NCBI GenBank assembly: GCA_023266575.1
Contig: JAHFPV010000011.1
Location: 84,763 to 148,762, forward strand
Direction: 5' to 3'
DNA from: Sphingobium sp.
GTDB lineage: Bacteria; Pseudomonadota; Alphaproteobacteria; Sphingomonadales; Sphingomonadaceae
DNA length: 64,000 bases
Shown here piece by piece: positions 1 through 64,000 of the stretch. Position numbers and translations under genes: made by a program. The notes below the pieces were generated by a model. It searched no databases, was not told where the DNA came from, and saw only the letters and a list, made by a program, of their open reading frames with translations. Each line of letters begins with the position of its first letter. The stretch's first letter is position 1.

Positions 1-272
1 GCGGTGCGCGCCTGACCGAGCTGCTCAAGCAGGCGCAATTCTCGCCCCTGCCCTTCGAAGAGCAGACCGCGTCGATCTTCGCTGGCACCAACGGCTATCT
101 CGACAGCGTCGCTGTCAAGGACGTGACCCGTTACGAAGAGCTGATGCTGGCCTATCTGCGCCACGATCATGCCGACGTGCTGACCACGATCCGCGACACC
201 AAGGATCTGGGCGACGACGCCAAGGGCAAGCTGAAGGCCGCGCTCGACAGCTTCGGCAAGACGTTCGCGTAA
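1..272 (+). CDS. atpA: ATP synthase F1 subunit alpha, C-terminal part
   Basis: The gene enters from the left window edge. The first full codon is at position 3 and the stop is TAA at 270-272, giving about 89 residues. They match the C-terminal helical domain of the F1 alpha subunit, with the typical ELLKQ, FEEQ and [10 protein letters not shown] segments. The alpha subunit forms the catalytic hexamer with beta in membrane-bound ATP synthase. atpG, atpD and atpC follow on the same strand in the standard F1 order. Only the 3' end is present, so the nucleotide-binding domain cannot be checked. Confidence 0.95.
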
Positions 273-278
273 CATAAG

Positions 279-402
279 CCCTCTCCCTTGAGGGAGAGGG
301 TTGGGTGAGGGTGTACGACGCCAATTGGGCGGACCACCCTCTCCTAGTTCAACTAGGCGGCAAGCCGCCAAGTTTCACTACCTCTCCCTCAAGGGAGAGG
401 GA
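279..402. repeat. Paired GC-rich palindromes between atpA and atpG
   Basis: Two near-identical palindromes, 279-300 (CCCTCTCCCTTGAGGGAGAG core) and 380-402 (CCTCTCCCTCAAGGGAGAGG core), bracket about 80 bp containing a GGTTGGGTGAGGG tail. The same arrangement occurs at 2781-2872 and, inside valS, at 28675-28772. This is an interspersed palindromic repeat family. The atpG start codon lies 15 bp beyond the right palindrome and has only a weak Shine-Dalgarno match, so the folded repeat may affect atpG translation. Confidence 0.8.
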
Positions 403-416
403 AACACGGGATTGAG

Positions 417-1301
417 ATGGCTAGCCTCAAAGAACTGAAGATCCGCATCGGGTCGGTCAAATCGACCCAGAAGATCACCAAGGCGAAGCAGATGGTCGCC
501 GCCGCGAAGCTACGCAAGGCGCAGGCCGCAGCGGAAGCCGCGCGCCCCTATAGCAGCCGTCTGGAAGCCGTCGTCGCCTCGCTCGCCTCGAAGATTGCGG
601 GCGGTTCGGGCGAAGGCGCTTCGCCGCTGCTGGCTGGCACCGGCAAGGATGACGTGCATCTGCTGGTCGTCGCCAACTCCGACCGTGGCCTTGCTGGCGC
701 GTTCAACGCCAACATCGTCAAGGCCGCGCGCGCCAAGGCCGACGAGCTGATCGAGCAGGGCAAGACGGTCAAATTCTACCTGATCGGTCGCAAGGGCCGT
801 CCGGTCATCAACCGCATGTATCCCGGCCAGATCGTCGCCCAATATGACACGACCGGCGCGAAGCAGCCCGGCTATGATCAGGCGCACGCCATTGCGGGCG
901 AGCTGACCGACATGTATCTGAACGGCAAGTTCGACGTCGCGCACCTCTTCTACTCGCGCTTCAAGTCGGCCCTCGCCCAGATCCCGACCGAACAGCAGAT
1001 CATCCCGGTCAGGATCCCCGCCGACGCTGACCGCAACGCCATCGCCGCGACGGTCGAATATGAACCGAGCGAGGAAGCGATCCTGGACGACCTGCTGCCG
1101 CGCAACGTCGCGATCCAGCTGTTCAAGGCGCTGCTGGAAAATAACGCATCCGAACAGGGCGCGTCGATGACCGCGATGGACAACGCCACGCGCAACGCAG
1201 GCGACCTGATCAACAAGCTGACGATCCAGTATAACCGCAGCCGCCAGGCCGCGATCACCACCGAACTCGTTGAAATCATTTCGGGCGCTGAAGCCCTCTA
1301 A
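417..1301 (+). CDS. atpG: ATP synthase F1 subunit gamma
   Basis: This 294-residue protein is the central rotor shaft of F1, coupling proton flow through FoF1 to catalysis in alpha3beta3. The N-terminal helix has the family pattern TQKITKA and [10 protein letters not shown]. The C-terminal helix has [25 protein letters not shown]. Length and ends fit the family. Residue 24 (E. coli Met23 without the initiator) is Lys instead of the near-universal Met, and the position matching E. coli Arg242 is Ser. It sits between atpA and atpD, with 24 bp to atpD. Confidence 0.98.
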
Positions 1302-2771
<1,470 letters not shown>

Positions 2772-2780
2772 ATCCAAATT

Positions 2781-2872
2781 CCCCTCCCGCTTGCGGGAGG
2801 GGTTAGGGAAGGCCTGTCATGGGCGATCCCTGACCAACATCCCCTCCCCCGACCCCTCCCTAAAGGGAGGGG
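2781..2872. repeat. Paired GC-rich palindromes between atpD and atpC
   Basis: The first palindrome has arms 2781-2790 and 2793-2802 (CCCCTCCCGC / GCGGGAGGGG). The second has arms 2853-2860 and 2865-2872 (CCCCTCCC / GGGAGGGG, loop TAAA). A GGTTAGGG tail follows the first. This resembles the elements at 279-402 and in valS. The atpC Shine-Dalgarno GGGGAG (2871-2876) overlaps the last bases of the second stem, so the hairpin could reduce epsilon translation relative to beta (inference). Confidence 0.75.
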
Positions 2873-2884
2873 GGAGTAAGAAAA

Positions 2885-3139
2885 ATGGCACTGCATTTTG
2901 AACTCGTGACCCCCGAAAAGCTCTTCCGGTCGGAGGATGTCTATCAGGTCGTGGTGCCCGGCACCGATGGCGACTTCGGCGTGCTGGAGGGTCATGCGCC
3001 CTTCATGTCGACCGTGCGCGACGGCAGCATCCAGATCTACGCGACCGCAGGCTCTACGCCGGAAATCATCCCGGTCGAAGGCGGCTTTGCCGAGGTCAAT
3101 GAAAAGGGTCTGACGGTCCTGGCCGAAAAAGCCGGCTGA
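2885..3139 (+). CDS. atpC: ATP synthase F1 subunit epsilon (short form)
   Basis: An 84-residue protein made of the N-terminal beta-sandwich domain only: [11 protein letters not shown] at the start, then [11 protein letters not shown] near residues 29-39 and VEGGFAEV near 64-71. This domain joins gamma to the c-ring. E. coli epsilon is about 139 residues and ends in two helices that inhibit ATP hydrolysis; those helices are absent here and the gene ends in a proper TGA. Sphingomonads commonly have this short form, so it is not read as a truncation. Last gene of the operon, followed by a terminator. Confidence 0.95.
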
Positions 3140-3182
3140 TCACGGCACCTGACAACCGGCCCGACGCGGCACGGTGATCCAG

Positions 3183-3208
3183 AGGGGCGCTCGACAGCGC
3201 CCCTTTTT
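3183..3208 (+). terminator. Rho-independent terminator after atpC
   Basis: A 9-bp stem AGGGGCGCT / AGCGCCCCT (3183-3191 with 3196-3204) and a CGAC loop are followed by a T tract at 3204-3208. It lies between the converging atpC and the YCII gene, so it ends the ATP synthase transcript. Confidence 0.85.
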
Positions 3209-3217
3209 GTTGGGCGG

Positions 3218-3571
3218 TCACTCGTAAAAGGGCCGGATTTCGACCTCGCTGGGTCCAGGCATCGGATTGGGACAGCGCTTGGCCCAGGCGACCGCCTCGT
3301 CCATGTCCCTGACATTCCAGAGCCAGAATCCCGCCACCTGATCGCGGCTGGGCGTGAACGGCCCGTCGATCACCGTGCGATCCGCGCCGTCGAATGCGAT
3401 GCGCTTGCCCTGCGATGTGGGAGTAAGGCCATCAGCGGCAACCAATATGCCAGCGTCGCGCAAGGCGTCATTATAGCGACCCATCGCCGCCATCATCTCG
3501 CTCGTCCAGGGTTCGGGGAACAGGCCGGTTTCGCTATCCGGCGTCGCCTTCACCAGCACCATCACACGCAT
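3218..3571 (-). CDS. YCII-related (DGPF) family protein
   Basis: 117 residues from the ATG at 3571, which has GGGAGG 7 nt upstream; a longer reading frame to 3628 lacks this signal. The protein begins MRVMVLVKATPDSE and carries VIDGPFTPSRDQVAGFW, the DGPF motif of YCII/PhnB-like small enzymes often paired with ECF sigma factors. It folds as a ferredoxin-like domain and its biochemical role is poorly defined. It ends in EIRPFYE, as usual in the family. No ECF sigma gene is next to it here. Confidence 0.85.
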   Translation of the reverse strand: MRVMVLVKATPDSETGLFPEPWTSEMMAAMGRYNDALRDAGILVAADGLTPTSQGKRIAFDGADRTVIDGPFTPSRDQVAGFWLWNVRDMDEAVAWAKRCPNPMPGPSEVEIRPFYE

Positions 3572-3689
3572 TGTTTGCCTCCCGATCGCGCATGTCAGTC
3601 TCTGCAATCGGCGGACGGGCCGCAACAATTATTACGCATCATCAATCGCCGATTGCCGCGCCTCCCCCGCCTTGCCATGAACAGGGCCG

Positions 3690-5183
3690 ATGACCGCCCC
3701 GTCCCCTGCCCGTGCCGTTCCGCGCCCTTTGCCCGGCGGCTGGCTGATCGCCCTGCTGGTCGGCTGGCTGGGCGTCGGCCAGCTGCTGTTGTGGCGCTTT
3801 CTGGATGTCATGCCGCTCTGGGCCTATGGGCTGGGGGCGTTCCTGGTAGCGGCGCTCTGCGTTGCTGTCGTCCGATCGGCGCGCAGCTTTGCCGGGCCAA
3901 CGCCTACGACATGGATGTTCTGCATCGGGGTTGCGACGATCTTGCTGATGTTGGGGGGAGAGGGCCGCTTCTTCTATGCCAATATCGACTGGCAGGTGCG
4001 GTTCGCGGTGCTGCGCGACATGAGCGTCAATCCCTGGCCCTTCGTCTATAGCGCACGCGGCGAACCCGACCTGCTGCGCGCGCCGATTGGCATGTTCCTG
4101 ATCCCCGCACTGGCGGCCAAGACGCTGGGCGAGCGCGCCGCCGACATCGCGCTGCTGGTCCAGAACAGCCTGCTGCTCGGCACGTTGCTGGCGCTGGGGT
4201 CCACCCTGTTTGCGACGCGCCGCGCCAGGCTGATCGCGTTGGTCGTCGTCATCGGGTTCAGCGGCCTTGATGCGCTGGGGCGCATCCTGTTTCGCGGCGG
4301 GCTGTCGGATCATCTCGAAAACTGGGCCTATCTCCAATATTCATCGACCATCACCCTCGCCTTCTGGGTGCCGCAACATGCGCTGTCGGGCTGGATCGGC
4401 GCGCTCGGCTTCCTGCTGTGGCGGGCGGAGAAGCTGCCGCTCGGCGTCTATCTGACGCTGCTGCCTTTGACCGCGCTCTGGTCGCCGCTGGGGCTGATGG
4501 GGGCAATGCCCTTTGCCGCACTGGCGGGGATAAGGAGTTTGCGAGCAGGCGCGCTCCACCCCGCTGACATCGTCCTCCCCGCGCTCACCACCCTTCTCTG
4601 CATCCCCGGCCTGCTCTATCTGAGCGCGGCAGGCGATGGGGTCGGCGTGCGGCTGATGGCGCTGTCGCCGCTGCAATGGGGTCTGTTCGAGCTGCTGGAG
4701 GTGCTGGTCTATGTCGCGCCCCTGGCGCTGCTGGTCCATCGTCCGCGCTTTGGCCGCGATACGCTGACGATGCTGGCCCTCTGGCTGATCGCCATTCCCT
4801 TCGTCCAGATTGGCGCGTCCACCGATTTCATGATGCGCGGATCGATCTGCGCATTGATGATATTGGCGGTCATGGTCGCCGATGCCCTTCTCGGCGCACC
4901 GCGCGCGCGCGCCCCGCTGGTCGTGCTGCTGGCGATCGGGTCCGTCACTGGCATTGTGGAAATCCGCCGGGCGCTGGCGCATCCCGGCGCGCCGCAGGTC
5001 CGATGTAGCCTGTTCAAGGCATGGCACCAGAGTTTTGGCGATTTCCCGATCGATTCCTATGTCGCGCCGCTGGGCAAGATGCCGCCGCTGGTGCGGCCCG
5101 CCAATCCGGCCCCGGTCAGCACCACCGAACCCGCCCGCTGCTGGGAAGGGCCATGGCACCATCCTGACGATCCGTCAGACTGA
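3690..5183 (+). CDS. Polytopic membrane protein, unknown function
   Basis: 497 residues with about 11-12 hydrophobic segments, starting with one at about residues 16-40. A soluble C-terminal tail of about 70 residues contains two Cys (VRCSLFKAWH and ARCWEGPW). I recognise no catalytic motif. The size and alternation of helices and loops resemble GT-C type glycosyltransferases or O-antigen-related proteins. The neighbours, a methyltransferase and a GtrB-like glycosyltransferase on the other strand and another large membrane protein at 6974, favour a role in envelope glycan or lipid-linked sugar handling (inference). The 3' end overlaps the 3' end of the next gene by 9 bp. Confidence 0.75.
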   Translation: MTAPSPARAVPRPLPGGWLIALLVGWLGVGQLLLWRFLDVMPLWAYGLGAFLVAALCVAVVRSARSFAGPTPTTWMFCIGVATILLMLGGEGRFFYANIDWQVRFAVLRDMSVNPWPFVYSARGEPDLLRAPIGMFLIPALAAKTLGERAADIALLVQNSLLLGTLLALGSTLFATRRARLIALVVVIGFSGLDALGRILFRGGLSDHLENWAYLQYSSTITLAFWVPQHALSGWIGALGFLLWRAEKLPLGVYLTLLPLTALWSPLGLMGAMPFAALAGIRSLRAGALHPADIVLPALTTLLCIPGLLYLSAAGDGVGVRLMALSPLQWGLFELLEVLVYVAPLALLVHRPRFGRDTLTMLALWLIAIPFVQIGASTDFMMRGSICALMILAVMVADALLGAPRARAPLVVLLAIGSVTGIVEIRRALAHPGAPQVRCSLFKAWHQSFGDFPIDSYVAPLGKMPPLVRPANPAPVSTTEPARCWEGPWHHPDDPSD

Positions 5184-5900
5184 CAAGATCGCGTAGAGCG
5201 ACAGGCCGATGGGGAAGCGCACCCGGCCAAGCAGATGCTGTTCCCAGCCGAATATCCGCCTCAACACGCCGTTGACGGGTGGCGATGGCTGGGCGTCCAG
5301 CCCGCCCTTGCGCCCCAGCAAGCGGTGCGCGGTGCGGGTCGCGACCGCGAGGGGAAAGAGCAGGCTGTTGAAATAGCCGATCGCCTCGACCTTCAGTCCC
5401 GCCTCCTGCGCCACTCTGCGCAGCCCGGCCAGCGTATAGCGGCGCTTATGATGGTGCAGCACGTCATGGTCGGACCAGAGCCAGGGCACCGCCGGAACGG
5501 TGAGCAAAATCCGCCCCCCCTCCGCCAGTCGCACGCGCAATGCCGCAAGCGAGGCGCGATCCTCCTCCACATGCTCCAGCACGTCGAGCAGCGCGATCAG
5601 GTCATAGCGGGCACCGTCAAAACCGATCCGGCCCGGCAGCATTCCCGGCTCGATCCGGGCGATACCGCGTTCGCTGGCGTGGCGGCGCGCGTCATCATCA
5701 TATTCCAGCGCATCGACGCGGCCATGGCGCGCCAGCATCGCCAGATTGCCGCCGGTGCCGCAGCCCGCCTCCAATATGCGCGCGTCGGCGCGCGGCGCGA
5801 TCCGGGTGCGGATCAGCGCGTCCAAAATGGCGCGGCGGGCGACGAACCACCAATGGCTCCCCTCCTGCGCGCTCAGGCTCGCATAGGCTGATCGGTCCAT
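5175..5900 (-). CDS. Class I SAM-dependent methyltransferase
   Basis: 241 residues. The SAM-binding motif I is EAGCGTGGN at about residues 44-52, with an acidic motif II (LEYDDDA) and a motif near LLDVLEHVEED. The early HWWFVARR segment is typical of methyltransferases in polysaccharide clusters. It starts inside the end of the upstream glycosyltransferase gene (28-bp overlap), so the two are translationally coupled and probably act on the same glycan or lipid carrier. The substrate is unknown. Confidence 0.88.
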   Translation of the reverse strand: MDRSAYASLSAQEGSHWWFVARRAILDALIRTRIAPRADARILEAGCGTGGNLAMLARHGRVDALEYDDDARRHASERGIARIEPGMLPGRIGFDGARYDLIALLDVLEHVEEDRASLAALRVRLAEGGRILLTVPAVPWLWSDHDVLHHHKRRYTLAGLRRVAQEAGLKVEAIGYFNSLLFPLAVATRTAHRLLGRKGGLDAQPSPPVNGVLRRIFGWEQHLLGRVRFPIGLSLYAILSV

Positions 5901-6874
5901 TGATCCTCATCCCTGATTGGCGTTGCGACCGGCGCGACCGACTGATCCGCGACGACATAAAGCGGCCGCTGCCGCACTTCGCGCGCAACCCGGCCAAGAT
6001 ATTCGCCGATGATCCCCAGACTGAGCAGATTAAGCCCACCCAGCCCCAGCACCGCGACCATGATGGAGGCATAGCCGGGCGTATCGACCCCGGTGATGAT
6101 CGTATGCGCGACCAGGAAGGCGGCATAGGCAAAGGCCAGGCAGGCAATGCCGCCGCCAATATAGGACCAGATGCGCAGCGGCATGGTGGTCGATGCGGTA
6201 ATGCCGTCGATCGCCAGCGACCAGAGCTTGCCCAGCCGCCATTTGGTCGTCCCCGTCCCGCGCGCGGCACGGACATAATCGACCGTAGCGACGCGAAAGC
6301 CGATCCAGCTGAACAGCCCCTTGTTGAAGCGCGCCTGTTCGCCCAATTGCTTGATGACGTCCACGGCCTGCCGGTCGAGCAGGCGGAAATCGCCGACATT
6401 TTCCGGGATGGGATAATCGGACAGGCGATTGAGCAGGCGGTAGAAACCCCGCGCGCTGGTCCGTTTGAACCAGCCGTCGGTGGACCGGTCGGTGCGGCGG
6501 GCGTTGACGACTTGCGCGCCTGCCAGCCAGTGGCGGGCCATATCGACGATCACCTCCGGCGGGTCTTGCAAATCGACGTCGATCGGGATCACCGCGTCGC
6601 CGCAGGCATGGTCGATCCCAGCCGCAAGCGCCGCTTCCTTGCCGAAATTGCGCGACAAAGTGACGCAACGCACATCCGGGTTCAGCCGCGCCAGTATCGC
6701 CAATATGTCGCCGGTGCGATCGCTGCTGCCGTCATCGACGAACAGATATTCGGCCCGTGCATCCGCGCCGATCAGCGCCAGCGCACGCCCCACCGCCGGA
6801 CGCGCCACCTCCAGAAACAGCGACAGGCTGTCCTGCTCATTATAGACGGGGATGACGATCGACAGGGTGCGCAT
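5873..6874 (-). CDS. GT2 glycosyltransferase, GtrB/DPM-like
   Basis: 333 residues from the ATG at 6874 (RTLSIVIPVYNEQDSL follows directly; GAGG lies upstream). A longer frame to 6952 has no better start. The GT-A fold motifs are VIPVYNE near residue 6-12, a DDGSSDRT segment and DVDLQDPPE, as in polyprenyl-phosphate sugar transferases. Two C-terminal membrane helices follow, as in GtrB. Expected reaction: transfer of a hexose from a nucleotide sugar to undecaprenyl phosphate on the cytoplasmic face. Partner flippase and GT-C proteins may be the large membrane proteins nearby. Confidence 0.9.
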   Translation of the reverse strand: MRTLSIVIPVYNEQDSLSLFLEVARPAVGRALALIGADARAEYLFVDDGSSDRTGDILAILARLNPDVRCVTLSRNFGKEAALAAGIDHACGDAVIPIDVDLQDPPEVIVDMARHWLAGAQVVNARRTDRSTDGWFKRTSARGFYRLLNRLSDYPIPENVGDFRLLDRQAVDVIKQLGEQARFNKGLFSWIGFRVATVDYVRAARGTGTTKWRLGKLWSLAIDGITASTTMPLRIWSYIGGGIACLAFAYAAFLVAHTIITGVDTPGYASIMVAVLGLGGLNLLSLGIIGEYLGRVAREVRQRPLYVVADQSVAPVATPIRDEDQWTDQPMRA

Positions 6875-6973
6875 GGGCGCGATGATCCTCACGGAAAAGC
6901 TGCCTCTGCTATCGGCCATAATGGTTAATGGAAGGTAAGGGCGCGCCGCCATCCTTACGCTTCATTTACCATA

Positions 6974-8557
6974 TTGCGCCATCACCGGCCCATGCGCGCC
7001 ATCGCCTCCCTTGCCAGCCGTCATCCGGTCTGGACGCTGATCCTGCTGGGGTGTGTGCTGATGCTGCCTGCCCTGCTATGGGGACCGGGCGCGACGCACA
7101 GCCATCTCTATAATCATATGTGGACACGCCATTTCGGCGAGCAGATGGCGGCGGGGCATCTCTATGAACGCTGGCTGCCGCGCAGTTTCGAGGGGCTGGG
7201 CAGCCCCACCTTCTATTTCTACCCGCCTTTGGCCTATTGGCTGTCGGGCGGGCTGAACGCGATGGGCCTCACCGTGGGGCAGGCGATCACCGGCGCTGGC
7301 CTGCTGCTGATGATCGCGTCAGGACTGGCCATATATGCGTGGCTGGCCGAGCGCGGGACAAGACCGCTCTTGGGCGCGGCGCTCTATATGGTTGCGCCCT
7401 ATCATCTGTTCGACCTCTATGTCCGTGGCGCGCTGGCGGAATTTGCCGGGTTCGTCTGGTTGCCGCTGATCGCCTTGGGCATCCATTGGCTGCCGTCACG
7501 ACGCGGGGTGGCGCTCCTCGCCAGCGCCTATGCCGCGCTGATCCTGACCCATTTGCCGCTGGCGACGCTGACCGGCCTGTTCCTGATCGCGCCGCTGATG
7601 CTCCAGCGGATCTTGCAGGATCGCACGACATTGCTGCCTGGCCTTATCGCCGGGCTGCTCGCCTTTGCGCTTGCCGCTTTCTATCTGCTGCCCGCCGCGA
7701 CGCTCCAGTCGCATATGTCCACCGCTTTGCTGTGGACCGGCAAATATCAGGCAAGCAGCTGGTCGATCTGGCGCGAGGATGTGGAGTTGTTCCCCTGTAT
7801 CGCGCTGGGCCTCGTCCTGCTCGCCTGGCGTGCGCGATCGCTATGGACTGCGATCACGGTTGGCACCGCATTGGCGGCGGTCAATCTGATCCCGTCATTG
7901 TGGAGCATCGATCTGCTCGACAAGGTGCAATTCCCATGGCGTATCCTCGCCATCACCGAATTTGCCGCCATCACCGCGATTGCCGCCTGCCCGCCCCGCC
8001 GCATTATCGCGATCGGCGCGGGCGTGGTGCTGGCCTTCCCGCTGCTGCTCACCGGCCTGATCGCCAACGCCCTGCTGCACATGCCGGTCGATTATGCCAG
8101 GATCGATCGGCACCAGCCCGACGCGCCCGAATATCTGCCCGCAGGCTTTGATGCCGCGCTGGTCGATCGGGTCGATCGCTGGACTGACCTTGGCCGCTAT
8201 GCCAGCCTCCCGCGCGGCGACAGCATCACCATCACTCGCCCCGGCCCCGTGACGATCGGCCATGCCGCCTTTCCGATCTGGCAGGTGACACGCGATGGCC
8301 AGGCAGTGGCAAGCCACGGCCCGCTGATCCGCTTCGATGCCCAGCCCGGCACCTATCGCATCGAACGGGTGCGGCTGTGGCAGGAAAAAGTCGGCGCGGC
8401 GATCAGCCTGATCGCGCTGCTGGGGCTGGCGCTGCTGATCCGTCGCCGGGCCATTAGCCATTTGTCAAAGTTTCCATCTTATTCACCTTCCCAAGCCCTA
8501 TCTGATCGGCCTTCTTTCGGGCGGCTTCGATCGCGAATTACTGGCGGAGACCTATGA
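6974..8557 (+). CDS. Large membrane protein, PTPS-related (GT-C-like) family
   Basis: 527 residues with about 10-11 membrane helices and a periplasmic C-terminal beta-rich part (residues about 385-460) before a last helix. The segment with YNHMWTRHF, RWLPRSFEGLGSP and FYFYPPLAYW near residues 45-95 is characteristic of the 6-pyruvoyl-tetrahydropterin-synthase-related membrane domain, a GT-C-like architecture. It is a candidate transferase of lipid-linked sugars. Start codons at 6974 and 6992 are both possible, and neither has a strong ribosome binding site. The TGA overlaps the next ATG (ATGA). Confidence 0.8.
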   Translation: MRHHRPMRAIASLASRHPVWTLILLGCVLMLPALLWGPGATHSHLYNHMWTRHFGEQMAAGHLYERWLPRSFEGLGSPTFYFYPPLAYWLSGGLNAMGLTVGQAITGAGLLLMIASGLAIYAWLAERGTRPLLGAALYMVAPYHLFDLYVRGALAEFAGFVWLPLIALGIHWLPSRRGVALLASAYAALILTHLPLATLTGLFLIAPLMLQRILQDRTTLLPGLIAGLLAFALAAFYLLPAATLQSHMSTALLWTGKYQASSWSIWREDVELFPCIALGLVLLAWRARSLWTAITVGTALAAVNLIPSLWSIDLLDKVQFPWRILAITEFAAITAIAACPPRRIIAIGAGVVLAFPLLLTGLIANALLHMPVDYARIDRHQPDAPEYLPAGFDAALVDRVDRWTDLGRYASLPRGDSITITRPGPVTIGHAAFPIWQVTRDGQAVASHGPLIRFDAQPGTYRIERVRLWQEKVGAAISLIALLGLALLIRRRAISHLSKFPSYSPSQALSDRPSFGRLRSRITGGDL

Positions 8558-10083
8558 GCGCCTTTGGACGGAAAAATGGACCTGCTGGCATCAAGCCCGG
8601 CTTTGGCGTCGCCCGGCCGATGCAAGGCGGAAGCGCGCCCAAGGACGAACCGCGGGGCGGTGACCAGTTCCCCCCGCTCGACATCGCGGCCCTACCCGGC
8701 GAAACCAGCTTCGATCCGCTCACCGCGCCGACCAGCCAGATGCAGCGCAATGCCGATGCGATCCAGCGCCTGTCGGACCGCGCCAATCACGAGCATGTAG
8801 CAGACGCGGGACCGCAGGGTTTTGAAGCCAGCGTCCACAAGATCAAGGAACAGGTGCTGCCCCGCCTGCTGGAGCGCGTCGATCCTGAAGCTGCTGCAAC
8901 CCTGACCAAGGATGAGCTGGCCGAGGAATTCCGCCCGATCATCATGGAAGTGCTGGCGGAGCTGAAGCTCACCCTCAACCGGCGCGAACAGTTCGCGCTG
9001 GAAAAGGTGCTGGTCGATGAACTGCTGGGCCTGGGGCCGCTCGAAGAGTTACTGTCCGACCCGGACGTGACCGACATCATGGTCAACGGCCCGGACCAGA
9101 CCTATATCGAAAAGAAGGGCAAGCTGATGATTGCCCCGATCAAGTTTCGGGACGAGGAGCATCTGTTCCAGATCGCGCAGCGGATCGTCAGCAAGGTCGG
9201 CCGCCGAGTCGACCAGACCACGCCGCTGGCCGACGCCCGCCTGCCCGACGGCAGCCGCGTCAACGTCATCGTGCCGCCGCTGTCCTTGCGCGGCACCGCC
9301 ATCTCGATTCGTAAATTTTCGGCCAAACCGATCACCATCGACATGCTGGCTCAATGGGGCGCGATGAGTCCCAAAATGGCGACGGCGCTCAAGATTGCGG
9401 GCGCCTGCCGCTTCAACATCGTCATTTCGGGCGGCACCGGTTCGGGCAAGACGACGATGCTCAATGCCCTGTCGAAGATGATCGATCCGGGTGAGCGCGT
9501 GCTGACGATCGAGGACGCCGCCGAATTGCGGTTGCAACAGCCGCACTGGCTGCCGCTGGAAACCCGCCCGGCCAATCTGGAGGGCAATGGTGCCATCACC
9601 ATCGGCGATCTGGTCAAGAACGCCCTGCGTATGCGCCCGGACCGGATCATTCTAGGCGAAATTCGTGGCGCGGAATGTTTCGATCTGCTCGCCGCGATGA
9701 ACACGGGCCATGACGGCTCCATGTGTACGCTCCACGCCAACTCACCCCGCGAATGTCTGGGCCGTATGGAAAACATGATCCTGATGGGGGACATTAAAAT
9801 CCCCAAGGAAGCCATTTCCAAGCAGATCGCCGACTCGGTCGATCTGATCATCCAGGTCAAGCGTCTGCGCGACGGTTCGCGCCGCATCACCAACGTGACC
9901 GAGGTGATCGGCATGGAAGGCGACGTCATCGTCACCCAGGAATTGTTCAAGTTCGAATATCATGACGAGGATGACAGCGGCAAAATCGTCGGCGAATATC
10001 GGTCGATGGGCTTGCGTCCCTATACGCTGGACAAGGCGCGCATGTTCGGCTTCGACCAGCCTTTCCTGGAAGCCTGCCTGTAA
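8554..10083 (+). CDS. cpaF: CpaF/TadA-family type II/IV secretion ATPase
   Basis: 509 residues. A disordered N-terminal 80 residues precede the helical N-domain. The RecA-like ATPase core has Walker A GGTGSGKTT near residue 293, an Asp box with IRGAECFD near 370, and the His box GHDGSMCTLHAN near 387. This is the cytoplasmic motor of Flp/Tad type IVb pili or related secretion systems. No other tad/cpa genes are in the window, so it is either a detached member of a split cluster or serves another apparatus. It overlaps the preceding gene by 4 bp. Confidence 0.93.
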   Translation: MSAFGRKNGPAGIKPGFGVARPMQGGSAPKDEPRGGDQFPPLDIAALPGETSFDPLTAPTSQMQRNADAIQRLSDRANHEHVADAGPQGFEASVHKIKEQVLPRLLERVDPEAAATLTKDELAEEFRPIIMEVLAELKLTLNRREQFALEKVLVDELLGLGPLEELLSDPDVTDIMVNGPDQTYIEKKGKLMIAPIKFRDEEHLFQIAQRIVSKVGRRVDQTTPLADARLPDGSRVNVIVPPLSLRGTAISIRKFSAKPITIDMLAQWGAMSPKMATALKIAGACRFNIVISGGTGSGKTTMLNALSKMIDPGERVLTIEDAAELRLQQPHWLPLETRPANLEGNGAITIGDLVKNALRMRPDRIILGEIRGAECFDLLAAMNTGHDGSMCTLHANSPRECLGRMENMILMGDIKIPKEAISKQIADSVDLIIQVKRLRDGSRRITNVTEVIGMEGDVIVTQELFKFEYHDEDDSGKIVGEYRSMGLRPYTLDKARMFGFDQPFLEACL

Positions 10084-10179
10084 GGAATCATGGCTGGCAG
10101 GGATTTCCCCCCAGCCCCCTTGCTTCCACTCGCTACGACCGGCACACCCCTCTCCTGACCTATCAAGAGAGGACTGCCG

Positions 10180-10998
10180 ATGAACCGTCTCGCCCGTGCC
10201 GGACTGCTGCTGACCGGCCTTGCCCTGCCTGCCCTGCCCCTGCTGGCCCAACATGCCGGCCATGGCGATCATGCCGCGCACAAGGCGGCAGACCCGATTG
10301 CCGCCGCCGTCGCCGCGCCCAGCCGCACGCCAACCAATGTCCTGCGCGACACATATCGCCACCCGGCAGAAACATTGGCCTTTTTCGGTGTGACACCGAC
10401 CCAGACTGTGGTGGAATATGCGCCAAGCGGCGGCTGGTACACCGAAATATTGGCGCCCTTGCTGCGCGATCAGGGCAAATTCTACGCGCTGCAACCCACC
10501 GGCCGATATCTGGACGGTTACAAGACATTCCTGGCCGCCAAGCCGACCGTCTATGACAAGGTGACGGTCGTTCCCTATCCCGAAGCGACCGCCGCCATCC
10601 CTGCCAACAGCGTGGACACGGTGCTGACCTTCCGCAATGTCCATAATATGGTGATGGGCGGCACGGAGGCGGCGACCTTCGCTGCCTTCTTTGCGATGCT
10701 CAAGCCCGGCGGTACGCTGGGCGTGGTTGATCATCGCCTGCCCGAAGGGCGCGACAGCGCGCTGGAAAAGACCAGCGGCTATCTCAAAGTCTCGACCATC
10801 CGCCGCATCGCTGAGGCCGCCGGTTTCACCTATGTCGGCGCGTCGGAAGTCAACGCCAATCCCAAGGATACGGCGGATTGGGCCAAGGGCGTATGGACCC
10901 TGCCCCCTGTGCTGACCAACAAGGATGTCGATCGCGACAAATATCTGGCGATCGGCGAAAGCGACCGCATGACGCTCAAATTCGTCAAGCCGCTGTAA
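10180..10998 (+). CDS. Exported class I methyltransferase-like protein
   Basis: 272 residues with a clear signal peptide (MNRLARAGLLLTGLALPALP, cleavage near LLAQ-HA) and then a His-rich stretch. The mature part has a methyltransferase-like fold: VVEYAPSGGWYTE at the motif I position, a VDTVLTFRNVHN segment and LKPGGTLGVVDHR. The canonical E/D-xGxGxG of motif I is altered to EYAPSGG. Exported proteins of this type occur in many proteobacteria and their substrate is unknown. A GAGAGGA Shine-Dalgarno precedes the ATG. Confidence 0.82.
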   Translation: MNRLARAGLLLTGLALPALPLLAQHAGHGDHAAHKAADPIAAAVAAPSRTPTNVLRDTYRHPAETLAFFGVTPTQTVVEYAPSGGWYTEILAPLLRDQGKFYALQPTGRYLDGYKTFLAAKPTVYDKVTVVPYPEATAAIPANSVDTVLTFRNVHNMVMGGTEAATFAAFFAMLKPGGTLGVVDHRLPEGRDSALEKTSGYLKVSTIRRIAEAAGFTYVGASEVNANPKDTADWAKGVWTLPPVLTNKDVDRDKYLAIGESDRMTLKFVKPL

Positions 10999-11006
10999 AT
11001 AGACCC

Positions 11007-11036
11007 AACCCGGTTGCGCCACGGCGCAACCGGGTT
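11007..11036 (+). terminator. Hairpin after the exported methyltransferase gene
   Basis: A perfect 12-bp GC-rich stem (11007-11018 with 11025-11036) has a 6-nt loop, starting 9 bp after the stop codon. There is no T tract, so it is a weak intrinsic terminator or an mRNA 3' stabiliser. Confidence 0.6.
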
Positions 11037-11047
11037 AAGGCGGAGCG

Positions 11048-11974
11048 GTGACGCCGTCCCCGCCCCAACCCCGACCGCATCGGCCGCTCTTTGCCATCGG
11101 GCTGCGGCTGACGGCCGTCATCTGTCTGTCGATCATGTTCGTGACCGTGCGGGTGGTCGATGGGCGTGGCGTGCATGTCGTCGAATCGCTTTTCTATCGC
11201 CAGGCGCTCGCCTTGCCCTTCGTGCTGGGCTGGGTGGCGATGGCCGATGGCCTCCGCACCGTGCGCACCAACCGCATCCGCGTCCATGCCAGCCGCATGA
11301 TGCTGGGGCTGAGCGGCATGTTGCTCAATTTCCTGTCCTATATCCTGCTATTACCGGCCGAAGCCGCAACGATCGGCTTTACCATGCCGATCTTCGGCAC
11401 GATCCTGTCGGCGCTGATCCTGCGGGAGGCGACGGGCATCCATCGCTGGGGGGCGGTGCTGATCGGCTTTGTCGGGGTGCTGGTGATGATCCGGCCCGAT
11501 GCCGGCCATTTCCCGCTACAGGGGGTCGCAGTCGCCATCGCCGCTGCTTTCGTGACGGCCAGCGTCAGCCTGGTGCTGCGCGAACTGGGCCGGACTGAAA
11601 GCGCGGGCGTGGTGGTGTTCTGGTTCACGACGCTGTCGATGATCCCGCTCGGCATCGCCATGCCCTTCTTCGCGCAAATGCACGATCCGGTCACCTGGGG
11701 GCTATTACTGCTGATCGGCCTGTTCGGCGGCATCGCGCAGCTTTGCCTGACCGCCGCGCTGCGCTGGGGGCCTGTGTCGGTGGTGCTGCCGATGGACTAT
11801 AGCGCGATCATCTGGACGACGCTGCTGGGCCTGGCGATCGGCGAACCATGGCCGCTGGCAACGACCTGGATCGGGGCAAGCCTGATCATCGCCAGCGGTC
11901 TCTATATTGCCTGGCGCGAACATGTCCGCGGCAAGGTGGCGCGGGTTAGGACAACAGCTCTGCATCCAGACTGA
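11048..11974 (+). CDS. EamA/DMT-family membrane transporter
   Basis: 308 residues starting with GTG at 11048, with GGAGCG just upstream. Ten predicted membrane helices form two EamA halves. The second half ends in the typical SxVLPMDYSAIIWTTLLG and GASLIIASGLYIAWRE. These drug/metabolite exporters move small metabolites across the inner membrane; the substrate cannot be read from sequence. The 3' end overlaps the convergent osmC-like gene by 29 bp. Confidence 0.88.
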   Translation: MTPSPPQPRPHRPLFAIGLRLTAVICLSIMFVTVRVVDGRGVHVVESLFYRQALALPFVLGWVAMADGLRTVRTNRIRVHASRMMLGLSGMLLNFLSYILLLPAEAATIGFTMPIFGTILSALILREATGIHRWGAVLIGFVGVLVMIRPDAGHFPLQGVAVAIAAAFVTASVSLVLRELGRTESAGVVVFWFTTLSMIPLGIAMPFFAQMHDPVTWGLLLLIGLFGGIAQLCLTAALRWGPVSVVLPMDYSAIIWTTLLGLAIGEPWPLATTWIGASLIIASGLYIAWREHVRGKVARVRTTALHPD

Positions 11975-12377
11975 TGTCGGCCTTCAGCAATTTGGAAATC
12001 GGGCAATTGGCCTTGGCCTTGCCCGCCAGATCCTGAAATGTCGCGTCATCCACGCCGGGAATGCTGGCCTTGAGCGTCAGGTGGCTTGCGGTGACGGCAA
12101 AACCATCGTCCAGCTTTTCAAGCGTGACGACCGCCTTCGTATCCATCTTGGATGCGGTCAGCCCGGCTTCACCCAGGATGAGCGACAGCGCCATGGTGAA
12201 GCAGGAGGCGTGGGCCGCGGCGATCAGTTCTTCGGGGTTGCTGCCCGGCACGCCTTCAAAACGCGTGGCAAATCCATAGGGATAGGCGTCCAGCGCGCCG
12301 CTCTGGGTCGATATCGCGCCCTTGCCGTCCTTCAGCCCGCCGCTCCACACCGCTGATCCGCTACGATTGATCTTCAT
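11946..12377 (-). CDS. OsmC-family peroxide-reducing protein
   Basis: 143 residues from the ATG at 12377 (AGGAGA 8 nt upstream; the longer frame has no such signal). Both redox Cys are present: AAHASCFTMALS near residue 57 and KANCPISKLL near 123. OsmC/Ohr proteins reduce organic hydroperoxides using thiols. The divergent neighbour is a PRC-barrel gene with a stress-sigma-type promoter in the shared 88-bp gap, which fits a stress role. Confidence 0.92.
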   Translation of the reverse strand: MKINRSGSAVWSGGLKDGKGAISTQSGALDAYPYGFATRFEGVPGSNPEELIAAAHASCFTMALSLILGEAGLTASKMDTKAVVTLEKLDDGFAVTASHLTLKASIPGVDDATFQDLAGKAKANCPISKLLKADISLDAELLS

Positions 12378-12404
12378 GACTCTATCTCCTGCTCTTGCCG
12401 ACAA

Positions 12405-12429
12405 GGAACCCGCAGGCACCCGCGTGGTT
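12405..12429 (+). promoter_or_regulatory. EcfG-type general stress promoter
   Basis: GGAAC (12405-12409), 16 bp, then GGTT (12426-12429). This is one base off the alphaproteobacterial general stress sigma factor consensus GGAAC-N16/17-CGTT. It lies about 37 bp upstream of the PRC-barrel ATG and reads toward it. Confidence 0.6.
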
Positions 12430-12465
12430 GCATCCTTATAATCCTTCTTGTGCAGGAGAGTGACA

Positions 12466-12831
12466 ATGTCTGACACGACACTTGAAAATCACGGCCAGCT
12501 AATCGCATCCGATCGGGTAGAAGGCACTGCTGTCTATAACCGGCAGGGCGAAAAGCTCGGCAAAATCTCCAACTTCATGGTCGACAAGGTTACGGGGCAG
12601 GTCCGTTATGCAGTGCTGTCCTTTGGCGGCTTTCTGGGCATGGGGCATGACCATTATCCCCTGCCCTGGTCGATGCTGAACTATGACACGCAGCAGGGCG
12701 GCTATGTGGTCGATCTGGACCGCAAGCTGCTGGATGAAGCGCCGCGCCACATGGCCGACGAACGTCCCGATTATAGCGATGGCTATGGCCGCAACGTCTA
12801 TCAATATTATGGTCTGATCTACCCCTGGTAA
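12466..12831 (+). CDS. PRC-barrel domain protein
   Basis: 121 residues from the ATG at 12466, which follows AGGAGAG. The PRC-barrel core covers about residues 10-90: LIASDRVEGTAVYNRQGEKLG, GKISNFMVDKVTGQV, YPLPWSMLNYD. The tail is Tyr-rich. PRC-barrels are small beta domains used in RNA processing and photosynthetic reaction centres. Stand-alone versions in sphingomonads are common general-stress genes of unknown mechanism. The EcfG-like promoter upstream supports stress induction. Confidence 0.88.
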   Translation: MSDTTLENHGQLIASDRVEGTAVYNRQGEKLGKISNFMVDKVTGQVRYAVLSFGGFLGMGHDHYPLPWSMLNYDTQQGGYVVDLDRKLLDEAPRHMADERPDYSDGYGRNVYQYYGLIYPW

Positions 12832-12985
12832 GGGCTGTCTGGTGGACGGGCGGTGGCGGCAAAGCCGCCTGCCCGCCTGCGCCTTCCGGTCGCCCAGATT
12901 TCGACACATTTTGTCGCTTGCCCATTGTCTACCATAAGAATAGAATTATCCTCATGTCCTGGATAGACAGGATGAGGATCAGACC

Positions 12986-13654
12986 ATGGAGCGATTCGGA
13001 TTTTCGGGTGACACGCGCCAGCCGGTCGTGCTGACCATCCCTGGCCTGAACAATAGCGGGCCGGGCCATTGGCAAAGCCTGTGGGAGGAAACACGCGGCG
13101 ATTGCGAGCGGGTTGATCTGGGCAGCTGGGCCAGCCCCAACCGCAATGCCTGGGTCACGCGGCTGGACGCAGCGATCCGCGCCGTCAACGGCCCGGTCAT
13201 CCTGGCCGCGCACAGCCTGGGCTGCATGGCCGTCGCCTGGTGGGGCGCGTTGCAGAGCCAGGCCTATGGCTGGCCCGTAACCGGCGCACTGCTGGTTGCG
13301 CCGCCCGATTGCGACCGGATGGAAACCCCCGAAACGATCGGCGGTTTTGGCCCTACTCCGCGTGCGCCGCTGCCCTTCCCGTCCATCCTGGTGGCCAGCC
13401 GGGACGACCCTTATATCTTCTTCGAGCGCGCCCACAGCGTCGGCAAATATTGGGGCAGCGAATTTATCGATGCTGGCCATGTCGGCCACATCAACGCCGA
13501 TTCGGGCCTTGGCGAATGGAGTTTTGGACAGGGGCTGCTCGAACGGCTGATCAACAATGCCCAGGAACAGGCGTCCGCCATGCGCCAGTCCCGTCCCGCC
13601 ATTCCGCTCGCGCGGCAAACGCTGACCTCTGCGGGCCTTCGCGCCCATTTGTGA
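12986..13654 (+). CDS. RBBP9/YdeN-family alpha/beta hydrolase
   Basis: 222 residues. It opens with the family signature TIPGLNNSGPGHWQSLWE. The likely triad is Ser in AAHSLGCMAV (near 75), Asp in ASRDDPY (near 136) and His in GHVGHINADSGLGEW (near 163). These are small serine hydrolases with poorly known natural substrates. The gene stands alone, with hairpins on the 3' side. Confidence 0.88.
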   Translation: MERFGFSGDTRQPVVLTIPGLNNSGPGHWQSLWEETRGDCERVDLGSWASPNRNAWVTRLDAAIRAVNGPVILAAHSLGCMAVAWWGALQSQAYGWPVTGALLVAPPDCDRMETPETIGGFGPTPRAPLPFPSILVASRDDPYIFFERAHSVGKYWGSEFIDAGHVGHINADSGLGEWSFGQGLLERLINNAQEQASAMRQSRPAIPLARQTLTSAGLRAHL

Positions 13655-13666
13655 TCATTGAACCCC

Positions 13667-13714
13667 AAGGGGCGCCACAAGAGAAACTTGAGCGCCCCTT
13701 ATATTTACTTTTTT
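13667..13714 (+). terminator. Terminator after the RBBP9-type hydrolase gene
   Basis: The 9-bp stem AAGGGGCGC / GCGCCCCTT (13667-13675 with 13692-13700) has a 16-nt loop and is followed by a T-rich stretch up to 13714. Confidence 0.65.
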
Positions 13715-13756
13715 GTCTATCAATCTAGTTGAGATAATGTGCGGAAAGAGGTACGC

Positions 13757-13945
13757 ATGACTGACACAAGACCAACTGACTTCCGCAACGGTCGCACCGA
13801 CGCACAACGGTCCGACATCACGATCAGCATCGACAAGGTGCGCGGCGTGTTGGCGGGCCTGAAATTCGGATCGATCACGCTGACCGTCCATGACGCCCGC
13901 GTGGTCCAGATCGATGTGACTGAAAAGACGCGCCTGACCAGCTGA
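13757..13945 (+). CDS. YezD-family (DUF2292) small protein
   Basis: 62 residues from the ATG at 13757, with AAAGAGG upstream; an in-frame ATG at 13739 is less likely. The core VRGVLAGLKFGSITLTVHDARVVQID matches the DUF2292/YezD family, short proteins often next to sulfur-assimilation genes. Here it precedes a TonB-dependent receptor, suggesting that the receptor may import a sulfur source (inference). An imperfect dyad at about 13717-13736 lies in the upstream AT-rich promoter region. Confidence 0.8.
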   Translation: MTDTRPTDFRNGRTDAQRSDITISIDKVRGVLAGLKFGSITLTVHDARVVQIDVTEKTRLTS

Positions 13946-13973
13946 CAGCGGAGGGCGAGTAAACGGGGCTACC

Positions 13974-14094
13974 GGGTCATCATGACCCATGCGGCAAAGG
14001 GGTGAGCCGCAAAATTGAGCGTCACCCTGAAAATACAGGCTTTGACCGGACCACCGGAAACGCCGCGATCGACTAAACACCGGACCGCCGGAAA
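13974..14094 (+). promoter_or_regulatory. Structured mRNA leader of the TonB receptor (candidate riboswitch)
   Basis: The 160-bp gap before the receptor gene can form several elements. First is a 7-bp hairpin, GGGTCAT/ATGACCC (13974-13980 with 13982-13988; the 1-nt loop must open by a pair or two). Second is a stem GCGGC/GCCGC (13991-13995 with 14006-14010), whose loop bases GGGTGA (14000-14005) can pair with TCACCC at 14022-14027, forming an H-type pseudoknot. Two 16-bp direct repeats (14045-14060 and 14079-14094, one mismatch) follow. No known riboswitch class was recognised. Confidence 0.4.
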
Positions 14095-14106
14095 AAGGGG
14101 ACCAAT

Positions 14107-16566
14107 ATGATTGCGCGTTTTCTGTTGCTTGCCAGCGTGGCAAGCGCTTCCTTCATCACGCCTGCCGCCTTTGCGCAGGACGCAACGCCGCAGCCGGTCG
14201 ACCCGGCCGCCGAAACGCAGAACCCGCGCAGCGACGTCATCGTCGTGACCGCCCGCCGCCGTCAGGAAACCGCGCAGGAAGTGCCACTGGCCATTTCAGT
14301 GGTCCGTGGCGACAGCATCGAAGCGACCGGCAATTTCAACATCGTCAAGCTGCAACAACTCGCACCGACGCTGCAGGTCTATACGACCAACCCGCGCAAC
14401 ACGTCGGTCAACATTCGCGGCCTGGGCGTGCCATTCGGCCTGACCAGCGACGGCTTTGAACAGGGCGTCGGCATCTATGTCGACGACGTGTATAACAGCC
14501 GCGTTGCCGCTGCGACCTTCGACTTCCTCGACGTCGCGCAGGTCGAAGTGCTGCGCGGGCCACAGGGCACGCTCTATGGCAAGAACACCACGGCAGGCGC
14601 GATCAACATCACGACCAACCAGCCGACCTTCAATTTTGAGGGCCGCGCCGAACTGACCGTCGGCAACCTCAACCTCAAACAGGCAAAGGCCGCTGTTTCC
14701 GGTCCTCTGTCCGACACGGTCGCCGTGCGCATTGCCATGGCATCGACCAGCCGTCGCGGCACGCTCTACAATGTGACAAGCCAGCGCTGGATCAACGAAC
14801 AGGACAATCTTGGCCTCCGCGGCCAGTTGCTGTTCAAGCCGAGCGAGGATTTCAGCATCACCCTTTCGGGCGATTACAGCAAGCAGGACCCCGAATGCTG
14901 CGGCACCACTTTCGTGCGCGTCGGCAAAACGCAGCGCCCGCTCAATCGCCAATATGACGCGCTGGCCGCTGCGCAAAATTATGTCGTCCCCAGCCGCAAT
15001 CCCTATGACCGGCTGACTGATCTGGACAGCAACCTGAACGCGGGCAACAAGATTGGCGGCGTGTCGGCCAAGATCAAATGGGATGTCGGCCCCGGCACGC
15101 TGACGTCGGTCACGGCCTGGCGTTTCTGGGACTGGAAGCCGGAAAATGACCGCGACTTTACTGGCCTGTCGATCGTCTCGAAATCGCAGAACCCCTCGCA
15201 GCAGGACCAGTATAGCCAGGAATTTCGCTATAATTACGAAAGCCAGGATGTCGATTTCGTCCTCGGCTTGTTCGGCTTCAAGCAGCGGATCGACACTCAG
15301 GGCACCGAACAGCAGGGCAGCGCCGCTGCGAAATGGAGCCTGGCACCATCGACCGATCCGGCCAATCCCGCCAATATCCCGGCTACGCTGGCAGGCCTGA
15401 CCGCCAGCAATACCCAATATCTTAAGGCCGACAGTGCCGCTCTGTTCGGTCAGCTGAGCTGGAAAGTGACGGACGCGCTGACGATCCAGCCGGGCCTGCG
15501 CCTGAACTATGACAAGAAATCGGGCTTTTATCAGCGCGTTGTCACCAACGCCCAGGGTCAGGCCATCAGCTGCACCACCGTTGCTGAACCGGGGACCATC
15601 AAGGGTACGACCCAGCAATGCGGCGTCTATCAGCCGCAGGTCAGCGCGCCGTCCGACAGCGCATGGAATTTCACCTACGACTTCAACATCAATTACAAGA
15701 TCGCCCGCGACGTGCTGGCCTATGCGACCTATGCCAAGAGCTTCAAGACGCTGGGGATCAACCAGAACGGCCTGCCGCTCAACGCCGACAATACGGTCAA
15801 TTATGACGCCAGCACGGTAAAGCCGGAATCGGTCAACCATTATGAAATCGGCCTCAAGACCCAGTTCTTCGATCGCCGGGCGACCTTCAACCTCACCGCT
15901 TTCCGCACCGACATCAAGAATTTCCAGGCAACGGTGAATGGCGGCCAGTTCGGCACGGTGCGCGGCTACCTCGCCAATGCGGGCAAGGTCCGGTCGCAGA
16001 GGATCGAGGCGGATTTCAAGATCGTCGCCAGCGATCGCTTCACCGCCTATGCCAATGGTGCCTATACCGACGCCAAATATAAGAAGTTCGTGGACGCGCC
16101 CTGCCCGCCCGAACTGTCGGGCGGCACGTTCCAGGCGGCCAATGCGACGCCGGATTATTCGCAGCCGGGCGTGCCGGGTGCACTTAGCCCGCGCCAGTGC
16201 GACATTTCGGGTCAGGATCTACCCGGCGTGTCCAAATGGGCCTTCTCCTATGGCGCGGAGATCAACCAGCCGGTCACGCTGCTGGCGAAGGAAGGACAGG
16301 TCTATTTCGGCGTTGACGGCAATTACCGTTCGCACTGGAACAGCAACGCCTCGCCCTCGATCTACACCAATGTGAAGGGCTATGCCCTGACCAACATCCG
16401 CGCCGGTTTCCGGGGCGAAGGGTTCGACGTATTCGGCTGGGTCCGCAACGCGCTGGACGTCGATTATATCGAAACCCTCCAGGTCGCACCCGGCAACACC
16501 GGCCTGATCGCCGGCCAGCCCGGCGATCCGCAAACCTGGGGCGGCACGATCAAATTCAGCTTCTGA
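14107..16566 (+). CDS. TonB-dependent outer-membrane receptor
   Basis: 819 residues with a signal peptide ending near AFAQD (residue 24), a TonB box DVIVVTARRR near 43, and a plug domain with VNIRGLGVPFG and VEVLRGPQGTLYGKNTTAGAIN. A 22-strand barrel ends in IKFSF with the C-terminal Phe. It imports a scarce ligand across the outer membrane using TonB-ExbBD energy. The AAGGGG Shine-Dalgarno is close to the direct repeats of the leader. The ligand is unknown; the YezD neighbour hints at a sulfur compound. Confidence 0.95.
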   Translation: MIARFLLLASVASASFITPAAFAQDATPQPVDPAAETQNPRSDVIVVTARRRQETAQEVPLAISVVRGDSIEATGNFNIVKLQQLAPTLQVYTTNPRNTSVNIRGLGVPFGLTSDGFEQGVGIYVDDVYNSRVAAATFDFLDVAQVEVLRGPQGTLYGKNTTAGAINITTNQPTFNFEGRAELTVGNLNLKQAKAAVSGPLSDTVAVRIAMASTSRRGTLYNVTSQRWINEQDNLGLRGQLLFKPSEDFSITLSGDYSKQDPECCGTTFVRVGKTQRPLNRQYDALAAAQNYVVPSRNPYDRLTDLDSNLNAGNKIGGVSAKIKWDVGPGTLTSVTAWRFWDWKPENDRDFTGLSIVSKSQNPSQQDQYSQEFRYNYESQDVDFVLGLFGFKQRIDTQGTEQQGSAAAKWSLAPSTDPANPANIPATLAGLTASNTQYLKADSAALFGQLSWKVTDALTIQPGLRLNYDKKSGFYQRVVTNAQGQAISCTTVAEPGTIKGTTQQCGVYQPQVSAPSDSAWNFTYDFNINYKIARDVLAYATYAKSFKTLGINQNGLPLNADNTVNYDASTVKPESVNHYEIGLKTQFFDRRATFNLTAFRTDIKNFQATVNGGQFGTVRGYLANAGKVRSQRIEADFKIVASDRFTAYANGAYTDAKYKKFVDAPCPPELSGGTFQAANATPDYSQPGVPGALSPRQCDISGQDLPGVSKWAFSYGAEINQPVTLLAKEGQVYFGVDGNYRSHWNSNASPSIYTNVKGYALTNIRAGFRGEGFDVFGWVRNALDVDYIETLQVAPGNTGLIAGQPGDPQTWGGTIKFSF

Positions 16567-16584
16567 TCCATCTCACCCCGCCAG

Positions 16585-16618
16585 TGGGCGGAGCGGCACG
16601 ACCATGCCACTCCGCCCA
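16585..16618 (+). terminator. Hairpin after the TonB receptor gene
   Basis: TGGGCGGAG / CTCCGCCCA (16585-16593 with 16610-16618), plus an additional interrupted inner stem. It lies 19 bp after the stop codon and has no strong T tract. Confidence 0.5.
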
Positions 16619-16664
16619 TTGCTGGCCATTTGCGCCGGGGGTTCGGCTGGGCTAGAGCCTGCCC

Positions 16665-17537
16665 ATGTCTACGACCTTCACCCTCGACACGTCGACCAGC
16701 CGCGCCAATCCCACCCCTGCGCCGATGAAGCGCCTGACCGTGCCCGCCATCCAGCGGCGCAAATTTGAGGGGAAAACAGCCGAGCCGCTGGTGATGCTGA
16801 CCGCCTACACCGCGCGGCAGGCGCAATTGCTCGATCCTCATTGCGACATGCTGCTGGTCGGCGATTCGCTGGGACAGGTGATTTACGGCCTGCCCTCCAC
16901 CCTGGCCGTCACGCTCGACATGATGTGCGCCCATGGCGCGGCGGTGGTACGGGGCAGCTATCATAGCGTCGTCGTGGTCGACATGCCGTTCGGCAGCTAT
17001 GAAGCCTCCCCGCAGCAGGCCTTCGCCAGCGCCAGCCGCATCATGGCGGAAACCGGCGCGGCGGCGGTGAAACTGGAAGGCGGGCAGGTGATGGCGGAAA
17101 CGATCGCGTTCCTCAGCCAGCGCGGCATCCCGGTCATGGCCCATGTCGGCCTGACCCCGCAGGCGGTCAATGCGCTCGGCGGCTATGGCGCGCGGGGCAA
17201 AAGCCAGGAGGAACATGCCAAGATCATGGCCGATGCCCGTGCCGTGGCGCAGGCGGGCGCCTTTGCCCTGGTGCTGGAAGGCGTGATGGAGGAACTTGCC
17301 GTCGCCATCACCGACAGCGTCGATGTGCCGGTGATCGGCATTGGCGCATCGGCCCATTGCGACGGGCAGGTGCTGGTGACCGAAGATATGCTGGGCATGT
17401 TCGAACGGGTGCCGCGCTTCGTCAAACGCTTCGACAATATCGCCGAAACCATTGCCAGTGCAGCAGAGCGTTATGCCGCCGATGTGCGGGCGCGCAGCTT
17501 TCCGACCGAAGAACAGGTGTATCGCCCGAAAAAGTGA
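16665..17537 (+). CDS. panB: 3-methyl-2-oxobutanoate hydroxymethyltransferase
   Basis: 290 residues. PanB transfers a hydroxymethyl group from methylene-tetrahydrofolate to 2-oxoisovalerate, giving ketopantoate for pantothenate and CoA. Seen in sequence: [24 protein letters not shown] (metal-binding region), [34 protein letters not shown] and [15 protein letters not shown]. Length is slightly above the usual 260-270 because of an N-terminal 25-residue extension; a later start at the Met before KRLTVPAIQ is possible. Confidence 0.97.
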
Positions 17538-17613
17538 TTTGCCTGTGGCATAAGCGCCGCTATTGATCGCGCCTTCTGCCCATCTGTTTCTGATCCATGT
17601 CCCGGAGAATATC

Positions 17614-18312
17614 GTGGCCCTGACGCCGCAAAATAGCGAAGCCTTCATGCGTGAAGTCGATGAAGCGGTCCGTCAGGACCAGCTTTTGACCGTGTGGCAG
17701 CGCTATGGGCGCTGGATATTGGTCGCGGTCGTCGTCGGCCTGGCGGCCTTTGGCGGCTGGCTCTACTGGCAGCATCATAGCAAGACCCAATCGGAAGCCG
17801 TGTCGGAACAGATGGACGCCGTGCTGGCGACCGCCACCGGCGGCGGCACCCCCGATGCCAAGCAACTGGACGCACTGACCAAGGCCGACCAGCCGGGCTA
17901 TCGCGCGTCCGCCCTGCTGGTGCAAGCCGGCACCGCATCGCGCAAGGGCGACGCCAAGGGCGCCATCGCGCTCTATGGCGCGATGGTCGCGGATACCGGG
18001 CTGGACCAGCCCTATCGCGATCTGGCGCTGATCCGCCAGACCGCGCTGCAATTTGAAACGCTAAAGCCGCAGCAAATCGTCGATCGCCTGAAACCGCTGG
18101 CGATCGAGGGTGCGCCCTGGTTCGGCAGCGCTGGCGAGCTGGTCGCCATCTCTTATATGAAAATGGGCAAAAACGACCTTGCCGGGCCGCTTTTCGCCGG
18201 AATCGCCAAGGATGCCAATGTGCCCCAGTCGATCCGTTCACGCGCGCGACAGATGGCAGGTTTATTGGGGATCGACGCGGTTGAATTGCCCGCTGATCCG
18301 GCACAGGGATGA
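17614..18312 (+). CDS. YfgM-like membrane-anchored TPR protein
   Basis: 232 residues from the GTG at 17614 (GGAG 6 nt upstream). A cytoplasmic N-terminus (SEAFMREVDEAVRQDQLLTVWQR) precedes one membrane helix near residues 31-52 and a periplasmic TPR-like domain. This is the tetratricopeptide DUF2133/YfgM family, which in E. coli is an ancillary SecYEG subunit passing proteins to periplasmic chaperones. The gene is followed directly by bamB (ATGA overlap) and then der, the same order as in E. coli. Confidence 0.88.
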   Translation: MALTPQNSEAFMREVDEAVRQDQLLTVWQRYGRWILVAVVVGLAAFGGWLYWQHHSKTQSEAVSEQMDAVLATATGGGTPDAKQLDALTKADQPGYRASALLVQAGTASRKGDAKGAIALYGAMVADTGLDQPYRDLALIRQTALQFETLKPQQIVDRLKPLAIEGAPWFGSAGELVAISYMKMGKNDLAGPLFAGIAKDANVPQSIRSRARQMAGLLGIDAVELPADPAQG

Positions 18313-19676
18313 ATGAGCGCATGGGAATGGACAGCATGAAGACAAAAGCGCCCATTGGCCGCGCCGTGACGCTCACCCTGATGATCGCGCTGCTGGCCGG
18401 CTGCGGCATTGTTGGCGGCAAGAAGGGTGGTCCCAAGACCCCGGTGCTGGGCAACCGCGTGTCCATCCTGAACAATGAACAGGGTGTCGAGGTTGAACCC
18501 GCGCTGGCCGACGTGCCGGTCAGCCTGCCTGCCCCCTATGTCAACGAACAATGGGCGCAGCCGGGCGGCGATCCGTCCAAGGCGATGGGCAATGTCTCGT
18601 TGGGCGGATCACCCACACAGGTGTGGAGCGCCTCGATCGAGGGCAGCTCGCCGCAGGCGCGCCTCGCCGCATCCCCGGTCGTGTCGGGCGGCAAGCTGTT
18701 CGTGACCGACGCGGGCGCGCATGTCATCGCGTTTGACGCGGCGAGTGGCGGCAAATTGTGGCAGACCAGCCTGCCTGCCGAGGGCAAGGGCAATGGCCGT
18801 TCGCTCTTCGGCGGCGGCGTCAGCGTATTGGGTGACCGGGTGTTCGCCAGCACGGGCCTTGGCGACGTATTCGCCCTCAATACCGCAGACGGGGCGATCA
18901 TCTGGAAGAAGCATCTGGCCGGGCCATTGCGCGGCGCGCCGACGCTGGAAAATGGCCATGTCTATGTGATGGGTCAGGACAACCAGATTTTCGCGCTCAA
19001 CCAGTCCGATGGCGAAACCCAGTGGACCGACAGCGGCACATTGCAGGTGACCGGCGTGTTCGGCGTCGCCGCCCCCGCAGCCGCCCAGGGCACGGTGATC
19101 GCGGGTTACAGCTCCGGCGAACTGACCGCCTATCGCTACGAAAATGGCCGCACCCTGTGGGGCGACGCCCTCTCGCGCACCAGCATTTCGACCGCCGTTG
19201 CGACGCTGACCGACATCGATGCCGACCCGGTGATTGACCGAGGCCGGGTGTTCGCCATCGGTCAGGGCGGCCGCATGGCCTCCTATGAACTGACCAGCGG
19301 CCAGCGCCTGTGGGAAATCAATATTGCTGGCATCTCCACCCCGTCGGTGGTCGGCGAATGGGTGTTCGTCGTCACCAGCGACGCCCGCCTGCTCTGCGTC
19401 GCGCGCGCCACCGGCAAGATCCGCTGGGTCAGCCAGCTGCGCCGCTGGCAGAAGGAAAAGAAGAAGGACAAGGCGATCCGCTGGACCGGCCCTGTTCTGG
19501 CGGGCAATCGCCTGATCGTCGTGTCCACGCGCGGCCAGATGGTCTATGTCGATCCCACCAATGGCAGCGTGCAGGCCGAAGTGGACATGGATCGCTCCAT
19601 GTCACTCTCGCCCATCGTCGCCAACAACATGCTTTATCTGCTTGCCGATGATGGAAAATTGACGGCACTCCGCTAA
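18309..19676 (+). CDS. bamB: Outer-membrane assembly lipoprotein BamB (PQQ-like propeller)
   Basis: 455 residues with a lipoprotein signal: the lipobox LLAGC places the modified Cys near residue 35. An eight-bladed beta-propeller with repeated AxxGKLxW-type blades follows (FDAASGGKLWQT, LNTADGAIIWKK, YENGRTLWGD, ELTSGQRLWEI). BamB binds BamA POTRA domains and helps insert outer-membrane proteins. A start at the second or third Met is possible. It is translationally coupled to the upstream gene by ATGA. Confidence 0.93.
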   Translation: MNERMGMDSMKTKAPIGRAVTLTLMIALLAGCGIVGGKKGGPKTPVLGNRVSILNNEQGVEVEPALADVPVSLPAPYVNEQWAQPGGDPSKAMGNVSLGGSPTQVWSASIEGSSPQARLAASPVVSGGKLFVTDAGAHVIAFDAASGGKLWQTSLPAEGKGNGRSLFGGGVSVLGDRVFASTGLGDVFALNTADGAIIWKKHLAGPLRGAPTLENGHVYVMGQDNQIFALNQSDGETQWTDSGTLQVTGVFGVAAPAAAQGTVIAGYSSGELTAYRYENGRTLWGDALSRTSISTAVATLTDIDADPVIDRGRVFAIGQGGRMASYELTSGQRLWEINIAGISTPSVVGEWVFVVTSDARLLCVARATGKIRWVSQLRRWQKEKKKDKAIRWTGPVLAGNRLIVVSTRGQMVYVDPTNGSVQAEVDMDRSMSLSPIVANNMLYLLADDGKLTALR

Positions 19677-19698
19677 GAGCAACAAATATGCTAGGCCT

Positions 19699-19760
19699 GC
19701 TCCCGCGAAGGCGGGAGTCCAGTTCCACCTTTCGGACTGGACTCCCGCCTTCGCGGGAGC
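19699..19760. repeat. Perfect 25-bp inverted repeat between bamB and der
   Basis: Arms 19699-19723 and 19736-19760 are exactly complementary over 25 bp with a 12-nt loop. Each arm contains CCCGCGAAGGCGGG, itself a small palindrome, and a related motif occurs at 27437-27460. It probably works as a terminator or REP-like element for bamB. Confidence 0.85.
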
Positions 19761-19805
19761 ACCGCATTTGTCGATTTTGAATTTGTCAGAAGGAAACGGG
19801 CCTCC

Positions 19806-21170
19806 ATGCTGCCCACAGTAGCCATTGTCGGGCGGCCCAATGTGGGCAAGTCCACTCTCTTCAACCGCCTGGTCGGCAAGAAGCTGGCGCTGGTCGACGA
19901 CCAGCCCGGCGTCACCCGCGACCGGCGGGAGGGCGAGGCGCATCTGCTTGGCCTGGACTTCATCATCGTCGATACCGCCGGTTATGAGGATGAAGACGCC
20001 AATAGCCTGCCCGGCCGGATGCGGATGCAGACCGAGGCGGCAGTCGAAAATTGCGACTTGGCCCTCTTCATGATCGACGCGCGCGCCGGCATCACCCCGC
20101 TGGACGAGGAAATCGCCCGCTGGCTGCGCGCCAATGATGCCCCGGTCGTGCTGGTTGCCAACAAGGCGGAGGGCAAGGCCGCCGATGATGGCGTGATGGA
20201 ATCCTTCAGCCTGGGACTGGGCGAACCTATCCCCTTTTCCGCCGAACATGGTCAAGGCATGGCCGACCTGTTTCAGGCGCTGCTGCCGTATCTGGAAAAG
20301 GAAGATGACGAGCCGCACGAAAAGGAATTTTACGAGGATGACGAGAGCGCGCCGCTCAAGCTCGCCATCGTCGGCCGTCCCAACGCTGGCAAATCCACGC
20401 TGATCAACCGGCTGCTGGGCGAAAACCGCCTGCTGACCGGCCCGGAAGCGGGCATCACCCGCGACAGCATCGCCGTTGACTGGATGTGGGTCAGCGACGA
20501 GGGCCAGGAACGCCCCGTCCGCCTGATCGACACTGCCGGAATGCGCAAACATGCCAAGGTGCAGGACAAGCTGGAAAAGCTGGCCGTCACCGATGGTCTG
20601 AACGCTGTGAACTTCGCCGAAGTCGTCGTGCTGCTGCTCGATTCGACCCGCGGGCTGGAGGCGCAGGATCTGCGCATCGCCGACAAGGTGCTGGAGGAAG
20701 GGCGGGCGCTCGTCGTCGCGCTCAACAAATGGGATACGGTGGAACATGGTTCGGCCCTCTATCAGGGCATCAAGCAGGCGCTGTTCGACGGCCTCGCGCA
20801 GGTGCGCGGCGTGCCGATCATGACCGTGTCGGCCGCGACCGGCAAGGGGCTGGACGACCTGATCCGCGTCGCGTTCGAAACCCGCACCACCTGGTCGAAG
20901 CGCGTGTCCACCGGCGTTCTCAACCGCTGGTTTGAAAGCGCGCTGGAGGCCAATCCCCCGCCAGCGCCGGGCGGCAAGCGGATCAAGCTGCGCTACATCA
21001 CCCAGGCCAAGACCCGCCCCCCCGGCTTCATCCTGTTCGGCACGCGGCTGGACGACCTGCCCGAAAGCTATCGCCGCTATCTGGTCAATGGCATCCGCAA
21101 GGAATTGGGCTTTGGTGCGGTGCCGGTGCGGCTGACGCTGCGCAGCGCCAAAAACCCGTTCGGCAAATAG
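19806..21170 (+). CDS. der: Ribosome assembly GTPase Der (EngA)
   Basis: 454 residues with two tandem GTPase domains. G1 motifs are GRPNVGKST near residue 8 and GRPNAGKST near 190. NKAE and NKWD G4 motifs are present, and G3 appears as DTAGYED and DTAGMRK. A KH-like C-terminal domain ends in RSAKNPFGK. Der acts in 50S subunit maturation. The start fits the family (LPTVAIVGRPN). Confidence 0.98.
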   Translation: MLPTVAIVGRPNVGKSTLFNRLVGKKLALVDDQPGVTRDRREGEAHLLGLDFIIVDTAGYEDEDANSLPGRMRMQTEAAVENCDLALFMIDARAGITPLDEEIARWLRANDAPVVLVANKAEGKAADDGVMESFSLGLGEPIPFSAEHGQGMADLFQALLPYLEKEDDEPHEKEFYEDDESAPLKLAIVGRPNAGKSTLINRLLGENRLLTGPEAGITRDSIAVDWMWVSDEGQERPVRLIDTAGMRKHAKVQDKLEKLAVTDGLNAVNFAEVVVLLLDSTRGLEAQDLRIADKVLEEGRALVVALNKWDTVEHGSALYQGIKQALFDGLAQVRGVPIMTVSAATGKGLDDLIRVAFETRTTWSKRVSTGVLNRWFESALEANPPPAPGGKRIKLRYITQAKTRPPGFILFGTRLDDLPESYRRYLVNGIRKELGFGAVPVRLTLRSAKNPFGK

Positions 21171-21175
21171 GCGCG

Positions 21176-21391
21176 ATGGCCGATCCGGTCATCGTCCATG
21201 CGCGCGGCATGAAATGTCCCTGGCCCGCCCTGCGCGCGGCACGGGCCATGCGCGATGCCGACGCCATCAGAATCGAAGCGGACGACCCGATTGCCGGGCG
21301 CGAACTGGAAGCGCTCGCCCGGCAGCATGGCTGGTCCTTTACGGTCCTCGACACCCATTGTTATGCGCTGTCGCAGATTGCGCCAGATTGA
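21176..21391 (+). CDS. TusA/SirA-family sulfurtransferase-like protein
   Basis: 71 residues in the TusA fold. The CPxP motif is present as GMKCPWPALRAAR, with the sulfur-carrying Cys near residue 14. TusA proteins relay persulfide sulfur for tRNA thiolation and other pathways. It starts 5 bp after der and is probably cotranscribed. Confidence 0.9.
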   Translation: MADPVIVHARGMKCPWPALRAARAMRDADAIRIEADDPIAGRELEALARQHGWSFTVLDTHCYALSQIAPD

Positions 21392-21481
21392 AGCGAACAA
21401 TCCATTGCTCTTCGCCACGCTTTAACGCTCTGTTTACGCGCACCGCCTATTTTCTTGTCTGTAGAGCAAGGAGTGGCACGG

Positions 21482-21922
21482 GTGCCTCATCAAGAAGCCG
21501 ACCTCGTCAATTGGAGCGATTTTGCACGGACCCGCGGTGAGCTGGGTACGGCATTTCTGCGCATCCTTGGCTATTTCCGTGAAGATGGCGCCAAATCCAT
21601 CAGCGCGGTAGAGGATGCGTTTCGCGCCCGCAATGCCGCCGCGCTGGTGACGCCCGCCCATACGCTCAAGGGCGAATCGGCGCAATTTGGCGCCTATCGG
21701 CTGAGCGCCATGGCCGAAGAAATCGAGATGGTCGCCCGCCGCTGCGTGGAAACGCGGGAAAGCCCGGACGAACTGATCGAAACCGTCGTGGCGCTGCGCC
21801 CCTGTTTTTCCGAGACGATGGCGCTGCTGGACCGTGACGCCAACCCGCTGGTGGCGCGTCGTCCGGTGACATTTGGCCGTCGCGCGGACACCCCGGCACA
21901 GGGCTTTGGCCGCGCGGTCTGA
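21482..21922 (+). CDS. Single-domain Hpt phosphotransfer protein
   Basis: 146 residues from the GTG at 21482, with AAGGAG 8 nt upstream. The Hpt motif AHTLKGESAQFGA provides the phospho-accepting His near residue 59. Such proteins shuttle phosphate between hybrid kinases and response regulators, and the partners are not in this window. A possible CtrA-type half-site pair, TTAA-N7-TTTA, lies at 21422-21436 in the upstream gap. The last 20 residues are a basic, probably disordered tail. Confidence 0.85.
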   Translation: MPHQEADLVNWSDFARTRGELGTAFLRILGYFREDGAKSISAVEDAFRARNAAALVTPAHTLKGESAQFGAYRLSAMAEEIEMVARRCVETRESPDELIETVVALRPCFSETMALLDRDANPLVARRPVTFGRRADTPAQGFGRAV

Positions 21923-21959
21923 TTTTTCCGTATTGAAATAAAACCCAACCTGCCCCCAT

Positions 21960-22973
21960 ATGGCAGGCATGACACGCTTTTCCATGCTCGACCTCGTCCC
22001 CGTTCGCGAAGGGGACAGCGTCGCCACCGCACTGGCCAATGCCGCCGATCTTGCCGCCCATGCCGAAATGCTGGGCTATCATCGCTACTGGGTCGCCGAA
22101 CATCATGGCATGGCGGGCATCGCGTCTGCCGCCACATCGGTCGTGCTGGCGCATATCGGCCATGCGACCTCCACCATCCGCATCGGCGCAGGCGGCATCA
22201 TGCTGCCCAACCATGCCCCTCTGCTGATCGCCGAACAATTTGGCACGCTTGCCGCCCTGTTCCCCGGCCGGGTCGATCTGGGGCTGGGCCGCGCGCCCGG
22301 TTCCGACCAGCGGGTGGCGCAGGCGATCCGCCGCAATCTGACGGGCGGCGCGGATCAGTTCCCGCGCGACGTGATGGAGTTGCAGGCCTATTTCGCGGGC
22401 GATGACCGATTGGGCATTCAGGCGACACCCGGCGCGGGCGAGGATGTGCCGCTATGGATTTTGGGGTCCAGCCTCTATGGCGCGCAACTCGCCGCCGCGC
22501 TCGGCCTGCCCTACGCCTTCGCCTCCCACTTCGCACCCGGCGCGCTGGATGACGCGATTGCGATCTACCGCCGCGATTTCCGGCCTTCGGCACAGCTCAA
22601 AAACCCCTATGTCATGGCAGGCTATAATGTCTTTGCTGCAGACAGCGCCGACGAAGCCCAACTGCTCGCCAGTTCGATGCAGCAGGCGTTCGTGCGCCTG
22701 CGCACCGGCCAGCCGGGCAAGCTCCAGCCGCCGGTGGAGGGCTATTATGACAGCCTGCCGCCCCAGGCGCAGGCGATGCTGTCCGACGTGCTAAGCGTCT
22801 CCAGCATCGGTACCCAGGCCGATGTCGAGCGCGACCTGACCGCCTTCGTGGCGCGCACTCAGGTCGACGAACTGATCCTCACCAGCCAGATCCATGATGT
22901 GGCTGCGCGCAAGCACAGCGTCGCCATCGCCATGGCCGCAGCACAGGCACTCACTGCCCGCGAACCGGCCTGA
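21960..22973 (+). CDS. LLM-class (luciferase-like) flavin-dependent oxidoreductase
   Basis: 337 residues of the bacterial luciferase-like monooxygenase family. It opens with FSMLDLVPV and has [41 protein letters not shown] and [12 protein letters not shown], the standard segments of the YhbW-type group. It uses reduced FMN with a TIM-barrel fold; the substrate is unknown. The 3' end overlaps the convergent acyltransferase gene by 23 bp. A start at the second Met (21969) is equally possible. Confidence 0.92.
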
Positions 22974-24165
22974 TCCGTCCGCCGCTCAGCATAGTGGCCG
23001 CGCCGGGCGCGATCCGGCGCAGCAGCGTGGCGATCAGCATGACTGCGCCCAGCACCAGCAGCGGCTGGATCACCAGATAGACTGGATAGAGCGGCGATCC
23101 GAGCGGCCCGAACATCTGGCCCAGCAATGGCCCGAACAGCCAGATCAGGATCAGGTGCGCGCAGAACAGGAAGAAGGCGAACGGCTCGATCCGCAGCAAT
23201 ACGCCACGCACACCGCTCCCCGCCAGCGCCCAGGCCAGCCGCCAGAAGGCGAGCGCCGCTGCGACCCGCACCGCCAGATCGATGGCATTGCGCAGCGGCA
23301 GGGACGGCAATTCCGCCAGCCCGACCATCACATAAAGCTGGACGCTGATCAGCAGCGCAAAGGGCAGCACTGCCGTCGCCAGCGGCAGCGCAATCGCCCG
23401 CCGCTCCCACCCGCCACGCCGGGCGAGGATGCCGAGCGTGAAGAAGCACAGGATCGACGCCCGCATCAGCACCGGCGGCCCCAGCCCCGCGACATGCGCC
23501 GCCACCGCCGCCATGACCACCAGCCACAACGCCCATCCCGGCGATCGCACCAACAGCGGTGCGGCAACCATGCACAGGAACAGGTCGCGCAAAAACGGCA
23601 TCTGGACATTGATGTCAGGATTGCGGCTGACGATCAGCAGTTCCTCCACCACCCACCAGGGCGACGTCGGCACCGGCGCGCTCAGCGACCCGAACCAGGC
23701 AGCGCCCGACACCAGCAGGATCGCCAGCCCGTTCCACAGGATCATCGGCAGCGCTATCGTCCGCGCCTTGCGCCGGACATGGCCCTGCCAGTGCCGCGCG
23801 CTCTGCGACCCAGCGACCAGCCAGCCTGAAATCATCCCCAGCAGCGGCACGGCGCTGCGCCCGAATATCTCCATCAAGGCCCAGCGCAGATTCTCCTGCG
23901 CGGTGCCGCGCAGCGCGTCCAGCGTCTCGCCATTCTGCCCGGTCCAGGCATGGACATAGACGACGCCAAGGATACAGATGACACGGGCTATGGCGATCGC
24001 GTCGGAGCGACGCGCTCCATCGGCCACTATCGTTTCGGACAAGCAAAGATCCTGACTGTTACGCGGCAATAATGCGCCAACTGGCCCGCTGTTCCGCGCC
24101 GCCTCATGTCGATCCGTTTCGGACCTGTGTCTACCGCGCATTAACCCTGTGCGGCTATAAGCCAA
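22951..24165 (-). CDS. Acyltransferase-3-family membrane protein
   Basis: 404 residues in the longest frame. The family region begins near residue 50 with [21 protein letters not shown], carrying the conserved His, and has about 10 membrane helices. This family O-acylates glycans and lipids in the inner membrane. The first 42 residues are polar and not family-like; a TTG at 24039 (before SETIVADG) may be the real start. The target glycan is unknown and could belong to the envelope genes at 3690-8557 (inference). Confidence 0.83.
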
Positions 24166-24237
24166 TCTTTACCTCTATCGCCTAGATAAGTCCCTGTTTG
24201 CCGGAAGCCGCTCCGGTCGAAGGGACGACAAAGGCTC

Positions 24238-25893
24238 ATGACCCAGATGCCGGGCGCACATCAATTTGCCAATGCTGCATCGTCCGCGCACCCCGCACTG
24301 GGGCAGGCCATGGGTATGGTGTTCCAGATTGCCGGCTCCAGTTCCAAGGTCATGATCGACGCCACGCGCCTTGCCCTGCTGGGGCAGGACCCCGACCCCT
24401 GCACCGCAATGGCGGGACAGGTCGGCAGCCAGGTGAAGATGCGCGTCGGCCAATGCTGGCTGGTCGCCAGCGTGCGCGCGATGACGCTGGATCAGGCGAG
24501 CAAGAGCATCATCGCCGACATCGACTTTCTGGGCGAGGGCGATGAGGAGCAACTGACCGGCCGCATCTATCGCTTCCGCCGCGGCGTGACCCGCTATCCG
24601 ACGCCAGGCACCGAAATCTTCCCGGTGTCGGGCAGCGACATGCAGCAAATCTATGCCGCCGATGACCGCCCCAATGTCGAAATCGGCACCGTCTATCCCA
24701 CCAACGATACCCGCGCCGCCCTCTATGTCGATTCGATGCTGGGCAAGCATTTTGCGCTGCTCGGCTCCACCGGCACCGGCAAATCGACCAGCGCCGCGCT
24801 GATCCTGCACCGCATCTGCGACCTGTCGCCGCAGGGGCATATCGTCATGATCGATCCCCATGGCGAATATGGCGCGGCCTTCGCCACCAATGGCGCGGTG
24901 TTCGACATCAACAATCTGGCCCTGCCCTATTGGCTGATGAATTTTGAGGAACATTGTGAGGTGTTCGTCACCTCGTCAGGTTCCGAACGCACGGTCGATT
25001 GCGACATTCTCGCCAAATGCCTGCTCGCCGCGCGCTCCAAGAATCGCCTGGCCGAACAGATTGGCCGCCTGACCGTCGATTCGCCGATCCCCTATCTGCT
25101 GTCCGACCTCACCTCCATCCTCCAGAACGAGATGGGCAAGCTCGACAAGGGCACCAATTCGCTGCCCTATATGCGGCTCAAGACCAAGATTGACGAGATC
25201 AAGGCGGACCCGCGCTACAGCTTCATGTTCTCGGGCATGTTGGTCGCCGACACGATGCAGGCCTTCATCGCCAAGATTTTCCGCCTGCCATCGGACGGCA
25301 AGCCGATCTCCATCATCGACGTGTCCGCCATGCCATCCGACATCACCTCCACCGTCGTGTCGGTATTGTCCAGGTTAGTGTTCGACTATGCCATCTGGGC
25401 GCGCGACGAGCCGCAGCGGCCGATCCTGCTGGTCTGCGAAGAGGCCCATCGCTACATCCCCAACAGCACCACCGGCGCAGGGCAGGCAGTCCGCAAGATA
25501 TTGGAGCGGATCGCCAAGGAAGGCCGTAAATATGGCGTGTCGCTGGGCCTCATCACCCAGCGTCCCTCGGACCTTGCCGAAGGCGTGCTGTCGCAGTGCG
25601 GCACCATCATTTCGATGCGCCTGAACAACGACCGTGACCAGGCCTTCGTGAAGGCCGCCATGCCCGAAGGCGCGCGCGGCTTCCTCGATTCCATCCCCGC
25701 GCTGCGCAATCGGGAGGCGATCATCTGCGGCGAGGGTGTCGCGGTGCCGATCCGCGTCGCGCTCGACAATCTGGAAGAACATCGCCGCCCCGCATCGGGC
25801 GATCCCAGCTTCACCGAACTTTGGCGCCAGTCAGGCGGCGAGGACGCCATCCTCGACCGCACCATCACCCGCTGGCGCAACCAGGGGCGTTAA
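24238..25893 (+). CDS. HerA-like (HAS-barrel/DUF87) ATPase
   Basis: 551 residues. A HAS-barrel-like N-terminal domain (about 20-130) precedes the RecA-like core, with Walker A GSTGTGKSTS near residue 176, IDPHGEYG, and Walker B ILLVCEEAHRYIP near 395. LITQRPSDLAEGVLSQCGT and a C-terminal segment typical of HerA/DUF87 follow. HerA-type hexamers translocate DNA in end processing (with NurA) or in phage defence. No NurA-, SIR2- or DUF4297-type partner is adjacent, so a housekeeping DNA role is more likely than defence. AAAGG precedes the ATG. Confidence 0.88.
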   Translation: MTQMPGAHQFANAASSAHPALGQAMGMVFQIAGSSSKVMIDATRLALLGQDPDPCTAMAGQVGSQVKMRVGQCWLVASVRAMTLDQASKSIIADIDFLGEGDEEQLTGRIYRFRRGVTRYPTPGTEIFPVSGSDMQQIYAADDRPNVEIGTVYPTNDTRAALYVDSMLGKHFALLGSTGTGKSTSAALILHRICDLSPQGHIVMIDPHGEYGAAFATNGAVFDINNLALPYWLMNFEEHCEVFVTSSGSERTVDCDILAKCLLAARSKNRLAEQIGRLTVDSPIPYLLSDLTSILQNEMGKLDKGTNSLPYMRLKTKIDEIKADPRYSFMFSGMLVADTMQAFIAKIFRLPSDGKPISIIDVSAMPSDITSTVVSVLSRLVFDYAIWARDEPQRPILLVCEEAHRYIPNSTTGAGQAVRKILERIAKEGRKYGVSLGLITQRPSDLAEGVLSQCGTIISMRLNNDRDQAFVKAAMPEGARGFLDSIPALRNREAIICGEGVAVPIRVALDNLEEHRRPASGDPSFTELWRQSGGEDAILDRTITRWRNQGR

Positions 25894-25964
25894 AAATGCA
25901 TCCGTTCGCCCTGAGCCTGTCGAAGGGTCGCCCTTCTTGAAATGCAATGCAGGGCTTCGATCAT
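25894..25964. other. Gap with common sphingomonad intergenic sequence
   Basis: Between the converging herA-like and MATE genes lies a GTTCGCCCTGAGCCTGTCGA-type sequence near 25911, which from memory is a frequent intergenic repeat in sphingomonad genomes. CCCT/AGGG and GAAGGGTCGCCCTTC short dyads could act as a bidirectional terminator. Confidence 0.45.
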
Positions 25965-27413
25965 TCACCCCGTCGGCGCGATCCGCCCGGCTGGCTCAGC
26001 CTCGCTGTTCACCGATTCGCGACATTCTTCCTCATGCACCGGCACCAGCAGCTTGGCCTTGCGCCAGCCGCCATGGGCATAGACGAGGAACGCCAGCAGC
26101 AGTGATACGAACGACCCGGCCGGAAAGCTGAACCACAGCGCGTCCGGCCCGATCAGCGGATAGGCGACATAATAAAAGCCGATCCGCACCACGAACAAAG
26201 TGAAGATCAGGATGATCAGCGGCTTCACCACCACGCCATTGGCGCGCATCACCCCGAACAGGATCATGGTGCAGCCAAAGGCGATGAAGCTCCAGCTGAC
26301 CCGCAACTGCATGTGCCACGCTTCGGCAATCACCGCGCCATTATCGCCCAGGAACAACCCCAGCAACGGCTCGTGAAACACCAGCATCACCGCGACCATC
26401 GTGCCGGTAATCAGCAATTGATAGCCGATGCCGACCCCGGTGATCCGGCTGATCCGGTCCCACCGGCCAGCGCCGACATTCTGTGCCGCCATCGCGCTGA
26501 CCGCCGCGCCCATCGCCATGGCGGGCATCTGGAGATAGGTCCATAGCTGCTGCGACGCGCCATAGGCCGCCGTCACCAGCAGCCCTTCGCGATTGACCAG
26601 GCCGATCATCACGAGTCCCGACGCGGACATGACGATCATCTGGAGGCCCATCGGCAGCCCCTTGCCCAGCAGCACCCCCATCTGGTCGGCAGCGGGGCGC
26701 AGATAGGCGAGTTCCGGCCCGCGCAATCGCAGCGGCAGATCCTTGGCATAGGTATAGGCGATGATGCCGATCAGGCTGACAAAGCCCGCCACCGCGGTCG
26801 CGGTCGCCGATCCGGCAATGCCCATGGCGGGAAACGGCCCTAGCCCCAGGATCAGCACGGGGTTGAGGATCAAGTCCAAGGCCACGCTGACGATCATGAA
26901 GATGAGCGGCGTGCGCGCATCCCCCACCCCGCGCAGGCCCATCATGATCATCACCGACAACAGGCTGGCGGGCATCGCAACAAAGATGACGCGCAGATAG
27001 ACCAGCGCCATGTCATAGGCTTCCGCCGGGGTCGCCAGCATCCGCAGCAGCGCCGGCGCGCCCAGCCAGCCCGCCGTCGAAACCACGACCGCCATCGCCA
27101 TGCAGAAACCGACTGCCGATCCGAACGCGCGCCGCGCCGCGTCGATATCGCGCCGTCCCATCGACTGGCCGATCATGACAGTGGACGCCATGCCAAAGCC
27201 GAACACGACCGAGAACATGAGGAACATGATGATATTGGCGTTGGCGGTGGCCGCCAGCGCCTGCGGCCCCAGAAACCGCCCGACCCAGATCGCGTTGATC
27301 GAGCCATTCAAGGACTGGAGGATATTCGACGCCAGCGTGGGAATGGCGAACAGCAGCAGCGTGGCAGCGATCGGCCCCTGCGTCAGGTCTTTTCCGCCCG
27401 CTGTCCCTGTCAC
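25965..27413 (-). CDS. MATE-family multidrug efflux transporter
   Basis: 482 residues with 12 membrane helices in two MatE halves. The start is TGTAGGKDLTQGPIAATLL, as in NorM/DinF-like proteins. MATE pumps export cationic drugs and metabolites using Na+ or H+. It lies 63 bp downstream of valS on the same strand, with a hairpin between, so it probably has its own promoter. Confidence 0.92.
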   Translation of the reverse strand: MTGTAGGKDLTQGPIAATLLLFAIPTLASNILQSLNGSINAIWVGRFLGPQALAATANANIIMFLMFSVVFGFGMASTVMIGQSMGRRDIDAARRAFGSAVGFCMAMAVVVSTAGWLGAPALLRMLATPAEAYDMALVYLRVIFVAMPASLLSVMIMMGLRGVGDARTPLIFMIVSVALDLILNPVLILGLGPFPAMGIAGSATATAVAGFVSLIGIIAYTYAKDLPLRLRGPELAYLRPAADQMGVLLGKGLPMGLQMIVMSASGLVMIGLVNREGLLVTAAYGASQQLWTYLQMPAMAMGAAVSAMAAQNVGAGRWDRISRITGVGIGYQLLITGTMVAVMLVFHEPLLGLFLGDNGAVIAEAWHMQLRVSWSFIAFGCTMILFGVMRANGVVVKPLIILIFTLFVVRIGFYYVAYPLIGPDALWFSFPAGSFVSLLLAFLVYAHGGWRKAKLLVPVHEEECRESVNSEAEPAGRIAPTG

Positions 27414-27436
27414 TTGCTGCCTCTCCCCTCGTGCCG

Positions 27437-27460
27437 GTGTTCCCGCGCAGGCGGGAACAC
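27437..27460 (-). terminator. Hairpin between valS and the MATE gene
   Basis: GTGTTCCCGC / GCGGGAACAC (27437-27446 with 27451-27460), loop GCAG, a perfect 10-bp stem 16 bp after the valS stop. It contains the same CCCGC-N4-GCGGG palindrome as the repeat at 19699. Confidence 0.6.
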
Positions 27461-27475
27461 ATAGTCCTTATAGCT

Positions 27476-30439
27476 TCACCCCAACCGGTCCAGCGCCGCT
27501 TTCAGCCTTTCCGCCTCGGCGGTTTTTTCGGCATGATCCTCGCGCGCCTTGGCGACGGCTTCGGGCTTGGCCTTTTCGACGAAACTGGGGTTGGACAATC
27601 GCCCGCCCAGGCCATCCCGCTCTTTCTCCGCCGCAGCCAGCGCCTTGGCGAGGCGGGCTTTTTCCGCCGCAATGTCGATCACGCCTTCCAGCGGCAGGAT
27701 GAAGGTCGCCTCATCCACAACGATCTGCGCCGCGCCGCCTTCGGGTGGCTCGCCGAACGTCAGGCTCTCGATCCGCCCCAGCCGCGCCAGCGCTGCGCCC
27801 TGCCGGTCGAGGCGGCGGTGCGTCGTTTCCGATCCGTCGCGCACCACCATCGGCAGCTTGGCGCCCGGCGGCACATTGAGTTCGGTGCGTCCGGTGCGGA
27901 TCGCGCTGACCAGCCGGATCAGCCAGTCAATCTCCGCCTGCGCGTCCGTATCGACCGCCGCCAGCGCCCTGGGCCATTGCGCGACGATCAGTGCGTTGGC
28001 GCGGTCCCCGGTCAGGTGCCACAATTCTTCGGTGATGAAGGGCATGAACGGGTGGAGCATCACCAAAATCTGGTCGAACGCCCAGCCCGCGACCGCGCGC
28101 GTCTCATCGTCCATCGCGCCCTTCGTCAGCTCGATATACCAGTCGCAAAACTGGTCCCAGACGAAGTGATAGATGGCATTGGCCGCCGCATCGAAACGCA
28201 GGTCAGCCAGCGCCGTGTCGATCGCCTGCACGGTCGCCACCGTCTCGGCGATGATCCAGCGGTTGACTGGCAGCGTGGCGGCAGGCGCGTCGATGCTGGT
28301 CGAAGCCGTCACCCCGTTCGACTGGAGGAAACGCGCCGCGTTCCAGAGCTTGGTCGCAAAGTTGCGATAGCCCTCGACCCGCTTCTCATCCATCTTCACG
28401 TCGCGACCCTGGCTCTCCATCGCACTCATGAAGAAACGCAGCGCATCGGCCCCGAACTTGTCGATCAGGCCCAGCGGATCGACCACATTGCCCTTGGACT
28501 TGGACATTTTCTGCCCGTCCGCGGCGCGAACGAGGCCGTGGAGGTAGAGCTTACGCCAGGGGACCTCGCCCATAAATTCCATCCCCTGCATCGCCATCCG
28601 CGCGTCCCAGAAGAACAGGATGTCGAACCCGGAAATGAGCAGATCATTGGGGTAATGGCGGGAGACCAGACTGGCTCCCTCTCCCCTTGGGGGAGAGGGT
28701 TGGGGTGAGGGGGGGCTGCCGTCGATGGGGTGGTCCACCCCCACCCTGCCCTCCCCCTCAATGGGGAGGGTTTCTTCCGGCCAGCCCAGCGTCCCGAACG
28801 GCCACAGCGCCGAGGAGAACCAGGTGTCGAGGACGTCGGGGTCGCGAAACAGAGCGATCTTGTTCGCGTTTTCCTGCGCTAACTTTTGATTGCCACTAAG
28901 TGCCGTGTCGCGTTCGAGATATTCCTCTTCGTCACCGACAAACACAAACTCTGTGTCCGGGCCATAATAGCCTATGAGTTGCTCATGAAGATGGTCCTCG
29001 TCTAGCGCGACGAATGGCACGTCCTCAATGGTCGACGACAAGTCGGGAGCAACACCATCAGGCACCCTTTTCGGCCCATACCAAACCGGAATCCGATGCC
29101 CCCACCACAACTGCCGTGACACGCACCAGGGCTGGATATTTTCCATCCAGTTGAAGAAGGTCTTTTCCCATGTCTTGGGGACGATCTCGATCCGCCCGTC
29201 GCGCACCGCCTGCATCGGCGCGACCGCCAGCTTGGCGGCATCGACATACCATTGATCGGTGAGCCAGGGTTCTATCACCACGCCCGACCGGTCGCCAAAC
29301 GGCGTCTGGATGACGCGCGGCTCGAAGTCGGCAACGACCTCCTCGCCTTCCTTATTCTTGGCAACGTGCGGCACAAGGAAGCCCAGCGCCTTCATCTCCG
29401 CGACCACAGCCTCGCGCGCGCCATCCACGCCGTCGCGCTTGAAGCGGTGCAGGCCGAGATACGTTTCCGGCACCAGACCGTCCGCCGTCTGCACGACATT
29501 GGCATCCGCATCGAACATATTGAGCATCTGGCCCGCCGCGATGCCCGCGCGCTTGCCGACCTCGAAATCGTTGAAATCATGCCCCGGCGTGATCTTGACC
29601 GCGCCGGACCCCAGTTCGGGGTCGGCATAGTCGTCGCCGACGATCCGCAAGCGGCGCCCGGTGATCGGCTGCAATATCTCCTTGCCGATCACGCTGCGAT
29701 AGCGCGGATCGTCGGGATGGACCGCAACCGCCATGTCGGCCAACATCGTTTCGGGCCGCGTTGTCGCGACCACGATATGGTCCGCCCCATCGGCTAGGCG
29801 CACACCGTCCGCCAGCGGATATATGAAGCGCCAGAAGCCGCCCTGCGTCTCCTTCGTCTCCACCTCCAGATCGGAAATGGCGGATCGGAAATGCGGGTCC
29901 CAGTTGACCAGCCTTTTGTCGCGATAGAGCAGGCCGCGCTGGTGCAGTTCCACGAACACCTTGACCACGGCCTTGCTGAAATGTGGGTCCATGGTGAATT
30001 GTTCGCGGCTCCAGTCCATCGAACAGCCCAGCCGCCGCAGCTGGCCAGTGATCGTGCCGCCGCTCTCCTGCTTCCACTCCCACACCTTCGCGATGAACTC
30101 GTCGCGCGTGTAATCGGTGCGCTTCTCGCCCTTGGCGTTCATCTGCCGCTCGACCACCATCTGGGTCGCGATGCCCGCATGGTCGGTGCCGACCACCCAC
30201 AAAGCATCCTTGCCGCGCAGCCGTTCGTAGCGGATCATGATGTCCTGCAACGTATTGTCGAGCGCATGGCCGATATGCAGGCTGCCCGTCACATTGGGCG
30301 GCGGATTGACGATGGTATAGGGCTGCGCGTCCGGTCGTTCGGGGCGGAACAGGCCGTTCGTCTCCCAATGCTTGTACCAGCGGGCTTCGATATCAGCGGG
30401 GTCGAATGTTTTGGGCAGGTCGGTCATGGAAGCGCCCAT
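27476..30439 (-). CDS. valS: Valyl-tRNA synthetase with in-frame repeat insertion
   Basis: 987 residues, class Ia synthetase charging tRNA-Val, with an editing domain. HIGH motif SLHIGHALD near residue 52, KMSKSKGN near 645, C-terminal coiled coil ([14 protein letters not shown]). The start at 30439 has GGAAGGG upstream. Between [24 protein letters not shown] and [17 protein letters not shown], where family members are contiguous within a few residues, about 35 residues rich in Pro, Gly and Ser are inserted. They are encoded by the palindromic repeat at 28675-28772. Just upstream, residues about 460-530 are also longer and lower in GC than expected. Confidence 0.96.
28675..28772. repeat. Palindromic repeat copy inside valS
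   Basis: The left palindrome, CCCTCTCCCC-TTG-GGGGAGAGGG-like, is near 28677-28699, followed by GTTGGGGTGAGGG. The right half has CCCTCCCC/GGGGAGGG arms near 28749-28770. The order and spacing match the intergenic element at 279-402. The reading frame of valS is kept through the whole repeat with no stop. Confidence 0.85.
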
Positions 30440-30472
30440 AATGGCCCTTCCCGTTCCATTCCAGCGAAACTA

Positions 30473-31612
30473 TTATCCGGCCACACCCTCCGCCCTGGCA
30501 AAGGCGTCCAGCTTGGCGTGGCAAGCGGCGCGTTGCGCCTCGCTCATCCAGCCCGCGTTGAAGGCATTACGCTGCAACCGCACCAGCTCCGCCTTGGTCA
30601 GCGCACTGCGCGCCTGCGCCTTCACCAGCACTTCATTGAGATATTCGCTGCCCATATAGGCCGGATCATCCGAATTGATGGTGACGTTGAGACCCGCGTC
30701 CAGCATCCCGCGCACCACATCGACCGGCGGCTTGTCCCCGCGCACCGTGCCGGAAAAGCTGGGACAGACGGTGAAAGTGAGGTTCCGCGCCTTCGCCATC
30801 GCGATCAGCTCCGGCGATTCCAATATATTGCCACCATGGTCGATCCGGTCGACGCGGATATCGATAATCGCCTGGCGAATATGCGCCAAAATATCCTTCT
30901 GGTTGAGGTCGCAATGCGCCGTGACCTTCAGCCCCGCTGCCCGCGCCTTGGCGAAATGGGTGGCGAATTTGATCGGCGGATGATCCTTCTCGTCCGAATC
31001 CAGCCCGACAGCGACCAGATGCTCGCGGAACGGCAGCGCCGCGTCGAGCGCCGCCATCGCCGACTCCGCCGACAGGTCGCGCACGAAGCAGAGGATGAGC
31101 TGCGACCCGATCCCCAACTGCGCCGCAGCCGCCTCCCGCGCGCTGGTGATGCCGCCAATCACAGCCGCCATCGGCACGCCGCGTTTCAAATGCTCCTGCG
31201 GGTCGAAGAACATTTCGGCATAAAGGATATTCTGCGACGCCGCCTTGGCCAGATAGGCATAGGCCAGATCGTGAAAATCCTGCTCGGTCCGCAACACCTT
31301 CATGCCGTCATAATAGATGGCCAGAAAGCTCGGCAGGTCATGATAGATATAGCTGGCCTTCATCGCGGCGACATCGGCAAAGGGCAGGTCCAGCCCGTTG
31401 CGCTTCGCCAGCGCGAACTTCATTTCCGCTTCCAGCGTGCCTTCCAGATGGACATGATATTCCGCCTTGGGCAGCGCGGCGATGAAGCGCGCCATGTCGG
31501 CAGCATCGCCTTCCGGCTGGGCCACCGCGCTCCACATCGGGAGGGAAGGCGCCATCGCGGCGAGCGATGCACCCACTACGCCACGAACCAGACCGCGTCT
31601 GCTCAACATCAT
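30473..31612 (-). CDS. Exported adenosine-deaminase-like amidohydrolase
   Basis: 379 residues from the ATG at 31612 (AGGGG 7 nt upstream). The N-terminus is a Tat-like signal (SRRGLVRG then a hydrophobic stretch, cut near AVAQ). The TIM-barrel metal site is present: HVHLEGTL, TAHCDL, RIDHGGN and SDDPAYMGSEY. In true adenosine deaminases the third motif is HAGE, whose Glu shuttles the proton; here it reads HCDLNQ, so the substrate or mechanism may differ. Probably a periplasmic nucleoside or related deaminase. Confidence 0.87.
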   Translation of the reverse strand: MMLSRRGLVRGVVGASLAAMAPSLPMWSAVAQPEGDAADMARFIAALPKAEYHVHLEGTLEAEMKFALAKRNGLDLPFADVAAMKASYIYHDLPSFLAIYYDGMKVLRTEQDFHDLAYAYLAKAASQNILYAEMFFDPQEHLKRGVPMAAVIGGITSAREAAAAQLGIGSQLILCFVRDLSAESAMAALDAALPFREHLVAVGLDSDEKDHPPIKFATHFAKARAAGLKVTAHCDLNQKDILAHIRQAIIDIRVDRIDHGGNILESPELIAMAKARNLTFTVCPSFSGTVRGDKPPVDVVRGMLDAGLNVTINSDDPAYMGSEYLNEVLVKAQARSALTKAELVRLQRNAFNAGWMSEAQRAACHAKLDAFARAEGVAG

Positions 31613-31719
31613 CACCAATCCCCTGAAAACCCGTCTGTCTATCCGGGGATCGAGCGGCGCATGTCCATCATGATATAGTCCACGCCCCGTATCAAAAAAT
31701 GGAGCGGGAGGGACGCGGC

Positions 31720-32226
31720 TCAGCGCGCGGTTATGCGCGCGATTTCCTTGGCCACCATATCCTCGACCAATGCAGGCAGGCGGGCGTCGAGCCATTCCTT
31801 GAGCATGGGTTTCAGCATCGATCGGACCAGCCCGTCGAGCGTATTGTCCGCGCCTTCGGGGGCGGCGACCAGCATGGAAGAGAGAGCCGACAGAGAATGA
31901 CGCGCCGCGACTTCGCTTTCGACCGACAGGATCGATTCGTCCGCTGCGGCGGCAGGCTTGGCCACCGGCGTCGCCTTGGCGGCAGCTTTGGGAGCGGGCA
32001 TCACATCCTCCACCACGACCTCATCGGTCAGTTCCAGCACTTCGTCGACCAGAGGGACAAAGGGTGCAGGCGCCGGTTCGCCCGGTTCGATCAGGGACTT
32101 GGGCGCGGGATCGGCCCGGCCGCGGCGCGGCGCAGCCTGCACCGCCTCCTCGCCTTCCTCGGCGATGATCCGCTTGATGGACGAGAGTATCTCTTCCATC
32201 GAGGGTTCCTTTGTCATGTCGCCCAT
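31720..32226 (-). CDS. PopZ-like DUF2497 polar-organising protein
   Basis: 168 residues. The N-terminal EPSMEEILSSIKRIIAEEG motif and the C-terminal helical segment (LDGLVRSMLKPMLKEWLDARLPALVEDMV) define the DUF2497/PopZ family, with an acidic, Pro/Ala-rich linker between. PopZ forms polar networks that anchor the centromere complex in Alphaproteobacteria. AGGGGA precedes the start. It lies downstream of tolC on the same strand. Confidence 0.9.
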   Translation of the reverse strand: MGDMTKEPSMEEILSSIKRIIAEEGEEAVQAAPRRGRADPAPKSLIEPGEPAPAPFVPLVDEVLELTDEVVVEDVMPAPKAAAKATPVAKPAAAADESILSVESEVAARHSLSALSSMLVAAPEGADNTLDGLVRSMLKPMLKEWLDARLPALVEDMVAKEIARITAR

Positions 32227-32263
32227 GCCGTCCCCTGACTATCGGCCCCGCAATTGCAGCCGC

Positions 32264-33739
32264 TTATGGCTGTTGTGCCGTTTCGGGACTCACATTGGCG
32301 TTTTGTGGCAGCGTGTCAACGGTGCGCGTGGCAACCGGCATGGGCGCTGCACCATAGTCCCAGTCGAACCATTTGCCCTTCACCCGGTCATAATTGACCA
32401 TCGGATCGTAAAGCGTGCCACTGGCCAGCCCCAGATCGTCGGCCTCGGCATGGCCCATTGCCGCCAGCAGGCTGAAGCCCGCGACATAGGCGTTGCGCCG
32501 CGCCGACACCAGCTGGACGCGGGCGTTGAGCGCTTCCTGCTCGGCATTCAGGATATCGAGGATGGTGCGGCTGCCGACCGAATTTTCGGCCCGCACGCCT
32601 TCCAGCGACAGGCTGGCCGCCTCGACAGCCTTCTGGTTGGACTCGATCGCCTTGAGCGAGGCCTGCCAGCTGGCATAGGCGGCGCGCGCCTGGGCAATGA
32701 CCCCGCGTTCGACCTGGATTTCCTGCTCGATCGCCTGCGATTCCTGCGCCTGGCGCTGGCGCACCTGCGCGGCGGGGCGGCCACCCTGATAGAGGGGGAT
32801 GCTCAGCTGGACCCCGGCCTGCGCCTGTTTGTTGATCTGCGATCCGCCCCCGGCCGTGCCATTGTCGAGCGTATTGAGATAATTGGTATAGCCCGCCTGG
32901 GTAAAGCCGGAGAGGGTAGGCAGATTGGCTGCCTTGGCCACCCGCACATCATAGCTGGCGGCCTCCCGCACTTTCTTGGCTGCCGCAATGTCGGGATTGT
33001 CGACCAGCGCGACCTGCACCGCCAGATCGGGCGTCGCGGGCAGCCCCGGCAGAACCGGCGGCGGCTCCAGCATGTCGGGCGCTTCGCCCACCAGCGCGAT
33101 ATAATTTTCGCGGCTGGTGATCAGGTTCGACTGCACCGTCTGCAAATCGGCCTGCGCCAGCGCCAGCCGCGATTGCGACTGCGCCACGTCGGTGCGGGTC
33201 AGGTCACCCACTTCGAACCGGTCGTTGGTCGCCTGGAGATTGACCTCCAGCACCTTCACATTAGCCTGATTGAGCGACACGATCGCGCTGTCGCGGATCA
33301 CGTCCATATAGGCAGCGACAACCTGCGAAAAAATGCTCGCTTCAGTGCCGCGCAGATTGGCCTGCCCCGCTTCCACCCGGACCTTGGCGGCCTTTACGCC
33401 ATTGCGGACGGCCCCGCCCGAATAGATCGGCACGCTCAACTGCGCCTGCGCATTCACGGTGCGCTGGGGCGACGTAAAGCTGATCGTGGGCTTGAGGATG
33501 CTCTCCGAAAAGCTGGCGCTCACATCCGCCGCGGGACGCCCGCCGGCCTTCTGGATCGGCACATTTTCATCGGTCGCCCGCTGCCCTGCGCGCGCGCCGG
33601 TCAGCGTCGGGTTGGACGCATAGGCCTTCGCCAGCGCGCCTTGCAGCGTTTCGGCCATGGCCGGACCGGCCAGGCAAGAGGATAGCAACAGCAAGGCTGT
33701 AGCGGTGGTCCGCCGGAAATTAGGTCGCTTTGCTGTCAT
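32264..33739 (-). CDS. tolC: TolC-family outer-membrane efflux protein
   Basis: 491 residues from the ATG at 33739 (GGGGATC upstream). The signal peptide ends near GPAMAE. Two OEP repeats are present with typical TLTGARAGQRATDENVPIQKAG, DLTRTDVAQSQSRLA, and a second-half VGSRTILDILNAEQEAL. A trimeric tunnel for type I secretion and RND efflux. pcm-like and popZ-like neighbours are the usual alphaproteobacterial context. Confidence 0.95.
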   Translation of the reverse strand: MTAKRPNFRRTTATALLLLSSCLAGPAMAETLQGALAKAYASNPTLTGARAGQRATDENVPIQKAGGRPAADVSASFSESILKPTISFTSPQRTVNAQAQLSVPIYSGGAVRNGVKAAKVRVEAGQANLRGTEASIFSQVVAAYMDVIRDSAIVSLNQANVKVLEVNLQATNDRFEVGDLTRTDVAQSQSRLALAQADLQTVQSNLITSRENYIALVGEAPDMLEPPPVLPGLPATPDLAVQVALVDNPDIAAAKKVREAASYDVRVAKAANLPTLSGFTQAGYTNYLNTLDNGTAGGGSQINKQAQAGVQLSIPLYQGGRPAAQVRQRQAQESQAIEQEIQVERGVIAQARAAYASWQASLKAIESNQKAVEAASLSLEGVRAENSVGSRTILDILNAEQEALNARVQLVSARRNAYVAGFSLLAAMGHAEADDLGLASGTLYDPMVNYDRVKGKWFDWDYGAAPMPVATRTVDTLPQNANVSPETAQQP

Positions 33740-33749
33740 GATCCCCGTC

Positions 33750-34382
33750 TCAAAAAACGAATCGCTCCGGCGCGGCAAAGCCCGGCAGCACCACCATCTC
33801 TATATCCGCAACGCTGGACAGGCCCAGCACGCCCGCGACGACCCGGCCACTGGCCAGCCGCGTGACGCCGCGTTCGACCACGCCGGTGACGACCCGCGCC
33901 CCGTCGACAAGCTGCCCAACGAGCGCAGCAGGCACTTCCGCCACCGCGCCGTCGATGAACAAAAGATCATAAGGCGCACCAGCCGCCGCCCCGGCGTTCA
34001 GCGGCCCGCGCACCACGGTCGCGCCTGCAATGTCCGGCCCGCCCTCTTCCTCGACCGCCGTCACCTGCGCGCCCAGCGCGGTCAGCAGCGCAGCGCTATA
34101 GCCGGTCGCCGCGCCGATCAGCAGCACCTTGTCACCCGGCGCGACCTTCGCCTCGGTCAGCAGGCGACCGACCACCAAAGGCGGGTTGAGCGCGCGTCCG
34201 CCACTCAGCGGGATCGGGCGATCGATATAGGTCATGGCGCGGCGTTCGGTCGGGACATAATTCTCACGCGGCACGCTGGCCATCGCGGCGATCACGCGCG
34301 GATCATCCACGTCGCTGGTACGCAACTGGCTTTCGACCATGGCGGTCCGCATCGAAGAAAAATTCTGCTCGGTCACGATCAT
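33750..34382 (-). CDS. Protein-L-isoaspartate O-methyltransferase-like protein
   Basis: About 210 residues from the ATG at 34382; starts at 34445 or 34352 are possible. PIMT features: MVESQLRTSDVDDPRVIAAM, VPRENYVP, and VLLIGAATGYSAALL as motif I. Classical PIMT repairs isoaspartyl residues. This TolC-linked subgroup is shorter and divergent, with IGAATGY in place of the canonical GTGSGY, so the repair activity is uncertain. The stop is 11 bp from the tolC start, so the two genes are probably cotranscribed. Confidence 0.88.
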   Translation of the reverse strand: MIVTEQNFSSMRTAMVESQLRTSDVDDPRVIAAMASVPRENYVPTERRAMTYIDRPIPLSGGRALNPPLVVGRLLTEAKVAPGDKVLLIGAATGYSAALLTALGAQVTAVEEEGGPDIAGATVVRGPLNAGAAAGAPYDLLFIDGAVAEVPAALVGQLVDGARVVTGVVERGVTRLASGRVVAGVLGLSSVADIEMVVLPGFAAPERFVF

Positions 34383-34581
34383 TCTCGCTTGGTCGACTGG
34401 ACTTGGCACAACTGTATTGGCAATGCAATACAGCAAGGGGATCAACGGACCTCTAAATCAGCGCGCAGGCCACGCCAAGCGGCTTTGCATGGCAGGCGAC
34501 CAGAATCTTGACGCCCCCGCCCGATCCGCCGCTTGACTTTGCAACCAAAGCCGCACATTTGCGGCGTCCACCGCGACGGAT

Positions 34582-34655
34582 GGCCCGATGGCGGAGTGGT
34601 TACGCAGAGGACTGCAAATCCTTGCACGCCGGTTCGATTCCGGCTCGGGCCTCCA
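34582..34655 (+). tRNA. tRNA-Cys (GCA)
   Basis: Acceptor stem GGCCCGA / TCGGGCC (34582-34588 with 34645-34651), discriminator U at 34652 as required for tRNA-Cys, and encoded CCA at 34653-34655. Anticodon GCA at 34614-34616, T arm GCCGG-TTCGATT-CCGGC. Its 3' end is followed by an integrase gene, so it served as the attachment site of the element at 34820-37300. Confidence 0.95.
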
Positions 34656-34819
34656 AAATCCTGTCTGGCGACGTTTGCCAACAGTTGAAAAATCCCTGAT
34701 TTCCGGTAGTTTATGGGCATTCTCTGATTGTCAGTGGATGCCCTTGTTTGCCTGCAATTGCGGATGATTGGGGCCTAATTTGGGGGCCTCAAAAGGCCCC
34801 AGCAGAATCGAGGCCCCCA

Positions 34820-35203
34820 ATGGTGCTAACCGATACCGCTATCCGCAATGCCAAGCCCGCAGATAAGCCTTACAAGGTTACTGACTCCCAAGGTTTGTAT
34901 TTGCTCGTCAATCCAAGAGGCAGCAAGCTGTGGCGAATCAAATACCGGATCGATGGCGTAGAGCGAAAACTGTCGCTCGGGGCGTATCCCGAGATTACCT
35001 TGGCCGAGGCGCGCGCTGCCAGGGATGCCGCCCGTAGGCAGCTGGCTCATGCGATCGATCCCAACGTAGCCAAACGACAAGCCCGCATTGAGGCGAGCAT
35101 TCGGGCCAGCAACAGCTTCGCTAGCGTGGCCGAGGAATTGATAGAGAAGAAAGCGCGTGAGGGGTTGCCCGTTGCGCTGTCGAAGACGCGTTCAGTGACT
35201 TGA
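34820..35203 (+). pseudogene. Truncated P4-type tyrosine integrase (N-terminal part)
   Basis: From the ATG at 34820, about 115 residues match the arm-type DNA-binding domain of P4-like integrases: VLTDTAIRNAKPADKPYKVTDSQGLYL, YRIDGVERKLSLGAYPEITLAEAR and ASIRASNSFASVAEELIEKKAREG. The frame then runs into reverse-strand trbI sequence at about 35165-35195 and stops at 35203. The catalytic domain (about 270 residues with the R, H and Y residues) is missing. The position next to tRNA-Cys is the classical arrangement. Confidence 0.9.
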
Positions 35204-35949
35204 GCGGTGACGAGGCCGGGGAGGTCGGACCTGAGTCCCGTAATGAGGCTCGCCGCGATAACGCTGCCAGCGGACAGCATGTCCGACGACGCCGGTGGGC
35301 TCAACCGATGCTCGTTGACATCGCCGCCAGTGTCGCGGGCTGCAACAAAGTCAGCCTTGCGCTGCTGGGCGTTGGGATCGCGATCAAGATCGATGGCGAT
35401 GCGCGACGCATCGCTCGCTACGGCCGGGGGAGATAACGGCGTTGCGGCGGCACCGCGGGTCGGATCGGTGCGGTTGCCGGATTGCACCAGCAATTCCGAC
35501 TCGCGTGCCGCCTTCAGCTCCGCCGCGCGACGATCGCGCTCGGTCGCGGCGGCTTGGTCCGCACGACCGGGTGAGGCGCTCGCCGATTCCACGCCCATCG
35601 CACGCTGATGATTGAGGATGGGTCGGCCGAGATCGCCCGGCAAGGGCGGTCCGAGTTTGGGCACGTCGCCATAACTGCCCGGCAAGCGGCTCAGTGTATC
35701 GGTCGGCGCTTTCGCCGCGACCGTCTGGTCGTCGGCTTTTCCAGCGAGGTGCAGCGCGGACGGCCGCAGCGCGACCCAGGCTGTCGCGATCAGGCTGACC
35801 GAACCAAGCGCCGCGATCGCCACCACGGCGCCCCGCTTGAAGCGGATCGCCCGCGCCGGCTGCGCGCGAAGCGCCAGTGTCTCCGGGTCCACCTTGCCCG
35901 GTGTGGTGGGGGTCCCGGGCGTCGGTGAGGCTGCCGCTTCGAGGGTCAT
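35166..35949 (-). pseudogene. trbI: Truncated trbI (conjugation channel protein)
   Basis: The ATG at 35949 has GGAGGGG upstream. About 260 residues match the TrbI/VirB10 N-terminal part: a cytoplasmic segment, one membrane helix (VVAIAALGSVSLIATAWVAL near 43), a linker, and the start of the conserved domain (AGSVIAASLITGLRSDLPGLV, TAQVTE, VFDSATG). The rest of the VirB10 domain is gone: the frame continues antisense through the integrase to 35047. TrbI links inner and outer membranes in conjugative type IV secretion, so this copy cannot be functional. Confidence 0.88.
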
Positions 35950-35999
35950 GATCCCCTCCGTGTGGGCGCGCCTTCCGCCACTCGGCTAATGCGGACGAT

Positions 36000-37088
36000 C
36001 TACTGGTGCTTCGTGCCGAGACGAAGCTCGGCGACGTCGAAGATACGATCGACGACATAGAAGCGGCCCTTCACGCGATAGTTGACGAGTTGGGCCTCGC
36101 CTTTCCCGTCCACCAGGAAAATCGGCGGCGCCTCGCCTACGGCCAGCGTTGCCGGAAATTCGATGAAAGTCTGACGTCCGTCGTCGAAGGCACGAAACGG
36201 CCGCCAGGCTGGTCGATCGCCCGATACGGCATAGTTGAAATGAAGCTGATCGACCTCGATCCCAGCCGCCACCGGAGCTGTCGCATCGGCCGCTGTCGTG
36301 GCGCGCTTCAGTGCGATCAACGCATCCTGGGGATAGGTCCAGGAAAGTGCGGCCATCGCCGTCGTCATCCCGCTGGTCAGCGCGATATGATAGCTGCGCC
36401 GGTCGGTGGTGATGACCAGATTGGTGGACAGGCCGGCACTGAATGGCTTCACCAGTATATGGATCCGCTTCTCCGTGCCCGACCCGCTGGTGGTATCGCC
36501 GATCACCCAGCGCACCGTGTCTCCACTTGCCACGGCGACCAACGTCTCGCCCTGTTGCAGCGCGATGTCGGTCACCCTCTCCGGTGCGGTGATGACTCGA
36601 TAGATGGCGCCGTCGGTGAAAGGATAGACCTGGACGGCGTTGATGAACCCCTGCGCGGTCGGCTCGATCGACGCCGCGCGGTTGGCGATGGCGAAGCCCA
36701 TCAGCTTCGACACCTGTTCGAGTAGCGGCCATGCCGCCGAGAAACCGGTGCCGGCGAGGCGGCCTGGTTTCAGGAGATCGTCCGCCGAGAGCGTGCCCCC
36801 GCCCGCGGTCAGACCCGCCGCCGCAAAGGAGCGGAAGATGATGTCGGCCAGAGTCGAGAAGCGGTTCAGGATGAACGCGAACGCGCCGACATAGAGGATC
36901 TTGCGCAGGAAACGACCGATCACGTCCTGCTCGCCGCCCATCGACCAGAACAAGCCGGCGAGCGTAACGTCGATGCCGATCAGGGTCGTGGTCAGGAAGG
37001 CGACGTCGCCGCCCAGCAGCCCAAACCCGCTGTCGATGTAGCGGATGAAGGTCTGCAGGAACCGGTCGATGACGTTCAGGTCGTTCAT
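36000..37088 (-). pseudogene. TrbL-TrbG chimera (in-frame fusion)
   Basis: One open frame of 362 residues. Residues 1 to about 133 match the N-terminal part of TrbL/VirB6 (FLQTFIRYIDSGFGLLGGDV, LFWSMGGEQDVIGRFLRKIL). From about 138 it is TrbG/VirB9 (PTAQGFINAVQVYPF, DTVRWVIGDTTSGSG, LVKPFSAGLSTNLVI, the C-terminal YYVVDRIFD-like end). In standard trb operons the order is trbJ-trbL-trbF-trbG-trbI, so a deletion removed the end of trbL, all of trbF and the start of trbG while keeping the frame. The junction is near 36670-36690. Confidence 0.85.
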
Positions 37089-37201
37089 AAGGAAATCCTG
37101 GAAATGAAGCCGCGGGGTCCGATCTGGGGAGCGCGACCGAACCCCGCGGCGGCAGCGGCGAAGAGGCGAATTCGCCGCTGCCTGCGCGCCGGCTCGGGCC
37201 T

Positions 37202-37293
37202 ATTGAGGGGTGTAGGCCGAGCCGGAACCGAGAAACTTGGTGGTCATGGCGCGGGCGTCGATCTCGGCCTGCGCGCGGCGCGCCTGCCGCCAT
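37202..37293 (-). pseudogene. trbJ: 3' end of trbJ
   Basis: Minus-strand codons ending in TAG at about 37202-37204 read WRQARRAQAEIDARAM, TTKFLGSGSAYTPQ, the usual C-terminus of TrbJ (VirB5-like). Upstream sequence is replaced by plus-strand oxidoreductase sequence from about 37295. Two strong hairpins (arms 37109-37118 with 37141-37150, and 37151-37162 with 37171-37182) lie between this and trbL. Confidence 0.75.
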
Positions 37294-37294
37294 G

Positions 37295-37581
37295 TCCGTC
37301 AGCACGCCCGTCGGCTGGGTGCCTTTGCCGGCCATAATGCCGCAGCGGATCTGCTGGGGGAGCCCACGCTGCCCTATGATCAGCCCATCTATGTGACCTG
37401 CCTCGACCTTGGTCCTGATACGGCGATCTTCACGCGCGGCTGGGACTCCCAGGTCCAGGTCACCGGCGCCGATGCCAAGGGGATCAAGAAGGAGATCAAC
37501 AAGGTCTGGATCTATCCCCCTGCAGCCGAACGTGCAGCGGCTTACGAGAATGTGCTGGCCGCACGCACGATCGACTTCTGA
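37295..37581 (+). pseudogene. C-terminal fragment of an NDH-2-like NAD(P)/FAD oxidoreductase
   Basis: About 90 codons ending at TGA 37579-37581 read RRLGAFAGHNAAADLLGE, YDQPIYVTCLDLGP, TRGWDSQVQVTGADAKGIKKEIN, WIYPP. This resembles the C-terminal part of NADH:quinone-type pyridine nucleotide-disulfide oxidoreductases. No start or FAD domain is present. It abuts the trbJ remnant head-to-head, so both were cut by the same rearrangement. Probably cargo of the lost element. Confidence 0.65.
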
Positions 37582-37689
37582 CGACGCAGGACCACCGTGA
37601 AACCGTCTGGCGGCGAGGTGGAGTGCCTCGCTGCCATGCCAATCCAGTGGGGGAGCATAATCCATATCCCTGATGGAAAGGAGAATCCC

Positions 37690-37809
37690 ATGTTTCTGGC
37701 AAATCAAGATTGGTCGAACAGCGATCATCTCGAAACTGAATCGATTGCGACCTCCCACTTCCATCCAACATTGTTCCCTGCGCGACTAAGTCACAACGGC
37801 ACGTGCTGA
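37690..37809 (+). CDS. Possible 39-residue peptide, unknown
   Basis: ATG at 37690 preceded by AAAGGAG at optimal distance; stop TGA 37807-37809. The peptide begins MFLANQDWSNSDHLE, is polar and His-containing, and ends LSHNGTC. No family recognised. It could be a real small gene, a leader peptide, or the start of a gene lost to deletion. The strong Shine-Dalgarno is the main support. Confidence 0.35.
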   Translation: MFLANQDWSNSDHLETESIATSHFHPTLFPARLSHNGTC

Positions 37810-38002
37810 GCGCGCTTGAGCAATGCGTTGTGGCTCGATCCCTGTTCGATCACCCCTCCAGTATTGCGCCGCCGTCCGCATTCGCGCGATTCCAGGAGTG
37901 GATATGCGGCGCCTGCACAAGACCGCCGCGACATTTCAGCGACAATCACTAGCCCGTTGCAGGAAGTGAACGAGGATTTCGGCGTACGCAGATTCAGTTC
38001 TG

Positions 38003-38032
38003 TTGACATTATTGTTTACGTCGTAATATATA
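38003..38032 (+). promoter_or_regulatory. Promoter with probable TetR operator, TonB receptor gene
   Basis: -35 TTGACA (38003-38008) and -10 TATATA (38027-38032, spacing 18) or TAATAT (38024-38029, spacing 15). Between them lies the dyad TTAC-GTC-GTAA inside TGTTTACGTCGTAATAT (38013-38029). The same 17-mer, with one mismatch, is in front of the short-chain dehydrogenase at 46310-46326. A repressor here would block RNA polymerase. Confidence 0.65.
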
Positions 38033-38068
38033 AATATACGCCCGCTCAGAGGCGTCTGGGAGAGAATC

Positions 38069-40234
38069 ATGATCAATAGTTATGTCAAGGCGACGCTCAG
38101 CGTTGCGTCGATGCTGGCATCCGTATCGCTGCCCAGCCTGGTCCATGCCCAGACCAGCGCAGCGACCGAACCAGCCGCCGCCTCCGACATCATCGTGACT
38201 GCGCAAAAGCGTAGCGAGCGGTTGCAGGACGTGCCGGTGTCGGTGACCGTGATCGGGGCCGATGCGCTGGCCAACGGCAATATCGACAGCGGCACCGAAA
38301 TCGCGCGCCAGACCCCCAATTTGCGCGCATCGGTGCTGGGCAATGAATCCCAGCCCAAATTCGCGCTGCGCGGCATTTCGACGTCGGAATTCAACCTGAA
38401 CGCGGTGTCGCCCACCGGCATCTTCTACGACGAAGTCTATATCGGCGCGCAATATCTGGGCGGGGCGCAGACGTTCGACATCGAACAAATCGAAGTGCTG
38501 CGTGGGCCGCAGGGGACGCTGTTCGGCAAGAATACGACGGCAGGTGCGATCAACTATATCTCGCACCGCCCGACCTTCGACAATGAAGGCGCGCTGAGCG
38601 TCAACTATGGCTCCTATAATTACGCCCAGATCACCGCCATGGGGGAAGCCCCGCTGGTCGAGGACAGGCTGAGCGTCCGCTTCGCGTTCGACGTTGCCCA
38701 TTCGGACGGTTACATCAAAAGCGTCAACCCGACGGTCAGCGACCGGTCGAATATCGATCACAAATCGGGCCGTTTGACGGTTGGCTACAAGGATGATGCA
38801 GGCTTCAAGGCGACGTTGCGCCTGTTCCACACCGCGTCGGACGCCCGCGCCATCGGCGTCATCAACGAAGGCACCGGGCCGGGCGGGCTGAACGCGCTGG
38901 GCGTCAACCCGCGCATCAATCCCTATACCGGCGCAGCCCTGACCCGGCATGAAACCGCGCTGGATCGCGACGGGCGTTTCATCGTGCGCGGCACCGGCGG
39001 CTATCTGACGCTGGAAAAGGATCTCGGCTTTGCCACGCTGACATCGATCACGTCCCACCTGTGGGGTAGCTTCGTCAACAATGTCGATGCGGACGGCACC
39101 ACCGACAATCTGCTGCACATCGATTTCGGCGCGAAGAACAAGGAAACCAGCCAGGATCTGCGGATCGCCACCAATGGCTCCGGGCCGTTCAAGCTGATCG
39201 CGGGACTCTATTATTTGCGCGACGACATCGCCATCGACACGACCTACACCATCTTCGGCGGCCCGCCGATCCTGCCGATCCTGACCCAGAGCTTCGATCA
39301 GCGGCGCACATCCTATGCTGCCTATATCGACGGCACGTTCGACCTTAGCCAGATGTTCACCCTCTATGGTGGCCTGCGCTATACCAAGGACAAGGGCCGG
39401 TTCAGCAATTTCCAGGTTACACCCATCATCACGCCGCAACCGACGATGCGCTATAATGACGGCAAGCCGACCGGGCGGATCGGCCTGCGTGCCAAGTTCG
39501 GCCGCGACGTCATGGTCTTTGGCCAGTTTGCACGTGGCTATCGCAGCAGCGCGTTCAACGGCGGAGCTTTGACCAACGCGGCGGACCTGAACGTCGCCGA
39601 CCCGGAAAAGCTGGATGCCTATGAAGCAGGTCTGAAGTCGCAATGGTTCGATCGGCGGCTGACCTTCAACCTGTCCGCCTTCCTGTATAATTTCAGCAAC
39701 CAGCAATTCATCAACCTGGTCGGCATCAACAACCAGCAACTGGTCAATGCGGGCAAGTCGCGGATCAAGGGGCTGGAGGTCGAACTGGTCGCGCGGCCGA
39801 CCGACCGGCTGAGCCTGAACGCGGGGCTGGGTCTGCTCGACGGCACCTATCGCCAACTGGTGCTGAACGGAGTCGACCTTTCGGGCAATGACCTGATCGA
39901 GGCTCCGCACCATACTCTCAACTTCGGTGGCGACTATCGCCTGCCGATCGGCGCGGACGGGGCACTGACCTTCCATGCCGACGCCACCCATGTGGGCAAG
40001 CAATTTTTCCAGGCGAGCAATTCGGCGCTGTCCAGAGCCAATGCCTTCTGGGACGTCGGCGCCCGGATCGCGCTGAAGATACCCGACACCCGTTATGAAA
40101 TCGCGATCTATGGCAAGAACCTGACCGACAATCGCGAACTCAACGGCATCGTGGTAGACCCGACCAGCCAGACGCGCTTTGCGACCGTGCCCTATGCCCG
40201 GCGCTTCGGCGCTGAGCTGAGCGCGAAATTCTGA
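38069..40234 (+). CDS. TonB-dependent receptor of the acylglycerol locus
   Basis: 721 residues with a signal peptide cut near VHAQT (residue 27). TonB box DIIVTAQKRSERLQDVPVSV near 39; plug with FALRGISTSEFNLNAV and IEVLRGPQGTLFGKNTTAGAINY; barrel ending in LSAKF with a terminal Phe. It heads an operon with a hydrolase, glpD, glpK and an acyl-CoA ligase (36 bp to the hydrolase start), so the ligand is probably an amphiphilic glycerol ester or related lipid (inference from neighbours). Confidence 0.93.
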   Translation: MINSYVKATLSVASMLASVSLPSLVHAQTSAATEPAAASDIIVTAQKRSERLQDVPVSVTVIGADALANGNIDSGTEIARQTPNLRASVLGNESQPKFALRGISTSEFNLNAVSPTGIFYDEVYIGAQYLGGAQTFDIEQIEVLRGPQGTLFGKNTTAGAINYISHRPTFDNEGALSVNYGSYNYAQITAMGEAPLVEDRLSVRFAFDVAHSDGYIKSVNPTVSDRSNIDHKSGRLTVGYKDDAGFKATLRLFHTASDARAIGVINEGTGPGGLNALGVNPRINPYTGAALTRHETALDRDGRFIVRGTGGYLTLEKDLGFATLTSITSHLWGSFVNNVDADGTTDNLLHIDFGAKNKETSQDLRIATNGSGPFKLIAGLYYLRDDIAIDTTYTIFGGPPILPILTQSFDQRRTSYAAYIDGTFDLSQMFTLYGGLRYTKDKGRFSNFQVTPIITPQPTMRYNDGKPTGRIGLRAKFGRDVMVFGQFARGYRSSAFNGGALTNAADLNVADPEKLDAYEAGLKSQWFDRRLTFNLSAFLYNFSNQQFINLVGINNQQLVNAGKSRIKGLEVELVARPTDRLSLNAGLGLLDGTYRQLVLNGVDLSGNDLIEAPHHTLNFGGDYRLPIGADGALTFHADATHVGKQFFQASNSALSRANAFWDVGARIALKIPDTRYEIAIYGKNLTDNRELNGIVVDPTSQTRFATVPYARRFGAELSAKF

Positions 40235-40270
40235 TCGCGCGTGCATAAAGAGAAGGAGAGCTGCACCGCC

Positions 40271-41152
40271 ATGGACACAGGATTGACGCTGCACCGGACA
40301 GACGGTCATCAGGCCGCCTGCTATCGCTGGTCCCATGGCGGTGCGCCCCGCGCGGTGCTGGTCATGGCGCATGGCATGGGCGAACATGCCCTGCGCTACC
40401 GCCCGGCCCTCGCAGGGCTTATCGACAGCGGTGTGGCGATCTACGCGATCGACCATCGCGGCCATGGCGGGACCATGGCGCTGAACGGCGGGGTGGCGGG
40501 CGATTTCGGACCGGGCGGTTTTGCCGCCGTGGTGGAGGATCTCGCCGCGCTTGTCCGCCGGGCGCGGGCCGACCATCCCGATCTGCCCCTGTTCCTGCTG
40601 GGGCACAGCATGGGGTCGTTCATCGCCCAGGCCTTCCTGATCGACCATGGCACGCTGATCGACGGCGCGGTCCTGGTCGGCACCACGGCAGTGGACCGGC
40701 TGGCCGAGGCGATGGCGCGCGAACCGGATGCGATGGCGGCCCTCAACCGTCCGTTCGAACCCGCCCGCACGCCGTGCGACTGGCTGAGCCGCGATCCCGC
40801 GCAGGTGGACGCCTATCTCGCCGATCCGCTGTGCGGCTTTGCGCTGGTGCCGGACTCAATGGTTTCGTTGCTGTCGCAGGGCGAGAGGCTGGCCGATCCC
40901 ACGGCGCTGAACCGCATCCCGGCGGGCCTGCCGCTGTCCATCCTGGTGGGCGGCAGCGATGTGCTGATCACCCATTTCGGCGCGCTGGAGCCGCTGGTCG
41001 ATCGCTATCGCGCCGTGGGGCTTGCCCCGGAGGTGACTGTCTATCCCGATGCCCGGCATGAGATATTGAACGAGACGAACCGGGCCGACGTGACCGGCGA
41101 CCTGTCGATCTGGATCGACAGCAACATCGAGGCCCGCTTTGTCCATGCCTGA
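40271..41152 (+). CDS. Monoacylglycerol-lipase-like alpha/beta hydrolase
   Basis: 293 residues from the ATG at 40271; an upstream in-frame GTG at 40241 is less likely. Serine-hydrolase-4/lysophospholipase family: VMAHGMGEHALRY (oxyanion region), AIDHRGHGGT, nucleophile elbow GHSMGS near 116, Asp in VGGSDVL, His in PDARHEIL near 265. No signal peptide, so it acts in the cytoplasm unless exported otherwise. Expected to free fatty acid and glycerol from monoacylglycerol. It overlaps glpD by 8 bp. Confidence 0.88.
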   Translation: MDTGLTLHRTDGHQAACYRWSHGGAPRAVLVMAHGMGEHALRYRPALAGLIDSGVAIYAIDHRGHGGTMALNGGVAGDFGPGGFAAVVEDLAALVRRARADHPDLPLFLLGHSMGSFIAQAFLIDHGTLIDGAVLVGTTAVDRLAEAMAREPDAMAALNRPFEPARTPCDWLSRDPAQVDAYLADPLCGFALVPDSMVSLLSQGERLADPTALNRIPAGLPLSILVGGSDVLITHFGALEPLVDRYRAVGLAPEVTVYPDARHEILNETNRADVTGDLSIWIDSNIEARFVHA

Positions 41153-42596
41153 TCCTTACGACATGCTGATCGTCGGCGGCGGCGTCAACGGCACCGCCAT
41201 CGCCAGAGCCGCCGCGCTCGCGGGCCAGAGCGTGCTGCTGGTCGAGCAGGGCGATCTGGCGCAGGGGACATCTTCTGCTTCCACCAAGCTGATGCATGGC
41301 GGGCTGCGCTATCTGGAATATTATGAGTTCAAACTGGTGCGCGAAGCACTGGCCGAACGCGCGATCATGCTGCGCACCGCGCCACACATCGTCCGCCCGC
41401 TGGAGTTTCGCCTGCCCCATATGCCCGCCATGCGGCCTTGGCCTGTCGTGCGGATGGGATTGTGGCTCTATGATCTGTTCGCGCTGGGTGGCGGATTGCC
41501 CCGGTCGCGCGGCATCCGGCAGAACGATCCGGCGCTGACGCAAAGCGGCGGGCGGGGGTTCAGTTACTGGGACGGCTGGGTCGACGATGCCCGGCTGGTG
41601 GTGCTGAACGCCATGGACGCGGCGGAGGCCGGGGCGGAGATCCGCACCCACACCCGGATGGAATCGGCGCAGCGGCAGGCGGATCAGTGGACGGCGACGC
41701 TGCGCGACAAGGATGGCGCGCATCAGGTCGCGGCGCGCACCATCGTCAATGCCGCCGGGCCATGGGTGGAGCAGGTGCTGCACGGCCGGCTGGGGCAAAA
41801 GGACGGCAGCCATATCCGGTTGGTGCGAGGGTGCCATATCGTCGTTAAGCGCTGCCTGACCGGCGATCACGCCTGGATGCTCCAGCAACCCGATGGCCGG
41901 ATCGTCTTTGCCATTCCCTATCTGGATGACTTCACCCTGATCGGCACCACCGAAGTCACGGTGGACAACCCGACCGATACCGCTATCGCGACTGACGAGA
42001 TCGCCTATCTGCTGGCGGCGGCCAACCGCTATCTGCGCACGCCGCTGCACGAGGCGGCAATCGTCGGCAGCTATGGTGGCATCCGCCCGCTGGTGGATGA
42101 CGGCACGCAGGCGGCCAGCGCGGTCAGCCGCGACTATCGGCTGGAATTGGACCGCCAGGGCGCGCCGTTGCTGAGCGTGTTTGGCGGCAAAATAACCACC
42201 GCGCGACATCTGGCGCAGGCGGCGCTGGACCGGCTGGAGATAGCGGGCGGGGATACGCGCGAACGTCCGCTGCCCGGCGGCGACATAGCAGCTTTCGGGG
42301 TGTTTCTGGTGGAAGTTCGTCAGCGGTGGCCGTTCCTCGACGAACACGTCGCGCGGCGCATGGCGCAGGCCTATGGCAGTCGGATCGGCATAGTGATGGG
42401 CGACGCGCGTACGTTCGATGATCTGGGCGCCGACTTCGGCGCGGGGTTGCGGGCGCGGGAGGTCGATTATCTGTGCCGCCAAGAATGGGCGCGCGGTGCC
42501 GACGACATCCTCTGGCGGCGGACCAAATTGGGCTATTATCTGAAGCCCGCGCAGGTCGAACAGCTGAGCCGTTATGTTCGCGAGGCGACCGCATGA
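41145..42596 (+). CDS. glpD: Glycerol-3-phosphate dehydrogenase (FAD)
   Basis: 483 residues from the ATG at 41145. Rossmann FAD motif LIVGGGVNG near residues 8-16, then TSSASTKLMHGGLRYLE, IVNAAGPWVEQV, and GGIRPLVDDG. The C-terminal capping domain has the YGSR segment. GlpD oxidises sn-glycerol-3-phosphate to dihydroxyacetone phosphate and passes electrons to quinone at the inner membrane. ATGA overlap with glpK. Confidence 0.96.
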   Translation: MPDPYDMLIVGGGVNGTAIARAAALAGQSVLLVEQGDLAQGTSSASTKLMHGGLRYLEYYEFKLVREALAERAIMLRTAPHIVRPLEFRLPHMPAMRPWPVVRMGLWLYDLFALGGGLPRSRGIRQNDPALTQSGGRGFSYWDGWVDDARLVVLNAMDAAEAGAEIRTHTRMESAQRQADQWTATLRDKDGAHQVAARTIVNAAGPWVEQVLHGRLGQKDGSHIRLVRGCHIVVKRCLTGDHAWMLQQPDGRIVFAIPYLDDFTLIGTTEVTVDNPTDTAIATDEIAYLLAAANRYLRTPLHEAAIVGSYGGIRPLVDDGTQAASAVSRDYRLELDRQGAPLLSVFGGKITTARHLAQAALDRLEIAGGDTRERPLPGGDIAAFGVFLVEVRQRWPFLDEHVARRMAQAYGSRIGIVMGDARTFDDLGADFGAGLRAREVDYLCRQEWARGADDILWRRTKLGYYLKPAQVEQLSRYVREATA

Positions 42597-44071
42597 GCAT
42601 CATCGCCATCGACCAGGGCACCACCTCTACCCGCGCGATCCGTTTTGACGCCGATGCCGCGATCGAAGCCACCGCCAGCCGCGATCTGCCGCAATCCTAT
42701 CCCCATCCCGGCTGGGTCGAACAAGACCCGGTGCATATTTGGCAGGGCGCGCTGGCAACGCTGCGCGAGGTGCTGACCGAAGATGTCGCCGCAATCGGCA
42801 TCACCAACCAGCGTGAAACGATCCTGCTATGGGACCGGGCGACCGGCGAGCCGCTGCATAATGCGATCGTCTGGCAGGACCGCCGCACCGCCGACCGCTG
42901 CGCCGCGCTGCTGGCTGATGGCATGGAGCCGATGGTGCGGGCCAGGACCGGCCTGTTGCTCGACCCCTATTTTTCCGCGACTAAGCTCTGTTGGCTGCTC
43001 GACACCCTCCCCGGCGCGCGGGCGCGGGCGGAGCGGGGCGAACTGGCGGCGGGAACAGTGGACAGCTTCCTGCTGTGGCGACTGACCGGCGGGCGGGTCC
43101 ATGCCACCGACCTGACCAACGCCAGCCGCACCCTGCTCTACAATATCGTGACCGAGCAGTGGGACGATGATTTGCTCAACCTCTTCGCCATTCCGCGCGC
43201 ATTATTGCCGGACGTCCATGCCAACGCGCACTTCTTCGGCACCACCGACCCCGCGATCACCGGCCGCGCCATCCCTATTGCGGGGATGGCAGGCGACCAG
43301 CAGGCCGCGCTGATCGGCCAGCGCTGCTTTGCGCCGGGGCAGATCAAATCGACCTATGGCACCGGCTGCTTCCTGCTGTCCAACATCGGCACCGTGCCGA
43401 CGCTGTCGGACAAGCGCCTGCTGACCACCATCGGCTATCGCATCGGGCAGGACCGCGCCTATGCGATGGAAGGGTCGATCTTCATTGCGGGCGCGGCGAT
43501 CAAATGGCTGCGCGATACGATGGGCATCATTACCAGCGCGGCGGATAGCGCCCGGCTGGCCGCATCCGTCCCCGCCGATCATGGCGTTCACCTGATCCCT
43601 GCCTTTGTCGGCATGGGCGCGCCGCACTGGCGGACCGATGTGCGCGCCTCGATCACCGGGCTGACGCTCGATACCGGCCCGGCGCAGATTGCCCGCGCCG
43701 CGCTGGAGGCGGTGGCGTTCCAGACCTGCGATCTGGTCGAAGCGATGGCAGGCGAAGGGGTCGCGCCGCCCGCCATACTGCGCATCGACGGTGGCATGGC
43801 GACGAACGACTGGTTCGCGCAGTTCTTGGCCGACATGATGGGCCTGCCGGTCGAACGCCCCGCCAATCATGAAAGTACGGCGCTGGGCGCTGCCTTTCTC
43901 GCGGGCATCACCATCGGCTTGTGGCCTGATCTGGCCGCGCTCGATCGTCTGCCGCGCGCGACCCGTTGTTTTACCCCTGCCGCCGCCGCCGCGGATCGGG
44001 CAGTATCGCTGCGACGCTGGCGCCAGGCCGTGCAACATGCACTGGCGACCGGCGCGGAGGAGAGGATCTGA
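42593..44071 (+). CDS. glpK: Glycerol kinase
   Basis: 492 residues from the ATG at 42593. FGGY fold: DQGTTSTRAI near 7, HPGWVEQDP, ITNQRETILLWD, GIAGDQQAALIGQ-like (GMAGDQQAALIGQ), GTGCFLL, and the C-terminal ATP site with RIDGGMATNDWFAQ. Phosphorylates glycerol for GlpD. It overlaps both neighbours by a few bases (ATGA, then TGATG), so it is strongly coupled within the operon. Confidence 0.96.
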   Translation: MSIIAIDQGTTSTRAIRFDADAAIEATASRDLPQSYPHPGWVEQDPVHIWQGALATLREVLTEDVAAIGITNQRETILLWDRATGEPLHNAIVWQDRRTADRCAALLADGMEPMVRARTGLLLDPYFSATKLCWLLDTLPGARARAERGELAAGTVDSFLLWRLTGGRVHATDLTNASRTLLYNIVTEQWDDDLLNLFAIPRALLPDVHANAHFFGTTDPAITGRAIPIAGMAGDQQAALIGQRCFAPGQIKSTYGTGCFLLSNIGTVPTLSDKRLLTTIGYRIGQDRAYAMEGSIFIAGAAIKWLRDTMGIITSAADSARLAASVPADHGVHLIPAFVGMGAPHWRTDVRASITGLTLDTGPAQIARAALEAVAFQTCDLVEAMAGEGVAPPAILRIDGGMATNDWFAQFLADMMGLPVERPANHESTALGAAFLAGITIGLWPDLAALDRLPRATRCFTPAAAAADRAVSLRRWRQAVQHALATGAEERI

Positions 44072-45609
44072 TGACCATGGACTGGACCATCCCGTCGACC
44101 CTGAGCGACGTGGGCCGCGCGCAGCCAGGCCTTGGCGACAAGATCGCGCTGTCGGACGGCGCGCAGACCCTGAGCTATGCCGATCTCGACCAGCAGATTG
44201 ACGCGGCCCATGGCGTCTATGCGGCGCTGGGCCTGACGCCTGGTGACCGTGTCGTGCTGCTGCTCCCCGCCTCGACCAGCTTTGTTGCCGCCTATTTCGG
44301 TGCGCACCGGGCGGGGCTGATCCTGATCCCGCTCAATCCGCTGCTTGGGCCGGACGAGATCGGCTTCATCCTGTCGACCATGCGCCCTGCGCTGGTGCTG
44401 GCCGCCGCCACCGACGCGCCATTCCCGGTCATGGCAGCACTTGACGATCTGGTTGCGGCGCTTGACCCGACACCCCGGCTGATCCGCATCGCCGACTTTG
44501 TCGCAAGCATGGCGGACGCCGCGATCGACCGCGCCGCCATCGTCCGCCATCCCGATGACGAAGCGCTGATCCTGTTCACATCCGGCACGTCGGGCCGTCC
44601 CAAGGGTGCGTCACATCGTGAAGGCGCGCTCATCACCAATGGTCGCCACAGCAATGGCGTGCTGGGCATCGGCCCCAACGATGTGCTGCTCTGCCCGCTG
44701 CCGCTGTCCCATGTCTTTGGCCAGATCGTGCTGATGCTCGGCGGGCTGATGGCGGGCGGCGAGGTGGTGATCGTCGCCCGGCCCAGTCCTGACGCGGTGC
44801 TGGCCGCGATGACCGAGCGACAGGTGACAATCATGGCGGCGGTGCCGACCATCTTTGCCGCGCTCGCCGAAAAGGGGCGAAGCGATCCCGATGCCGGTCA
44901 TGCCGCCGCCCGCCGCCTTCGCTTCGCCTTTGCAGGGGGCGCGCCGCTACCGCCCGCGACCGGCGAAGCGTTCCGCGCGTCCTTTGGCGTGCCGGTCCAT
45001 CAGGGGTACGGCATGACCGAAGTGGCATGCTGCATCGCGCTGGAATCGCACGCGCTCCCGCCATCGGGCGGGGTCGGGCGGCTCTGCACCACGCTCGACC
45101 ACCGCATCGTGCCGATCAGTGCCGACACGCCCGATGAGGGCGAACTGGAGATTGCCGGGCCCAACCTGATGCGCGGCTATTATGTCGATGGCTATTTGCA
45201 GCCCCGCCCCGCTACCCAATGGTTCTCGACCGGCGACATTGTCCGCCGAGACGGGGACGGCAACATCTTCCTGTTCGATCGCAAGAAGGAGATGATCATC
45301 CGCAACGGTTATAATGTCTATCCGTCGGAAGTGGAGGCGGCGCTAGCCAGTCATCCCGCCGTGTTGCTGGCCGCCGTGATCGGGGTGGAGGATGCAGCAG
45401 TCGGACAGGAGGTCGCCGCCTTCGTCAGCCTGCGCGAAGGCGCGTCAGCCACGCCGATGGAACTGGCCAACTGGTGCCGCGCGCGCATCGCCCTCTATAA
45501 ATACCCGCGCCTCGTCGCGATCATGGAGCGACTGCCGACCAACGCCACGGGCAAGATATTGAAGCGCGCGCTCGATCCTGCCCTACTCCAGCCGGTCGAT
45601 AGCCTGTAG
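44071..45609 (+). CDS. Acyl-CoA synthetase-like AMP-dependent ligase
   Basis: 512 residues from the ATG at 44071 (AGGAG upstream). ANL superfamily motifs: ILFTSGTSGRPKGASH near 168-183, VHQGYGMTE near 310, FSTGDI and DRKKEMIIRNGYNVYP (A8 hinge), and the catalytic Lys in NATGKILKR near 500. It activates a carboxylic acid, most likely a fatty acid, to the CoA thioester. In this operon it would handle the acid freed by the hydrolase (inference). Confidence 0.93.
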   Translation: MTMDWTIPSTLSDVGRAQPGLGDKIALSDGAQTLSYADLDQQIDAAHGVYAALGLTPGDRVVLLLPASTSFVAAYFGAHRAGLILIPLNPLLGPDEIGFILSTMRPALVLAAATDAPFPVMAALDDLVAALDPTPRLIRIADFVASMADAAIDRAAIVRHPDDEALILFTSGTSGRPKGASHREGALITNGRHSNGVLGIGPNDVLLCPLPLSHVFGQIVLMLGGLMAGGEVVIVARPSPDAVLAAMTERQVTIMAAVPTIFAALAEKGRSDPDAGHAAARRLRFAFAGGAPLPPATGEAFRASFGVPVHQGYGMTEVACCIALESHALPPSGGVGRLCTTLDHRIVPISADTPDEGELEIAGPNLMRGYYVDGYLQPRPATQWFSTGDIVRRDGDGNIFLFDRKKEMIIRNGYNVYPSEVEAALASHPAVLLAAVIGVEDAAVGQEVAAFVSLREGASATPMELANWCRARIALYKYPRLVAIMERLPTNATGKILKRALDPALLQPVDSL

Positions 45610-45619
45610 GCGCGATCAC

Positions 45620-46276
45620 ATGACAGCATCCACCCCCAAAAGACGCGGCCGACCGCCCGCTGATCCCGCCGCGCAGGCGGCCACCGCGCAGGACGCGCGC
45701 AACGCTATCTGCCATGCGGCGGTGACACTGTTTCAGGCGGGCGGGGTGGATGCGGTCAATATGCGCGACATCGGCAAGCAACTCGGCACGTCGCAGATGA
45801 TGGCCTATCGCTATTTCCCCAGCAAGGATCATCTGCTGATGGAATTGCGTATCCGCGCCTTCTCCCGCTTCACCCAGTCGCTTGCCCGCTGGCGACGGCG
45901 CGCCCGCCATCCCGGCGAAGCACTTGGTCTGGTCTGCGGCGCCTATCTCGTCTTTGCCTATGCCAATCCGCATGATTATCGGCTGATGTTCGACATGTGG
46001 GCCTTTGAAAGCCCCGAAACGATGAAGGCCGAATTTGGGGAAAAGGTCCGCCGCCAGTCAGCCTCCTGGCTGGAAATACAGGCGGCGATCCGCGACTATC
46101 TGGATGTCGACGCCGGGGCTGATCTGGGCGAGGCGACCGATATCGTCTGGGGCAGCCTGCACGGCATGTGTTCCCTGCATCTGGCGCGCAAACTGGTATT
46201 TGGCCGGTCGCTGCGCCAGCTCGCCCGTCCGACCATCGCCGCGATCGTGGCGGGCGTCCGCATCCACAAAAGCTAA
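45620..46276 (+). CDS. TetR-family transcriptional regulator
   Basis: 218 residues. N-terminal basic arm (PKRRGRPPADP), HTH near 30-75 (NMRDIGKQLGTSQMMAYRYFPSKDHLL), and a helical ligand-binding domain. It starts 10 bp after the ligase gene and is cotranscribed with the operon. The 17-bp motif at 38013 and 46310 flanking the locus is its likely operator. The inducer would be a substrate or an acyl-CoA intermediate (inference). Confidence 0.92.
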   Translation: MTASTPKRRGRPPADPAAQAATAQDARNAICHAAVTLFQAGGVDAVNMRDIGKQLGTSQMMAYRYFPSKDHLLMELRIRAFSRFTQSLARWRRRARHPGEALGLVCGAYLVFAYANPHDYRLMFDMWAFESPETMKAEFGEKVRRQSASWLEIQAAIRDYLDVDAGADLGEATDIVWGSLHGMCSLHLARKLVFGRSLRQLARPTIAAIVAGVRIHKS

Positions 46277-46309
46277 CCCTCCATATCGATCCACCATGCA
46301 CGACCACTG

Positions 46310-46326
46310 TGTTTACATCGTAATAT
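46310..46326 (+). promoter_or_regulatory. Second copy of the probable TetR operator
   Basis: TGTTTACATCGTAATAT with dyad TTAC-ATC-GTAA, one mismatch to 38013-38029. The TAATAT could be a -10 box; it ends 16 bp before the dehydrogenase ATG. Confidence 0.6.
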
Positions 46327-46342
46327 TGAATTGGAACATCCC

Positions 46343-47227
46343 ATGGAAACAACCCTGAAAGGCAAGACCCTGTTCATCAGCGGCGGATCGCGGGGCATTG
46401 GCCTGGCCATCGCCCTGCGCGCCGCGCGCGACGGCGCGCAAATCGCCATCGCAGCTAAGACGACTACGCCCCACCCCTCGCTGCCCGGCACCATCCACAG
46501 TGCGGCGGCGGCGATAGAAGCGGCAGGCGGCAAAGCCCTGGCGATCCAGTGCGACATTCGCGAAGAAGATCAGGTTGATGCGGCGATTGCTCGGACTGTA
46601 GAAACCTTTGGCGGCCTCGACATTTGCATCAACAATGCCAGCGCCATCCGCCTGACGCCGATCCTCGACACGCCCGTTAAACGATTTGACCTGATGCACG
46701 GCGTCAATGCGCGCGGCACTTTTCTGGTCACGCAAAAGGCGCTGCCGCATCTGCTCAAGGCCGAAAATCCCCACATCATCGCCATCGCCCCGCCCTTGCT
46801 GATGGAAGAACGGTGGTTCGCGCCGCATGTCGGCTATTCCATGGCCAAATTCGGCATGAGCATGCTGATATTGGGGGTGGCGGGCGAATATCGCGGCCTG
46901 ATCGGCGTCAATGCGCTCTGGCCGCGCACCGCGATCGACACCGCCGCCATGGCCGAATTTGAAGGGCATATCGCGGACGGCGCGCTGCGATCGCCATCCA
47001 TCGTCGCGGACGCTGCCCATATGCTGATGACATCGGATGCGCGCACGACGACCGGGCAATTTTTCATCGACGACGAATTGCTGGCCTCGCATGGCGTGAC
47101 TGACCTGTCGGGCTATGGCCCCGAAGGTGTCGACGACATCGACATGATGCCCGATTTCTTCGTGCCGTCGCTGCGGGAATTGCGGGGACTGGCCAAACTT
47201 GGCGATCCCTGTGTTCCAAGCATCTGA
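46343..47227 (+). CDS. Short-chain dehydrogenase, HSDL2-like
   Basis: 294 residues from the ATG at 46343; an in-frame TTG at 46331 is less likely. Cofactor motif SGGSRGIGLA near 12-21, CDIREEDQV, NNASAIRL, and catalytic YSMAKFG (Tyr/Lys near 168-172). The CDIREE and PHPSLPGTIHSAAAAIEAAGG segments mark the HSDL2-like group, linked to peroxisomal or fatty-acyl metabolism in animals. The shared operator puts it in the same regulon as the acylglycerol operon. Substrate not known. Confidence 0.9.
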   Translation: METTLKGKTLFISGGSRGIGLAIALRAARDGAQIAIAAKTTTPHPSLPGTIHSAAAAIEAAGGKALAIQCDIREEDQVDAAIARTVETFGGLDICINNASAIRLTPILDTPVKRFDLMHGVNARGTFLVTQKALPHLLKAENPHIIAIAPPLLMEERWFAPHVGYSMAKFGMSMLILGVAGEYRGLIGVNALWPRTAIDTAAMAEFEGHIADGALRSPSIVADAAHMLMTSDARTTTGQFFIDDELLASHGVTDLSGYGPEGVDDIDMMPDFFVPSLRELRGLAKLGDPCVPSI

Positions 47228-47551
47228 AGTGCGGATTAGCCGAACTAACTTTCCAAAACACCGATTGCACCTGGACGCGCTGCTTGTTGGCCGGAAGTTT
47301 TTCAAGATCGGTACGCATCCTCGCCACCCTAGCGTCAGAAGGATGCCGATGCCCAGAGTTAAACGAATCAACTTTAAGCGATCAAATATGGCGCAAATTC
47401 TGTCTGCTCATCTACCCGCGCGGCAGATATCGCCTGCCCGCTCTGTGGCTAAAAATGGGACAAAGCGGTCGATGCGGCTTGGCAGCACGAACGTCCGGCC
47501 CTCCTGGAACCCGACATTCGCCAGCGTATCCACATCTTGGCCGGCCCGCCA
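47228..47551. other. 324-bp gap without a recognised gene
   Basis: No gene supported. On the minus strand the frame of the desaturase gene stays open for about 47 codons after its TGA (to about 47412); this is probably chance. The first half is AT-richer than its neighbours. Confidence 0.45.
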
Positions 47552-48355
47552 TCATTTCACCTTGACGATGGCTGTCCAGCGATCGCGCCAGCTCGTCGCG
47601 CGGGCGACATCGGTGGCGATGCCCGCCCATTCGCGCAGAGCCAGCTTCACGGGATTGGCTTCGCGTACCTTGCCGACCAGACCATAGCGCTTCTCGACGT
47701 CGCTCTCCGGCGCGATCGTGCCGAACAGGCGGTCCCAGAGAATCAGCATGCCGCCATAGTTGCGGTCCAGGAACTCCGGGTTGCTGGCATGGTGTGCCCG
47801 ATGATGGTGCGGCGTGTTGAATATCCATTCGAGCGGGCCGAGGCGCGGGATCGCCTCGCTATGCAGGAAGAACTGGAAGTTTAGGTTGACCGCCAGCAGC
47901 ACGGCCACGACGCGCGGGTCGAAGCCCAGTGCGATGACCGGGAGGTAGAACAGCCAGCCCAGCGACAGCGTGTTCGTCCAGCCCAGCCGCAGCGAGGACA
48001 GGAAGGTCAGCTGTTCGGCGCTGTGATGCACGCTGTGGGTGGCCCACATCCAGCGGATTTCATGGCTCGCGCGGTGAAACCAGTAATAGGCGAACTCGAC
48101 CGCGAAGAAGCCGATCGCCCAGCTCTGCCACTCGGTGGCCGGAAAGCGATGCGGGGCATAGGCCCAGACCGTGGTGAAGGCGGCTGCCAGCACTGCGGCG
48201 TGCAGCGCGCCCGCGACGAGATTGCCCGCCACCAACCCGGCGGTGGTCAGCGCCGCGCGCCCATCATAACCGCGCCCGGAACGGAGCCGCCAGACCAGTT
48301 CGGCCAAGATGGCGATTGCGGCGATGCTGAGGAACAGGGGGGAATGATGCGCCAT
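47552..48355 (-). CDS. Sterol desaturase/fatty acid hydroxylase-family protein
   Basis: 267 residues from the ATG at 48355. Integral membrane di-iron enzyme with the three His clusters HRASHE, HSVHHS and HHHRAHH, and about four to five membrane helices. The family introduces hydroxyl groups or double bonds in lipids, sterols or carotenoids. In sphingomonads relevant products are hydroxylated fatty acids or carotenoids, but the substrate is not evident here. It starts 2 bp after the stop of the EF-hand gene, so the two are coupled. Confidence 0.9.
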   Translation of the reverse strand: MAHHSPLFLSIAAIAILAELVWRLRSGRGYDGRAALTTAGLVAGNLVAGALHAAVLAAAFTTVWAYAPHRFPATEWQSWAIGFFAVEFAYYWFHRASHEIRWMWATHSVHHSAEQLTFLSSLRLGWTNTLSLGWLFYLPVIALGFDPRVVAVLLAVNLNFQFFLHSEAIPRLGPLEWIFNTPHHHRAHHASNPEFLDRNYGGMLILWDRLFGTIAPESDVEKRYGLVGKVREANPVKLALREWAGIATDVARATSWRDRWTAIVKVK

Positions 48356-48357
48356 GG

Positions 48358-48819
48358 CTATTTCCGCCTTGCGGCTAATGACGCCTGCATCCGATCGCGC
48401 GCCGCGTCGAACTCGGCCTTTGTGACCTCGCCATTGCCATTGCCGTCGGCAAGCATGAACATGCGGGGTGGCGAGGATCCCATTTCGGCGCGCGTGACCA
48501 CGCCATCGCCATTGGCGTCGCTCTGGCCGATCATGCCGGTCAATTTCGCATAAGCGTCGGGCCGCAGTTTCGCGAGCCGTGGAAAATCGGTCGGGCTGAC
48601 GACGCCGTCGCCATTGCGGTCGAGCTGGCCGAACTGGCTCTGGCGAAAGGCGGAGAATTCCGCACTGGTAACGCGACCGTCGCGATTGGTGTCGGCCTTG
48701 TCGAACCATTGCAGGGGTTCGCCGCCGCCAAGGCGGCCCATCTGCGCGGCGACCGGGCTCGCGCCCAGTGCCAGGACGCCGATCTGGCAACAGATGAGGA
48801 GAAGGGAGAAGGTCTTCAT
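48358..48819 (-). CDS. Secreted four-EF-hand calcium-binding protein
   Basis: 153 residues from the ATG at 48819, with a signal peptide cut near PVAAQ. Four EF-hand loops are visible: DTNRDGRVTSAE, DRNGDGVVSPTD, DANGDGVVTRAE and DGNGNGEVTKAE. The positions for Ca2+ ligands are filled in all four. Calmodulin-like proteins of this type in bacteria are periplasmic calcium buffers or sensors. Directly upstream of the desaturase-family gene. Confidence 0.9.
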   Translation of the reverse strand: MKTFSLLLICCQIGVLALGASPVAAQMGRLGGGEPLQWFDKADTNRDGRVTSAEFSAFRQSQFGQLDRNGDGVVSPTDFPRLAKLRPDAYAKLTGMIGQSDANGDGVVTRAEMGSSPPRMFMLADGNGNGEVTKAEFDAARDRMQASLAARRK

Positions 48820-48898
48820 GACGCTGCTTTCCAAAGAGGGGAGCACGCCGGGCCGTTTGGGGGTCAGGAGGAGCCGACCCGGCGTGCGGTGCGCGGGA

Positions 48899-49300
48899 TC
48901 AGTAGGGGCTGGTTTCCCGCGTCACTGTGCCGGTGGAGCCGTCGGGGCGGGTGCGCGTGGTCACGGCGTTGACGCTGCCGTCGTCGTTGCGCACTGCGCT
49001 GGTCGAGCGACCCCAGCTGGTGCCGTTGTTGGTGGTGTGGCTGGCGCCGCCTTGATAGCTGCCATTGCCCCAGTTCGCGCTGCGGCTGGAGGAGACGCCG
49101 CGACCGCTGTTGGTCTGGATGCCACGATTGACCGAGGTCGAACCCGGCTGGCGGGTCACGGCGCGCGAGCGGTTATAGCCATGGCCGTAGGCGCCTTGCG
49201 CGCTGACGCTCCGGCTGCGCGTGCGCGCCTCGGCGGCGGTGGTGGCAATGCTGCCGACCAAGGTCAGGCCAAGGGCGGCCGCGGTCAAAAAGGTCTTCAT
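48899..49300 (-). CDS. Small secreted Ser/Asn/Gly-rich protein
   Basis: 133 residues from the ATG at 49300, with AAGGAG upstream. Signal peptide MKTFLTAAALGLTLVG ends near AEARTR. The mature part is low-complexity: Arg/Ser-rich, with NSGRGVSSSRSANWGNGS and TRTRPDGSTGTVTRE. No family recognised. It is divergent from the response-regulator gene (147-bp gap) and upstream of the EF-hand gene, so it may be a target of that two-component system. Confidence 0.75.
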   Translation of the reverse strand: MKTFLTAAALGLTLVGSIATTAAEARTRSRSVSAQGAYGHGYNRSRAVTRQPGSTSVNRGIQTNSGRGVSSSRSANWGNGSYQGGASHTTNNGTSWGRSTSAVRNDDGSVNAVTTRTRPDGSTGTVTRETSPY

Positions 49301-49446
49301 GGTTTGTCTCCTTGCATGAGTGGGATCATGTCCCGCTGGAGACTGGTTTGCCGGTGCGTGGTAACGGCTGGACGAACCATCGGAATCATAGGGTGACAAA
49401 ATGTAACAGCGCTTGCGGCCCCTAGGCGCGATGGCATTCTGCGGGG

Positions 49447-50172
49447 ATGGAAGACTCGAACCGTCCGCATGTCGCCATTGTCGAGGATGACGATGAAATT
49501 CGCGATCTCGTTTGCAGCCTTCTGATGCGCGAGGGCTTGCATGCCCATCCTTGCCGCACGACATCCGATTTCGACGCGCTCGTGCAACACCAGCCAATCA
49601 ACATGGCGCTGGTCGACATCATGCTGCCGGGAGAGGACGGCCTGTCGCTATGTCGCCGTGTCCGCGCGGCCGGACAGCTTCCCCTGATGATCCTCTCCGC
49701 GCGCAGCGACGATGTGGACCGTATCGTGGGGCTTGAGATCGGCGCCGACGATTACCTGCCCAAGCCCTTCAACCCGCGCGAACTGGTGGCTCGTGTGCGG
49801 GCGCTGCTGCGTCGTTCGCAGGCGAGTGAGGCAACGATACAGACGCCGGGCCTGCGGCGCTATGCTTTCGAAGGCTGGCTCTGGGACGTTGATGCTCGCA
49901 GCCTGATCGCGCCGGACGGTTCTGCGCTGGACCTGACCGGAGGCGAGCATGACCTGCTGCTGTGTCTGGTCGAGCGCCCGCAGCGCGTACTGTCCCGCGA
50001 GCAGCTGCTGGACTGGACACGCGGGCGGGAAGCCGCGCCCTTCGATCGTACCATCGATGTGCAAATGGGGCGGGTTCGCCGCAAGCTTGCCAGGGTGCCC
50101 GGCGGGGATGTCCTGATCAAGACCGTGCGCGGCGGCGGCTATGTGTTCGTCGCTGCCGTCCGCAAGGTTTGA
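49447..50172 (+). CDS. OmpR-family response regulator
   Basis: 241 residues. Receiver domain: acidic pocket VEDDDE, phospho-Asp in LVDIMLPGEDG near 57, conserved Lys in YLPKPFN near 107. C-terminal winged helix with DRTIDVQMGRVRRKLARVPG and VRGGGYVF. Followed by its histidine kinase 4 bp later, forming a two-component system. Confidence 0.95.
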   Translation: MEDSNRPHVAIVEDDDEIRDLVCSLLMREGLHAHPCRTTSDFDALVQHQPINMALVDIMLPGEDGLSLCRRVRAAGQLPLMILSARSDDVDRIVGLEIGADDYLPKPFNPRELVARVRALLRRSQASEATIQTPGLRRYAFEGWLWDVDARSLIAPDGSALDLTGGEHDLLLCLVERPQRVLSREQLLDWTRGREAAPFDRTIDVQMGRVRRKLARVPGGDVLIKTVRGGGYVFVAAVRKV

Positions 50173-50176
50173 GCCG

Positions 50177-51517
50177 GTGGGCACGACGCTGTCTTTCCGC
50201 ATTGGCATGGTCATGCTCGCCGGCTTTATCCTGATGCAGCTTCTGCTGTTGATCGTCTGGCATACGCCGGACCGGGTCGGCGCCGACGCGAACTTCGGCC
50301 TGCCCGAGCCAGCTTCGCTTGCTCGCATGGTCGATGCGATGGAACGGGCCGGACCTGCAGGGGCAGGCGAACTTGCCGACAGCTATGACGGGTCGCTCTT
50401 CACTGTGACGATCGGACGCACGCCACCTCATGATTACCGCGAAGTGCCGCCCACTCTATCTGAACTTGCCACCCGCTATCGCCGGGCTCTTTCCGATCAT
50501 AATGTCGTCGTGGACGGCGGGCCGGGCAAGTTGGGCGCATGGCTGGGGGATCGGGCGAGGCCGATGCGGTTCTTCGTCCCGATCCGTCTGACCATCTGGA
50601 TGCGCGACGGGCGCGTGCTGATACTGACGGGGCGGCCATCGAGCGCGCTCAGCGCCTATCTGGCACGGCGCAGTCTGCTGGGCGCCGTTAGCGGTGCGTT
50701 TCTCCTGCTGATGCTCTGGATCGCACTGCGCCAGACCACCCGACCGCTGCGCCGCCTGACGCGGGCGACCGAGGCATTGGGAGTCGATCTGCGCGCGCCG
50801 GATGCGACCGTGGAGGGCAGCCGCGAAACGCGCGCGCTAGCGCAGGCGTTCAACGACATGAAAGCGCGGATCGTCTCGCTGATGGATGAGCGAACCTTCA
50901 TCCTCGCTGGTATAGCGCACGATATGCGGACCTATCTTACCCGGTTGCGCCTGCGCGCAGAGTTCATCGCCGATGATAGCCAGCGTGCCCGAACAGAACG
51001 TGACCTGGACCAGATGTCCGCGCTCCTCGACGACAACCTCCTGTTCGCTGGCATCGATCGTCATAACGTGACGCCGATGCAACGCATCGATCTGTCTGCG
51101 CTGACACGCGCTCTGGTCGAAGCGCGGTTCGAGGTGGATCGCATAGGGGTGTTTGTCCACGAGCCGGCACTAATCGAAGCGGATGCGGCCGGGCTGGAGC
51201 GGATATTCGGCAATTTGGTCGACAATGGCTTTCGCCACGCCGATCACATGCGAATAGCCGTTCGGCACGACGCACACACCATCGTCTGGCAGTTTGAGGA
51301 CAATGGTCCGGGTGTCGCGCCTGCAGACTTGCCCCAACTCGGCTTGGCCTATCGTCGGCTGGATCCGTCCCGCAACCCAAAGGCGGGAGGGGCTGGCCTT
51401 GGCCTCGCCATCGTGCAGGCGCTGGCAGACGCCATGAGGGCGCAAGTGGAGTTTGGAACTTCGAATGACGGCGGTCTGCGGATCAACATCGTCTTTCGTA
51501 AGAATGTGGCGACATAG
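50177..51517 (+). CDS. Sensor histidine kinase (EnvZ-like)
   Basis: 446 residues from a GTG at 50177; a start at 50141 inside the upstream gene is possible. Two membrane helices (about 8-30 and 165-185) flank a periplasmic domain. HAMP follows; H-box FILAGIAHDMRTYLTRLRLR with the phospho-His near 247. The ATPase domain has N box, DNGPGV and GAGLGLAIVQ. The H-box has HDMRTYL where most kinases have HDLRTPL: the Pro is Tyr. The input signal is not evident. Confidence 0.92.
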   Translation: MGTTLSFRIGMVMLAGFILMQLLLLIVWHTPDRVGADANFGLPEPASLARMVDAMERAGPAGAGELADSYDGSLFTVTIGRTPPHDYREVPPTLSELATRYRRALSDHNVVVDGGPGKLGAWLGDRARPMRFFVPIRLTIWMRDGRVLILTGRPSSALSAYLARRSLLGAVSGAFLLLMLWIALRQTTRPLRRLTRATEALGVDLRAPDATVEGSRETRALAQAFNDMKARIVSLMDERTFILAGIAHDMRTYLTRLRLRAEFIADDSQRARTERDLDQMSALLDDNLLFAGIDRHNVTPMQRIDLSALTRALVEARFEVDRIGVFVHEPALIEADAAGLERIFGNLVDNGFRHADHMRIAVRHDAHTIVWQFEDNGPGVAPADLPQLGLAYRRLDPSRNPKAGGAGLGLAIVQALADAMRAQVEFGTSNDGGLRINIVFRKNVAT

Positions 51518-51690
51518 TCCAAAACTTGATTGGTCGAGCAGAATCTTTTTGGCAGCTTTAGCGGGAAGCTGCCGCTCAAAATATTGCTCGTGAACTGCCG
51601 ACTCTGGGTCGACAGGCGCTTCGGGGCCTTCCTGCATATCCGACGCCAAAGCGTTCTCCGGACGGCCACTCTGGCCAACGGAGAAAGATC
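51518..51690. other. Gap before the compact integrase gene
   Basis: Contains a 7-bp stem GGCAGCT/AGCTGCC near 51550-51572, likely the terminator of the two-component operon. GC is lower here than in the flanking genes. Confidence 0.45.
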
Positions 51691-52323
51691 ATGGAGATGC
51701 GTGAAACTCAACCCACCACTACCAAACGTCCCGTCTGGAATGCGGGAAGAACCGTCGGCGCGAAACGCGCGCTGAAACCGAAGCAAATCTGGGAGATCCG
51801 ATTCTACCTCAATCAGCGCCGCCGCTTGCGAGATCGGGCACTATTTGACCTAGCGATCGACAGCAAACTTCGGGGCTGCGATTTGGTGCAGATGAAGATC
51901 GGCGACATCGTCAGCGGCGGGCAGATCCGAACGCGCGCGATCGTCATGCAGCAGAAAACAGGCCGACCCGTTCAGTTCGAACTGCTCCCCGACGCTCGAG
52001 CTAGCCTGCTGGCCTGGCTCGAGCGGCGGGGCGGCACGATCGATGACTATGTTTTTCCCAGCCGGGTTGACCATAACGCGCATCTTAGCACCCGCCAGTA
52101 CGCCCGGCTCGTAGATGAATGGGTGACAGGGATCGGCCTGATGCGAAGCGACTATGGCACGCACTCACTTCGGCGAACGAAGGCATCGATCATCTACAGG
52201 GCGACCGGCAACCTCCGTGCCGTTCAAATCCTTCTCGGTCATAGCAAGATCGAGAACACAGTGCGCTATCTCGGCATCGACGTGGAAGATGCGCTTGCCC
52301 TCGCCGAGAATACTGAAATTTGA
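51691..52323 (+). CDS. Compact tyrosine recombinase (catalytic domain only)
   Basis: 210 residues, about half of a normal phage integrase. The catalytic residues are in place: Arg in SKLRGCDLV near 60, H-x-x-R in GTHSLRRTKA near 155, His in LLGHSKIENT, and the nucleophile Tyr in VRYLG near 193. No core-binding or arm domain. Short recombinases of this type are widespread in sphingomonads and their targets are unknown. GGAG precedes the ATG. A 7-bp stem at 52334-52350 follows the stop. Confidence 0.88.
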   Translation: MEMRETQPTTTKRPVWNAGRTVGAKRALKPKQIWEIRFYLNQRRRLRDRALFDLAIDSKLRGCDLVQMKIGDIVSGGQIRTRAIVMQQKTGRPVQFELLPDARASLLAWLERRGGTIDDYVFPSRVDHNAHLSTRQYARLVDEWVTGIGLMRSDYGTHSLRRTKASIIYRATGNLRAVQILLGHSKIENTVRYLGIDVEDALALAENTEI

Positions 52324-52333
52324 CCAATCCGCT

Positions 52334-52350
52334 CCTCGCCTTCGGCGAGG
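52334..52350 (+). terminator. Hairpin after the compact integrase
   Basis: CCTCGCC-TTC-GGCGAGG, 11 bp after the stop; no T tract. Confidence 0.45.
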
Positions 52351-52532
52351 GGCCATCTTCGCGGCAATTTGGGACAATCCCGTCGTTCCCGCTAGAACTT
52401 CAGAGCGGCGGGTTCCGCTTCAAACCCGACACTCGGTCTTAAGCTGACTAGCATAGCACAACTGCGGCAAGTGAGCTGTAGCCGGTCGGGGCGAAATCCA
52501 GAAATTGCGGGCCACCTTTCATTGCGGCTGTT

Positions 52533-53405
52533 TCAGCCACGCCCATGATGGCCGCGCAGCAAGTGGAGAGCCAGCGCCGCAATCCAGATCGCCAGGGTGA
52601 AGTGAAGCAGATTAGCCTTGCTCGACCAGCCCCCATTCCACAACTGGGCGCTGAAGGCGATCCCACCGATCGCGTTAATCACGCCGTGCATCCATACCGC
52701 CGCCAGCGTGCTGCGCCGCGTCAACAACCAGATCTGCGTCATCAACAACGACAGGCCCATAAGCGTTACCGTATATGCGGGCAGGTAAAAGGCGAAACTG
52801 TGACCGTCGCGCCAGTCGGGCAGAATCGCCATGATCGGCAGGTGCCAGGCGGACCAGATCACGCCGAGCATCAGCGAAGCTGGTACCTCTCCCAGCCGGT
52901 CGAGTAGGCGAGGCAGAAGATAGCCACGCCACCCGCCTTCCTCGCCCAGCGGACCGGCGCCGAGGACGGCAGTCACCACACCGTTGAGCACCACCGCCGG
53001 GAACAGCGTGAGATAAGACAGTACTGGCGGTACGCCTTCCTGCGGAACCGGTGCATAGCCGAGTGCCACGGTGAGGCCGAGTACCGCCAGAGGTAGCGGC
53101 AGAGCGATTGCTGCGACGCCGAGCCAGCCCATGCGCCAGCGCAGGAAGCCAGTCGCCCATTCGCGCAGCCGCCCTTCGCGAGCGCTCAGAACCGCGCCGG
53201 CCAAGCCTGGGCCGAAGGACCCGGCATAGACCGCAATTAGCATAGGCGTAGCGGCGAGCGAAGTTGGACGTCCAGCGGCCCACCACACCCCCAGCCAGAC
53301 GATCCAGCTCAAGCCGAAGGCAAGCGCGAGGAAGGCAGCGATATTGGACGAGCGCGCAGCGGGATTTGCGCGCAAAGAAGCAGCCCCGGAATCGAGGGTG
53401 GTCAT
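52533..53405 (-). CDS. CPBP-family intramembrane metalloprotease
   Basis: 290 residues from the ATG at 53405 (AAGGA 6 nt upstream). Eight or so membrane helices with the ABI/CPBP motifs: GEEGGWRGYLLPRL (EExxR), WHLP, and WMHGVINA. The family includes Rce1-like CAAX proteases and bacteriocin self-immunity proteins; the bacterial substrate is unknown. Its promoter shares a 13-bp motif with the padR promoter downstream, suggesting common control. Confidence 0.88.
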   Translation of the reverse strand: MTTLDSGAASLRANPAARSSNIAAFLALAFGLSWIVWLGVWWAAGRPTSLAATPMLIAVYAGSFGPGLAGAVLSAREGRLREWATGFLRWRMGWLGVAAIALPLPLAVLGLTVALGYAPVPQEGVPPVLSYLTLFPAVVLNGVVTAVLGAGPLGEEGGWRGYLLPRLLDRLGEVPASLMLGVIWSAWHLPIMAILPDWRDGHSFAFYLPAYTVTLMGLSLLMTQIWLLTRRSTLAAVWMHGVINAIGGIAFSAQLWNGGWSSKANLLHFTLAIWIAALALHLLRGHHGRG

Positions 53406-53423
53406 ATTCATCCTTTCTTGTAT

Positions 53424-53436
53424 TACAAGGTATCGA
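53424..53436 (-). promoter_or_regulatory. Probable PadR operator, CPBP gene
   Basis: TACAAGGTATCGA, 19 bp upstream of the ATG. The exact reverse complement occurs at 54407-54419 by the padR start. With the preceding CTTGTA it forms a CTTGTA-T-TACAAG dyad. Confidence 0.55.
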
Positions 53437-53445
53437 AGTAAATTT

Positions 53446-54042
53446 TTACACCGTGCGAACCGTGCGGCGCAGCATCCGCGTGAGAAGCATATAGAGCAGC
53501 CCACAGAGCGCCAGTGTCAGAGGCACCGACCATAGGCCGAGCAATTCCTGCCCCCCATCTTGCGACACCATACCGAAAGTGAGCGAGCCGTCTGCCCCAC
53601 GGATCAGCCCTATGTGGTTGCCAAAAAACGGCTTGAGTACAGTCATGACGGCGAAGATGCCTAGCAGCACATAGCCGAGCGCAAAAACTGCGGCGCGCAG
53701 CGCACGGCCCGAGCCGGAGCGGACCGCATGATAAAGTCCGCGCGAAATCAACAGTATGGAACCCTTGGCGGTGCCGCGGTCGATCAGTTCGTCGGCGAGC
53801 ATCGGGCGCAGGAAGTCCGCCGGCCGGCCGAGCCGGTCTATCGCGCGCTGCAAACGCTCGGCCTCGCCGCCCGGGCCTTCCTCGCTGGCGAAGCTGTCCG
53901 TCAAATGCGCACGCAGATCGTCCGACAGCTCCGCCGCGCCAGGCCCGATCAGCCTGACCAGCCGATCAACGTCAGCGAAATAGGCGTTCCAAATGTCGCA
54001 AGTCTCGGTATCGGCGAATACAGGGGCGAACGCAGGCATCAT
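53446..54042 (-). CDS. HAAS/DUF1700-type membrane protein coupled to PadR
   Basis: 198 residues. N-terminal helical domain (about 20-90: AYFADVDRLVRL, LIDRLGRPADFLRPMLADEL-like) as in HAAS signalling domains found with PadR regulators, then three hydrophobic segments (about 115-140, 165-190). ATGATG start overlaps the padR stop. Such pairs control membrane or stress responses. The operon order padR, HAAS, CPBP suggests one module. Confidence 0.75.
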   Translation of the reverse strand: MMPAFAPVFADTETCDIWNAYFADVDRLVRLIGPGAAELSDDLRAHLTDSFASEEGPGGEAERLQRAIDRLGRPADFLRPMLADELIDRGTAKGSILLISRGLYHAVRSGSGRALRAAVFALGYVLLGIFAVMTVLKPFFGNHIGLIRGADGSLTFGMVSQDGGQELLGLWSVPLTLALCGLLYMLLTRMLRRTVRTV

Positions 54043-54407
54043 TGATTGTTCTCCGGTGTGGCCAGCGCCTCCACCGAGGCGACCAGCTTAGCCCAGCCGA
54101 TGGTCATTGCGGCAAGCATCTGGCGGCCATGCGGCGTGACCGAGTAATATTTGCGCGGCGCACCGCCATCCCCCTGCGCCAGGCGAGACTGGATCAAATC
54201 CTCTTTCGCGAGCCGCAGAAGAAGCGGGTAGATCGTGCCTTCCGATAGCTCGAGCGAGGAGCGATTGGCGATCCCGGAGATCAGTTCGAACCCATATTTC
54301 TCTCTCTCGCCCAGTGACAACAGGATGACGAGTTCGAGCACGCCCTTGCGCAACTGGGTTTCCCAGCGCGCCACCGAATCATCCAGCCAAGTCGATGTCT
54401 GTGCCAT
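54039..54407 (-). CDS. PadR-family transcriptional repressor
   Basis: 122 residues from the ATG at 54407. Winged helix: LELVILLSLGEREKYGFELIS, LSEGTIYPLLLRLAKEDLI, GGAPRKYYSVTPHGR. PadR dimers bind dyads and release on ligand binding. Dyad-like GATAC...GTATC sequences flank its start (54407-54450), so it is probably autoregulated. Confidence 0.93.
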   Translation of the reverse strand: MAQTSTWLDDSVARWETQLRKGVLELVILLSLGEREKYGFELISGIANRSSLELSEGTIYPLLLRLAKEDLIQSRLAQGDGGAPRKYYSVTPHGRQMLAAMTIGWAKLVASVEALATPENNQ

Positions 54408-54450
54408 CGATACCTTGTATAACCATGATACTTGCATTGCAAGGGTATCG
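54407..54450 (-). promoter_or_regulatory. Probable PadR autoregulatory operators
   Basis: TCGATACCTTGTA (54407-54419) matches the CPBP motif exactly in reverse. A second dyad, GATACTTGCA-TTGCAAGGGTATC-like, spans 54427-54450. Confidence 0.55.
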
Positions 54451-54574
54451 GTTGTCAGCCGTTCGCGCGTCGTGGTTTAAGACGAGCTTTTCGCACGATT
54501 AGCCGACAGCTCGATTCCAATTCCGTTGACAGCGCTCACTTCATGCGCGCTTCCCTCTGCAAGCCTGCCATATT

Positions 54575-55864
54575 TCAGCGGGCGAGAATTTCTCCCTGTT
54601 TGATAGCTAGTCTTGGTGCCCGAAGCACGGCTAGATCATGTGTCGGATCGGCATCGTAAGCGACAAGGCTGGTTTCGGCACCTTCTGCGAATATACCGAT
54701 GCGCCGCTCGGGAAACATTGCCTGCGGCGTGGTCTTGGTGGCGAGCCGCAGTAATTCGCCAGCACCAAATATCTTTGTCGCGTTCATCGCTTCGATCTCA
54801 TCGACCACCGATCCGTCGAACAGATCGCTACCAGTCAGCATCGGGACCCCCGCCGCTTTCAGGCGGGCAAGATTGTCACCGATGACAGCCATAAGCGCGG
54901 CGCGATCTTCGGGATGAGCCTTGAGGTAGTAGCGCGTCACTGCGATGGTCGGAATCACCACGGTCCCGCGTCGTTTCATATCGGCGATCGTTTCGTTGGA
55001 CAGTCTGAGGTCGGCTGCGCTTAGCCCGCTTGGGATACGGGTGTTGAGATGTGCGACGATATCGACGCCCGCAGCGACGACGCGGGCGATGTCGTCGGCA
55101 CTGTCGACGTGCGCCGCGACGCGCGCGCCGATCGCATGCGCTCGTTCGACAACCTCTGGAAGCAAAGCCGCGCTCATTCCACGCTGGCCATAGCTCGACG
55201 GGTCTTTGCGCTGCGCTGCTGCATGCGCATCGTCAACGACGATAACTTTGATCAGCTTGGGCTGGCTTTCTGCGATCTTCGGCCATTTCGCCGCAAGGTC
55301 CGTGTGGGTGTCAATCGCCCAGAATACCTTGTCGATGAAATCCTCGGGCTGCTCCGGCATACCGGCCTGCTTGGCACCTGCCAGCGCGAGGCCCAGAGGG
55401 TGCCCATCCGAACTCGACAGCGTCGCCTCCGCCCACAGGACATCCACGCGTCCCGGGCCACCGAGCAAACCGCGATATCCGGCAATCTCATCGGCGTTCG
55501 CGGCCAATTGCGCCGAATAGAAGATGCCGCGTCGCAAATAATCGTCGGCGAAAGTGGCTGCCGACCATGCGTTCTGGAGATTATGATTATGTGCATCGGC
55601 CAGAGGCGGAAGCACATAGCGCCCCTTGAGATCTATCCGCACATCAATTTGTGTTGGACGTTTGCGGGTCATCAGCCCGTCAACGCTATACCAAGTGTCC
55701 TCGACAAAACCATCGCCATCGAACCAACGCCCGCCCTCAAGCGCAAGAACCGTTTTTGGTGAATCAACGGCTACGCGCGGCGCTCCTGTGATTTCGCTTG
55801 AACCGGCAGTCAAGGGCGTGGATGCAAACAACAGGGCAAGGCACGGGACGGCAAAGCGGATCAT
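54575..55864 (-). CDS. Exported metal-dependent amidohydrolase
   Basis: 429 residues, signal peptide cut near LTAGS. Imidazolonepropionase-like amidohydrolase: LPPLADAHNHNLQ (HxH, here with N between), Lys in LIKVIVVDDAH (bridging), His in VAAHVDSADD and VAHLNTR, and Asp in LTGSDLFDG. GGAG precedes the ATG. Periplasmic hydrolase of cyclic amides or peptides; substrate unknown. It lies 3' of the LytS/LytTR pair on the same strand, with 93 bp between. Confidence 0.88.
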   Translation of the reverse strand: MIRFAVPCLALLFASTPLTAGSSEITGAPRVAVDSPKTVLALEGGRWFDGDGFVEDTWYSVDGLMTRKRPTQIDVRIDLKGRYVLPPLADAHNHNLQNAWSAATFADDYLRRGIFYSAQLAANADEIAGYRGLLGGPGRVDVLWAEATLSSSDGHPLGLALAGAKQAGMPEQPEDFIDKVFWAIDTHTDLAAKWPKIAESQPKLIKVIVVDDAHAAAQRKDPSSYGQRGMSAALLPEVVERAHAIGARVAAHVDSADDIARVVAAGVDIVAHLNTRIPSGLSAADLRLSNETIADMKRRGTVVIPTIAVTRYYLKAHPEDRAALMAVIGDNLARLKAAGVPMLTGSDLFDGSVVDEIEAMNATKIFGAGELLRLATKTTPQAMFPERRIGIFAEGAETSLVAYDADPTHDLAVLRAPRLAIKQGEILAR

Positions 55865-55957
55865 GATAACTCCTCAAACGGTTCATAACCGCTAGTTCCT
55901 CTGTCGTGATCTGCCCGCCATGATGACGTGAGCTGGGGCGCGGACGTCGTGAACCGG

Positions 55958-56662
55958 TCAGCGTGCGCCTAGTGCCGCATAGAGGTCGCCCCGATAGGAC
56001 CGGCTGAACCGAACCCGTTTGCCGCCAGTCAGCTCCAGCTCACCATCGCCATTCCGCTTTGTCTCCATTGCAGTGACCAGACTGGCGCGCACTACAACCG
56101 AGCGGTGTACACGGACGAACCCGGGGCCGAGCCGTGTGAGCAACGAAGCTATGGGCTGACGTACCAGATGAACTTCACCTCCAGCATGAATGCACTGATA
56201 GTGGCCGGCACTTTCCACCGCCGCGATCAGCTCAATCGCGATGAAGCGCGTTGAGACCCCATCGCGGATCTCGATCGGCGCCGCCGACCCGCCATGCCGC
56301 GACTGACGCACGCGTCCCAAGGCGCGCGCAAGATCGGGCGCTGTGATGGGCTTGAGTAGATAGTCGAACGCCCCCTGCCGGAATGCTTCAACGGCTGCAC
56401 CCGGGTCTGCGGTCAGATATACCAGCGCTGGCGCCTGCGCGCGCTCGGCCAATTCGCTCCCGAACTGCGTTCCCTTCCCGTCGGGCAGGCAGACATCCAG
56501 GAACACAAGGTCCAACCCCTTCGAAGCAATCTGCTGTCGCGCCTCCGCGAGGCTCACGGCTTCAATAACCGCACCGATATCCGAATGCGCTGTGAGCAAA
56601 CGCAGCAGTGCGACACGCGCCAGCGCATTGTCCTCGACAACCAACACTGACAGGTCAGGCAT
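55958..56662 (-). CDS. LytTR-family response regulator
   Basis: About 234 residues from the ATG at 56662, overlapping the kinase stop by 8 bp. Receiver: VVEDNALAR, phospho-Asp in VFLDVCLPD near 50, Lys in YLLKPIT near 100. C-terminal LytTR DNA-binding domain with FVRVHRSVVV and VRFSRSYRGDLYAAL. Probably regulates the adjacent amidohydrolase gene or envelope functions (inference). Confidence 0.93.
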   Translation of the reverse strand: MPDLSVLVVEDNALARVALLRLLTAHSDIGAVIEAVSLAEARQQIASKGLDLVFLDVCLPDGKGTQFGSELAERAQAPALVYLTADPGAAVEAFRQGAFDYLLKPITAPDLARALGRVRQSRHGGSAAPIEIRDGVSTRFIAIELIAAVESAGHYQCIHAGGEVHLVRQPIASLLTRLGPGFVRVHRSVVVRASLVTAMETKRNGDGELELTGGKRVRFSRSYRGDLYAALGAR

Positions 56663-57713
56663 CTGGCAACTCGAGCACGACGCTGAACCAACCACCGTCT
56701 CGCGCTACCGTCATTCTAAACCGGTCCTGATAAAGGATCGCCAGCCGCTGCCTCACATGATCGAGTCCTGAGTTGAGCCCGTGTGAGGCACGCGCAAACG
56801 CAGACGCAGGGTTTCCAATCTCGATCCGCGTGCCGTGGGGTGCGGCCGTGACCCTCAGGTCAACGTGCCGCGTGCCATCCGGTAGTGTATTGCCATGCGT
56901 CAGCGCATTTTCCACGAGCGGGATCAGAATACGTGAGGGCAACAACCTTTGCCACAAACCGTCGTCCACCGCGCGCCGGTAGTCGAGGCATCCGTTTAGT
57001 TCGCGGTAGAGCAGCAAATGCTCGTCGACCGCGCCCAGTTCGTCAGCCAGCATGCTCATCTCGTTTTCTGCCGTCAGACCACTGCGCAGAACATTGGCCA
57101 GCGCCGACAGCGCTGCCTCCGCACGATCGGCGGAGGCATGCGCCATCTGGGCAATCGATCCCAGTGCATTCATCAAAAAATGCGGACTCAGCTCGGCTTG
57201 CAGAGCGCGCAGTTCGGCACGTGCGGACCGCGCCTCCTGATGGCGCGCGCGTCTTGCCCAGACAAAAGTTTGGCCGACCGCGATCACCGCAACATAGGTG
57301 GGCACTGCGAATAGGGACGTGACGATGATCCGTCGCGCTAGCGCTGCAAGCGGCTGCGGCGGTCCAAACAATGACGACGAAATCAACGCGATGGCAGCTT
57401 GGATTGCGGGTACCACCGACGTCAGCAGCGGGATGACAACTACTCCTGTCAGCAACAATGCAATGACTGAGAATGCGTCGCGCCCTTCTCCCAACGGATG
57501 CCGTTCACATAGCCGGAACAGCCTCCGGGTCGCCAGAGCCCAAGGCAGGAAGCTGGCGAAGCAAAACGCAGTCGCGACGGCAAATTCACGGAGCGTGGGA
57601 CTAGCGCCCGCGGCAAGCGCAGCGGCGGGTCCCCATGCTAGCGCAACGCATGACCAAGCAAAGGCAATCCAAATATGCGGAACCCGGTATTCGGCTTTCG
57701 TCAGTGATTTCAT
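56655..57713 (-). CDS. LytS-like sensor histidine kinase
   Basis: 352 residues. Four to five N-terminal membrane helices (to about 150), His-kinase motif LQAELSPHFLMNALGSIAQ with phospho-His near 177, ATPase domain with ILIPLVENALTHG and GLNSGLDHVRQRLAILY. Partner of the LytTR regulator. Confidence 0.93.
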   Translation of the reverse strand: MKSLTKAEYRVPHIWIAFAWSCVALAWGPAAALAAGASPTLREFAVATAFCFASFLPWALATRRLFRLCERHPLGEGRDAFSVIALLLTGVVVIPLLTSVVPAIQAAIALISSSLFGPPQPLAALARRIIVTSLFAVPTYVAVIAVGQTFVWARRARHQEARSARAELRALQAELSPHFLMNALGSIAQMAHASADRAEAALSALANVLRSGLTAENEMSMLADELGAVDEHLLLYRELNGCLDYRRAVDDGLWQRLLPSRILIPLVENALTHGNTLPDGTRHVDLRVTAAPHGTRIEIGNPASAFARASHGLNSGLDHVRQRLAILYQDRFRMTVARDGGWFSVVLELPDA

Positions 57714-58107
57714 TCAAGGCCTATACTCGGGACGAAGCTTGAACGGCAATAAGGCACGGTGAGTAAGGTACAGGAACGAATGGTGACGAGAAAATGTTAA
57801 CCGCGCCGGTTTTCGACTGCGATATTGACCTGCCCCCCATCACTCCCTCGATCATAACGAGAGTCTTGCGGTTAGATACGATGGCCCCTGCGCCTGCACA
57901 AGCGCGTCGGGCGTGATACTCTCGTCCTGCTCGAACGCCCGACGCGCTTGGGCAGGCGTCCGATTTCTCAAAGACGAGTGGGGCCAGACATTGTTGTAAT
58001 CGTAGCGCCAGATGGCCAGCTTCCGGCGGGCATCGGCCGACCTTCTTCGAGCTTTCGCAATTTCCTCGCTACCGCGCTATCCACTTTTGTTCATTGGCTT
58101 GTGCGCT
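57714..58107. other. 394-bp gap holding an IS3 remnant
   Basis: The gap contains the IS3 transposase fragment at 57852-58040. The flanks have no recognised gene. Confidence 0.6.
57852..58040 (-). pseudogene. 3' fragment of an IS3-family transposase (orfB)
   Basis: Minus-strand codons ending in TGA at 57852-57854 read ADARRKLAIWRYDYNNVWPHSSL, RNRTPAQARRAFEQ (shown in parts), the C-terminus of IS3-type integrase-core transposases including the last catalytic region. No 5' part or terminal repeats were seen, so it is a dead remnant. It lies directly upstream of the GH113-like gene. Confidence 0.82.
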
Positions 58108-59127
58108 ATGGTTAGAGGAATGATAGATTTATCTCGCCGACAATTGTTAGGAATCACGATGGCCGCTGCCTTTTGCGATAGCGGAACTGCTTCAGTGCCC
58201 ATGGTCCGATTTTGCGGTGTCAATTTTATCGAAACCCCCCAGGCATTGCTGGGGTCGGAGCACGCCGCACGAAGTCTGCGTCGCCTTTTGGAAATTGGTG
58301 CCAACTGCGTCGCTCTGGTGCCGTTCCTCTGGCAAAGCCGTCCCGATAATTGCGACGTCGTTTGGGGCAGCGCCTTGCCGCCGGAGCGACTGGCGATGGG
58401 TATCCGCCAGGCGAAGGCGGCGGGCCTGCACGTCATGCTCAAGCCGCACATCTGGATCCCGGGCCACTGGGCCGGTCAGGTGGCGATGAAAAGCGAAAGC
58501 GAATGGCAACGATGGATGACTTTGTACCAAAGCCATATGGTGATGCTCGCACGCATTGCGGCAGAACATGAAATTGATGCTTTGTTCATTGGAACAGAAC
58601 TCCGCCTGACCAGCCAGCGCAGCGAATGGCGCGACATCATCGCCGCCGTGCGCAATCAATATCACGGTATCGTCAGCTATGTTGCCCACGGGCCGGAAGA
58701 AGCGGAGAAGATCGAATTTTGGGATCAACTCGATGCGGTTGCCGCGTCGCTCTATCCTTCGCTTGGCAATGCCCATGACCGCCGTTCGTGGGAAGCCGCG
58801 ATGACAGACACAGCGACGCGACTGCAGGGCGTGGCACGCAATTCAGGCAAGCCGTGCTGGATCGGCGAGATGGGCATCAGGTCCGCCAAAGGTGCCACCA
58901 GTAAGCCTTGGGAAAGTCCAGAAGAGCGACGCGCCATGGCCGATCCTGCGCTTCAGGCTGCCGTCATCGACGCCTGGCTGGACGTTGCGCAACGGATGGG
59001 AATTGAAACGGCGCTTGTATGGCGCTGGTTCTCTGATCCCGATGGCGGCGGCGCAACTGATACGGACTTTACTGTACAGAACAAACCGGCCGAAGCCGTC
59101 CTGCAAAGGCGATGGGTCAAAACCTGA
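58108..59127 (+). CDS. GH113-like exported glycoside hydrolase
   Basis: About 339 residues from the ATG at 58108 (or 58120). Tat-like N-terminus (LSRRQLLGITMAAAF). TIM barrel of the GH113 type: GVNFIETPQAL, KPHIWIPGHWAGQ, likely acid/base Glu in FIGTELRL near 164 and nucleophile Glu in CWIGEMGIR near 254. GH113 members cleave beta-mannans. In an EPS locus it may trim or release polymer (inference). Convergent with the barrel gene, 11-bp overlap. Confidence 0.8.
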   Translation: MVRGMIDLSRRQLLGITMAAAFCDSGTASVPMVRFCGVNFIETPQALLGSEHAARSLRRLLEIGANCVALVPFLWQSRPDNCDVVWGSALPPERLAMGIRQAKAAGLHVMLKPHIWIPGHWAGQVAMKSESEWQRWMTLYQSHMVMLARIAAEHEIDALFIGTELRLTSQRSEWRDIIAAVRNQYHGIVSYVAHGPEEAEKIEFWDQLDAVAASLYPSLGNAHDRRSWEAAMTDTATRLQGVARNSGKPCWIGEMGIRSAKGATSKPWESPEERRAMADPALQAAVIDAWLDVAQRMGIETALVWRWFSDPDGGGATDTDFTVQNKPAEAVLQRRWVKT

Positions 59128-59935
59128 CCCACAGCCCGCCAAAAAAGCCTCGTTCGCGCAGCGCATTTTCGCCAGCGACGGTGCCAAGCCAACCGGCCTG
59201 GATCGACACGCCGTTACCGACATCCTTCACTGCGCTCAACTGCACATTGTGATAGCGATAACGATCGAAAATGCCTGCACCGCGTCCATCGCTGATTGTG
59301 TTGAAGGATTGCGCCATCAGCAGCAGATCCGACACCGGACGATAGCCCACCGTCACGTCACCATGAAATTCGTTCGGCGGATCTCCGGCACGAAAGCGGT
59401 AAGAGGTCTGGACGTCAATGAACGCGCTCTCCAATCCAACAGCAAATCCGTAGGTTCCTCGCAGCCGCGCATCATACTCCATGTTGGTATTGCCGACCTG
59501 CGCCAGATTATCCTGCCGCGTGCTGCCCGGTATGCGAACGGTCCCCTGGGCCGCTACCGTCCACCCCTCACCCGCCGCAAGATCATATCGCGCGCCCAGT
59601 TCCGTATAGCCCAATCCACGCGTGTCATCGCCATCTTCCACGGACACGTTCCGGAAACTGGGAGTGGCGATCAGCGTGAGGTCGTCGGTCGCGCGATATT
59701 CTGCAAGCAGATATAGTTCCACCTTCTGATAGTCGGCAATGTCGATGCTGCGACCATTGCGGTCCCAGCCCTTGTCGCTGTTCGAATAATAGAAGGTCGC
59801 AATGACCTGCCCTTGGGATTTGTTCTGTGTTGCAGAGCTTATCCCACCTGTTTGAGCAATAGCGGAATGAGCCGGGGCCAGGATGGCGGCTACAATTGGG
59901 CCAAATGTAAAAACATTAGTTTTCATTGACATAAA
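59117..59935 (-). CDS. Outer-membrane beta-barrel protein of the EPS locus
   Basis: About 272 residues from the Met at 59935; a start at 59947 is also possible. A signal peptide ends near HSAIAQT. The mature part is an amphipathic beta-barrel with alternating aromatic strands (VELYLLAEYRA, DARLRGTYGFAVG, DVQTSYRFRAG), ending VRF with a C-terminal Phe. The position next to a XagB-like synthase suggests the export or surface-attachment partner of the polymer. It overlaps the upstream regulator gene. Confidence 0.75.
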   Translation of the reverse strand, partial: FMSMKTNVFTFGPIVAAILAPAHSAIAQTGGISSATQNKSQGQVIATFYYSNSDKGWDRNGRSIDIADYQKVELYLLAEYRATDDLTLIATPSFRNVSVEDGDDTRGLGYTELGARYDLAAGEGWTVAAQGTVRIPGSTRQDNLAQVGNTNMEYDARLRGTYGFAVGLESAFIDVQTSYRFRAGDPPNEFHGDVTVGYRPVSDLLLMAQSFNTISDGRGAGIFDRYRYHNVQLSAVKDVGNGVSIQAGWLGTVAGENALRERGFFGGLWVRF

Positions 59936-60884
59936 GCCCCGTTTCACGTTGCATAAAAGCCATTTTATTCAAAAGATTGCCGGTCAGATCCGTCAGCTCG
60001 CCGCTTCCCCCCCAACCGGTCAGAACATTTAGCGAGACATGTTCATTCCCCAAAGCGTTGCCATGGGGAATATGGGCTTGGGCGACGACCATCTGCATAT
60101 TTTCACCCGCGAGACGCATCGCATCATCGTTGGCTGCGCCGGGGTGGACAATCATGAAAACGCCATCGCCATAATAGCATATCAAACTCGCGGCAGGCGT
60201 TGGTTCTGGCGCGAGAAGCGACGTCACTTTCCGCAGCAGCCTTTCGCTTTCTTCCACGCCATGGAAAGCCATGAATCGATCGAACTCATTGAGCTTGAGC
60301 ATCGCCATTGCGGCTGATCGCCCGGCGTCCCAGCAGGCGCGCAGTGTCAATTCAACGACCATTCCCTTGGCCAATTGGGTGACACTATCAATCAAAGCAG
60401 CGTCGAGCATGCCACGTTGAAGGGTAATGGAGCGCTGCTCCAACTCGGCTTCGCGCAACAATCGCCTTTCCTGTTCACGACCGAACCGCAACAGGGTGCG
60501 GACGCGCGCGAGCAGGTCGATCTGGGACACTGGCTTGGCCACGAAATCGTTGGCACCTGCGACGAATGCTTGGTTCAGCGCCTGCGTTTCTCGTGCTGCG
60601 GATAACATGAGAATGGGAACATATCTGGTTGGACCGTGAATCCGAAGGCGCGCGCAGGCTTCGATTCCGTCCACATCCGGCATCATGATGTCCATGATGA
60701 CAAGATCGAACAGCGCCGATGCGCCATCGGTACCCAGGCCGACAAGCGCAAATGCTTCGCCCGCCGACCGGGCGAAGGTCAGGCGTGAAAAGCCGCCATC
60801 TTCCAGAAAAGCTGCGGTGATATCGGCAGAATCCTCTGAGTCATCGACGATCAGAATATGGGCAGGAGACCCGGTGTCGGTCAT
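59916..60884 (-). CDS. Response regulator with degenerate GGDEF domain
   Basis: 322 residues. Receiver: ILIVDDSEDS, phospho-Asp in VIMDIMMPDVDG near 66, Lys in FVAKPVS near 115. The C-terminal half is GGDEF-like (AMLKLNEFDRFMAFHG, SLICYYGDGVFMIV), but the signature is YGDGVF rather than GGDEF/F, so it should not make cyclic di-GMP. Probably a sensor/regulator of polymer synthesis in this operon, as PleD-like proteins are. It overlaps both neighbouring genes. Confidence 0.85.
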   Translation of the reverse strand: MTDTGSPAHILIVDDSEDSADITAAFLEDGGFSRLTFARSAGEAFALVGLGTDGASALFDLVIMDIMMPDVDGIEACARLRIHGPTRYVPILMLSAARETQALNQAFVAGANDFVAKPVSQIDLLARVRTLLRFGREQERRLLREAELEQRSITLQRGMLDAALIDSVTQLAKGMVVELTLRACWDAGRSAAMAMLKLNEFDRFMAFHGVEESERLLRKVTSLLAPEPTPAASLICYYGDGVFMIVHPGAANDDAMRLAGENMQMVVAQAHIPHGNALGNEHVSLNVLTGWGGSGELTDLTGNLLNKMAFMQRETGLYVNEN

Positions 60885-62371
60885 CTTTTGCCTCCATGGC
60901 TAAGTTCATAAATCCGCCAACGCTCCCCGGTGTAAATGCGGGCGTATCCCGGATATCCTTGGTCGTAAATCTGTGGAAAGAGACGTCCGACCCGGTCGCT
61001 GCCCTGAGCAGATTGTGGGTCGCGAACAATGATCATATCCGCATCGACTGTTTGCCTTAGCGCGCTCAATTGAAAGGGAAGGCTGTCTGCCGTCCAGATA
61101 CCTTTGGCGCTCCCGCGCAACGCCACCACAGAGGGGACAGCTTCTGCATCGAAGAGAATTTGATCCCGGTCCTTGATCTTCGTCGCAATGGCGGACAGCT
61201 CCGCGTCGCCGTGCGATACGGGAAAACCGAACAAGGAACCACGCCAACGCTGCGTTTCAGAAGCAGGATCGACCGCAGCAATCAGGACACAAGCCGCCAA
61301 TCCAGCGGTCAGCAACATCAGGATGCCAGGCCGATCCGGCCTTTCATGGGGCCACCGAACGGCGGTCGCGACTGACAGCGTGACACTCAGGCTTGCCACC
61401 AGTCCCAGCGGCGGTAGCAAACCGAATGCACTCGCCAGCAACGCACTGCTTACCAGATGGCCTATCAGGCCAAGGATGGCGAGGCGCAGCGCTGGCAGCC
61501 GATAGGTTAGGACGAACATCGAAACGGCAATGGGACAGGCCGCGACAATCGCGATGGCAGCCAATGCGCCCGGCAACAAACCGCCGCTCGCTTGCGACAA
61601 GCCAGGGGAGATGCTGTTGGTTGTGCCCAGGCCGATGCTTTCCCGACTCAGGCTCAACAGGAAACGGAAGGGTTCGCCCGCGAATATCCAATTCACATAG
61701 CAAAAGGCCAGAAGCGCGAACGCCAGAGGGAAGAGAAGCACGAGGAAAACGCTGGCTGGCGACGTTCTGAGCCTGTCTGGCGGAATGGCAAGAGCGATAA
61801 ATGGCAACGCGCCAAAGACGAGGAACAAGCCGAACGGGTGCGCGAAGCCAACCATCGCCAGACCTAGGGCGACAAGTATCAGGTCGTTGATCCTGTGTCC
61901 CCGGCGCAACTGAAACATCCCAAGCACGAACAGCCAATAGCCCAAGTGCAGCAGCATGAAGCTGGGGCCTTCTGCTGCGGCTCTCCAGAAAAGAGGATTA
62001 GAGCCCAGCAGAAGCGTCGCCAGCATGGACCGCGTCGTTGCGAACCCGCTGTCGCGCATCGTCTTGTACCAACTGGCGAGCAGGATGGCGGCGAGCGTCC
62101 CGCTAATCAGATGCGGTATGTCAAAGCCCAGTCCAGGCGCTATTGCGTCCACCGCAATCGCGGCAGCATAGGACATGGGCGGGAAGGCGGTGACGACCTT
62201 CTCCACGGATACGCCGCCTGAATTGGCCAAAATGGTACGGCCCATCAAGTCCAGATTGGACATGGAGATAAAGCCGCGCGTTCCTATCAGGTGGAGCAGC
62301 GCATAGCAGCCGATCAGCAGCGCAACCATCGCGCCACCTGACCAGGCCAATGTCGGGGAAGTCCGCCTCAT
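60881..62371 (-). CDS. Polytopic membrane protein, GT-C-like
   Basis: 496 residues with about 11 membrane helices and a soluble periplasmic C-terminal domain (about 390-496). Early loop with FISMSNLDLMGRTILANSGG, which in GT-C proteins carries acidic residues between the first helices. No firm family. In the XagB-type context it could be the membrane partner of polymer synthesis. 4-bp overlaps with both neighbours. Confidence 0.72.
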   Translation of the reverse strand: MRRTSPTLAWSGGAMVALLIGCYALLHLIGTRGFISMSNLDLMGRTILANSGGVSVEKVVTAFPPMSYAAAIAVDAIAPGLGFDIPHLISGTLAAILLASWYKTMRDSGFATTRSMLATLLLGSNPLFWRAAAEGPSFMLLHLGYWLFVLGMFQLRRGHRINDLILVALGLAMVGFAHPFGLFLVFGALPFIALAIPPDRLRTSPASVFLVLLFPLAFALLAFCYVNWIFAGEPFRFLLSLSRESIGLGTTNSISPGLSQASGGLLPGALAAIAIVAACPIAVSMFVLTYRLPALRLAILGLIGHLVSSALLASAFGLLPPLGLVASLSVTLSVATAVRWPHERPDRPGILMLLTAGLAACVLIAAVDPASETQRWRGSLFGFPVSHGDAELSAIATKIKDRDQILFDAEAVPSVVALRGSAKGIWTADSLPFQLSALRQTVDADMIIVRDPQSAQGSDRVGRLFPQIYDQGYPGYARIYTGERWRIYELSHGGKR

Positions 62372-63870
62372 GAGGACGCCTGCTGTTCCTGCACGGCCTG
62401 CGCCACCTCAGCCGCGGTATGTTTTGAAAGACCGTGATTGGTCTTTTCCCAATAGAAGGGTCTGGTGACGAGTTGCCAGGCCCCCTTCCACGCGGAAATC
62501 GACATCAGTGCCCAATACCAGATCACCGTGAGGCTGAATGGCGTCAGTTCCAGCCAATTGCGTCGGAATGGTGCCAGCATCATCAGGAAGATGAACATTC
62601 CGTTCCCCGCGAGCAGGTTGAACAGCGACAGATACAGAAGGACGGGTGGGAAAAGATGGTCGAATGCCGTGGTCTTGGTAATCAGCCAGGCAGCGAAGAT
62701 GCCCCAGAAAATCGGATTGAGCAGGCCCGACAACATGGTTCCGCCGATGAAGAAAACGAAACCAAGGACGCCAAGTGGTCCGATGGTACGCATCAGGTGG
62801 ATTGGCCGACGACTGTGGACCAGAAACGTCTGCATATACCCCTTGATCCAACGCGATCGTTGCCGGATCCAGTTCGTCTGGGACACATTGGCTTCCTCGA
62901 ACGTGGTCGAGGCAACCAGGCGGACGCCATATCCCTTCTGCGTCATACGGATGCCAAGATCGGCATCTTCGGTGACGTTAAACGGATCCCAGGCATGCAA
63001 TTCGCGCAGGACGTCGATGCGGAAATGGTTCGACGTCCCGCCCAGGGGGATAGGCACGCCCAGCTTTTCCAGCCCCGGCAACATCAGGTCGAACCACAGG
63101 GAATAGTCCAGGGTGAACAAGCGCGTCAGCCAGTTTTCATCGCGGTTATAATAGTTCAACCGACACTGCACACAGCCAACCTTGTCCCCCGCCTGCTGGA
63201 AGGCAACGACGACTTTCTTCAGCTGGTCCGGCTCCGGTTTATCCTCGGCGTCGAAAATGACCAGATAGTCGCCGCGTGCGAACCGCAGGGCGTAGTTGCA
63301 AGCCTTTGGCTTTGTTTGGGGCTGTGACGGGGGCACCTTGATGATTTCAAATATGCCTTCCAGCCCAAGAGCGACTGCTGCATCGATGGTTTCCTGATCG
63401 CCTTCCTCCAGCACGATCTTGATATCGAGCTTTGCCGTCGGATAATCGAGCTTGCGCAGGGCGTTGGCGAGAATCGGCAGCACGTCCGGTTCGCGAAACA
63501 TCGGTACCAGCACCGTGTAGATGGGCAGGTCTTCGTCACGCAACATACGCACTGCCGACGCAATTTCGTCCGCGCGAGTGTGCTGATTCAATCCCCCGGC
63601 CCAGATCAACAGCCCTTTGAAAAGGAAGTTGCCGAGATAGAAGATCGACATCAGGAGATTGAGCGCGATCAGGGTTGGGAGGGGCCACTGTATCAACGCC
63701 AATGTCACCAGGCTAAAGCTGCCCCATGCAAAGAAAAGCTGACCCGGCGTGAAGACCGTCTGCGCCGACATGACCGGATCGCGTTCCGCCAGATCAAAGA
63801 CAGCGGCATGCGTGAATCGTTCGGAAAAGAAGCTTTGCACCGCGCTCTGGACGTCCGACTTGGATGTCAC
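62368..63870 (-). CDS. GT2 polysaccharide synthase, XagB-like, N-terminus lost
   Basis: 500 residues in the present frame (GTG at 63870). Membrane helices at about 48-92, a GT-A domain, then C-terminal helices. Processive GT2 motifs: LVPMFREPD, DAEDKPEPD near 208, FNVTEDADLGIR near 302 and QRSRWIKGY near 338. The first residues (VTSKSDVQSAV) look like the end of an MshEN-type domain that normally starts such synthases, and the IS21-like end begins 14 bp upstream of the GTG, so the original N-terminus is probably gone. First gene of the EPS group. Confidence 0.85.
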   Translation of the reverse strand: MTSKSDVQSAVQSFFSERFTHAAVFDLAERDPVMSAQTVFTPGQLFFAWGSFSLVTLALIQWPLPTLIALNLLMSIFYLGNFLFKGLLIWAGGLNQHTRADEIASAVRMLRDEDLPIYTVLVPMFREPDVLPILANALRKLDYPTAKLDIKIVLEEGDQETIDAAVALGLEGIFEIIKVPPSQPQTKPKACNYALRFARGDYLVIFDAEDKPEPDQLKKVVVAFQQAGDKVGCVQCRLNYYNRDENWLTRLFTLDYSLWFDLMLPGLEKLGVPIPLGGTSNHFRIDVLRELHAWDPFNVTEDADLGIRMTQKGYGVRLVASTTFEEANVSQTNWIRQRSRWIKGYMQTFLVHSRRPIHLMRTIGPLGVLGFVFFIGGTMLSGLLNPIFWGIFAAWLITKTTAFDHLFPPVLLYLSLFNLLAGNGMFIFLMMLAPFRRNWLELTPFSLTVIWYWALMSISAWKGAWQLVTRPFYWEKTNHGLSKHTAAEVAQAVQEQQASS

Positions 63871-63883
63871 GACCAGGTCTGCG

Positions 63884-64000
63884 TGTTTCGGAAAGTCCCG
63901 GACAGCGATTCCGGTAAGTCGCGGACAGTGATTTCAGAAAGTCCCGGACAGGCATTTCGCTAAGTCCCGGACAGTTTGTGCGGTTGGTCATTGGGTGCGC
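63884..64000 (+). mobile_element. Left end of an IS21-like insertion sequence (partial)
   Basis: Begins TGTTTCGGAAAGTCCCGGACA at 63884 and carries four about 24-bp direct repeats containing AAGTCCCGGACA-type cores (63892-63973; one reads AAGTCGCGGACA). Multiple terminal repeats after a TGT end are characteristic of IS21-family elements. The transposase genes would lie beyond the window edge. No coding region is assigned to this end. Confidence 0.7.

Follow-up and report, generated by a model that had tools for sequence, protein, structure and literature searches.

A putative mobile regulon for the uptake and catabolism of glycerol esters in a Sphingobium genome

The window, a stretch of 64,000 nucleotides from the Sphingobium sp. 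contig JAHFPV010000011.1, contains at positions 38069–47227 a locus of seven genes, from a TonB-dependent receptor to a short-chain dehydrogenase (SDR), that form one regulon. Quite probably it serves the use of glycerol esters, in the first place monoacylglycerols or amphiphilic acylglycerols like them, regulates itself and spreads by horizontal transfer; the locus suggests a lipid counterpart of sugar-utilisation clusters. A full-text literature search found no publication on such a locus.

Gene organization and family assignment

The first-pass annotation had placed seven genes on one strand, and all of them are found there, on the plus strand. A TTGACA box resembling a −35 element (38003–38008) and, after a spacer of 5 bp, the first palindromic operator, GTTTACGTCGTAATAT (38014–38029), precede the receptor gene on the same strand; together (38003–38029) they presumably act as its promoter. 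The receptor gene (38069–40234, 721 aa) is followed by genes for a monoacylglycerol lipase (MGL)-like α/β-hydrolase (40271–41152), the glycerol-3-phosphate dehydrogenase GlpD (41145–42596), the glycerol kinase GlpK (42593–44071), an AMP-forming acyl-CoA ligase of 512 aa (44071–45609) and a TetR-family regulator of 218 aa (45620–46276; PF00440 and PF13305), the presumed repressor at both operators. The second operator, GTTTACATCGTAATAT (46311–46326, plus strand), stands upstream of the gene for an HSDL2-like SDR (46343–47227). All gene coordinates begin at the likely start codon, which is ATG for the hydrolase and SDR genes; a GTG at 40241 is a possible alternative start of the hydrolase gene.

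From the receptor to the SDR gene, the intergenic gaps are 36, −8, −4, −1, 10 and 66 bp. The close packing claimed earlier for five genes (about 40 bp) thus extends to the first six, which are at most 36 bp apart and overlap at three junctions (hydrolase/GlpD by 8 bp, GlpD/GlpK by 4 bp and GlpK/ligase by 1 bp). Because the SDR gene stands 66 bp behind the TetR gene and has its own operator in front, the locus likely comprises two transcription units. The SDR belongs to the regulon, but its place on the same transcript is not clear.

GlpD and GlpK score above the cut-offs of their families (NF008899, 625.3 bits against 360; TIGR01311, 629.6 bits against 590.35), and the SDR exceeds that of NF006133 (396.7 bits against 250), with 3e03, 3kvo (human HSDL2) and 3sc4 as relatives in the PDB. 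Catalysis in SDRs relies on a Ser together with the YxxxK motif. The window's SDR contains YSMAK, and the site aligned to the human ISPP reads IAPP; the same site is ISPP in three related loci (L018, L019 and L108, described below), and Ala also occurs in 3e03.

Recurrence, operators and mobility

The locus was compared with loci from three other alphaproteobacterial genomes (L018, L019 and L108) and one gammaproteobacterium (L020). All seven genes recur in identical order in the former, with 61–80% protein identity, whereas L020 has six of the seven, rearranged and with 47–58% identity, lacks the SDR and carries glpD apart on the other strand. The conservation of gene order that had been proposed as a check is thus observed in three alphaproteobacteria, and in a rearranged form in the gammaproteobacterium. 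Identity in L018, L019 and L108 is 74–75% for the receptor and 76–78% for TetR; the corresponding values in L020 are 57% and 58%. Receptor, hydrolase, ligase and TetR occur together in five genomes of two classes, a co-conservation of receptor, degradative enzyme and regulator across lineages like that of polysaccharide utilisation loci (PULs).

The palindromic site accompanies this arrangement. In the whole 3.62-Mb genome to which the window belongs, the 16-mer shared by both operators has exactly two matches at up to two mismatches (none for the reversed control), and both are the two locus promoters. Whole-genome scans of two further genomes with the seven-gene form, using a 15-mer and at most one mismatch, also return exactly two matches each, at the same two promoters. 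Since the operator occurs exactly twice, at both locus promoters, in three genomes scanned whole, the genes from receptor to SDR constitute one regulon, which is very probably controlled by the locus's own TetR. At the position of the second operator, 13–15 of the 15 positions of GTTTACRTYGTAATA are matched in L018, L019 and L108. The composite TTGACA-N5-GTTTAC is found once each in the window and in these three loci, always upstream of the receptor gene, and has no match in L020. The latter has two degenerate operator copies, and its genome shows three one-mismatch matches, none of them on the cassette contig (control, one). Searched alone with one mismatch, the operator pattern matches in 5 of 249 family genomes, the window's own included. 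Because the reversed control matches in 4 of 249 (5 places), the single one-mismatch match in each of the four other genomes is at chance level; no cassette gene lies around these matches (four loci, 1.6–3.0 kb each).

L019 and L108, which probably represent one genus, share a stretch of 9242 bp at 91.3% identity, which starts 20 bp ahead of the −35 box and runs through the SDR gene to its end. No other matching stretch occurs in the 20–21 kb compared, and the flanks differ. These sharp borders between unmatched flanks argue that the cassette moves as a block. Among 397 genomes of the family, only the one to which the window belongs was found to carry the ligase (top three candidates scored per genome); the locus is therefore rare and does not characterize the family at large. 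On plasmids, neither the ligase (at 1e-80) nor TetR (at 1e-20) has a match.

Parts of the cassette are found elsewhere. Receptor orthologues are present in 3 of 94 genomes of the window's genus (11 candidates scored per genome), and all three adjoin glpD-glpK. The two outside the window's own genome (G1154 and G1201) also neighbour esterase-like hydrolases; their loci are collinear, and thus reflect one event, and have no ligase match, and glpD of G1154 is split over two frames. Four further receptor relatives in the family share 37–38% identity, and six on plasmids 34–36%. A locus with a TonB receptor of another class, GlpK and malonate-type neighbours (L156) was set aside. Hydrolase matches occur in 24 plasmid records, and the context of five was covered (two Sphingopyxis plasmids, Bradyrhizobium, Mycobacterium and Burkholderia); the Burkholderia region carries no annotation. 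On a plasmid of Sphingopyxis macrogoltabida NBRC 15033, a receptor (about 68–69% identity) and a hydrolase (55%) persist as a pair without the rest of the cassette; next to them come a lipase-like protein and a Lipase_chap foldase. These lipase-like and foldase neighbours and the esterase-like neighbours of the genus receptors point independently to a lipid ester.

The window's genome has a second glpD-glpK pair elsewhere, so the use of glycerol does not necessarily require the locus. This genome and two relatives also contain a reduced derivative of the cassette in which glpD-glpK follows a hydrolase remnant of 20 codons. When labels were shuffled on trees, 225 of 500 shuffles clustered as tightly for GlpK, which is uninformative, and 17 of 500 for GlpD, a weak signal.

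Proposed pathway and alternative substrates

The ester would cross the outer membrane through the TonB receptor. No dedicated carrier would then bring it across the inner membrane; diffusion or flip-flop is a plausible way into the cytoplasm. The MGL-like hydrolase is predicted from its family to release free acid and glycerol. Conversion of glycerol to dihydroxyacetone phosphate is the established function of the GlpK and GlpD families, and the ligase would turn the acid into acyl-CoA, feeding general β-oxidation. TetR, encoded in the first unit, would occupy the operators at both promoters until an intermediate, either acyl-CoA or acid, displaces it. The co-regulated SDR probably acts on the acyl part. 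The presence of GlpK argues that the product is free glycerol and not glycerol 3-phosphate; a phospholipid substrate was set aside because glycerophosphodiester breakdown yields glycerol 3-phosphate, for which no GlpK is needed. The acylglycerol route drawn by the first-pass annotation gains from the lipase-like, foldase and esterase-like neighbours, whereas its description as self-contained is too strong because the seven genes include no β-oxidation gene, inner-membrane transporter or secreted lipase.

The hydrolase has no signal peptide recognizable by eye and matches PF12146 (156.2 bits). Its HGMGEH and GHSMGS motifs, Asp230 and His263 are invariant in an alignment of four cassettes; we take the motifs HGxGEH and GxSxG as those of MGLs and assign the catalytic roles of Ser, Asp and His from them. 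The predicted protein shows the fold and motifs of the Hydrolase_4-type MGL family, and its relatives in the PDB include mycobacterial and human MGLs. By sequence and in a Foldseek search with a structure model of moderate quality (mean pLDDT 70), the hydrolase comes closest, among solved proteins, to a carboxylesterase, a lipase and MGLs. The ligase can be assigned only to the AMP-binding superfamily (PF00501 and PF13193), with conserved motifs in the alignment. It falls below the cut-off of the long-chain fatty-acid-CoA ligase subfamily PRK06187 (NF004837, 334.4 bits against 476), and its structure model is too weak for a reading of the pocket (mean pLDDT 66.6, pTM 0.57).

Glycerol esters of non-fatty acids, hydroxycinnamic or other aromatic, as in suberin and plant waxes, with the acid activated by a 4CL- or feruloyl-type ligase, are an unlikely alternative. 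The nearest PDB sequences of the ligase score similarly for FadD13 (212.8 bits), feruloyl-CoA synthetase (206.6) and 4CL (190), and also include an oxalate ligase; family assignment does not tell fatty from aromatic substrates apart. One cassette genome is that of Caulobacter sp. AP07, a plant-associated strain. By contrast, in the ranking obtained with the hydrolase model, MGLs of mycobacteria and humans (24–30% identity) stand above feruloyl and chlorogenic esterases (14–20%), although yeast MGL (19–20%) is no closer than the latter. The conserved core contains no aromatic-degradation gene, the plasmid relative adjoins the lipase-like protein and foldase, and two hydrolase relatives with 42–43% identity adjoin acyl-CoA dehydrogenase and enoyl-CoA hydratase genes. 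Monoacylglycerol-type esters are the substrate with the best support.

The receptor has plug (PF07715) and β-barrel (PF00593) domains above cut-off, a signal-peptide-like N-terminus and a TonB-box-like stretch, DIIVTAQKR, the last two read by eye. Its closest solved relatives are siderophore- and colicin/pesticin-type receptors, as would suit a receptor for iron, vitamins or something unrelated whose promoter the enzymes merely share. This is considerably less probable still: the receptor remains below the cut-offs of all 25 NCBIfam receptor models listed among the 27 matched, including that of TonB-dependent siderophore receptors (TIGR01783, 138.3 bits against 223.5), it is united with hydrolase, ligase and TetR in both classes, and it keeps the hydrolase on the plasmid. 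A chance assembly of widespread lipid and glycerol genes in a single strain would suit gene families that are each common alone and a ligase in no other of the 397 family genomes (top three candidates each). It is rejected because the gene order, the operators and the sharp limits of the unit are found again across classes.

Points against a glycerol-ester regulon are the absence of a lipase gene among the seven, the siderophore- and colicin-type relatives of the receptor, the rarity of the ligase and its ambiguity between fatty and aromatic acids, the degenerate operators, separate glpD and missing SDR of L020, the second glpD-glpK pair, the single event behind the G1154 and G1201 receptor loci with their missing ligase match and, in G1154, split glpD, and the only moderate hydrolase model.

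Relation to known systems

Polysaccharide and carbohydrate utilisation loci of the PUL and CUT types have a TonB receptor. The present locus resembles them in being one regulated cluster of patchy, horizontal distribution that combines a receptor of the outer membrane and a hydrolase with downstream catabolic genes and a regulator. It differs in that an esterase/MGL-like hydrolase, GlpK/GlpD and an acyl-CoA ligase replace glycosidases and sugar enzymes, and in that the seven genes include neither a SusD-like gene nor an inner-membrane sugar carrier. The canonical bacterial glp regulon consists of glpF-glpK-glpD with the DeoR-type GlpR. The locus shares GlpK and GlpD with it, but its seven genes include neither GlpF nor GlpR, the site is of the TetR type, and the glycerol genes are linked with those for the receptor, the hydrolase and the ligase. 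L020 and L157 are accompanied by a DeoR gene. The hydrolase is similar to Rv0183/mtbMGL and human MGLL in fold, identity and motifs, whereas its closest structural match is a carboxylesterase of Bacillus coagulans.

For marine bacteria and sphingomonads, links between TonB receptors and lipid metabolism have been noted, a likeness to the receptor described here: one receptor, termed a siderophore transporter, lies within an operon for fatty acid metabolism (PMC3400609), and in a table many receptors of sphingomonads carry the label 'lipid transport and metabolism' (PMC7142613). By contrast, the portions consulted describe no glpD-glpK, ligase or operator unit, and the words glycerol and lipase are absent from the main text of both papers.

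The locus may, as we tentatively suggest, represent an undescribed class of mobile lipid cassettes in which a TonB receptor imports acylglycerols as an alternative to FadL, ester modules are interchangeable around a core of receptor and glpD-glpK, and, in the window's genus, only the glycerol arm was subsequently retained, as an independent pathway for glycerol. How lipids pass the Gram-negative outer membrane has been worked out chiefly for free fatty acids, which use FadL. A compact, transferable unit of this kind would offer a defined receptor, hydrolase and operator for testing acylglycerol import by TonB receptors, and cassette neighbours could help to assign some of the many unassigned receptors of sphingomonads.

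Gene organization and operator of the cassette

The positions and common + strand orientation that the first-pass annotation gave for the seven genes were confirmed. The cassette (38069–47227 of the window, contig C18 of its genome) encodes a TonB receptor, a monoacylglycerol lipase (MGL)-like hydrolase, GlpD, GlpK, an acyl-CoA ligase, a TetR regulator and an HSDL2-like SDR. After start correction, the junctions measure 36, -8, -4, -1, 10 and 66 bp; the first six genes form one packed unit, and the SDR gene follows behind a site of its own. A convergent gene of the PF04116 fatty-acid-hydroxylase family lies downstream (47552–48790, - strand); both operator matches of the genome lie elsewhere.

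These two matches are copies of the 16-mer GTTTACRTCGTAATAT, located before the receptor gene (operator 1, 38014) and before the SDR gene (operator 2, 46311). With up to two mismatches allowed, they are the only matches in the 3.62 Mb genome, both are exact, and the reversed control gave none. The core, TTACRTYGTAA, is an odd palindrome. In three other alphaproteobacterial cassettes (L018, L019 and L108), at least 13 of the 15 positions of GTTTACRTYGTAATA are matched at both corresponding promoters. Whole-genome searches covered the window's genome and those of L018, L019 and the rearranged gammaproteobacterial locus L020, while L108 was checked at the locus. With one mismatch allowed, the L018 (5.6 Mb) and L019 (5.8 Mb) genomes contain exactly two matches each, both at the cassette promoters (controls, 0). 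L020 carries two adjacent degenerate copies upstream of the receptor gene; the rule of two sites per genome fails in its genome, because the three one-mismatch hits all lie on contigs other than that of the cassette and the control gave one. The motif TTGACA-N5-GTTTAC occurs once each in the window, L018, L019 and L108, in every case at the receptor promoter; L020 lacks it. A regulator bound to the operator at this promoter would block it.

Distribution and mobility

Relatives were sought on genome contigs with the ligase as query, a search that requires exact short peptides and can therefore miss members. It returned 137 relatives; among the best 80, three reach at least 53% identity and the remaining 77 have at most 36%. 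The three belong to Caulobacter sp. AP07 (L018, Caulobacteraceae, Alphaproteobacteria), bacterium AAP38 (L019) and Aestuariicella hydrocarbonica (L020, Cellvibrionaceae, Gammaproteobacteria), with protein identities to the window cassette of 64–80%, 61–76% and, over six genes, 47–58%, respectively. In L020, no SDR match was found within 21 kb, and glpD is separate from the other genes, on the opposite strand. A class sample was positive in 2 of 385 genomes, the window's own included, and added L108, with all seven genes in the same order at 61–76% identity. Co-conservation, on which the proposal of a self-contained locus depends, thus extends beyond the window's genome, with gene order kept in L018, L019 and L108 and six genes rearranged in L020. 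Two of 82 genomes were positive in the family of the L108 genome; the second is very probably AAP38 itself, so that L019 and L108 probably come from one genus. The window's family (1/397) and the order of the L020 genome (1/293) yielded only the known loci, and 72,556 plasmid records yielded no ligase match. These low counts indicate that the cassette is rare and patchy, yet present in two classes.

An uncut blastn comparison of L019 with L108 produced a single match, 91.3% identical over 9242 bp, which starts 20 bp upstream of the -35 box and stops 12 bp short of the SDR gene's end, with no match in the remaining flanks compared (about 12 kb and 11 kb). The cassette moves as a block. No blastn match at 1e-5, a test that very diverged DNA escapes, was found between the 10-kb flanks of the window cassette and those of L018, L019, L108 or L020. 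An ISL3-type transposase gene lies downstream of the cassette in L019. In the window, the cassette sits between a tRNA-Cys (34582–34655) with a piece of a TrbI-like conjugation gene (35047–35949) and a tyrosine recombinase gene (51691–52323), flanks that are consistent with island DNA and possibly an integrated element; the base composition of the region does not stand out. The cassette is real, conserved, mobile and, in its DNA signals, co-regulated.

Substrate context

The substrate of the cassette is probably of the acylglycerol type. The best sequence matches of the hydrolase among solved structures are the alpha/beta hydrolases 5o7g and 5olu, 6khk, and mycobacterial and human MGLs. Its structure model (pLDDT 70, pTM 0.78) ranks a carboxylesterase and a lipase first, followed by mycobacterial and human MGLs (24–30% identity), with yeast MGL (19–20%) lower. 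The main rival, an aromatic glycerol ester, draws on the ligase, which obtains similar scores against FadD13, feruloyl-CoA synthetase and 4CL and falls below the cut-offs of the best 25 of the 108 NCBIfam models matched; the ligase therefore does not fix the identity of the acid. The hydrolase model places feruloyl or chlorogenic esterases (14–20%) below the mycobacterial and human MGLs, and an aromatic ester appears unlikely. An acylglycerol-type, amphiphilic substrate would also fit better than a sugar with the lack of an inner-membrane carrier among the conserved cassette genes. The SDR (46343–47227) is clearly HSDL2-like in sequence; around residues 148–152, the window and PDB 3e03 have Ala in place of the Ser of the ISPP stretch, a Ser that the three other cassettes aligned (L018, L019 and L108) keep.

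Further evidence was chosen via the receptor or the hydrolase, independently of ligase and glp selection. Among 94 genus genomes, a receptor scan (E <= 1e-120) found three, the window's, G1154 and G1201 (51%), the latter two with the receptor 3–4 kb upstream of glpD-glpK. The intervening genes encode an alpha/beta hydrolase, a DUF3237 protein, an Abhydrolase_3 protein and a DeoR regulator in G1154 (locus L157), and an alpha/beta hydrolase and an ORF with no family hit in G1201 (L155). The two loci are collinear, with about 70% DNA identity, and are therefore treated as a single event; a ligase search at 1e-8 over 19.9 kb of each found no match. The G1154 glpD is in two pieces in different frames (L157 7816–9269), which reflects either gene disruption or misassembly.

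The receptor has matches in eight of the 72,556 plasmid records. The top two, each from Sphingopyxis macrogoltabida, match it at 68.9% identity and share their coordinates. On one of them (NZ_CP009430, locus L162, 14872–19984), the receptor, an alpha/beta hydrolase 55% identical to that of the window, an annotated triacylglycerol lipase and a lipase chaperone follow in a row. The chaperone was confirmed as PF03280, and the annotated lipase matches the general models PF00561 and PF02089 only. Neither the operator nor any match to GlpD, GlpK or TetR occurs in the 32-kb stretch. The row may constitute a complete fat-to-monoglyceride uptake route. The hydrolase matches 24 plasmid records; in the five of them whose contexts were covered, relatives at 42–43% on Bradyrhizobium and Mycobacterium plasmids adjoin acyl-CoA dehydrogenase and enoyl-CoA hydratase genes, and a Burkholderia region is without annotation. 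Locus L149 (4362–13362) holds a different TonB receptor, 25% identical, with an alpha/beta hydrolase and an FMN-dependent dehydrogenase nearby, together with GlpD and, on the opposite strand, GlpK; it may serve glycerol esters of hydroxy acids.

Among the full-text matches listed, a body that most subscription literature and preprints lie beyond, no title or opening of an abstract describes such a locus. Passages of PMC3400609 place a receptor, termed a siderophore transporter, within an operon for fatty acid metabolism, and in a table of PMC7142613 receptors of sphingomonads carry the label 'lipid transport and metabolism'; the idea of a lipid-linked TonB receptor is thus not new. Passages of PMC7190382 contain nothing on glycerides. 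What appears new, within the literature covered, is this defined unit together with its operator.

A stripped glpD-glpK relative in the genus

The window's genome has two GlpK matches in all, the second on contig C14, where a second GlpD adjoins it. This pair lies behind a 20-codon hydrolase remnant on the - strand (C14 83691–86703; 7692–10704 of the extracted region L098). GlpK and GlpD are 93% and 85% identical to those of the window; the DNA is 87% identical over 2951 bp, a match that begins just inside the 3' end of the hydrolase gene, and a 53-bp piece just upstream matches the hydrolase start at 94%. The same arrangement occurs in G1157 (L146) and G1168 (L147); C14 shares 3.2 kb around the remnant with L146 (92%) and 5.3 kb with L147 (87%). 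In all three, the remnant is an in-frame 20-codon ORF that ends at the former hydrolase end and overlaps the glpD start, and in L147 the frame is preserved despite differing residues. The mini-ORF would be kept for translational coupling.

The three remnants form a group (92/86) in the GlpD tree of 19 rows, with the window adjoining (100/99), and the four alphaproteobacterial cassettes and the remnants form one clade (100/100). The same seven sequences group in the GlpK tree (20 rows; 100/100), with the remnants not forming one resolved group. L020 falls outside the clade in both trees. A GlpK match at E <= 1e-60 is present in 48 of 61 genus genomes, so that other glycerol kinases are common in the genus too. 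On a simple reading, an ancestor within the genus would have carried the cassette, and a deletion would have reduced it to glpD-glpK, retained as a simple glycerol pathway.
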